Source: Flavobacteriales bacterium (GTDB taxonomy: Bacteria; Bacteroidota; Bacteroidia; Flavobacteriales_D; Sanyastnellaceae). Taken from it: a stretch of 32,817 nucleotides of DNA. The translations under genes were made by a program, and so were the position numbers. The stretch spans positions 1 through 32,817 of the forward strand of contig JAQWFN010000020.1 of assembly GCA_029238785.1 (NCBI GenBank). Reading direction: 5' to 3'. Each line of letters opens with the position of its first letter. Position 1 is the first letter of the stretch. The notes under the pieces are model-generated. The model was given only the letters and a program-made list of their open reading frames with translations, did not search any database and was not told the origin of the DNA. Of this stretch, positions 1 to 32,817 are shown piece after piece.

Positions 1-84
1 GGAGCGCCAGCGACCTAAACAGGAGCGCCAGCGACCCTAAACAGGAGCGCCAGCGACCCTAAACAAGCGAAGCCTCAACCAAAG
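1..84. repeat. GC-rich tandem repeat block, left copy
   Basis: Three head-to-tail units of 21, 22 and 22 bases (1-21, 22-43, 44-65) each read GGAGCGCCAGCGACC then CTAAACA or TAAACA. They are followed by a tail, AGCGAAGCCTCAACCAAAG, at 66-84. The reverse complement of the tail (CTTTGGTTGAGG...) and of the units (GTTTAGGGTCGCTGGCGC...) recurs at 6413-6570, so this is one member of a dispersed intergenic family in inverted orientation. The block starts at the window edge and probably extends upstream. Units abut without unique spacers, so it is not a CRISPR array. Confidence 0.85.
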
Positions 85-148
85 CACTGATGTCAAGCAA
101 CCCAATCAGAAAAAACGACATCATTCATTCAAAATAAATACGATAGAA

Positions 149-577
149 ATGGTCCTAAGTAAACCAATGCGATGTTGTTGTATCATGATCTTGGTCGTCA
201 TCACCGCCTGCCAATCCATCACCCCAAAAAACGACCTGACGCTCTTAATCAAAAACTTCAGGGCGGATAAGGTAGACACGAGCTTTAACGCGGCGGGTGA
301 AATTCAACAGGTCAACTTTTACCGACAATTGTATCAGGCAGAAGACATCGTGGTGTACAATGAATTGGATGCCAGCTACTCCTTTGATCGAGAGCAGGCG
401 ATTGGCGCTTACGGCATTGATTACCATTATGTGGCTGAATTGAGCTTCGATTCGCTGCAAGAACCCTTTGAAATGATCTTTTACAAAACCGACATGAGTG
501 TAAGCATGGATACATTAACTGGAGAAGCTACAATTACTAGTTATATGCAAGTGGATTCGACAATAGTGCTTAAATGA
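149..577 (+). CDS. small putative lipoprotein of unknown function
   Basis: The 142-residue product opens with a lipoprotein signal peptide: a hydrophobic stretch at residues 12-20 ends in a lipobox-like VITAC with the lipidation cysteine at 21. The mature part is about 120 residues, acidic, with a Tyr/Phe-rich centre and no motif I recognise. Met1 (149) and Met7 (167) are both possible starts; either keeps the lipobox. The gene sits 43 bases before the leucine-rich-repeat gene in the same direction and could be cotranscribed with it. No promoter or strong ribosome site is evident. Envelope location is inferred from the signal; the function is unknown. Confidence 0.7.
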   Translation: MVLSKPMRCCCIMILVVITACQSITPKNDLTLLIKNFRADKVDTSFNAAGEIQQVNFYRQLYQAEDIVVYNELDASYSFDREQAIGAYGIDYHYVAELSFDSLQEPFEMIFYKTDMSVSMDTLTGEATITSYMQVDSTIVLK

Positions 578-620
578 CCGTGCTTTGAACCAATACATCT
601 GAAGCGTGTACCTCAGGTTT

Positions 621-1973
621 ATGAAAGCATTTAGCATCTTCCTTTTCTGCCTATTTATCTCTTTTCAGACCACCGCACAACCTGGTCCGGATGTGATCTT
701 CCCAACAAACCTCCACTTGAACGATTACCCCAACTTTTCAAGGAAGTTGGACGAGAATGGTGTGGCTACAGATCTTCATCTTTCCCTGCTGGGCGTGATC
801 ACCATTGATTCCAGCGCAGACCTGTCCATCATCCCACAGTTAAAACAGAAAAAGCACTTGTCGCTAAAAATAGACATGGCCGAGATTCCCGCTGAATTTG
901 TCGACTTCGAACATACCGAAAGCCTTGAGCTCATCGACTTAAAAGATTCAACAAACATCAGCTTTTTGAATGCCTTTAAAAAGCTCAAAGGCTTGACCAT
1001 TAAACATTGTGGTGAACTGCTTTTTAGTGATGCCCTCAAACTCGATTCACTCCTTCGCTTGGACGTATCATCAAGTCAAAACCTCACAAGCCTTCAAGCT
1101 TTTGAAAGCCTAAGTTCGCTCGAATACATCTCTTTGAGAAACCTTCCTCAGCTCAAGCGATTTCCAGCTTTTGACTTCGACAACAAGATCCGGAAAGTGT
1201 ACATCTATCCTGAAGCGGGAAACGGCTGTACCAATTGCCCACCCAATCCAAACCAACTCGACATCAGCACGCTAAGTCACTTGCGGAATTTGGAAGAGCT
1301 GGACATGTTCAATGTGTGCGGCATCACCAAAATACCCGGCGACCTTTCTCCGAAACTGAAGGTCTTTCGATGGCACAACACTTTTCGAGCAAACAAGCAA
1401 TATGCGCTTCGGTCTCAACTTGAAGATGTAAGTAATTTTAATCAATACAAACAATTGGAGGTGATTGAGTTATCTGGTCTTGGTCTTCACGCGTTCAAAG
1501 GAAACTTTGGTGAATTGAACTTAAAACGCCTTCGCTTGAGCTCGATTGTTGGTTTGGAAGACCTGTCGGGCATCTTCACCATGGAGAGTATCGGGGAAGT
1601 GTTTATTGAGTACTGTAATTTTAAGGTCATCCAAGGAGATCAATGCCCAGTGAAGATCAAGAACATGGAGATTCAACTTTGTTCCTCCATTGAGAACATC
1701 GACTTCCTACTGGCCTGCGAAAACATCACTTCTCTGCGAGTAGGAGGAGGGAGAAAGTTAATGCTACCAAAGCAAGAAACTTGGAGGATTCCCAACTTAC
1801 TGCTTTTTGGGCATGGAGAAAGTGGTGAGTTTGTTGTGAAGATGAAAGAAGGAGAAATTGCCCAACAAAAGATCAGTCTTATTGGTGCCGGATTGCTAAG
1901 GCAGTTCAACATCATCATTGATGAACAAAGGGAGTTTGTTTACTTGAAGATGATTGAGGCTAAACACGAGTGA
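621..1973 (+). CDS. secreted leucine-rich-repeat-like protein
   Basis: The 450-residue product begins with a signal peptide ending FQTTAQ. I prefer the ATG at 621 because it puts the Lys and hydrophobic core in normal signal-peptide order; an in-frame GTG lies at 606. The body is built of irregular leucine-rich repeats (for example LDSLLRLDVSSSQNLTSL, LSSLEYISLRNLPQLKRF, LRNLEELDMFNVCGI, YKQLEVIELSGLGL). A GC-x-x-CPP motif interrupts the array near residue 200. There is no recognisable T9SS sorting domain and no membrane anchor, so it is probably periplasmic or released by another route. LRR folds usually bind protein partners; the partner here is unknown. Family assignment is from repeat pattern only. 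Confidence 0.7.
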   Translation: MKAFSIFLFCLFISFQTTAQPGPDVIFPTNLHLNDYPNFSRKLDENGVATDLHLSLLGVITIDSSADLSIIPQLKQKKHLSLKIDMAEIPAEFVDFEHTESLELIDLKDSTNISFLNAFKKLKGLTIKHCGELLFSDALKLDSLLRLDVSSSQNLTSLQAFESLSSLEYISLRNLPQLKRFPAFDFDNKIRKVYIYPEAGNGCTNCPPNPNQLDISTLSHLRNLEELDMFNVCGITKIPGDLSPKLKVFRWHNTFRANKQYALRSQLEDVSNFNQYKQLEVIELSGLGLHAFKGNFGELNLKRLRLSSIVGLEDLSGIFTMESIGEVFIEYCNFKVIQGDQCPVKIKNMEIQLCSSIENIDFLLACENITSLRVGGGRKLMLPKQETWRIPNLLLFGHGESGEFVVKMKEGEIAQQKISLIGAGLLRQFNIIIDEQREFVYLKMIEAKHE

Positions 1974-2267
1974 TTTACGAAGAACTGAAAGAGTGCTTTC
2001 TTGAATTGATCGTGCACACAGGTGAAGAGTAGATTTTTCTTGGAGCTAGATTTTTTTTAGGTGTGTAGTTCGTAGTAACAAACCTTATTTTGATGAGAGC
2101 AATGCTGCACAAAGGTGCCTTGCTGAAAAGCATGTTCTTTGCACGAAAGGCAGTGCTTTTCTGATTTTTCTCATTTCTAGTGAAAATGATACCTTGCTCC
2201 ATTAAAATAATACCTGATAGTTTCTATCTGAAAAAGATGGTTTTTTGATGGATGATTTAAGCTGTAG
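1974..2267. other. AT-rich intergenic stretch, no gene seen
   Basis: These 294 bases lie between the LRR gene and the acyltransferase. The only longer reading frame (minus strand, 1975-2202) has no recognisable protein features. The stretch has T-runs, a GATAG-TTT-CTATC mini-hairpin at 2216-2228 and a loose AAAAGCA/TGCTTTT inverted repeat around 2125-2160. I see no TAnnTTTG promoter, RNA gene or terminator with confidence. Confidence 0.5.
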
Positions 2268-3320
2268 ATGAAATATATAAAGGGCTTTGATACGCTCCGT
2301 GCGGTTTCAGTAATCTTGGTTTTGGTGACACACCTTGGGGCATTTCATTATTTGCCTGAGAATAATTTTGTTCGTTTGCGGGTCTGGTCTTTATTATCTG
2401 GGACTACAGGGGTAATGGTGTTTTTTACACTCAGTGGGTTTTTAATTACCCGTATTTTATTGATTGAACTGCAGCGATTTCAGAATCTAGATTTTTGGAA
2501 GTTTTATGCACGACGTTTTCTCCGTCTTTTGCCGCCTTTGCTGGTATTTTATACTGCAGTTTTGGTTTTGATGAAAACGGGAAGCATCACCAATTCTAAT
2601 GCGGGCTTTCTATTTTCCTTTTTCTATCTCTACAATTTTGTTCCGAAGCAGCATTACACCGGCGAGTTAGGACATACTTGGTCTTTAGCCTTGGAAGAAC
2701 AGTATTATTTGTTGTGGCCTTTTGCGATTCAATTTGTGAAAGGACAGAAAAAACTAATTGTTTTACTCTTGTTGTTTTTATTGCTTTCTGTGACGGCCGT
2801 CTATGCTTTTCCGCATTGGGAGTTTACCCATAATTTTAAATCGATGCGCTGGTTTATTCCAGCGGCTGCTCCTATTATCATAGGATCCTTGTTCGCTATT
2901 TTAGTCCACAACAAAAAGAGGGAAGATTTAGTAATGATGAGAAACAGGAATTGGCTTTTGGCAGGAGCTGTGATTTTGTTTTTGGCTCCATTATACAGTC
3001 CAGACTTGCGATTAAACTTTATACCGCAATCTACAGGTGTGGCTTTATTGTTTGTTTGGATTTTGTACAACCAGGAGTCAACTTTGGTCAAAATTCTAGA
3101 CAATAAGCCATTGTCTTACATTGGTAAGATTTCTTATGGTTTGTATGTTTACCAAGGCTTGTTTTTGAAAACTGGACCAGGACCTGATCCTTCTCAGAAT
3201 ATTTGGATTCAATCTTGGCCTCAGAACATTATCCTCACTTTTGTGGTCGCCATTCTATCGTATCACCTGTTAGAACAACCAGTGTTAAAGCTGAAGAAGC
3301 GTTTTACTCGTATTGCATAA
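2268..3320 (+). CDS. membrane acyltransferase, acyltransferase-3 (OafA/YrhL) family
   Basis: The 350-residue polytopic protein has the hallmarks of family 3 acyltransferases, which move acetyl or other acyl groups onto extracytoplasmic sugars such as O-antigen or capsule. It opens GFDTLRAVSV with Arg11 and the conserved His22. It continues with VFFTLSGFLI near residue 55, a basic YARRFLRLLPP segment near 85, and HTWSLALEEQYYLLWP near 140. The remainder is about eight hydrophobic helices ending in a short basic tail. There is no C-terminal SGNH domain. Base composition is visibly T-rich with TTT/TTG/TTA codons, unlike its neighbours, and an AT-rich gap precedes it, so recent acquisition is possible. 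The acceptor cannot be named because no glycan genes adjoin it. Confidence 0.88.
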   Translation: MKYIKGFDTLRAVSVILVLVTHLGAFHYLPENNFVRLRVWSLLSGTTGVMVFFTLSGFLITRILLIELQRFQNLDFWKFYARRFLRLLPPLLVFYTAVLVLMKTGSITNSNAGFLFSFFYLYNFVPKQHYTGELGHTWSLALEEQYYLLWPFAIQFVKGQKKLIVLLLLFLLLSVTAVYAFPHWEFTHNFKSMRWFIPAAAPIIIGSLFAILVHNKKREDLVMMRNRNWLLAGAVILFLAPLYSPDLRLNFIPQSTGVALLFVWILYNQESTLVKILDNKPLSYIGKISYGLYVYQGLFLKTGPGPDPSQNIWIQSWPQNIILTFVVAILSYHLLEQPVLKLKKRFTRIA

Positions 3321-3372
3321 GATCCACGATTTTTTGAAATGGAGTGGAGTTTGAATAATTCTGATAACAAAA

Positions 3373-3402
3373 AAACGCCTTCCCCAATTGGAGAAGGCGT
3401 TT
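3373..3402. terminator. bidirectional intrinsic terminator
   Basis: The hairpin pairs AAACGCCTTC with GAAGGCGTTT, continues past one C/A mismatch with CC/GG, and closes on an AATT loop. On the plus strand it is followed by TTTCTT; on the minus strand it is followed by a run of T (plus-strand A's at 3369-3375). It lies between the convergent acyltransferase and thioredoxin-like genes and can serve both. Confidence 0.85.
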
Positions 3403-3428
3403 CTTCTATATTCTAGCGTAGGTGACAA

Positions 3429-4235
3429 CTAGTCCATCAATACAATTCTACTTGTAGATTCCGTAGCGTCGTTATAAACGCGGATCATGTAGTTTCCAGC
3501 TGAAAGCTCAGCAAGATTGATCAATTCCATTTTGTTTGACGTGTTCATTTGGAAAACAATGTTTCCTAACATGTCGTAAACCTCAATCTGTACAGTTCCA
3601 TCGAAACCATCTAACTGAAGGTTAACGTGGTCTCTACTTGGGTTAGGGTAAACGTTTAAACTAGCAGCAGTTTGGTTTTCAACTACACTAAGCGCAGGAT
3701 CTAAGGTAATGCCCAAATCTGCGTTGTTGATGGCGTCTACCTGACCGTCTACAGAGTAAATCGCATAGGTATCGAGAACGATTTCGTAATCGCTTGGACG
3801 AATAACGTTAACTGTAGGAAAGCCAAGTGGTGCCCAAATGCTCAAATCCAAAGTCAAAGGAGCTTCGTTGATGATTGGGTAAGTTACCCCCTCAAGCCAG
3901 TTTCCAATTGTACTCGGACCAGTTCCTTCAAGGTCGGCCTGTGTTGTTGATGCATCTCCTTCATAAAAGATAACACGCAATTGGTTGGTACCGTTTGGTC
4001 CGTAAGCTTGGTGTAAATCTTCCAAAGCGTGAGACTGGTGAAGGTTCCAACATGGTCCGCACCAAGTTGCAGAAACATCAACCACAGCAATCAATCCTTG
4101 GTCGAGGATATCAGCGTATAGGTTGATTTGATTCCCGTCAAGATCAGAAACAGAGAAATCAGGAGCAGTTCCATACTGGGCAGAAGCTCCGAAAGTCATA
4201 AAAGCCGTAGCGGCGATAAGTAAAAGTTTTTTCAT
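3429..4235 (-). CDS. secreted thioredoxin-like protein with T9SS sorting domain
   Basis: The 268-residue protein has a signal peptide ending GASAQ. A redoxin/TlpA-like domain follows (about residues 22-175) with the active-site motif W58-C-G-P-C62 and a cis-proline segment GFPTVNV. The C-terminal 75 residues are a T9SS type A sorting domain (LNVYPNPSRD, YDMLGNIVF, LSAGNYMIRV). It should therefore cross the outer membrane through T9SS and be surface-attached or released. Disulfide exchange on extracellular substrates is the family expectation; the substrate is unknown. It is divergent from satD across a 225-base gap and ends at the shared terminator at 3373-3402. Confidence 0.9.
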   Translation of the reverse strand: MKKLLLIAATAFMTFGASAQYGTAPDFSVSDLDGNQINLYADILDQGLIAVVDVSATWCGPCWNLHQSHALEDLHQAYGPNGTNQLRVIFYEGDASTTQADLEGTGPSTIGNWLEGVTYPIINEAPLTLDLSIWAPLGFPTVNVIRPSDYEIVLDTYAIYSVDGQVDAINNADLGITLDPALSVVENQTAASLNVYPNPSRDHVNLQLDGFDGTVQIEVYDMLGNIVFQMNTSNKMELINLAELSAGNYMIRVYNDATESTSRIVLMD

Positions 4236-4361
4236 AATGCAGGTTTAAAATGAATGAAGCATGAATTTACACCTTTCCATTTCCTTAAACAAAAGTGATA
4301 TCGTTTAAATCTTGTAATGCAGAAGTAAATGAGCAACCCCGTTTTGAGAATGTTCTGGCAA

Positions 4362-4437
4362 TATCGTCTTCAAACCCGATAATGTGATTTATCGGTTCTA
4401 GACCCGATATTCTTGCATATCGGATAATAATCCGATA
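4362..4437. promoter_or_regulatory. operator array of alternating half-sites, 14-base period
   Basis: Hexamers CCGATA and TATCGG alternate in orientation and start at 4376, 4390, 4404, 4418 and 4432, an exact 14-base step. A near match (TATCGT) at 4362 is in the same register. Any adjacent pair forms a 20-base dyad of the form hexamer-N8-hexamer. The last half-site overlaps the -7 box of the satD promoter. This is the layout expected of cooperative repressor binding. The regulator is not proven; the helix-turn-helix protein encoded immediately downstream is the first candidate. Confidence 0.8.
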
Positions 4438-4443
4438 TATTTG
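4413..4443 (+). promoter_or_regulatory. satD promoter
   Basis: A perfect Bacteroidota -7 box, TATATTTG, occupies 4436-4443. A TTG at 4413-4415, 20 bases upstream, fits the -33 element. The predicted transcript start is around 4450, giving a leader of about ten bases before the ATG at 4461. The -7 box shares bases with operator half-site 4432-4437. Confidence 0.6.
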
Positions 4444-4460
4444 AATAAAACAGTTCAGCG

Positions 4461-5063
4461 ATGATAGCAGTGATTACTGGAGATATTATGAATTCCCGAG
4501 AAGTAGTGCCAAGCATTTGGCTTGAGTCTTTGAAGGGGGTATTGTTGCTTTATGGTGATGAGCCCTCAGCTTGGGAGATTTACCGAGGAGATAGTTTTCA
4601 ATTAAAACTTTCGCCAGATAAGGCCTTGCGCTGTGCTTTGCATATTAAGTCGGCCATCAAACAAGACGACCTGCTCGACGTGCGCATGGCGATTGGTTTT
4701 GGGGAAGAGTCGCATCACGCAGAAAAAATAACAGAATCGAACGGAACGGCTTACTTGAATTCAGGAAACTGCTTTGAGTCGCTCAAAAAGGAAACACTAG
4801 CTGTGGCTTCAATGAACAAGGTTTTGGACGAACGTTTGAATTTGATGTTGAGCCTCTTATTGCTCACAGCAAACCAGTGGAGCAAGACCGTTTCGAAGGT
4901 GCTTTGTGCGGCCTTTGAGCATCCTAACTTACCTCAAGTAGAATTGGCCGCATTGCTTGATAAATCGCAAAGCAGCATCAGTGAGGCACTTAAACGAGGC
5001 GCTTACGATGAAATACTGAAGTTGAACGAGCTCTTTCAGGCTGAAATAAAAAGCAGCTTATGA
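4461..5063 (+). CDS. satD: SatD family protein: cyclase-like domain plus helix-turn-helix
   Basis: The 200-residue protein matches the SatD family as I know it (opening VITGDIMNSR; WEIYRGDSFQ; DVRMAIGFG; NGTAYLNSGNCFESLK). The segment order resembles a class III nucleotidyl cyclase: Asp8 at the end of strand 1, a G43-D44 hairpin, a helix LRCALHIKSAI, R75-M-A-I-G like cyclase RIGIHTG, and an NGTAY...FESL helix like cyclase VNLAARLESL. Residues about 130-185 look like a helix-turn-helix (LPQVELAALLDKSQSSISEAL). It is therefore plausibly a nucleotide-sensing or nucleotide-making transcription regulator, which is inference. It overlaps the DUF3307 gene by four bases (ATGA). The family name comes from a Streptococcus mutans acid-tolerance locus; its biochemical role is not established as far as I know. 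Confidence 0.82.
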   Translation: MIAVITGDIMNSREVVPSIWLESLKGVLLLYGDEPSAWEIYRGDSFQLKLSPDKALRCALHIKSAIKQDDLLDVRMAIGFGEESHHAEKITESNGTAYLNSGNCFESLKKETLAVASMNKVLDERLNLMLSLLLLTANQWSKTVSKVLCAAFEHPNLPQVELAALLDKSQSSISEALKRGAYDEILKLNELFQAEIKSSL

Positions 5064-5770
5064 TGCTCTTGTTGAAGTTACTTCTCGCGCATGTTCTTGG
5101 TGATTTCGTGCTTCAACCCGCCAAATGGGTAGCGCATAAATTGGAGCGCAAGATAAAATCAGGCTACCTGTATTTGCACCTCTTGGTTCACCTTTTGGCC
5201 ATGCTCACTGTTTTGGGCTTTGATTTCACCTTTCTGCCGGGCATACTCTTGATTGCTCTTGCTCATTACCTCATTGATTTAAGCAAACTCTACCTCACTG
5301 GAAGGGCAGACAGCAAGCTTCTGTTTGTTCTCGACCAGTTGGCGCACTTGCTTGTGATCTTCTTTGTGGCGCAGTATTACACACCTTTAGCTGGGATTTC
5401 CTTCAATTTTGGAGAAAAGGAGGTGTTTTTGATTTTGACTCTACTCTGTGTCACATCGGTTTCTTCGGTGATTATTCGTGTGTTGATGAGTGCATGGAAG
5501 ATGGCTGATGATAGCAGCTCCTTAAATAATGCAGGGATGTACATTGGAATTTTAGAGCGGCTGTTTGTTTTTGTTTTTATCGTGATGGGGCAGTGGCAGG
5601 TCATCGGCTTTTTGATTGCTGCGAAATCGGTGTTCAGGTTTAGCGACCTCACTAGAGCGAAAGACCGTAAATTGACGGAATACATTTTGATAGGCACCTT
5701 ACTCAGTTTCGCCCTAGCAGTGGGATTTAGTTTGATTTACCTCGCTCTAAAAGAAAAGGTACTTTATTGA
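5060..5770 (+). CDS. DUF3307 polytopic membrane protein
   Basis: The 236-residue protein has about seven hydrophobic segments and the DUF3307 N-terminal signature LLAHVLGDFVLQP. Polar residues occur as i/i+4 pairs on successive hydrophobic segments: H11/D15, H40/H44, H69/D73 and D92/H96. A further motif, NNAGMYIGILERL, lies near residue 155. Such spacing puts side chains on one helix face and suggests an intramembrane metal or proton site; this is inference. Its start codon overlaps the satD stop (ATGATG at 5060), so the two are translationally coupled. I know SatD and DUF3307 to be frequent neighbours in Bacteroidota, which supports a shared function. No enzymatic function is established to my knowledge. 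Confidence 0.85.
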   Translation: MMLLLKLLLAHVLGDFVLQPAKWVAHKLERKIKSGYLYLHLLVHLLAMLTVLGFDFTFLPGILLIALAHYLIDLSKLYLTGRADSKLLFVLDQLAHLLVIFFVAQYYTPLAGISFNFGEKEVFLILTLLCVTSVSSVIIRVLMSAWKMADDSSSLNNAGMYIGILERLFVFVFIVMGQWQVIGFLIAAKSVFRFSDLTRAKDRKLTEYILIGTLLSFALAVGFSLIYLALKEKVLY

Positions 5771-5815
5771 ACCAAAGTCGTTTTAGCGTGTACAGCATCA
5801 CCAAAGAAAGAAGAT

Positions 5816-6373
5816 ATGAAAAAGCTAAGCCTCATTTGTTTGTTATCGATTGTACACGCTTTTCCGATGAACGCACAGCAAGCGCAGAAAAAGGATCATC
5901 AACGAGAAGTAAGTATTCTCCCTTATAAAGTCATTACGAACGATGCCTTCTTCAAAATAATGAGCTATGGGACCCCAGAAGGGTCAATGGACCACATTCA
6001 AGGATTTGAATACGAGTGGGGGTATAATTATGAATTGTTGCTTGATGTGAAGTTTCATAAAGAATACATGGCTGATGCCTCAGACCGTGACTACATTTTG
6101 AAGAAGGTGATTTCAAAAACACCGGCAGAGGAAGGGCTCACTTTCAAATTATACCTCAACGCAAATATCTATTTAGGCGAGCCAGAACCTGGTGTTTCAG
6201 CTTTCGAAGAAATCGAAGAAGGACTTTATCGCTATTACGATGAATTAGAGCTGCTTATTCCTGAAGAACTCATGCCCGCGTTTCAAAAGGTCTTGGATGG
6301 CGAAGCGGAGGGGAAGTCCACATTTAAAATCATCGGCCCAAATCGCGTGGAATTGGTGAGCATGAATTTTTGA
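5816..6373 (+). CDS. secreted DUF4377-like protein
   Basis: The 185-residue protein has a signal peptide ending PMNAQ. The centre reads IQGFEYEWGYNYELLLDV... followed by ADASDRDYILKKVISK, which fits the DUF4377 pattern (a GFxYExGYxYxL strand, then an 'ADAS..Y.L..V.SK' element). DUF4377 proteins are small secreted or lipid-anchored proteins of unknown function, often near META-domain proteins; none is present here. The C-terminal half is acidic with no other motif. It lies 45 bases after DUF3307 in the same direction and could be read through from the satD promoter. The coding region ends just before the GC-rich repeat block. Confidence 0.7.
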   Translation: MKKLSLICLLSIVHAFPMNAQQAQKKDHQREVSILPYKVITNDAFFKIMSYGTPEGSMDHIQGFEYEWGYNYELLLDVKFHKEYMADASDRDYILKKVISKTPAEEGLTFKLYLNANIYLGEPEPGVSAFEEIEEGLYRYYDELELLIPEELMPAFQKVLDGEAEGKSTFKIIGPNRVELVSMNF

Positions 6374-6412
6374 GTGGATTTTTTGGAAGAAGGGGGGGAG
6401 TTGTTATCAAGC

Positions 6413-6570
6413 CTTTGGTTGAGGTCGCTGCGCTCCGGTTTATGGTCGCTGCGCTCCGGTTTAGTCGCTGGCGCGGTTTGGTTGAGACTTCGCCGGTTGA
6501 AGGTCGCTTTGCTCCTGTTTATGTTCGCTGCGCTCCTGTTTAGTCGCTGGCGCGGTTTGGTTGAGGTTTT
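6413..6570. repeat. GC-rich composite repeat block, right copy
   Basis: This intergenic block is built from GTCGCTGCGCTCC / GTCGCTGGCGCGG modules separated by GGTTTA or TGTTTA. TTTGGTTGAG occurs at 6414, 6477 and 6556. A 27-base direct repeat (starting TTTAGTCGCTGGCGCGG) occurs at 6460-6486 and again at 6539-6565, 79 bases apart. The same modules occur in reverse orientation at 1-84. A 75-codon frame runs through it, but its product is simple Leu/Arg/Ser sequence produced by the repeat, so I do not call a gene. Confidence 0.85.
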
Positions 6571-6589
6571 ATTGTTGATTTCCGCATTC

Positions 6590-7489
6590 CTAATTCACTA
6601 GCCAAAACACCCTCACCCTCGAAGCGAGCTCTAAACGAATAGGAAAAGCGGGCTGTTCAGATGTGTAGATCAAGCTTCCTTGTTGATTAAAGACTTGAAT
6701 CGATTTCGGAATTGCAGCTCCATTTCGAAGCCTTAAACTTTGTGTTGCATGATGGTAGTAAACGCTTTTGCTTTGGACGTGATTTAAGCTCATGTCTCCC
6801 ACGTGAACGAGGGTAATGATGGTGTCTACGCTGCAGTTGAAATCATCCACTATGCTTAAGCTCACCGGGAGGCTTTCAGCATTGAAACTATCTTCGCCAA
6901 GAACCTTGTTCCAGAAGAAGCTGTAAGGCGCTTCACCACCACTTACGTTGGTTTCAATGAGCACACTTGAACCGGTTTCGGTAAGGGTGAGGTTGAGGAG
7001 GATTTCTTCCGGACCACCAACAACTTCGCTGCTTGTTGTGCTACAACCGTTGGTGTCGAAAACGGTGTATTCATAAACCCCAGGCGACAGTCCGAAAATC
7101 GCTTGTCCACTTTCCCCATTGCTCCAAAGTACATTAGCCATGGGTACGCCCGCGGTATTAAACACCTCAATGGCTCCATCCTGAGCGCCAAAGCACGATT
7201 CGGCTTGGGGGTTACTTACGGGAAGTGGGTTTGGGGTGAATAGAATAGATAGGGTGTCAGAATTTATAATGCCCTGTTTGGTTTCGTAGATGTAGAAATA
7301 GTCACCACTTGTAGTTATAGCAAGGCTTTCTGTCTTTGCGCCGTTGTTCCAAAAGAAAAAACCGTCGCTCAAGGCGGTGGCAAATAGGGTGTCGCCCTCA
7401 CAAGCGCTGGGCTCTGCACTTAAGAGAATTTCCTGCGCACAAAGTGGCATCACCCCGAAAAAATAAATGGCAAAAAAGAAAGTCCTCAT
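6590..7489 (-). CDS. secreted SprB-like repeat protein, last gene of acylase operon
   Basis: The 299-residue protein has a signal peptide ending MPLCAQ. It carries Ig-like/SprB-type modules with the signatures CFGAQDGAIEV, VLWSNGESG, GLSPGVYEYTVFDTNGC and APYSFFWN. SprB repeats occur in T9SS-exported surface proteins including the gliding adhesin. The C-terminal 60 residues resemble a weak T9SS type A domain (SKSVYYHHATQSLRLRNG, IQVFNQQGSLIYTS), but the usual YPNP motif is absent and the end (RVRVFWLVN) is atypical, so sorting may be impaired. It begins 23 bases after the acylase stop, so it is probably cotranscribed with it. Confidence 0.75.
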   Translation of the reverse strand: MRTFFFAIYFFGVMPLCAQEILLSAEPSACEGDTLFATALSDGFFFWNNGAKTESLAITTSGDYFYIYETKQGIINSDTLSILFTPNPLPVSNPQAESCFGAQDGAIEVFNTAGVPMANVLWSNGESGQAIFGLSPGVYEYTVFDTNGCSTTSSEVVGGPEEILLNLTLTETGSSVLIETNVSGGEAPYSFFWNKVLGEDSFNAESLPVSLSIVDDFNCSVDTIITLVHVGDMSLNHVQSKSVYYHHATQSLRLRNGAAIPKSIQVFNQQGSLIYTSEQPAFPIRLELASRVRVFWLVN

Positions 7490-7512
7490 GACGCAATGTA
7501 CTTCAGAAAGAC

Positions 7513-9891
7513 CTAGGGATGAAACACCAATTCCTGGTGAAGCTTGGACTCGAAATCAAAGCTCATGTGCATGGGGCGCCAAGTGGCATTCATGTACAGT
7601 TCAACTTGGTCTTTGTAGTGGGGCGACCAGCGGTGTCCAGACTGACCACTAGGCGTTACACTCAGGGAGTTGTTTAAATCACTGAAGTCGACAATAATGC
7701 GCATTTGCGGACCAAAATGAGCTTTGTATTCCATGTCGGTATTGCCAACAAAGCCTGATTGCATGAGGGTTTCGTTACTACCTGGTGCGGGGAAAGGACC
7801 GATGTTGTAAAGGTTTTTCATTAGCGCGCCTCCTTGGGCTAATGGGTGTTCCAGCTCCAAAGTGTGGAGGTCGCCCCAGGTCCATTTATCCAAGTTCTTG
7901 CTGTGTTTCAGCACAAGTTCGTTCATGCATCGGCTATAAAGGTCGGGGAGGAGGTCGCCAAGTGTTTCCACTTCTGTTGTTGCCTGAAGGTCCCACACGG
8001 GGTGCTGCGGATCTTGAATGAGTTCAGGAATGGCACGCTTCATCCAGTGAGATCGTATGAATGCATCGAAATCTACTGGGTTCATTTTTTCTGAAAACAC
8101 GGTGTCGATCAAACTAAAGAGCACATGGTTGTAGATACTTACTGAAATTTCTTCTCTGTTGTAATCGCCCAAATTCCCAAGGTATTTCATGCCAAGTTGT
8201 TCGAGTGTAGTGTAGTCTTTATTTGCTTCGCGAAGCAAAACTTCAAACTGCTTAGCATTCTCTTTATCGGTTTCACTGTGGAGGTCGAAAAGCAATGATT
8301 TCATGCCATCCACATCCCAACGCTTTTGTTCTCCGAAAAGGAACTTCAATCGTTCTGCGCGGGTTTCGGGAAGGTAGTAACCGGGGTAAAGCTCTCCGTT
8401 GGTCATCATCGACTGACTATTGGCAGAATAAATTACCCCACTTGGCGGATTGATCTGCTGCGGGTTAAGGTTAAAGGGAAGTGCGTTTATGGGATCGTTG
8501 GAAGAAAATCGTCCATCCAAAATGGCCTTCGTTTCCACTTCATCATTCCACTCCAACAGTCGGGCACAAGCCCACCAAGCGATGTTGTCTTCGCGATCGG
8601 CGTAAACGATATTGAGTCCCGGACCATGAATGTTGCTCACGGCGGTTTCAAAGGCGATTAAGCTTTGTGCGTGACTCATGTTGCGGAAAGCCTCAATGAG
8701 TTGGTTTTCGCCTTTCAGATAGTCCCAACGCATGGACACGTCCTCTCTTTGCTTGAGGAGCGGGAAGACGCTATGCACAAGCGGACCATGATGTGTTTCT
8801 TTGATGGTGATGGTGGTGTCTGGAGCATCTTTGATGATGATGCTTCGTTCACGTGTTCGAGCGGCATAAATCGTGCTGTCGTAATTGTAATGGGTATCGT
8901 CAACAAAATCTTCAGCGTAGAATTCCATGTCGTCATTTTCAAACATGGTGAGCCCCCAAGAGCAGAAGTCGTTATGTCCCACCAAAGCATAAGGGATGCC
9001 CGGTAAGTAATTGCCATAGAATTCCATTCCTGGGTAAGCGAGGTGGGCTTCGTACCAAACTTGAGGAACACGATAGCCAATGTGGGTGTCGTTACACATT
9101 AAGGCGTTTCCAGTTGTTGTGCGTGAGCTATTCAGCGCCCAGGCATTCGAACCTTCGAAGGCCCCAACGGGAAACAGGTCGATAACATCAATAAAACCAA
9201 GCAAAGAGTCTTTGGCTTGATCCATAGGAAAAGAAGGGATGTGGTGATCGTTTTCAGTAGGGTGAAGAAAGAGCTGTTTGATCCAATCTTCCCCATGCTT
9301 GTCGCGCAAGTTACTCAACATGGGATCGGTTTTCTGCGCCATTCCCAATCCCCAAGCCATATATCCGGCAATGGAGTACATGTCGGCCACCCTAAAGGTA
9401 TCCGGCTCGTAGCCTAGAAGTTTAAATTCGAAGGCTGTTTTGCCTTCATCAATAAACTGGTTCACCCCTTGGAGGTAGGCAAAAACTTCAGCTTTAATTT
9501 CTGGAGGGGCCGTGCTTAAGAATTGTTGTTCTGAGGCTAGGGCAGCGCTTTGAATACCAACCGTTGCGAAGAGAAGATCGGCGTCAATTGCGGCTTTACC
9601 GAAGATCTCACAAAGCCGACCATTAGCCACTCTGCGCATTAAATCCATTTGAAACAATCGTTCGCTTGCTGCAATGTAACCAAAGCTTCTGTAGGCATCT
9701 TCAGCTGTTTGCGCTTTGATGTGTGGAACACCAAAGTCGTCGAATTGCACCTTAACCGCTTCGTTCAGCCCTGTAATTTGAATTTCCCCTTCATAATTTG
9801 GAGTGAACGAGCTCCAGTACAAAAAGATGCCAATGATAGCAATGAAAATCAGCGTAAATAGAGCAATACTCAAACGTTTTAACCACTTCAT
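7513..9891 (-). CDS. membrane-anchored penicillin acylase family (Ntn) amidohydrolase
   Basis: The 792-residue protein belongs to the S45 N-terminal-nucleophile hydrolases. A single transmembrane segment spans residues 8-26. The alpha-chain region holds FGVPHIKAQTAEDAYRSFGY, ASERLFQMDLMRR and NGRL, all family landmarks. Autoprocessing should occur before Ser248 in G247-S-N-A-W, freeing the catalytic serine. Downstream landmarks include YEAHLAYPGMEFYG, GHNDFCSWGLT and SGQSGHRWSPHYKDQ. Family members cleave amide bonds in beta-lactams, acyl-homoserine lactones or lipopeptides; the substrate cannot be read from sequence. The N-terminal helix implies anchoring in the inner membrane facing the periplasm. 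It starts nine bases after the FG-GAP gene and precedes the SprB-like gene by 23. Confidence 0.92.
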   Translation of the reverse strand: MKWLKRLSIALFTLIFIAIIGIFLYWSSFTPNYEGEIQITGLNEAVKVQFDDFGVPHIKAQTAEDAYRSFGYIAASERLFQMDLMRRVANGRLCEIFGKAAIDADLLFATVGIQSAALASEQQFLSTAPPEIKAEVFAYLQGVNQFIDEGKTAFEFKLLGYEPDTFRVADMYSIAGYMAWGLGMAQKTDPMLSNLRDKHGEDWIKQLFLHPTENDHHIPSFPMDQAKDSLLGFIDVIDLFPVGAFEGSNAWALNSSRTTTGNALMCNDTHIGYRVPQVWYEAHLAYPGMEFYGNYLPGIPYALVGHNDFCSWGLTMFENDDMEFYAEDFVDDTHYNYDSTIYAARTRERSIIIKDAPDTTITIKETHHGPLVHSVFPLLKQREDVSMRWDYLKGENQLIEAFRNMSHAQSLIAFETAVSNIHGPGLNIVYADREDNIAWWACARLLEWNDEVETKAILDGRFSSNDPINALPFNLNPQQINPPSGVIYSANSQSMMTNGELYPGYYLPETRAERLKFLFGEQKRWDVDGMKSLLFDLHSETDKENAKQFEVLLREANKDYTTLEQLGMKYLGNLGDYNREEISVSIYNHVLFSLIDTVFSEKMNPVDFDAFIRSHWMKRAIPELIQDPQHPVWDLQATTEVETLGDLLPDLYSRCMNELVLKHSKNLDKWTWGDLHTLELEHPLAQGGALMKNLYNIGPFPAPGSNETLMQSGFVGNTDMEYKAHFGPQMRIIVDFSDLNNSLSVTPSGQSGHRWSPHYKDQVELYMNATWRPMHMSFDFESKLHQELVFHP
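8222..8239. repeat. 18-base perfect palindrome inside acylase gene
   Basis: TTTGCTTCGCGAAGCAAA is a perfect palindrome within the acylase coding region. Its core GCTTCGCGAAGC recurs at 20470-20481 and 27244-27255. Confidence 0.8.
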
Positions 9892-9900
9892 ATTTTTACC

Positions 9901-12459
9901 TTAACGTTCAAGCACAAAGCGCATTTGTTGAACGGTTTCTCCGTAAAGGTAAAGGATATAAGTGCCCTGACTCAAGTTATCGACATCAATACGTGTTGTT
10001 TCTGCGCTTAGCTTGCCATGTTGCAGTGATTGACCGAGGTAGTTGAAAATACTGTAGCTCTTAAAATTCAATGCATTAGAGATGAAAAACGCCTCATCAG
10101 CAGGGTTTGGGTAGAGCTTGATTGGTGAAGAATTATTTTCTTCATTCCCTTCAATATTGATGATGAGGTTAAGGGTGATGCTTTCTTGAATAGCACAATC
10201 GTTGGCATCGACTATGGTGGCGATATAGAGTCCTGGTTCTAGATCATTGATGAGGTTTCCGCTAGCCCCGTTCGACCAGTAGACTTCGTAGGGTGGAGTT
10301 CCACCGGAGAGTTCGAGCTCTATGCTCCCAAGTTCTTGTTCCGTTGCATCGTTGATAATGGCGTTGCTTTGAATGGGTGTGGGTTCTTCAAGTATAAAAA
10401 CCTCTTCTAAGACACATCCATTTTGGTCGGTAACGCTGAATGGGTAGTCTCCTGCGCCCAGGTTCAGGAAGTTCTCATCAAAGGTGTCGATTTCCAAGCT
10501 CCCAGAACCACCAGAAGGGTAGATGAGCACAATGCCGTCATTTTCACCTGCACAAGAAACAGGGAAGGAAATAAGGGTATAGCTCATGCTATCCGGAGCT
10601 GTTAATTCGAAAGAGATACTTCGATAACAACCAAGGCTATCGTGAAGTTCTACCCAGTATTGACCGTCGCTTAATTCATTAACAAACAATACGTTAGAGT
10701 TGTTGAACCAAAGTACTTGTTCAACGTTGTTTGAAAGGCCATTAAGACTTGCTTCGCCTTCATTCGTATTGAAGCAGGGCGGGTTTGTAGTACTCAGTTC
10801 TCCTTGCAATTCATCGTGAATGATGAAGCTATGTTCTTGAGAAGTGACGCTCAATCCGAACTCGTTCGTCAATAAAACTTGATAGGTATTTGAATTGGTG
10901 ATGTAACGCGCGTTGCCTTGAAAGCCATCGTTCCAGCTGGCCCATCCATCGCCAATCACTTCTACAAAAATGCTGTCGCCAAAACAGGCTTCTACTTGCT
11001 GAAATTGCAGTTCACAGAGGAGTGTGCTTCCTTCAACAAGCGTGTTGTATGACAAGCTTTCTAAGTTGTAAAAGGTGTCGGTATGACCGCTTGGCCAGAG
11101 AACTGAAAGGCTATCGAGGTTATTTCCAGCGGGAATAGGGATGAGGATGTCTTGACTGTCTTGGCCAAGGTAATTGCCTCCGCTTTTGGTATAAAAATCA
11201 TAAGTATTATCGCCCACATAGGCGCTCACCCAAGCCCCAATTCCTTCAAGATTAGATACTACACCTTCGAGATGAATGGTACACGACCCGTTGTTTCCGA
11301 AAGCGGTATTTCTCCAGAGCACGGTATTGTTGGGAGCATGGTTATTGCAAACGATGTCGATAAAGCCGTCTTTATTAAAATCGGCAATGGCCGGTGAAAA
11401 TCCAGGGAATTGGTTTTGATTTCCTGGGAAGGGATTGTCTGGATAAAAGTTGTTCCCCAGGCTATTTTTGAAGAAAAAGTTTTGATTGTTGTTCGTGTTT
11501 TGAGTTGTCAGTACATAGAGGTCGTCATAACCATTATTGTCGTAATCCATCCATACAGCTCCCCAGCAAAGAACGCCCACATCGAGATCGAATTCTTCAG
11601 TAACATCACTAAAGGTGTCGCCGTCGTTTCTATGCAAGACATTACCGAGTTGATCATTGGTCACATAAATATCAAGATCACCATCTCGATCGTAATCGCT
11701 AATTGAATTACTCATGGCGTCCATAACGTAGTCGAGGTTCATTTCTTCGCTGACATCGCTAAAGGTACCATCGCCGTTATTGATGTAAATGACATTGGTG
11801 GGTTCTTTGTCATTGATGAGGAAAAGGTCTGGCCAAGAATCTCGGTTAATATCGGTAAACACCGCCTGAAAGCTGGGCATTTGTCCGTTATCAACTCCTG
11901 CGGCTACGGCTACTTCGGTGAATGTTCCATCGCCGTTGTTGTGCATGAGCCAGTTGTGCGGACCAACATTCCAGTTGTAGTTAGCGATGTAGCAATCGAG
12001 AAATCCATCTTTGTCGTAATCCCCCCAACAAGCACCATAGGAGTGGGGAGCAGTAACAACGGGCATTCCTGCCTCTGCACTCACATTTACAAAACCTTCA
12101 GGATCTTTTCTAAAGAGTATAGGGTTGGCTGCTCTTCTAGTGACAAGGAGGTCTGCATCGCCATCGTTATCGTAGTCGGCATAAGTAGCTGTTTTAGGAT
12201 CGCTCCATTGCATTGGGATGAGTTCATCACTGATAAAAGTTCCTGCAATGTTTTCAAAACGAACAATACCTACACCATTAACACAATAAGTCAGGTCTGG
12301 CCATGAATCGCCATTATAGTCGTAAAAACTAACTCCAGAACCAAGAACAGGCGCACTATTGACAACGTTCAGGTTTTGCTGAGAAGCTACATTAACGAAG
12401 CTTTGAGCAAAATATGAGCTACTGCACAACAGGCCTGCGAAAAACAGGCAAAATTTCAT
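9901..12459 (-). CDS. FG-GAP/ASPIC-type secreted protein with SprB repeats and T9SS domain
   Basis: The 852-residue protein has a signal peptide ending SSYFAQ. At least seven FG-GAP/VCBS calcium-loop repeats follow (DYNGDSWPDL, DYDNDGDADLLV, DYDKDGFLDCYI, DINRDSWPDLFL, DYDRDGDLDIYV, DYDNNGYDDLYV, DFNKDGFIDIVC). Next is an ASPIC/UnbV-like domain at about 385-480 (HLEGVVSNLEGIGAWV...SVLWPSGHTD). SprB-like repeats occupy about 555-765, and a type A T9SS sorting domain ends it (IKLYPNPADEAF...LSQGTYILYLYG). It is predicted to be a calcium-stabilised beta-propeller displayed on the cell surface, perhaps for adhesion or ligand capture. It is the first gene of the three-gene minus-strand operon. No clear promoter was found in the 202 bases upstream. 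Confidence 0.9.
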   Translation of the reverse strand: MKFCLFFAGLLCSSSYFAQSFVNVASQQNLNVVNSAPVLGSGVSFYDYNGDSWPDLTYCVNGVGIVRFENIAGTFISDELIPMQWSDPKTATYADYDNDGDADLLVTRRAANPILFRKDPEGFVNVSAEAGMPVVTAPHSYGACWGDYDKDGFLDCYIANYNWNVGPHNWLMHNNGDGTFTEVAVAAGVDNGQMPSFQAVFTDINRDSWPDLFLINDKEPTNVIYINNGDGTFSDVSEEMNLDYVMDAMSNSISDYDRDGDLDIYVTNDQLGNVLHRNDGDTFSDVTEEFDLDVGVLCWGAVWMDYDNNGYDDLYVLTTQNTNNNQNFFFKNSLGNNFYPDNPFPGNQNQFPGFSPAIADFNKDGFIDIVCNNHAPNNTVLWRNTAFGNNGSCTIHLEGVVSNLEGIGAWVSAYVGDNTYDFYTKSGGNYLGQDSQDILIPIPAGNNLDSLSVLWPSGHTDTFYNLESLSYNTLVEGSTLLCELQFQQVEACFGDSIFVEVIGDGWASWNDGFQGNARYITNSNTYQVLLTNEFGLSVTSQEHSFIIHDELQGELSTTNPPCFNTNEGEASLNGLSNNVEQVLWFNNSNVLFVNELSDGQYWVELHDSLGCYRSISFELTAPDSMSYTLISFPVSCAGENDGIVLIYPSGGSGSLEIDTFDENFLNLGAGDYPFSVTDQNGCVLEEVFILEEPTPIQSNAIINDATEQELGSIELELSGGTPPYEVYWSNGASGNLINDLEPGLYIATIVDANDCAIQESITLNLIINIEGNEENNSSPIKLYPNPADEAFFISNALNFKSYSIFNYLGQSLQHGKLSAETTRIDVDNLSQGTYILYLYGETVQQMRFVLER

Positions 12460-12661
12460 AATCAGTATAGTTAAGGTAGCTGAGCCTCCAATAATGAACG
12501 CTTAGCTTAAAATGAATTTAGGTAAAAATCCAATTCAAACAACACTTAGCTTACTGAGTTTTAGTTCCCTAGGTTTATCAAGGGTTTTGCTGATTTTTTA
12601 AGCCTTTGCTGTACTACTTTGATTAGAAATGGAAGATTTAATTATGTTAAAAAACACCCTC

Positions 12662-13543
12662 TTAGGCCACTTTTTCGCCTCTTGCTGCTTCTAATATGAG
12701 GTACCAGTCTTGTTCACTGAGCACAAATTCGCCGCGATGAATGTAACGTTGAATACGCCCGATATTAGCTGTACCCGTAACCGGCGTAATTTTGCAAGGA
12801 TGAGTTCTTAACCAAGCGAAAAGGAGCTGGTCGTGGTCTGCTTGGTACTTTTCGGCCAATTTATCCAATACTTTGATGATGCGTTTGCACTGGTCGTCTG
12901 GCCTTGGTGAGAAAATGCTTCCTCCGCCTAGCGGACTCCAAGAGGTGAGCGCTATGTTTTCTAGTTGACAAAAAGCAGGAATTGCTGATTCAAACAATTG
13001 CCAATTCATTGCAGAAATTTCTAATTGAAGCACATCAATTGGGAAGAGGCGGTGAATCAATTGGGTTTGATCGTAGGTGAAGTTTGAAAGCCCTACTTGT
13101 TTCACTTTACCGCTGGCCACAAGGTGTTCAAATGCCGCCGCAATTTCGTGCGGATTCATCAAGTAATCTGGTCGGTGCAGTAAAAAAGAATTGATTCGCT
13201 CAACACCTAAAGTTTTGAGCGAATTTTCAGCAGAAGCAATGATATGTGAACTGCTGAGGTCGTAATGTTTCACAAAGTGAGTAGGTCTGGATTCAGCCAC
13301 ATAACGAATACCACATTTTGTGGTAATTTCAATGTCGTTTTGGTACTTCTGATCGCTCTTAATAAGTTCACCAAACCAGGCTTCCGTGGTATAACCTCCA
13401 TAAATATCCGCATGGTCGAAGTGCTTCAATCCTAAATCCAAACAACCATCAACAAAGTGCTTCAAATCTTTTAGGGATAGGTCTCTGCCCCAATTTCCGA
13501 GGCGCATGCTTCCGATAATAAAAGGAGGGTATTTTGCTTTCAT
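12662..13543 (-). CDS. aldo/keto reductase, YdhF-like
   Basis: The 293-residue TIM-barrel oxidoreductase uses NADPH to reduce carbonyl compounds. The catalytic tetrad is visible: Asp43 and Tyr48 in FDHADIYGGY, Lys76 in ITTKCG, and His123 in LLHRPD. Cofactor-binding segments are LTSWSPLGGG and the C-terminal ITPVTGTANIGRI. The opening IIGSMRLGNWG and overall length match the YdhF-type branch. Physiological substrate is unknown. The start ATG overlaps the TGA of a 19-codon frame (13540-13599), and the RMD1-like gene ends 80 bases upstream in the same direction, so an operon is likely. Confidence 0.92.
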   Translation of the reverse strand: MKAKYPPFIIGSMRLGNWGRDLSLKDLKHFVDGCLDLGLKHFDHADIYGGYTTEAWFGELIKSDQKYQNDIEITTKCGIRYVAESRPTHFVKHYDLSSSHIIASAENSLKTLGVERINSFLLHRPDYLMNPHEIAAAFEHLVASGKVKQVGLSNFTYDQTQLIHRLFPIDVLQLEISAMNWQLFESAIPAFCQLENIALTSWSPLGGGSIFSPRPDDQCKRIIKVLDKLAEKYQADHDQLLFAWLRTHPCKITPVTGTANIGRIQRYIHRGEFVLSEQDWYLILEAARGEKVA

Positions 13544-13599
13544 GTGCTTTTGCTGTGCGATTTCAAGTCAATGATCAAGGCGCTTACAAGATCTTCCAT
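13540..13599 (-). other. possible 19-codon coupling ORF before aldo/keto reductase
   Basis: A short frame (MEDLVSALIIDLKSHSKST) starts at an ATG and ends in TGA overlapping the reductase start as ATGA. It follows the RMD1-like stop codon in the same frame. This could be a translation-coupling peptide or chance. No similarity is recognised. Confidence 0.2.
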
Positions 13600-13623
13600 C
13601 TTAATTTTCACTCCGACATCATT

Positions 13624-14403
13624 TTAAAAAAAGAATTTATGAATGAAGAGGTCCATTACTTCAATCAAAATGAGGATGATGATGATCCATTCCAGAAGGG
13701 TTGATCTTGCGTGCTGATTGAAATCGTTAAACACCTCTAGGTTATCTTTAACAATGTTCAAGTTTTCTTCAACCGCGCGGTACCTGAGTTGAATGTCGAG
13801 CTCTCGGTTGAGATCGGCATCGAGCTGATTCAGTCGCACATCGTTCCAAACACTTCTCGGGCTGTGGAAGATGTAGAGGTTTTCTAGAATGGCATTTTTG
13901 ATGTTCAAGGTGGTACCGATGTACTTCATCAAATCTTTGTTTTTTAATGAAATCTTACCGGTTCTCGCCATGTGGTTGGTATGCTCTTTTGTTCCTGAGA
14001 GCAACTCGTCGCTCAAGCCTTGATAGTAGGCGATGGCTGCACTTTGAGCAAGGTTGAAGAGGATGATTTTAATCACGGGTAGTGTACTCGAAGTAATTCG
14101 AATTTTATTGAAACTCACGAGGTCCATTTGATCAGGATCAATTTCAACATCGTAATATTCAAAGGTTTCAGCAATGGTCTCTAAATTCATGCTGTGGCGC
14201 ACATCCCCAAGGAAGTTTTGGGCCGATTCGTGCGAGACGTTGAAAAAACTAATCACCCCAAAATCAAACAGAAAAGCATAGCCGTCGTCGATTTTTAGTA
14301 GTACTTCGGTCTTCTCTTCCTCCACAATAAATGCTTTGGATTGTATTGCGATCTCGCCAATAGGCAAGCGGCTACCAATATGATGGGCAAAAGCTGTAAA
14401 CAT
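13624..14403 (-). CDS. RMD1/DUF155 (YagE) family membrane protein
   Basis: The 259-residue protein matches the RMD1/DUF155 family: DDGYAFLFDFGVISFFNVS, a Q-rich helical centre (FNLAQSAAIAYYQG), then IGTTLNIKNAILENLYIFHSPRSVWND, L..L...L..EL.I..RY...EENLNIVKDNLEVF, and a C-terminal transmembrane helix LEWIIIILILIEVMDLF. The coiled segment before the helix suggests self-association at the inner membrane with the bulk in the cytosol. Eukaryotic relatives (RMND1 and yeast Rmd1) are linked to mitochondrial translation and meiotic division; the bacterial role is not established. It is divergent from clpS and precedes the aldo/keto reductase. Confidence 0.88.
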   Translation of the reverse strand: MFTAFAHHIGSRLPIGEIAIQSKAFIVEEEKTEVLLKIDDGYAFLFDFGVISFFNVSHESAQNFLGDVRHSMNLETIAETFEYYDVEIDPDQMDLVSFNKIRITSSTLPVIKIILFNLAQSAAIAYYQGLSDELLSGTKEHTNHMARTGKISLKNKDLMKYIGTTLNIKNAILENLYIFHSPRSVWNDVRLNQLDADLNRELDIQLRYRAVEENLNIVKDNLEVFNDFNQHARSTLLEWIIIILILIEVMDLFIHKFFF

Positions 14404-14489
14404 GTACTGAGCTCTAGGCTGGTTAAATGAATGTGTAAATATACGTTAGCTTAATGTTGCTTAAACAAAGAAAACTTGACTTCATTCAT

Positions 14490-14497
14490 TAACTTTG
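14490..14497 (+). promoter_or_regulatory. clpS -7 box
   Basis: TAACTTTG matches the TAnnTTTG consensus and ends 18 bases before the clpS ATG, the same distance as in the satD promoter. No convincing -33 TTTG lies at the expected spacing. Confidence 0.5.
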
Positions 14498-14514
14498 TAA
14501 CAAGGAATGAAGAT

Positions 14515-14802
14515 ATGATAGATTGGTTAAATACACAGACGGAAGAAGAGGTAGCAGTTGATGTGCTTGTGGAATCTGTTGAAGAGCACAAACTGATCAT
14601 TTTTAACGATGAAGTAAATACCTTCGATTTTGTAATTGATAGCTTGATCTCAGTTTGCGGACACGACCCGCTTCAAGCCGAACAATGCACCTTGATTATC
14701 CATTTCAAAGGGAAGTGCGATGTGAAATCGGGTGAATATGATAAACTAGAACCCATGTGTACCGCCTTGCTCGATCGGGGTCTTACCGCTGAAATTCAAT
14801 AA
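14515..14802 (+). CDS. clpS: ClpS, ATP-dependent Clp protease adaptor
   Basis: The 95-residue adaptor delivers N-degron substrates to the ClpA/ClpC-ClpP protease and changes Clp substrate choice. The ClpS core is clear: LIIFNDEVNTFDFVIDSLISVCGHDPLQAEQCTLIIHFKGKC, then LLDRGLTAEI. The NDEVNTF segment and the Asp/His pocket positions are retained. I choose the ATG at 14515, preceded by AAGGAA and a -7 box at 14490-14497. An in-frame TTG at 14476 would place the promoter inside the gene. The next gene begins one base after the stop, so clpS and the M48 protease form an operon, which suggests a protein quality-control unit. Confidence 0.93.
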   Translation: MIDWLNTQTEEEVAVDVLVESVEEHKLIIFNDEVNTFDFVIDSLISVCGHDPLQAEQCTLIIHFKGKCDVKSGEYDKLEPMCTALLDRGLTAEIQ

Positions 14803-14803
14803 G

Positions 14804-15613
14804 ATGAAAACGATTAAAGTACTTGGCCTTCTCATGATGGTGGGCATTTTTATTGCTTGCGCGAAGATTCCAATCACGGGCAGACGAGCAGTAAAACTCT
14901 TGCCAGAATCTCAAATGATTGGGATGTCAATAACGGCCTACGATGATTTTCTCAAGCAAGCTCAAGTGATGCCAGATAGCGATCCAAGAGCGCAAATGGT
15001 GAAACGACTAGGAAACAACATTCAAGCGGCTTGCGAATCGTACTTGGCATTGAAAGGACAAATGAAGTGGATTGAAGGCTTTGTTTGGGAATTTAATTTG
15101 GTTGACGACCCTACAGTTAACGCGTGGTGCATGCCAGGAGGAAAAGTAGTAGTGTACACAGGGATTTTAGACGTGGCTCAAGACGAAGCAGGTTTGGCAG
15201 TAGTCATGGGACATGAAGTAGCGCACGCCGTTGCTCGCCACGGTAATGAACGCATGAGCAACCAATTGGTCATTCAAGCAGGAGGAGTAGCACTCGCTGT
15301 GCTCATGAGTGAGCGTCCGGCAGAAACTCAAGAAATGTTCATGAACGCTTATGGTATTGGTTCAGGATTAGGAGCGCTAAAGTTCTCTCGCCAACACGAA
15401 TCAGAAGCAGACCACATGGGATTGATCTTCTCTTCAATGGCCGGTTACGATCCAAGAAAAGCGCCAAAATTTTGGGAACGTATGAGTGCTGGTGGCGGAC
15501 AACAACCCCCAGAATTTTTGAGCACGCACCCTTCGCATGAAACCCGTGTTCAAGATTTAAATGCCTTGATGGAAGATGCCTTGGTGTACTACAACGCATC
15601 AGTAAAGCATTAA
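14804..15613 (+). CDS. M48 family zinc metalloprotease lipoprotein
   Basis: The 269-residue protein has a lipoprotein signal ending FIAC, with lipidation at Cys19. It is an M48 (Oma1/LoiP-like) peptidase. Zinc ligands are H137 and H141 in H-E-V-A-H with catalytic E138, and E199 in the downstream E-S-E-A-D element. The segments ITGRRAVKLLP and NAWCMPGGKVVVYTGIL are typical of the LoiP/YcaL-type branch. It probably works in the periplasm on misfolded envelope proteins. It follows clpS by one base, so cytosolic and envelope proteolysis genes are linked. The C-terminus has the usual LSTHPSHETRVQDL motif and no membrane helix. Confidence 0.93.
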   Translation: MKTIKVLGLLMMVGIFIACAKIPITGRRAVKLLPESQMIGMSITAYDDFLKQAQVMPDSDPRAQMVKRLGNNIQAACESYLALKGQMKWIEGFVWEFNLVDDPTVNAWCMPGGKVVVYTGILDVAQDEAGLAVVMGHEVAHAVARHGNERMSNQLVIQAGGVALAVLMSERPAETQEMFMNAYGIGSGLGALKFSRQHESEADHMGLIFSSMAGYDPRKAPKFWERMSAGGGQQPPEFLSTHPSHETRVQDLNALMEDALVYYNASVKH

Positions 15614-15679
15614 ACTCATTCCCTCTTTGAGGCCCCTTATTCCGAAGAATTTACACCCTGTGCTTTTCTCAAGTATTAA

Positions 15680-15760
15680 GTGTTTGTGAATGAGGTGTTT
15701 GTGATGCTGTTAAAGCCTAAAAATAAATTCAATTTCTCGAACAAAGATGCCCTGTTTGTG
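15680..15760. promoter_or_regulatory. GTGTTTGTGA direct repeats upstream of LytTR gene
   Basis: GTGTTTGTGA occurs at 15680-15689 and 15695-15704, 15 bases apart start to start, and TGTTTGTG again at 15753-15760, just before the regulator gene. Direct repeats of this size are compatible with LytTR-type operator half-sites, so autoregulation is possible. The 15-base step is shorter than the roughly 21-base spacing usual for LytTR dimers. Confidence 0.35.
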
Positions 15761-15780
15761 TTCTAAATGGAAACAGAAAA

Positions 15781-16500
15781 ATGGTAAATCCAATTCGAGT
15801 ACTAGTTGTTGCCGGCGACGCCAAAGTAGCGCAAGCCGTGGATTCTTTGCGAGAGCGTCTTGAGTTAATTACCACCAAGGTTACGCTCGATCCTGTAGAA
15901 GGGCTGTCTTCGATGCTAGAAGATCCGGCCAATTTCATCTTACTTGATGCAAGAGAAGAGGTGAGTTTGGAGGCATTAGACATGGTGCACCGCATCAAGT
16001 TATCTAACGGATTGCCTTTAGTGATTTTCGGAGCAACACCAACTTCACTCATTACTCAAATGAGTAGTTTCGACATCGTTGCACCACTTACAGAGAAAGC
16101 AAGCATTGACGAAATGGCGAGCAGCATTGAAGAAGCCATTACCAGCTTGAACGGAACGGTGAGGAAATCCGCTAACACAGAGCAATTTCAGTTGTACACC
16201 AAGATTGGCAATAAATTGAAGCGCATCGACATCGACCACATCCGCTATGTGGAAGTAGAAGGGAAGTACTGTTCTATTAAAGTGGGCGACCGCAGGTACA
16301 ATGTTAAAGTGAGCATGAAAGACCTTGTAGCTCGTTTGCGCGATCCACGCTTCATCAGAGTTTCCAGAAACTTTGTGATCAACATGGACCTGATCGAGTA
16401 CATCGACACCTTTAACTTCTCTGTGAAAATAGACGAGCGCGATATTCCAATCAGCAGAACGTATAAAGATCAGTTGATGGCCAGGATCGAACTCATCTAA
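15781..16500 (+). CDS. LytTR-family response regulator with degenerate receiver
   Basis: The 239-residue protein has a receiver-like N-terminus (about 1-125) and a clear LytTR DNA-binding domain (about 135-239: IGNKLKRIDIDHIRYVEVEGKYCSIKVG, SMKDLVARL, FIRVSRNFVINMDLIEYID, IPISRTYKDQL). In the receiver the phosphoacceptor-like Asp56 (LLDAREE) is present. The acidic pair that normally follows strand 1 is replaced by VVAGD, so magnesium binding and phosphorylation may be weak or absent. LytTR proteins bind paired direct repeats upstream of their targets. No histidine kinase is adjacent, so it is an orphan regulator. Direct repeats upstream are candidates for autoregulation. Confidence 0.9.
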   Translation: MVNPIRVLVVAGDAKVAQAVDSLRERLELITTKVTLDPVEGLSSMLEDPANFILLDAREEVSLEALDMVHRIKLSNGLPLVIFGATPTSLITQMSSFDIVAPLTEKASIDEMASSIEEAITSLNGTVRKSANTEQFQLYTKIGNKLKRIDIDHIRYVEVEGKYCSIKVGDRRYNVKVSMKDLVARLRDPRFIRVSRNFVINMDLIEYIDTFNFSVKIDERDIPISRTYKDQLMARIELI

Positions 16501-16576
16501 GAACGTTCAGCTCGTTTTACTTTCCGCTTATCCTAGTTTTATATTTTCGCGCATTGGTTTTTAGTATTTTCAAATT

Positions 16577-18715
16577 ATGAAAAAGCCAATACTCATCTTA
16601 TCTGCTCTGGCAATACTCAGTTCTTGTCAAGAGCCACAAAGCGACGAAAGCACTATGCGAAAGGCACTGGATTATCCAGAAACTAGAAAAGGTACTGATA
16701 CCCTTGAATTTTGGGGTGAAAGCGTTCCAGATCCATATAGTTGGTTGGAAGACGACCGTTCAGAAGAAACTGCAGCTTGGGTGAAGGCTCAAAACCAACT
16801 CACTCGCAGCGTCCTCGATTCCATTCCTTTTAGACAAGCCATAGCCGACCGTTACAAGGCGCTGTTTGACTATGAAAAAGTGGGCTCGCCTTATAAGGTT
16901 GGAGACAACTACTTCATTTATAAGAACAGTGGCTTGCAAAACCAAAGTGTGATTTATGTTCGCCAAGGAAGAGAAGGGGAAGAGAAGGTGTTTCTTGATC
17001 CCAATGCTTTGTCTGAAGACGGCACCGTTACCGCAGGTTTGATGGGGGCTTCTAAAGATCATAAGTACATGGCCATTACGCGTTCTGAAGCAGGGTCTGA
17101 TTGGAGTCAGATTCGTGTGATGAACATTGAAACAGGCGAAGAAACGGGCGATGTATTGAAATGGGTGAAGTTTTCTGGTGCTGATTGGTGGAACGATGGC
17201 TTCTTCTACAGCCGTTATCCCGCTCCTGCAGCTGGTGATGAATTGAGTGCAGAAAATACCTTTCACAAGGTGTATTACCACAAGTTGGGTACCGATCAGG
17301 AAGACGATGTGTTGATCTACGAAAACTTGGATGCTCCCAACATGTATCATTGGACCAGCTTAACGGAAGATGGAAAGTACCTTGTGCTTTACGCTTCAAC
17401 GGGAACCGATGGTTATGAATGCTACTACAAAGAGGCAGGATTAAGTGGTGAATTTACTCCTTTGTTTACCGGCTTTTCAAACAAAAGTAGCGTGATTGAC
17501 CATGTTGATGGTCGCTTTTTAGTTTCTACCGACATCGACGCACCCAAGAGCAAATTGGTGTCGATTGATCCCGCATCGCCCCAAAAAGAAAATTGGATTG
17601 AAGTTATTCCAGAGTCTGAAGACCTTCTCGAAGGCGTGAGCAGTGCTGGAGGAAAACTCTTCGCTACCTATTTGAGCAAGGCTTCGAACAAAGTAGAAGT
17701 CATGAATTTGGACGGAAGCGATCGCAAGTCCATTAATTTACCAGACCAAACCGGTTCTGTTGGTGGTTTTGGAGGCGAGAAAGACGACGAAACCTTGTTT
17801 TATTCCTTTACTTCATTCACCTATCCTACAAGCATTTACGAATACAATATTGCTACTGGCGAGAGTGAATTGTACTACGCACCCGAGCTCGATTTCAATC
17901 CCTCGGATTACGAAAGCAAGCAAGTGATGTACCCAAGTAAAGACGGTACCATGGTGAGCATGTTTTTGGTTCATAAAAAAGGACTGGAAATGGATGGAAA
18001 GCGACCAACCATGCTTTATGCTTACGGCGGTTTTAATGTTTCCTTGACCCCTAGTTTTTCTACCAGCAACATCATCTTACTTGAAAACGGTGGTGTTTAT
18101 GCCATGGCCAACCTTCGCGGTGGTGGAGAATATGGTGAAGAGTGGCACAAAGCGGGAATGCTCGATAAGAAGCAGAACGTTTTTGACGATTTCATTGCTG
18201 CTGCAGAGTACCTTGTTGCCCAAGGATACACCGATAGCGATCACCTGGCCATTGCTGGAGGTTCGAATGGAGGACTGCTTGTTGGTGCTTGCATGATTCA
18301 ACGACCAGAGCTTTACAAAGTGGCATTTCCAGCCGTTGGAGTGATGGACATGTTGCGTTACCACAAGTTCACCGTTGGTTGGGGATGGATTCCTGAGTAC
18401 GGTTGTGCAGACAGTTCAAAAACCGAGTACGATTACTTGAAAGCTTACTCGCCCTACCACAATCTTATAGTAAAAGCGTATCCTTCAACCATGGTGACTA
18501 CGGCAGATCATGACGACCGTGTTGTACCAGCGCATTCTTTTAAGTTCTCCGCAAGATTGCAGGAAGTTCACCAAGGAGCAAACCCTGTTTTGATTCGAAT
18601 TGAAGAGAAAGCCGGACACGGAGCAGGGAAACCAACTTCAAAGGTTATTGATGAGCAGGCCGATAAGTGGGCCTTCATGTTTGCCGAAATGGGCTTAAGT
18701 TACCCCATGAAATAA
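16577..18715 (+). CDS. prolyl oligopeptidase (S9A) lipoprotein
   Basis: The 712-residue serine peptidase cleaves peptides after proline. It begins with a lipoprotein signal (LAILSSC, Cys17). The N-terminal segment DPYSWLEDD is a family landmark, a seven-bladed propeller spans roughly 80-440, and the catalytic alpha/beta hydrolase follows. The triad is Ser563 in GGSNGG, Asp646 in DHDDRV and His681 in AGHGAGK. Length and motif order are those of a complete enzyme. The lipid anchor places it in the periplasm or outer membrane, where it would process short peptides. A TATATTTT at 16540-16547 is a possible -7 box. Its stop codon is one base from the stop of the convergent OmpA-family gene, with no terminator between. 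Confidence 0.95.
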   Translation: MKKPILILSALAILSSCQEPQSDESTMRKALDYPETRKGTDTLEFWGESVPDPYSWLEDDRSEETAAWVKAQNQLTRSVLDSIPFRQAIADRYKALFDYEKVGSPYKVGDNYFIYKNSGLQNQSVIYVRQGREGEEKVFLDPNALSEDGTVTAGLMGASKDHKYMAITRSEAGSDWSQIRVMNIETGEETGDVLKWVKFSGADWWNDGFFYSRYPAPAAGDELSAENTFHKVYYHKLGTDQEDDVLIYENLDAPNMYHWTSLTEDGKYLVLYASTGTDGYECYYKEAGLSGEFTPLFTGFSNKSSVIDHVDGRFLVSTDIDAPKSKLVSIDPASPQKENWIEVIPESEDLLEGVSSAGGKLFATYLSKASNKVEVMNLDGSDRKSINLPDQTGSVGGFGGEKDDETLFYSFTSFTYPTSIYEYNIATGESELYYAPELDFNPSDYESKQVMYPSKDGTMVSMFLVHKKGLEMDGKRPTMLYAYGGFNVSLTPSFSTSNIILLENGGVYAMANLRGGGEYGEEWHKAGMLDKKQNVFDDFIAAAEYLVAQGYTDSDHLAIAGGSNGGLLVGACMIQRPELYKVAFPAVGVMDMLRYHKFTVGWGWIPEYGCADSSKTEYDYLKAYSPYHNLIVKAYPSTMVTTADHDDRVVPAHSFKFSARLQEVHQGANPVLIRIEEKAGHGAGKPTSKVIDEQADKWAFMFAEMGLSYPMK

Positions 18716-18716
18716 G

Positions 18717-20912
18717 TTATTGCACCACAGCAGTAAAGCCAATGAGCTTCGGTTCAGTGGCGGCATTGCTGAACACACGAATCACCTTCTGCTGCAAGCC
18801 CGCTTGTCCGGAAGGATCAAATTCCACTAAAACTTCGCCGCTTTCACCAGGGGCGAAGTTTTTTTTGTTTAATACCGGAACAGTGCAAGCGCAAGGCGAT
18901 AGAATGGAATCAATGCGTAAGGTATCATCCCCTGTATTGGTGAAGTAGAAAGTGGTGCTTTTTATGCTTCGCGAAGAAACATCACCAAAATCATAGGAAG
19001 TAAATTCGAATTCAATTTGTGGAGCTCGTTCAGCCATGCGTTCTACTGAGAGAATCTCAATTTTCCGTTCCAAAGAAGCCGCTTTGCTGTAGATCGAGGC
19101 CTTTTCATTGTTAAGTTGATCGTTCACCCCAGCTTGGGCTTTGTCTTCTCCAAAGGGCGCCGCGCGGAAATTTAAAAGGGCTCCATTTTCCGCATTCCCA
19201 TTGATGTAGGGGAGAAGTACGCCATTGTTCCACGCTTCGAGATGATTCACAAGGCTTTTAATTCTGCGCTTGGTGAGGTTGATGTTGTAGTCGCTTTCCG
19301 CACGCGGACTAGCAAAGCCTTTGATGGTGAGTTCAACCGAGCTTCCTCGCTCCAGCTCTTCAAGCAACAAGATTTGAAAGATCTCAAGGTCTTCTACACC
19401 TTTATCCACATAGAATTCGAAGAACGATTCAATATCAAACAAAGCATTCTCTTTCTCTTCATCCTTTAAACCACTCGTGTTTTCTTTAAAGTACTTCTGT
19501 TTTAGCTTTACATAGGAGTCATAAGCCTGGAGGTAGCTTAAATTCGTGGTGGTGTCGCGCGTGTTGGGATTGGGCTCGTCGTTATGGAAATACAAGGTTA
19601 CGGGCAGGTAATCGTTCAGTTCCTTTAAAGAAGCATAAGCCCGTTCTTTCTCTTCGAGGGAAGCAATGCTGTCGGAAAAAGTGAGTCGGAATAAATCATT
19701 ACAACAACTCGCCGCAGTATCTGATTCTGGTCGGTTAGAAGCAAAATACGCCGCATTTTCATCCATAGCGTAGATGTAGTAGAGGTCGTTGTAGCTCGAG
19801 TTAATCGGACTCCCCAGATTTTCAGGCAAGTCAAAAGACCTTGGATATCCTTTTGAACGGAGGATGTCGAAACCGCCTAAAGACAGGTGAGCATTTGAGC
19901 TAAAGTAGAGTTCTTCGTTGATGAAAAAGGGGGTGATTTCATTTCCTGCGGTGTTGACGTTATCGCCAGCATTCACAGGAGCTTGCCATTTTCCATTGCG
20001 GTATTCGCTCCACCAGATGTCTAACCCACCGCGAGTTCCCGCTCTGTCTGAAGCATAAAAGAGGAATTCCGAGCCCTCATACAAACCCACTTGCGGCATG
20101 CTTGCTGTACATTCTCCATCAAGTAAAATTCCAAGGACACGTTCATTTACGAACTGACCATGTTCAAGGTCGCACTCATAAATGCGGCATTTGTCTTCAC
20201 AACGGGAGTAGTAAGCTCGTGTTTTGTCGGGCGAGAACGCCAAATTTCCCAGTGCAGCTCCTTCTGAGGCCATCGGAAAGCTGTAGCTCATTTCCGCATT
20301 GAAGATGGAATCTGGGTGAAGCGCTTTGTAAATGGCAATTTGAGCATTTTCGAATCCAGAATTCAGCGCGGAATAGAAGAAGATGGAGTCGTTAAAAGGG
20401 GCAGGAGCGAATTCAGAGTTTTCTGTGTTCACATCACCTGGGAGTCGGTTTAGAGCAGCAATGTTTTTAGCTTCGCGAAGCTTCAACGCCCAAGAGCAGT
20501 TGTCCATTCCCTGTTTTGCCAAGGCCACTTCAGGAAAGGATTTACTCTTGTTTCTGCTGTAAAATTTTTTGTAGTTCCGAAGCGCGTTTTGGTGGTCGCC
20601 TGTTAGCTGTTGCATTTCAGCTATTCGGTATTGACCCAGCGCAAAGATTCTACCACGGTCTTTTTTAAAGTTCTTTTCGTAGTAGTACAATGCCCTGCGG
20701 TAGTCCTTTGTTTCTCGGAGACATTCTGCGTAGTTCAAGCTGTGTTCGAAGGTTGTGGAGTCGAGTTTCATCACCTCCAACCAGTAGGCAGTTGCCGTTT
20801 GGAATTGCCCGTTTTCCTGAGCTTCCGAGGACAGTGTTTTCCATTGCTTCAAGGACTGTGCTGAAAGGGCAGAGGAGGCAAAGAAGAATAAGAGCAGTAA
20901 GAAGAAACGCAT
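18717..20912 (-). CDS. TPR-PD40-OmpA-like-DUF1573 envelope protein
   Basis: The 731-residue protein starts at the ATG at 20912, giving the signal peptide MRFFLLLLFFFASSALSAQ; the frame is open further upstream but that part is not protein-like. In order: TPR-like helices (about 20-140), a PD40/WD40-like propeller (about 165-430; LAFSPDKTRAYYSR, FLFYASDRAGTRGGLDIWWS, LYFSSNAHLSLGGFDI), an OmpA-like domain split by an insertion (about 490-600), and a C-terminal DUF1573 beta-sandwich (EFTSYDFGDV...PCACTVPV). The TPR-propeller-OmpA order resembles PorE, a T9SS-associated peptidoglycan-binding lipoprotein, but this one lacks a lipobox and adds DUF1573. In the OmpA motif GFASPRAESDYNINLTKRR the usual Asp of 'TD' is Ser, so peptidoglycan binding is uncertain. 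Confidence 0.85.
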   Translation of the reverse strand: MRFFLLLLFFFASSALSAQSLKQWKTLSSEAQENGQFQTATAYWLEVMKLDSTTFEHSLNYAECLRETKDYRRALYYYEKNFKKDRGRIFALGQYRIAEMQQLTGDHQNALRNYKKFYSRNKSKSFPEVALAKQGMDNCSWALKLREAKNIAALNRLPGDVNTENSEFAPAPFNDSIFFYSALNSGFENAQIAIYKALHPDSIFNAEMSYSFPMASEGAALGNLAFSPDKTRAYYSRCEDKCRIYECDLEHGQFVNERVLGILLDGECTASMPQVGLYEGSEFLFYASDRAGTRGGLDIWWSEYRNGKWQAPVNAGDNVNTAGNEITPFFINEELYFSSNAHLSLGGFDILRSKGYPRSFDLPENLGSPINSSYNDLYYIYAMDENAAYFASNRPESDTAASCCNDLFRLTFSDSIASLEEKERAYASLKELNDYLPVTLYFHNDEPNPNTRDTTTNLSYLQAYDSYVKLKQKYFKENTSGLKDEEKENALFDIESFFEFYVDKGVEDLEIFQILLLEELERGSSVELTIKGFASPRAESDYNINLTKRRIKSLVNHLEAWNNGVLLPYINGNAENGALLNFRAAPFGEDKAQAGVNDQLNNEKASIYSKAASLERKIEILSVERMAERAPQIEFEFTSYDFGDVSSRSIKSTTFYFTNTGDDTLRIDSILSPCACTVPVLNKKNFAPGESGEVLVEFDPSGQAGLQQKVIRVFSNAATEPKLIGFTAVVQ
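20469..20482. repeat. 14-base perfect palindrome with GCTTCGCGAAGC core
   Basis: AGCTTCGCGAAGCT lies inside the OmpA-family gene. It shares the 12-base core with the palindromes at 8222-8239 and 27244-27255; a 10-base version (CTTCGCGAAG) is at 18967-18976. Confidence 0.8.
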
Positions 20913-21408
20913 GAAGCTAAGATAGGAAGACTTTGTGATTGGCGGAAAGGCAAAATGGAATGGGTGATTGGGAGGTTTTTTGGTGATGGGTGATTCATCA
21001 CGAGTGACCAGTGAAGTGTGATGGTGGGGCAAACCATGGGGAACCAAGTTTCAAGTCATCCATGTTTTGCACAAAAGTGCAATTTTTCGCCGTCATCCAA
21101 GGCCCTGTCGGGCCCCTCCCGTGCCCCCTCCCCCCGCACCTGGCCATGAAACTAGGGAGCTTTTGCATGACTCGCAAGTCAAGTTTGTGAATAGCTAACC
21201 TAACTTTGTAGTTGTTCATCAAGCATTAAAAAAACACTCAAAAACACCTCACACCAGATGCACCAGCATCACCAAAATCTCACAAAACAACTTCGGCTCT
21301 GCCCACACCTTTAAATCGATTTGAATAGCAATATAAGTATAGAATAATCTGAACGCTGAAGGAGTTTATAACTGCAAGCCTTTTCTGTATTTCTAATTTT
21401 TCTTGGGG
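20913..21408. other. 496-base intergenic gap with GC-rich patch
   Basis: This gap separates the OmpA-family gene (starting at 20912) from alkD-like (ending at 21409), both minus strand. It contains a TTGCAC-AAAA-GTGCAA hairpin at 21067-21082 followed by TTTTT on the plus strand, a C-rich patch at 21105-21140, and a TAACTTTG at 21201-21208 that matches a plus-strand -7 box but has no gene after it. The remainder to 21408 is AT-rich. No protein of convincing length or RNA family was recognised. Confidence 0.5.
21113..21135 (-). other. potential G-quadruplex motif
   Basis: Read on the minus strand the sequence is G6-A-G5-CAC-G3-A-G4, four G-tracts of three or more with loops of 1, 3 and 1 bases. 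It is about 200 bases upstream of the OmpA-family start on that gene's coding strand, so it would be in the leader if transcription starts upstream or reads through from alkD. Confidence 0.6.
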
Positions 21409-22071
21409 CTAAAACTGCTTTGATCTGAGCTCCTTCAATACGTCTTTAGCTATCCATATTGCAGATGGCGATGGCATTGTTAGCAGTTCTTGCGCGAGAT
21501 CAATGCTTGCTTTAAAAAGTCGAGAATTTCGCTTTCCAATGCTTCGCAAAGCCCAAGAAACGGCTTTTTTCACGTACAACCTTTCGTCCAAAGCGCCTTC
21601 TTTTATGAGCTCGAAAAACGACAAATACCGCTCATCCTCATCCTTATTTCTTTTCGAACAATAGGCCGCCATGCTCGCAAAACTTGAACGGCGTTGAAAT
21701 TCACCTTCATGCGCTGCATAGGAGCGGATAATCTCAAGGGCAATCGGACTTCGAGCATAAATGGCCATGGAAAACGAGTCGGTGATTTCCCAGTTTTCGA
21801 AGGTGCTGGTCCAGGCGTGGACATCATCCATATTCAAAGCTTTAGGTGGGAAAAACTTCGACACCAATAAACGGCTTTCATAGAGCTCACTTTTGAATAG
21901 CATTCGCCCGAGTTCGGGGTCTTTAGGTAACTGTTTTGCATATTCCTTAAGTTGGGCGTTGTCGATGCCCAAAACACCATCAGCACTAATATTAAACTTC
22001 TTCTTTCGAAAATCAGCTTTTATAGGGTCGGCATGATCTCTGAGCCACTGTTCAATTGAATCTTTGCTCAT
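21409..22071 (-). CDS. DNA alkylation repair protein, AlkD family
   Basis: The 220-residue all-helical HEAT-repeat protein fits the AlkD family of DNA glycosylases that excise alkylated purines by base-sensing without flipping. The W-x3-D element W94-E-I-T-D98 matches the spacing of the catalytic Trp/Asp pair known in Bacillus AlkD. The segment ERLYVKKAVSWALRSIGKRN is the most conserved family signature. Several HEAT pairs are visible (LFKSELYESRLLVSKFF, YARSPIALEIIRSYA). It starts three bases after the mutT stop and is surely cotranscribed with it, forming a small DNA-damage module. Exact substrate range cannot be told from sequence. Confidence 0.9.
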   Translation of the reverse strand: MSKDSIEQWLRDHADPIKADFRKKKFNISADGVLGIDNAQLKEYAKQLPKDPELGRMLFKSELYESRLLVSKFFPPKALNMDDVHAWTSTFENWEITDSFSMAIYARSPIALEIIRSYAAHEGEFQRRSSFASMAAYCSKRNKDEDERYLSFFELIKEGALDERLYVKKAVSWALRSIGKRNSRLFKASIDLAQELLTMPSPSAIWIAKDVLKELRSKQF

Positions 22072-22074
22072 TCT

Positions 22075-22482
22075 TCAAGATTCCTGGTTTAGGTAGGTGC
22101 TTATGAACTCATGAACAATGGGCACATCTGCATCCAACCAATCTAAGCTCAACAGCCCCTCCTTTGCAAAGAATTGAGCCCTTTTGTGTTCAAATAAGCT
22201 CAGTTCACCAGAAGTCCAGCGCACAATAAAAGGGTGGAGGCATACAGATACATCAGGGTAATGGTGTTCAACTGATTGTAAGCTTTGAAGCACTTCAATG
22301 CTACAAGAAAGTTCTTCCTGAATTTCCCTCACAATACTTTCTTCAGCGCTTTCCTTGGCTTCAATTTTACCACCGGGGAACTCCCATTTAAGTGGGTGTC
22401 GCATCTGCTCGCTGCGTTGCACGGCCAGCACTTCTTTTGGGTTTTTCGGGTTGATGATGAGTGCGCAGCTGACTTGAATCAT
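22075..22482 (-). CDS. mutT: MutT-type Nudix hydrolase
   Basis: The 135-residue Nudix protein hydrolyses nucleoside triphosphates; the MutT branch removes 8-oxo-dGTP from the nucleotide pool. The Nudix box runs from G38 to E57 (G38-x5-E44-x7-R52-E53-x2-E56-E57), with Ser in place of the usual Gly after it. The preceding WEFPGGK and the N-terminal VSCALII..P are typical of MutT/NUDT1-like enzymes. It heads a two-gene unit with the AlkD-like gene three bases downstream. The divergent B12 riboswitch operon begins about 50 bases upstream. The final assignment to 8-oxo-dGTP rather than another nucleotide is probable, not proven. Confidence 0.9.
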   Translation of the reverse strand: MIQVSCALIINPKNPKEVLAVQRSEQMRHPLKWEFPGGKIEAKESAEESIVREIQEELSCSIEVLQSLQSVEHHYPDVSVCLHPFIVRWTSGELSLFEHKRAQFFAKEGLLSLDWLDADVPIVHEFISTYLNQES

Positions 22483-22531
22483 TCAGCTAAGATAAGATCA
22501 AAAAGGCTCAGATTTCTCCCAGATAATTAAC

Positions 22532-22539
22532 TACCTTTG
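22532..22539 (+). promoter_or_regulatory. promoter -7 box for the B12 operon
   Basis: TACCTTTG matches TAnnTTTG exactly and lies just upstream of the riboswitch 5' end, placing the transcript start near 22546. No clean -33 TTTG is seen at the usual distance. Confidence 0.55.
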
Positions 22540-22545
22540 CATCGC

Positions 22546-22712
22546 ATTTGGTTCTTCCCCTGTTGGCTCAGGGTGAAGACGAAAAGGGAATCAGGTGAAA
22601 GACCTGAACTGTGCCCGCAGCTGTAAGCTCATTAAAAAAAGGATTAGCATTCTTATGCCACTGGGAAACCGGGAAGGCGCTAATCTGGAGTAAGTCAGAA
22701 GACCTGCCAATT
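22546..22712 (+). promoter_or_regulatory. cobalamin (adenosylcobalamin-type) riboswitch
   Basis: The class is recognised from its conserved blocks in order: GAAAAGGGAA, CAGGTGAAAGACCTG, TGTGCCCGCAGCTGTAA, GCCACTGGG...GGGAAGGCGC, and the B12 box AGTCAGAAGACCTGCC at 22693-22708. TTTGG near 22547 can close helix P1 with the CCAA after the B12 box. The aptamer ends 44 bases before the btuB ATG. I see no strong intrinsic terminator between, so control is probably at translation initiation or through an unrecognised expression hairpin. High cobalamin is expected to shut the operon. Confidence 0.95.
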
Positions 22713-22755
22713 GCAACAAACACGAATCGCCCTCGGTGCAAGAGCGAAAGTGAAC

Positions 22756-24636
22756 ATGAAGAAACTCATTTTCATAGCAATTTGGCTATCCTTGATCTTG
22801 TCCGCATCGGCCCAAGATTCGCTTCTTAGGATATCATTGCCCGTAGCGCACGTTACAGAGGTAATCGATCTTGTTTCGCCCAAAAATTCGGCAGATAGCC
22901 TTCAAGAGGCTTGGTCGAAATCAGGGAGTATTGGTGATTTGTTGTTGAAAAACGGACAAACAATTATTCGTCCTTATGGACCTCCTGGTAGTGCAATTAC
23001 TGCAGCTTCGCAAGGACTCTTGGGCGATCATTTTTCAGTGTTGTGGAACGGCTTTGAAATGAACTCTCCCAGCTTGGGGCTAACAGATTTCTCTCAATTA
23101 CCTGCCCAATTTTTTGAAAATCACCAAAGTCACCAACACGTTTCAAGCAGCGCATTTGCTTACGGTAGCGGAGCAGGAGGGATGATTAGCCTGAATAACG
23201 CCTACAGCGCAGAGCAAGAACTCAAGCTTGCTCACAGCTCCTTGAACAATCAAAGTTATGCCCTGAAAAGCGCTTTTGAATTGGGCAATGTGAAGCTTCA
23301 AACTAAGCTCTTCAAGCGAAAAGCGAGCAATGAATTTGAGTTTGTTGACTATTATAAATTCCAACACCCTGTTTTAAAGCAAGAGCACAACAACCATGAT
23401 TTGTTGGCCTTCATGCAGTCCATTTATGGTGGAGATCGTTGGAAATGGAACGCTCATCTTTGGCTCCAAGAAGCAAATACTGCTATTCCAGAGCCTTTGG
23501 GGAGTTTCGGACAAGCTTTTGCGCAACAAAGCGATGGGGCCGTGCGATTATCGGGCTCAATAAAAAGAAGCTTTGAAAAGATGAGCCTCCGCTTTTCCGC
23601 AGCACACTTTTTCACCAAACAACGCTATACCGATCAAAATTCCCTTTTTGGAGAATACCTTATCGACTCAAGAATAAAAACCCTACAGCAAAGCTTGAGG
23701 GGGGAGCTTGCATGGTATTTCGAGCAGACGAAACTCTTTGTGAAGACCAACGTGGAGCGACAAGAAGCGACAACGAATACCTATAAAAACGAAGAAGTTC
23801 TGGCTTTAAATCAAAGTGTTGGTCTGCATCATCAAAGAGAAAAATGGGACCTTCTGACCTTGCTTCGTGGCGATGTGAATTCTCAGGCCAATCCCTTTCT
23901 TTTGGGCGATGTAAGTTTGAATCTTCGTCCACTCGAACGAGTACAAGCCCGTTTGAATGCCTCTAGGATTTATCGTTTGCCCGACCTCAACGAACGTTTT
24001 TGGGGTGGGGATGAAGAGCGGTTTTTGGCGGCAGAAGAAGGATGGAAAGGAAGCATTCAGGTTCAAGGCCAGCCCTTGAAAAAGGCCGCTTGGAAATCGA
24101 GTTTCTTGAGCGCATCCTATACTCAAATTTTGATGGATCAGATGATTCAGTGGTTGCCTAACAGTTCGGGGGTGTTCAGACCGCTTAATTCGGGGGAAGC
24201 CAAGATTCAACAATTTCAGTTTAAATTGTTTTTGGAGCGAAGAGGTCAGGTAGTCATGAACCTCTTGGCGAAATGTCAAGTACAGAATTACATGAATGCC
24301 CCTTTCTGGTTGGCAGAACATCAGTTGGATCAAAACAATGTCCGTTTGAGCGTAGATGGCAACCTTGAGTACAAGCATTATCATCTAAATGCAGCCTGGC
24401 GCTACCGTCAGAACGATTACTTCCCCGGTATCCCAGATAACTGGAGGTTCAATGAACTTCACCTTTTTGATCTTGGTGTAGGGAAACGCATCTCAAAAAA
24501 CCGAAGCCATCTGATGTTTGTACTTCAGTGCCAAAACATTTTTAACGTAGCCCAACAATTCCTACCCACAGTGGCCATGCCTGGTAGGGTATGGGAAATT
24601 CAATTTCAACTTAGCATCAATCAGAAAACGAAATGA
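22756..24636 (+). CDS. btuB: BtuB-type TonB-dependent cobalamin receptor
   Basis: The 626-residue protein has a signal peptide MKKLIFIAIWLSLILSASAQ; I choose this ATG at 22756 because the longer frame upstream reads into the riboswitch. An N-terminal plug domain (about 50-125: SIGDLLLKNG, IRPYGPPGSAITAASQGL, VLWNGFEMNSPSLGLTDFSQLP) precedes a beta-barrel of alternating aromatic strands ending in a C-terminal strand. It lacks the carboxypeptidase-like extension of SusC proteins. A TonB-box-like VTEVIDLV is near residue 33. The riboswitch immediately upstream and the BtuG-like partner downstream (4-base ATGA overlap) identify cobalamin or related corrinoids as the cargo. Confidence 0.92.
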   Translation: MKKLIFIAIWLSLILSASAQDSLLRISLPVAHVTEVIDLVSPKNSADSLQEAWSKSGSIGDLLLKNGQTIIRPYGPPGSAITAASQGLLGDHFSVLWNGFEMNSPSLGLTDFSQLPAQFFENHQSHQHVSSSAFAYGSGAGGMISLNNAYSAEQELKLAHSSLNNQSYALKSAFELGNVKLQTKLFKRKASNEFEFVDYYKFQHPVLKQEHNNHDLLAFMQSIYGGDRWKWNAHLWLQEANTAIPEPLGSFGQAFAQQSDGAVRLSGSIKRSFEKMSLRFSAAHFFTKQRYTDQNSLFGEYLIDSRIKTLQQSLRGELAWYFEQTKLFVKTNVERQEATTNTYKNEEVLALNQSVGLHHQREKWDLLTLLRGDVNSQANPFLLGDVSLNLRPLERVQARLNASRIYRLPDLNERFWGGDEERFLAAEEGWKGSIQVQGQPLKKAAWKSSFLSASYTQILMDQMIQWLPNSSGVFRPLNSGEAKIQQFQFKLFLERRGQVVMNLLAKCQVQNYMNAPFWLAEHQLDQNNVRLSVDGNLEYKHYHLNAAWRYRQNDYFPGIPDNWRFNELHLFDLGVGKRISKNRSHLMFVLQCQNIFNVAQQFLPTVAMPGRVWEIQFQLSINQKTK

Positions 24637-25697
24637 AAAAATTACTCTACTTGTCTGCACTCTGCGCATTTGCCTTTGTTTCATGTAAAAAGGAACAAGA
24701 CGATACCCCCGATAACCAAGGGCAAACACTCGATTATCGCAGTGGTGCTTTGGTGAGCAATGAAGGCGCTTTTGGTGCTGGAAATGCTTCAATATCGTGG
24801 ATTTCAACAGCTGCTTCAGTAAACCAACTCTTCGAAAACAGCAATGATTTGCCTTTGGGCGATGTCTTACAAAGTATGGCCATTCACCATGATCGTGCTT
24901 ATGCGGTGTTGAACGGCAGCCAGAAAGTGGAGGTGGTGAACTTGAAAGACTTCAGTGCAGTAGGAACCATTACAGGCTGTGATTATCCCAGGTATTTTTT
25001 GGGTGTCGATGAGAATAAGGGCTACCTCAGTAATGGGGCTTTGAGTGGCGAAATCTTAGTGGTGAACCTCAATACCCTCGCTATTCAGTCGTCCATTGCC
25101 GTGGGGGGCGGACCAGAAAAAATGGTGCATAATGGAAGTTTTGTTTTTGTTGCCAACAGCGGCGGTTGGGGAGATGATTCAAGTGTGAGCGTTATTGATC
25201 CAAGTACGGATGAAGTGCTCTATACCTTGAATGTTGGCGATCGACCAACAGATTTGGTTGTGGATGCCAATAATGATGTTTGGGTGATGTGTTCAGGTGC
25301 AACGGAGTACGATGAAAACTGGCAAATCGTGTCGGAAACCCCCAGCTTTGTAGCACACATTGCCGCTTCGGGAAACGAAGTGCTCGATTTAATTCAGTTG
25401 GGAGAAACAGGAGACCATTTAAAACACATTGCCATCAACAATCTTGGAAATCAACTCTATTTTTTACTTGATGGCGTTCGAACAATGAACACCGAAAGCG
25501 CTACACTCAATGCGGATGCCTTGATTTCAGGCGCTGCGAACTCTATTGATGTTGATCCCATTACGGGCGACATTTATCTCAGCACACCACCAGATTACAT
25601 TTCAAATGAGCAAATACTGATTTATAGTGCTGATGGAGTTTTTCTTAGAACGGTGGAAGTAGGAATTGCACCGAATGGGGTTGTTTTTTATGAATAA
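24633..25697 (+). CDS. btuG: BtuG-like beta-propeller surface lipoprotein
   Basis: The 354-residue lipoprotein (signal ending FAFVSC, Cys18) has YncE/DUF5074-type propeller repeats: ALVSNEGAFGAGNASISWI, QKVEVVNLKDFSAVGTI, GEILVVNLNTLAIQSSIAVGGGPEKMV, SSVSVIDPSTDEVLYTLNVGDRPTDLVVD, ending VGIAPNGVVFYE. BtuG of Bacteroides is a surface propeller that captures B12 and hands it to BtuB. The same architecture, the translational coupling to btuB and the riboswitch support the same role here. Acidic residues after the Cys (KKEQDD) are compatible with surface export of Bacteroidota lipoproteins. Ligand affinity cannot be judged. No inner-membrane BtuCDF genes follow in the window. Confidence 0.85.
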   Translation: MKKLLYLSALCAFAFVSCKKEQDDTPDNQGQTLDYRSGALVSNEGAFGAGNASISWISTAASVNQLFENSNDLPLGDVLQSMAIHHDRAYAVLNGSQKVEVVNLKDFSAVGTITGCDYPRYFLGVDENKGYLSNGALSGEILVVNLNTLAIQSSIAVGGGPEKMVHNGSFVFVANSGGWGDDSSVSVIDPSTDEVLYTLNVGDRPTDLVVDANNDVWVMCSGATEYDENWQIVSETPSFVAHIAASGNEVLDLIQLGETGDHLKHIAINNLGNQLYFLLDGVRTMNTESATLNADALISGAANSIDVDPITGDIYLSTPPDYISNEQILIYSADGVFLRTVEVGIAPNGVVFYE

Positions 25698-25717
25698 GAC
25701 GTTTGGCGCTTAAATTC

Positions 25718-25830
25718 CCGGCCTTCGACTCCGCTCAGGCCTCCGCAAAACCTTACTTGAGGCCTGAGCGAAGTCGAAGGCCGTTGTTAATCGAAGCCGA
25801 AGGAGAGGCCTGAGCGGAGTCGAAGGCCGG
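25718..25830. repeat. three-copy inverted repeat between convergent genes
   Basis: A 25-base unit (AGGCCTGAGCGGAGTCGAAGG + CCGG) occurs at 25806-25830 and, as a perfect inverted copy, at 25718-25742. A third copy, same orientation as the first, lies at 25760-25783 with one G-to-A change. A partial TCGAAGCCGAAGGAG is at 25791-25805. The left arm can pair with either right arm, giving two exclusive long hairpins. It probably ends the btuBG and S41 transcripts. Units containing CTTCGACTCCGCTCAGGC are, to my knowledge, a common dispersed intergenic repeat type in Bacteroidota. Confidence 0.85.
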
Positions 25831-25840
25831 GTTCATGGCT

Positions 25841-27292
25841 TCACTGCTTCACCACCAACTCTAAAATATTATCAATGCCCTCTAACCAAGCTCTCGGATT
25901 GGGCTTGAGAAGAATATCGGGAACGAGGTTATTTCGTTCAAAGTCAAAAGTAGAAGTGGTGTTAAAGCGAATGGTTGAAATAGACAACTTGATTTTTGTA
26001 TTGGGTAGCTGGTAAGGTGCAGGATTGCCCCAGGTGCCGGTGTACGGACCTAAACAAGGACTCCCGTAAATGACTCCCCGTTTTAAAAAGCGAAAACCTG
26101 CTGCGAAGTTGACGGTGGCTGAAGCGCTTTGACCGTCGATCAATAAGGAGCATTTTCCTTGGTAAGGTTTTTTGATTTCCTGACCATAATCTCGGTAATA
26201 CACCGTATCGGTGCTGCCACTTTCTAGACTCACGATTTTCAGCCAATTTTGTACTTCTTCGTTTTTCTTATTGAAATGGGTGAGGAAATACTTGTGCAAT
26301 CCTTTGAAACTCTTCGCGTGCATTTTTTGCGAAACGGCACTCGACTTTGCAATGATGTTGTTAGGAATGCGCAAGCTATCGTCGCTCACGTAACGCAATA
26401 AGGCTTCCATGCGATTGCTTTTTCCCCCGGTGTTTCCTCTGAGATCTAAAATCAGGTGGTCTACTTCAGCTTTTCGAATCTTCCTGAAACTTTGCCTTAG
26501 AAAGCGATAGTACTTTTTTGATTTGGGGTGAGAAAAGCTGGAAATGTGCAGCACTGCTGTTTTGCTTTCTTGACGAAAATCAAGGGTGTAAGTTTCGGTT
26601 TTTACTTTGCGCTTTTTATTGAATTCGCGCCATTCTTTGTACGTTTTCCCTGGGTAAACCGCACGAAGCGTATCTGAGGAACCTGGAATTTGATACTCAA
26701 ATGTGTTTTCTCTTTTTAAGTTGGTCCAAACGCCGATCATGGGTGGAAAAAGCGCATCGTTAAAAGCGAAGAAGCTGTTTTCTGAATCGCCTTCATACAA
26801 ACTAAAATCAGCATTTCGTTGGTAGAGCGAGTCGATGTTCACCTCATTAATTCGCAGCAATTGAACGCCTTGTGGTAAAATACCAGTGCGGTCTTCCTTT
26901 ACATAAACCGATCTTCCTTCAACACTAAAAAGCTGCATGTTCACAAACAAACCACCATTCTCCTTATGCACTTGAGCTAAGGCAGGGTAGAAGAGGGAAG
27001 TATGGCTATCTCGAAGCACTTGCAAGGTTTTACCCACCAAGGCGAGATAGTCGTAATACAACATGCCTTTAACCACATTGCTTCTCGCTTCTTCAAAGGC
27101 CTGGTTAAAGGATTCTTCGCTGCAATAGGTGAAGGGCGAAACATGGGTTTCGAGAATGGTTTTTTTCAAAGAATCCAGGTCTGCAATGAGCTTCTCTCCA
27201 TTGAGCAAACTATCTGTAGGAATAGGGTTTTGCGCACTTATTGGCTTCGCGAAGCAAAAAAGTAAGAACAAACAAAGGAGGTGCAGCTTCAA
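25841..27292 (-). CDS. secreted S41 family (C-terminal processing-like) peptidase
   Basis: The 483-residue protein has a signal peptide LHLLCLFLLFCFAKPISAQ. The start is TTG (27290-27292), chosen because no ATG precedes the signal peptide. A helical N-terminal region (FNQAFEEARSNV, DSHTSLFYP) is followed by the S41 core: VAVLHISSF-like strand (TAVLHISSFSHP), VDHLILDLRGNTGGKSN, and the nucleophile motif DGQSASATVNFAAGF with Ser389/Ser391. PDZ character is weak. Such secreted S41 enzymes degrade or trim peptides in the envelope; the substrate is unknown. It starts two bases after the paaZ stop codon on the same strand, which fits translational coupling. Confidence 0.85.
   Translation of the reverse strand: MKLHLLCLFLLFCFAKPISAQNPIPTDSLLNGEKLIADLDSLKKTILETHVSPFTYCSEESFNQAFEEARSNVVKGMLYYDYLALVGKTLQVLRDSHTSLFYPALAQVHKENGGLFVNMQLFSVEGRSVYVKEDRTGILPQGVQLLRINEVNIDSLYQRNADFSLYEGDSENSFFAFNDALFPPMIGVWTNLKRENTFEYQIPGSSDTLRAVYPGKTYKEWREFNKKRKVKTETYTLDFRQESKTAVLHISSFSHPKSKKYYRFLRQSFRKIRKAEVDHLILDLRGNTGGKSNRMEALLRYVSDDSLRIPNNIIAKSSAVSQKMHAKSFKGLHKYFLTHFNKKNEEVQNWLKIVSLESGSTDTVYYRDYGQEIKKPYQGKCSLLIDGQSASATVNFAAGFRFLKRGVIYGSPCLGPYTGTWGNPAPYQLPNTKIKLSISTIRFNTTSTFDFERNNLVPDILLKPNPRAWLEGIDNILELVVKQ
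27244..27255. repeat. GCTTCGCGAAGC palindrome in S41 signal peptide region
   Basis: A perfect 12-base palindrome lies within the signal-peptide coding part of the S41 gene (encoding CFAK). It is the third copy of the same 12-mer in the window. Confidence 0.8.
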
Positions 27293-27293
27293 A

Positions 27294-29339
27294 TTAGTCC
27301 TGATTACGTTTCTTAACCATGGTCAAAATGGTAGCGAGGGCAACAGTTTCACCTTCCTCATCATACACATCAACCAAAAACTTAACGATTCCTTTCGCAA
27401 TATCGTCTTCACTGCGCTTTTCTTGGTCGATTTTTTCTTTTACGGTGAAGCGAACCCCTATGGTAGCTCCAGGGTAAACGGGTTTGGTGAACCTGCACTC
27501 ATCAATGCCGTAATTTAAAAGAACCGGACCTTTTTTCGGGTCAACAAACAAACCTGCTGCTTTCGCTAAAACGAAATAACCGTGCGCAACTCGCTGTTCG
27601 AAAATGGTTCCGTCCAAAGAGGTCTCGTCCATGTGAGCATAGAAATTATCTCCACTCACATTAGCGAAGTTCACAATGTCGGTAGTGGTAACGGTGTGCT
27701 TGTGAGTGAAAACGGTATCGCCAATGTTGAGTTCTTCGAAGTGTTGACGGAACACGTGAGGGTTGGCTTCAACTTGCTTTCCTCCGTATTGATACACATT
27801 GGTAATGGCTGAAATGCTTGTTGGTGAACCTTGAATGGCGGTGCGCTGCATGTAATGGTTAACACCGCGTTTTCCACCCATTTCTTCTCCACCACCAGCT
27901 CTTCCTGGTCCGCCATGAACGAGCATGGGCATGGGAGAACCATGACCGGTAGACTCTTTCGCACAATCTCGGTTCAAGACCAAAATTCTGCCGTGGTGCG
28001 ATGCCGCTCCGAGCACAAATTCACGGGCTTCGCGATTGTCGTATGAGGTAAGCGAACAAACTAAAGATCCTTTTCCAAGCTTGGAAAGGGCAATGGCGTC
28101 GTCTAAATTCTTGTACGGCATGATGGTGGAAACCGGGCCAAATGCTTCTACTTCGTGTGATGCGAGTTGATTGAATGGGTCGTCGTTAAGCAACAAAATA
28201 GGAGAGAGGAAAGCTCCTTTGGCTTTGTCTGCCCCCACAACCTCAAAGTCCTTGTCTTGATAAACAATTTTAGAGGCTTTCAACAATTGTTCAAGCTTTT
28301 GTTCTACGTCGGCCACTTGAGATTTTCCGGCCATGGCACCCATGCGAACCCCATCGGTGTTGGGATCGCCAATGCTGGTTTTCGCCAATGCTTTTCCAAG
28401 TTCAATCTGAACATCTTCTACCAAGGCTTCAGGTACAATGATGCGTCGAACCGCCGTACACTTTTGTCCGCATTTAACGGTCATCTCTTTGCGCACTTCC
28501 TTAATAAACAAATCAAATTCTTCTGTTCCTGGCTTGGCGCTTTCTCCTAAAATAGCAGCGTTCAAAGAATCGGCTTCCATATTAAAAGGAACGGCTTCTT
28601 CAATCAAGCGCGGATGTGCCTTTAGCATGCGTCCGGTAGATGCAGAACCGGTAAATGTTACCACATCCTGAGATGAAACATGGTCTAAAATCCCGTTCGC
28701 CGATCCACAAATGAGCTGTAATGCTCCTTCGGGAAGAATCTTGCTGTCGATAATGTCTTTCACCATCAATTCAGTCAGGTAGGCCGTTACGGTAGCGGGC
28801 TTCACAATGGCGGGAACACCAGCTAGTAGGTTTACAGCAATTTTTTCAAGCATGCCCCAAATCGGGAAGTTGTAAGCATTGATGTGAACAGCAACGCCTT
28901 CTTTTGGAACCATGATGTGGTGACCAATAAAGGATCCTCCTTTAGACAAAGGAGCGGTATCACCATCAACAAAATAAGGCTCATTTGGAAACTGCCTGCG
29001 AAAACTAGAGTAGGCAAACAAATTGCCAATACCACCTTCAATGTCAATCCATGAATCTACCTTCGTTGCACCGGTTGCCCAACTTAAAGCGTAGTAGTGT
29101 TTTTTGCGTTCCATTAAAAATAAAGCTAGGGCCTTGAGCATACGTCCGCGCTCGTGAAAGGTCATCTTACGCAAAACCGGGTTGCCGACAGTTCTTCCAT
29201 AATTCAACATCGCTTCAAAATCGAGTCCTTTGCTGGAAGCTGTTGCTACCAAATCACCATTAATGGCGTTGTAAAGTTCCTGACCATCGCCGTCTCCTTC
29301 AATCCACTGTCCGAGTGCGTAATTCTTGAGTTTGCTCAT
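27294..29339 (-). CDS. paaZ: PaaZ: bifunctional oxepin-CoA hydrolase / aldehyde dehydrogenase
   Basis: The 681-residue fusion has an aldehyde dehydrogenase domain (about 1-515) with Glu255 in MEADSLN and Cys294 in KCGQKCTA, and a C-terminal MaoC-like enoyl-CoA hydratase domain (about 530-681) with Asp564 and His569 in SGDNFYAH. The length equals that of E. coli PaaZ. In phenylacetate catabolism it opens the oxepin-CoA ring and oxidises the resulting semialdehyde. Both active sites are intact. No other paa genes (paaABCDE, paaK) are in the window, so it is either separated from its pathway or used for another CoA intermediate. It is followed immediately by the S41 peptidase. Confidence 0.95.
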   Translation of the reverse strand: MSKLKNYALGQWIEGDGDGQELYNAINGDLVATASSKGLDFEAMLNYGRTVGNPVLRKMTFHERGRMLKALALFLMERKKHYYALSWATGATKVDSWIDIEGGIGNLFAYSSFRRQFPNEPYFVDGDTAPLSKGGSFIGHHIMVPKEGVAVHINAYNFPIWGMLEKIAVNLLAGVPAIVKPATVTAYLTELMVKDIIDSKILPEGALQLICGSANGILDHVSSQDVVTFTGSASTGRMLKAHPRLIEEAVPFNMEADSLNAAILGESAKPGTEEFDLFIKEVRKEMTVKCGQKCTAVRRIIVPEALVEDVQIELGKALAKTSIGDPNTDGVRMGAMAGKSQVADVEQKLEQLLKASKIVYQDKDFEVVGADKAKGAFLSPILLLNDDPFNQLASHEVEAFGPVSTIMPYKNLDDAIALSKLGKGSLVCSLTSYDNREAREFVLGAASHHGRILVLNRDCAKESTGHGSPMPMLVHGGPGRAGGGEEMGGKRGVNHYMQRTAIQGSPTSISAITNVYQYGGKQVEANPHVFRQHFEELNIGDTVFTHKHTVTTTDIVNFANVSGDNFYAHMDETSLDGTIFEQRVAHGYFVLAKAAGLFVDPKKGPVLLNYGIDECRFTKPVYPGATIGVRFTVKEKIDQEKRSEDDIAKGIVKFLVDVYDEEGETVALATILTMVKKRNQD

Positions 29340-29359
29340 GCCTTAAAATTCATTTTGGG

Positions 29360-29367
29360 TAAAGGTA
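29360..29367 (-). promoter_or_regulatory. possible paaZ -7 box
   Basis: On the minus strand TACCTTTA matches TAnnTTTG at seven of eight positions, about 20 bases before the paaZ start. Evidence is limited to this match. Confidence 0.35.
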
Positions 29368-29471
29368 ACAAGCTTGGCGGAATTTATCCCGACATCAAGG
29401 CATTAGTCTTTGCGTGTTGAATGGAACTTATTTCCATTCCTCTCGTAGATGAAAGAACCAAATACTGAAAA

Positions 29472-30431
29472 ATGAAATTTCGTTTGCTTACTCTTTTTTG
29501 CTTCGCGATGAGCGGAGTGCTTTCGGCCCAAACGCCTTCACTAGTTGTTCAACAAGTAGATAACCAAGGAATGCTTGAAGGAAATACCTACCGTGTATTC
29601 ATGCAATTGCCGCTTGCCGGACAAAGTGTTCATGCCATTTTTGCTGATGATGCGTCCCCCTTGAGCATCAGTTCAAGTGCGCCTTTCTTTCAACACGAAA
29701 TGGGGAATTTCTCACCAGCAAACGCCAATGAATGGATGCTTGAGAACCATCCTAGCATTGCTTACGATTCATGGATCACCATTGGAGCGAAAGATGCCGC
29801 TGCCGGATACCTCTGGCATGCAGGAGTAGATTTTGATCCGTTTTTATCAGGAAATACCTTGAACGTGGAAAACGGCGCTTGGTTTTTTCTGCCAGATGCC
29901 GAACAAACACTTCCAGACGATCAAGGATTGGTTTTGTTGATGCAACTAAGCACCACCGGTGTGGCAACGGGAACATTGAGTGCCCAAGGTTGGAATGAAG
30001 ACCACAGCACCTGGCAAGCTCGAGGGTTGACCTTTAGCACAGATGTTCTTGCCGCTTTTGGCTGTACAGATGAGGACGCACTGAACTTCGATTTCACGGC
30101 TGATTTCGACGATGGATCTTGCGAATTTGAAATTGGAGTAGGCGTGGTGGAATCGCTGAACGGTGAAGACGCTAAATTGTGGAATGTATTCCCCAACCCA
30201 AGTACTCACGGTGCCTTTCAACTGGAAGCCCTTCAAGACAATGAACTAGGAAAAATTGAGGTGGCCATTTTTGATGCTGGTGGTAAGAAGGTGTTCTTTC
30301 AAGATTACTCGAGAGATGATCTCCTCAATGGAAAAATCATCAACGTGCGATCGAACTTATCAGCAGGAATCTACTCTGTGAATATCCTCCAAGGCAAAAC
30401 CTTTGAAGTGGTTCAATTGCTGGTTCAGTAA
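29472..30431 (+). CDS. T9SS-exported protein with DDGSC calcium-loop motif
   Basis: The 319-residue protein has a signal peptide ending GVLSAQ. Residues 20-190 form an Asp/Gly-rich domain of no recognised family (VHAIFADDASPLSI, YDSWITIGAKDAAAGYLW, GNTLNVENGAWFFLPDAEQTLPDDQG). A motif, GCTDEDALNFD...ADFDDGSC, follows near residue 200; this two-cysteine module is frequent in exported marine Bacteroidota proteins. The last 80 residues are a T9SS type A sorting domain (LWNVFPNPSTHGAF, IFDAGGKKVFF, LSAGIYSVNI). It is probably surface-attached. It is divergent from paaZ and ends before a terminator hairpin at 30468-30509. Confidence 0.85.
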   Translation: MKFRLLTLFCFAMSGVLSAQTPSLVVQQVDNQGMLEGNTYRVFMQLPLAGQSVHAIFADDASPLSISSSAPFFQHEMGNFSPANANEWMLENHPSIAYDSWITIGAKDAAAGYLWHAGVDFDPFLSGNTLNVENGAWFFLPDAEQTLPDDQGLVLLMQLSTTGVATGTLSAQGWNEDHSTWQARGLTFSTDVLAAFGCTDEDALNFDFTADFDDGSCEFEIGVGVVESLNGEDAKLWNVFPNPSTHGAFQLEALQDNELGKIEVAIFDAGGKKVFFQDYSRDDLLNGKIINVRSNLSAGIYSVNILQGKTFEVVQLLVQ

Positions 30432-30467
30432 AAACGAAACCCAAGGCATAAAGCCTGAAGAAATTCG

Positions 30468-30509
30468 AAGCGTGCGGACATTCATTTGTTCGTGCGCTTT
30501 TTTGTTTTT
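30468..30509 (+). terminator. intrinsic terminator after DDGSC protein gene
   Basis: AAGCGTGCGGAC (30468-30479) pairs with GTTCGTGCGCTT (30488-30499) as a 12-pair stem with three G-U wobbles and an 8-base loop. It runs into TTTTTT-G-TTTTT. It separates this gene from the Asp-box protein. Confidence 0.8.
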
Positions 30510-30554
30510 AAGTACTTCTGAAAAAATGTACTTTGCTCCAAAATTCTGATTTCC

Positions 30555-32817
30555 ATGAAATTGCTTGTTTTTCTCCTGGGTGCATTCTTTGTTTTGTCGA
30601 TGCACGCTCAAGACTTTCCTTACAAAGGTTCAGCGTCTGACTCCCGTTTACCCGACTGGGTAAAAATGATGTATAGCGAAGAGCTAAATGCCTTCGAGCT
30701 GAAAGAAGCCTATGAGACGTATTACCAAGAGCACGATTTTGAGAAAAACATCCACACCCAAAATTACAAGCGTTTCATTGCACAAAACAGGACCTTCATC
30801 CAGGCCGATGGAAGCATCGAAAAACCCATGCTTCGCAATGAAGATTTTGTTTTTGAAGCCGAAAGAGGTAACGACATTTGGCACTACGAAGGTCCGAACC
30901 ACCACGTAGATAGCGATGGAACATTAACGGAAGGATTCAGACACAGCAACGTCTATTGTCATGATCGTTCTTCCCTGAATACCAACCTGCTCTTTTGTGG
31001 AACTGAGTCGGGCGGTGTTTACAAAACCACAGACGAAGGCCTGAACTGGTCGCACGTCACCAAAAACTACCCCATTGGTGCAGTGCATTCCATCGCCATC
31101 AAACCTAGCGACGATAATGTGGTGATTTTTAGTGCTGAAAACAACCTTTGGCGATCAGAAGACGGTGGCATTAGCTGGACCATTATTGGCAATACCGCGT
31201 TCAGCAACCAAAACATTCGCGCATGGGAAATCATGTTCAATCCGGAAGACAACGAGATGATCTATGCGGCTACTGATAAAGGTTTGTTTCGCAGTTTAGA
31301 CGGTGGAGATAATTGGGTCGAGATCTTAGCAAACAATTGCGAAGCCGTGCGCACCCAACCAGGAAATCCCGCTGTGGTCTATGCCATTCACTATGAAAAC
31401 GATTTGGGCTACGCGAAATTCTACAAAAGCAGCGATTATGGAGCAACCTTTACCTTGTTCGATAACGGTTGGTTTGATGCAAGCATGGGAGATATTGATA
31501 TAGACGGAGGAAGGCTTGCTGTAACCGAGGCCGACCCCAATCGCATCTACGCTTTATTGGTGGGCTATGAGAACGCCGGTTCATCTGTAGTCACCAACGG
31601 CTGGGTAGGAACTTGGGTAAGCTATGATGCGGGAGAAACCTGGGAGTTTCCACACGAATTGATTGGTACGCCGTACACTGATGCTCACCCCAACCTCATG
31701 AACTTCTCAGCTGGAGATGGCGATTATACCCAGATTCATTACAACACCACCATGGCCGTTTCGCAATTGGATCCAGATAAAGTACTGATTGGTGGTTTGA
31801 ACCTCTGGATAAGTAACGATGCCTGTGCTACTTACGAAGGTGTGGGAGGTTACATTGGTGGTATCGACTATTTCCACGTTGATCAACAAGAACTTAAAAT
31901 CTATAAAACCAGCGAAAGCACAGAAGAAATTTGGTTGTCTAACGATGGCGGTATTCTGCACTCGAGTGATTTTATGAACTCGCACATCAACTTGAACAGG
32001 GGCATTCGGGCAGTGAACTTGTGGGGCTACGATCAAGGGTGGAACGAAGACATGATGGTGGGCGGTCGCTATCACAACGGCAACATGGCCTACCATGAGA
32101 ATTACGAAGAAGGTGAGTTCTTGGCCTTAGGTGGAGGTGAAGCTCCTACGGGCTATGTGAACTATAACGACGAAAACGAGACCTTCTTTTCCGACATCAA
32201 CGGCAAGCGTTTGCCGGAGGTTTATGATGGTATTCCAGAGAACATCCCCATGTCTATGGATCCCAACGAGAGCTATTGGAACAATGAAAGCTCTAGAGTG
32301 ATGTTCGACAATACCTACTTCAACACCGCTTGGTTGGGGAAAGACAATGTGATCTACCGTTCAATTGATGGTGGAAGCTCCTATGCGCCAGTACACACCT
32401 TTGGTAACAATGCCAATCATGATGTGCTTTGGATTGAACAGAGCTACGCCAACCATGAGGTGTTTTACTTGCATCAAGCCCAAGGAAATACCTGCGCTTT
32501 GTGGAGAAGTGCAGATCATGGTGAAAGCTGGTTGGAAGTGAACTTACCACTCAATTTGCGTTACATGAACTTCACCACATCATCCAGCAATGAAAATGAA
32601 ATTTGGGTGAGTTATTACGATGGAAATAACGGAAACAAGGTGTATCATTCTACCGATGCAGGTGCTAACTGGACCAACATCACCACTTCAAGTCTTGATG
32701 GACTTGCGCCCTGGGCCATTGCACATCAATATGGAACCGATGGCGGTGTTTATTTGGCCATGAGGAATGGACATGTGTTCTACCGCAACAACAGCATGAA
32801 CGATTGGGAAAGCTACA
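30555..32817 (+). CDS. secreted Asp-box (BNR/sortilin-like) propeller protein, 3' truncated by window
   Basis: The frame is open from the ATG at 30555 to the window end, 754 complete codons. A signal peptide ends LSMHAQ. At least eight Asp-box motifs (S/T-x-D-x-G-x-x-W/F) are present: YKTTDEGLNW, WRSEDGGISW, FRSLDGGDNW, YKSSDYGATF, VSYDAGETW, YRSIDGGSSY, WRSADHGESW and YHSTDAGANW. Several are followed by strands typical of VPS10/sortilin or photosynthesis-stability-factor-like propellers. Such proteins are exported by T9SS in this phylum and bind glycans or proteins; catalysis is not implied. The missing C-terminus likely carries a sorting domain. A TACTTTG near 30528 may be part of its promoter. 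Confidence 0.85.
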   Translation, partial: MKLLVFLLGAFFVLSMHAQDFPYKGSASDSRLPDWVKMMYSEELNAFELKEAYETYYQEHDFEKNIHTQNYKRFIAQNRTFIQADGSIEKPMLRNEDFVFEAERGNDIWHYEGPNHHVDSDGTLTEGFRHSNVYCHDRSSLNTNLLFCGTESGGVYKTTDEGLNWSHVTKNYPIGAVHSIAIKPSDDNVVIFSAENNLWRSEDGGISWTIIGNTAFSNQNIRAWEIMFNPEDNEMIYAATDKGLFRSLDGGDNWVEILANNCEAVRTQPGNPAVVYAIHYENDLGYAKFYKSSDYGATFTLFDNGWFDASMGDIDIDGGRLAVTEADPNRIYALLVGYENAGSSVVTNGWVGTWVSYDAGETWEFPHELIGTPYTDAHPNLMNFSAGDGDYTQIHYNTTMAVSQLDPDKVLIGGLNLWISNDACATYEGVGGYIGGIDYFHVDQQELKIYKTSESTEEIWLSNDGGILHSSDFMNSHINLNRGIRAVNLWGYDQGWNEDMMVGGRYHNGNMAYHENYEEGEFLALGGGEAPTGYVNYNDENETFFSDINGKRLPEVYDGIPENIPMSMDPNESYWNNESSRVMFDNTYFNTAWLGKDNVIYRSIDGGSSYAPVHTFGNNANHDVLWIEQSYANHEVFYLHQAQGNTCALWRSADHGESWLEVNLPLNLRYMNFTTSSSNENEIWVSYYDGNNGNKVYHSTDAGANWTNITTSSLDGLAPWAIAHQYGTDGGVYLAMRNGHVFYRNNSMNDWESY

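Follow-up and report, generated by a model that had tools for sequence, protein, structure and literature searches.

We find that the ladder of half-sites upstream of the satD-like gene in the window (the whole stretch of 32,817 bp analysed here) is, with a probability of roughly 0.8, an autoregulatory SatD operator, on which SatD dimers would lie over the promoter and repress satD together with the DUF3307 gene. We regard the ladder as very probably a docking strip for SatD because its spacing recurs before relatives of the gene while the half-site words change together with the helix that would read them. At the level of sequence, this picture comprises the geometry of the array, its conservation, its co-variation with the recognition helix, the pairing of the two genes in an operon, and the lack of any sign of a further target in the genomes checked. 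The elements of the locus are as follows.

4362 to 4381, no strand assigned: half-site dyad 1, TATCGT (4362-4367)-N8-CCGATA (4376-4381)
4390 to 4409, no strand assigned: half-site dyad 2, TATCGG (4390-4395)-N8-CCGATA (4404-4409)
4413 to 4415, forward strand: tentative -33 element, TTG, which would lie 20 bases before 4436, in the spacer between half-sites 4 and 5
4418 to 4437, no strand assigned: half-site dyad 3, TATCGG (4418-4423)-N8-CCGATA (4432-4437)
4436 to 4443, forward strand: -7-like box TATATTTG, which fits TAnnTTTG
4461 to 5063, forward strand: satD-like gene, 200 aa, with a predicted cyclase-like palm at about residues 1-117 and a C-terminal helix-turn-helix (recognition helix 170-179)
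5060 to 5770, forward strand: DUF3307 gene, predicted membrane protein, its start overlapping the satD stop

The original prediction, a ladder of six half-sites with a 14-base period at 4362-4437, was reproduced in both coordinates and register: alternating half-sites begin at 4362, 4376, 4390, 4404, 4418 and 4432, in exact 14-bp steps. When all 32,817 bp were scanned without a motif, allowing any two alternating steps of 8-30, the best score for six half-sites was 0.94 at 4362, with 0.69 at the runner-up; for five half-sites the values were 1.00 at 4376 and 0.77, and for four they were 1.00 and 0.89. At five or six sites the ladder has no comparable place elsewhere in the window. The window contains 16 copies of the hexamer CCGATA, five of them ladder sites, where shuffles give 7.0 +/- 2.5. 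Beyond the ladder, the rest of the 3.11-Mb genome holds no exact dyad of either kind, and its one-mismatch dyads, at 2 (reversed-pattern control 7) and 5 (control 3), are at about the level of chance. Among 13 CCGATA-type genomes, eight carry exact TATCGG-N8-CCGATA dyads, 18 in all; 15 of these lie at satD and three elsewhere, where the reversed control gives 11, and at no further gene in the same genomes did exact dyads rise above control. The ladder seems to be an operator private to the operon it precedes, with degenerate sites elsewhere possible.

A single-sequence search of 100 kin genomes detected a SatD-like protein in 9, counting the genome of the window, and a 12-row profile search of 395 genomes from the phylum detected one in 94; the Pfam PF16264 profile gave no match in the window's own genome and 14 controls. 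We took in 90 of 96 profile-search places, leaving out six lower-scoring or partial ones, one of which belongs to the diverged family f29. Together with three loci from another collection, the profile-search loci make up the 101 compared here, in which the window counts once (as L001; L025, which is the window again, was excluded throughout) and the members of two apparent near-identical pairs, L011/L026 and L029/L030, are all kept; redundancy was removed in a set of 67 representatives. Co-variation was analysed in 83 of the 101 loci (identity of at least 0.69 and profile score above 76), L031 being dropped by hand for its asymmetric half-sites, and array layouts were counted in 82 of these 83. 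Extraction of half-sites carried a prior favouring TAT, an intra-dyad step of 14 and even site counts, on which the word lists and the counts over 82 arrays lean; for L070, L086 and L090, where the TAT prior had chosen another register or orientation, the word was set by hand from a prior-free scan. The best-step, two-free-step and 0.77-threshold scans are independent of this prior.

It had been proposed to look upstream of orthologues for CCGATA and TATCGG at 14-base steps; there the geometry is kept and the hexamer varies. In 220 bp of upstream DNA, scanned for four alternating hexamers at any step of 9-24 with no motif given, the best step was 14 in 61 of 101 loci, namely in 55 of the 67 whose profile score exceeds 200 and in 6 of the 34 remaining loci. 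When the two steps were left free, 81 of the 101 scored higher than every one of 10 dinucleotide shuffles of the same DNA; for 80 of the 81 the period is 28 (57 loci) or 29 (23 loci), where 16 percent would be expected by step-pair count. At a score threshold of 0.77, chosen after the results of the two-free-step scan had been seen, 74 of the 101 upstream regions pass, every one of them with a period of 28 or 29; of 101 length-matched control stretches inside satD none passes, the maximum there being 0.68. These counts bear out the expectation of an operator-like array at the satD promoter, shared by satD-DUF3307 pairs. What is conserved at these pairs is the layout, not the half-site word, and a test for the same hexamer upstream of orthologues would have misled, the conserved trait being geometry.

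Twenty of the 101 loci fail to exceed their own shuffles in the two-free-step scan; among them, L038, L063 and L088 show a ladder in the prior-free scan, and L093 and some others show one by eye. Eleven of the 20 belong to f29, whose 12 fetched loci have no ladder, and the twelfth, L112, exceeds its shuffles solely with an unrelated period of 33. The f29 family (L094, L097, L098, L102, L103, L105, L106 and L109-L113) has kept the satD-like gene and DUF3307, the latter downstream in 12 of 12 loci, without the ladder; in L094 and L097, a lone inverted repeat of the type CGTTGC-N9-GYAACG was seen by eye. L096 and L099 have DUF3307 and no ladder, and L084 has neither.

Within the ladder, the unit is the dyad TATNNN-N8-NNNATA. 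Its internal spacing is 8 in the canonical extraction, which assumes a step of 14 there; among 82 arrays, successive dyads are separated by 8 in 58 arrays and by 9 in 24, and 68 consist of whole dyads, with TATNNN at the start and NNNATA at the end. Independently of that assumption, wherever the motif-free scan settles on hexamers of this kind with period 29, it finds 14 inside and 15 between dyads (e.g. L061, L076, L085, L087, L089, L095 and L104), and a few distant copies (L114 and the plasmid locus L124) look like steps of 13 and 16. Palindromy of the spacers is a weak discriminator of the two dyad types: inside the TATNNN dyad it is 0.41 (shuffles 0.30), and between dyads 0.40 (shuffles 0.35). 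Given a fixed N8 dyad, a gap of 8 or 9 and a majority of whole dyads, we read the window as three dimer sites 28 bp apart, not as competing registers. The prediction in its strong form, in which overlapping dimer registers compete freely, is rejected as the main reading, since the gap between dyads varies and TATCGG-N8-CCGATA alone keeps its spacing. DNA makes a turn about every 10.5 bp, so that 28 bp corresponds to 2.67 turns and neighbouring dimers would be rotated by about 120 degrees; contacts between neighbours, or polymerisation along the array, are possible.

Taken further, the array could nucleate an open-ended SatD filament in which every adjacent pair of half-sites is bridged, CCGATA-N8-TATCGG included, and in which length or register tunes occupancy. 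We consider this somewhat unlikely. Spacing of 14 bp throughout the 58 arrays with a gap of 8, counts of up to 19 half-sites and two alternating twofold axes, a symmetry that one would expect of a linear polymer, all suit a filament, but the gap has switched between 8 and 9 at least 7 times on the N-terminal tree while the N8 dyad was kept, the commonest array, in 34 of 82 loci (range 4-19), has only six half-sites, and most of the 82 arrays consist of whole dyads.

Dimers on whole dyads, our preferred reading, would be well placed to interfere with transcription. A distance of 23 bp separates the ladder from the start codon of the satD-like gene, and its final half-site (4432-4437) shares two bases with TATATTTG; the motif TAnnTTTG is what we take to be the Bacteroidota -7 consensus. 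At 34 of 84 loci, TAnnTTTG occurs in the ladder, up to 14 bp before it or up to 10 bp after it, and the final half-site lies a median 20 bp from the approximate start codon (84 loci). The overlap of ladder and promoter is our sole argument for repression. That SatD is an activator, or a repressor made into an activator by its ligand, we hold to be unlikely: some loci do have long arrays extending far upstream (e.g. L049 and L087), but both the overlap of the final half-site with the -7-like box and the short median distance to the start suggest blocking. Sigma-70-type promoters were uninformative (7 found, 4.2 expected), and an RNA element was rejected, as no Rfam family scored above gathering in 4000-6400 of the window. 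A DUF3307-like ORF lies directly downstream of the satD-like gene in 97 of 101 loci, and the DUF3307 gene is the likely co-regulated partner of satD.

The half-site words of the relatives include TATCGG, TATCGT, TATCTG, TATTAC, TGTTAC, TATTAG, TATAAG, TATAGA, TATATG, TATTCC, ATTAGC, TTTCGC and others, which rules out a fixed hexamer as the conserved trait. Because one architecture is kept through at least 36 word changes on the tree of N-terminal domains (83 loci), a protein-DNA code, with residues 170, 171, 172 and 175 set against half-site bases, becomes readable residue by residue. When half-site bases 4-6 were compared with about 200 SatD columns in the 67 representatives, adjusted mutual information was highest for E175 (0.49), S172 (0.35) and S171 (0.28), all of which sit in the helix QSSISE, and the same three columns lead in a comparison of 1,195 pairs whose N-terminal domains are 45-85% identical; there, pairs that differ in word are also somewhat more diverged (mean 0.50, against 0.58). 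A fourth co-varying column, E184 (0.23; window 5010-5012), lies C-terminal to the recognition helix and co-varies perhaps by shared descent.

Particular words go with particular helices. CGG occurs with QSSxSE in 13 of 14 cases (the exception, L078, has QSSVND), CTG with QxNxSE in 3 of 3 (L038, with QGNISE, mixes TATATG and TATCTG), TAC with AAVSR in 4 of 4, and TCC or GCC with AVSK in 3 of 3, AVSK being found also with AAC (L082 and L083). At position 170, Gln accompanies TAT in 73 loci and TTT in 2, while other residues accompany TAT in none and other words in 8 (Fisher test, 1.1e-9 over 83 loci and 4.1e-8 over 67 representatives; three of the 8 non-Gln words were set by hand), and in L051 and L056 Gln is replaced by Arg alongside a change of TAT to TGT. 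For distant relatives, the eight recognition residues predicted the word in 45% of cases, against 39% for the whole N-terminal domain, 15% for 8 random columns (best of 30 draws, 25%) and 7% for shuffled labels (best of 100, 21%). As the helix barely outpredicts the N-terminal domain, shared descent carries part of the co-variation signal. Independent-pair tests on the tree are underpowered: 4.4 of 6 pairs link Q170 and TAT the same way and 0 the opposite way (p 0.06-0.125), and for A at position 5 with Ala172 the result (0.6 same, 0.1 opposite, of 3) is uninformative.

The word thus tracks residues 175, 172 and 171 of the recognition helix, and SatD itself, which the original prediction proposed to test on this fragment, very probably binds the ladder. 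For another regulator, encoded elsewhere, to bind it would be highly improbable, since the word follows SatD's own helix across many switches and ladders with other words precede satD-like genes on Pseudomonadota plasmids. A functionless repeat, left by tandem duplication or chance, has next to no likelihood, for although a few arrays (e.g. L087) have near-identical spacers, the window's five spacers are all different with the hexamers kept, the chance level is far below, and co-variation of word and recognition helix speaks strongly against it. Upstream of satD in L031 there is a 14-bp ladder whose two orientations seem to differ in word (ATATCA in one, GCATAT in the other), which would suit a heterodimer or a shift of the word.

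The window protein is called SatD-like here because its match to Pfam PF16264 (SatD; 21.3 bits, E 2.3e-4, span 3-180) is under the gathering cut-off of 29; a relative, L003, scores 37.6 bits, over the cut-off. Its AF2 model, built from 12 rows, has a pLDDT of 93.9. Among the 50 VIA matches listed are cyclases, GGDEF, Cas10/Cmr2 and GTP cyclohydrolase III at Z 7.8-9.3 (e.g. 2qv6_C, Z 9.3, rmsd 2.7, 106 aligned; 1ybu_B, Z 8.6, rmsd 3.3, 126 aligned), and the best Foldseek E value is 1.7e-3, with none at or below 0.001. By this moderate match, the model places residues 1-117 in the palm fold of the cyclase/GGDEF/Cas10 superfamily. D8 and D44, in strand 1 and the strand 2-3 hairpin (model strands 2-10, 38-41 and 45-50), are both kept in 99 of 101 loci and would occupy the metal positions of the palm, from which we infer metal or nucleotide binding and equivalence to catalytic residues. 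A sequence-profile search of the PDB gave weak matches only (best E 0.019), most of them between the C-terminal part and helix-turn-helix or HMG-box proteins; the Ma1120 cyclase matched residues 42-83 at E 0.5.

The downstream protein matches Pfam PF11750 (DUF3307) at 98.3 bits (cut-off 23). Its model has a pLDDT of 89.4 and no clear match in the PDB (Foldseek best E 1.3; VIA Z at most 6.8), where a sequence search gave a single match at E 0.75. In the DUF3307 protein (5060-5770), the C-terminal half beyond the Pfam domain is strongly conserved (GxxIGxxER...AKSxxRF...EYxxIGT), and conserved His and Asp fall in predicted helices. PADLOC 2.0.0, whose library covers described systems only, was run on eight proteins: the window's two gave 0 hits, and two plasmid SatD-like proteins gave weak ones (E at least 0.0073), mostly over the C-terminal part.

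In our model, each TATCGG-N8-CCGATA dyad would hold one SatD dimer through two C-terminal helix-turn-helix domains. Between 4362 and 4437, three such dimers at intervals of 28 bp, or about 2.7 helical turns, would cover the -33/-7 region and keep satD and the DUF3307 gene from being transcribed. The cyclase-like palm at the N-terminus, with both metal-type aspartates kept, would likely dimerise and sense nucleotide, and repression would be lifted when a nucleotide-linked signal reaches the palm. We infer dimerisation, repression over activation, contact between neighbouring dimers and the nucleotide ligand.

A tblastn search of plasmids, made after the code had been seen, found SatD-like/DUF3307 pairs in Pseudomonadota. 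On a Vibrio lentus plasmid (L116), TTTAGC, GCTAAT, ATTAGC, GCTAAA, ATTAGC and GCTAAA stand at 2873, 2887, 2901, 2915, 2929 and 2943, in exact 14-bp steps, with the word [AT]TTAGC and a helix, aligned by eye, of TATASK; the Bacteroidota locus L108 has the helix TATISK and the word ATTAGC. The Vibrio plasmid copy fits the word-helix code. Of 11 extra loci, scanned against mononucleotide shuffles, L115, L116, L117, L120, L121 and L124 have their best score at a period of 28 or 29 and exceed each of six shuffles; L119 is a borderline case (0.63, shuffles 0.60), L118, L123 and L125 score within their own shuffles, and L122 scores above them but at period 20. The L124 (Enterobacter) and L125 (Klebsiella) plasmids carry TCAACC/GGTTGA repeats of period 29 with steps of about 13 and 16, not 14 and 15, those of L125 scoring within shuffles. 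On a Sphingomonas insulae plasmid (L122, 2769-2946), the SatD-like/DUF3307 pair has next to it a gene with the annotation Pycsar system effector family protein, a neighbour that possibly hints at a role in conflict. A phage or viral origin was rejected: no phage record matched either query, and viral contigs yielded one relative (L117), with none for the Vibrio query.

These results give a poorly described family a first testable role, that of a regulator that binds its promoter and carries a cyclase-like sensor domain, and mark DUF3307 as its likely regulated partner. More tentatively, in a reading that we hold to be somewhat unlikely, the SatD-like/DUF3307 pair may be a widespread mobile two-gene conflict or stress module, in which the palm detects or synthesises a nucleotide and SatD dimers lined up on their own ladder restrain a harmful DUF3307 membrane protein until a nucleotide trigger, such as phage attack, dissolves the array. 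On such a reading, protein symmetry would fix the layout while the word drifts with the helix, leaving each copy with a private operator.

In the open-access literature we found no description of this operator, most subscription papers lying outside the search. Like SatD as pictured here, the Trp repressor is a helix-turn-helix repressor whose dimers are able to bind side by side; unlike SatD, it has to our knowledge no cyclase-like sensor domain, no six evenly spaced half-sites and no helix-tracking words. Arrays of met boxes bound by MetJ resemble the SatD ladder in their repeated operator units, neighbouring dimers and autoregulated promoter. MetJ reads DNA by beta strands, according to PMC8163980, whereas SatD would do so by a helix-turn-helix. 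With the palms of class III nucleotidyl cyclases, GGDEF proteins and Cas10, SatD 1-117 shares the predicted fold and a pair of metal-type aspartates, D8 and D44, that hardly varies; unlike in those proteins, the palm is fused to a DNA-binding domain, and it is not known to be catalytic. The namesake family is streptococcal SatD (Pfam PF16264), below whose cut-off the window protein scores. In Streptococcus pyogenes, a gene with the annotation satD belongs to the accessory genome (present in 178 of 249 genomes), yet scores essential across the strains tested (PMC11323703). Such a combination would be expected if the gene encoded a repressor or an antitoxin that keeps a harmful partner in check, a conclusion that is ours and not that of the paper. 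This link to harm is indirect, and the SatD model offers a possible reason for the behaviour of the streptococcal gene.
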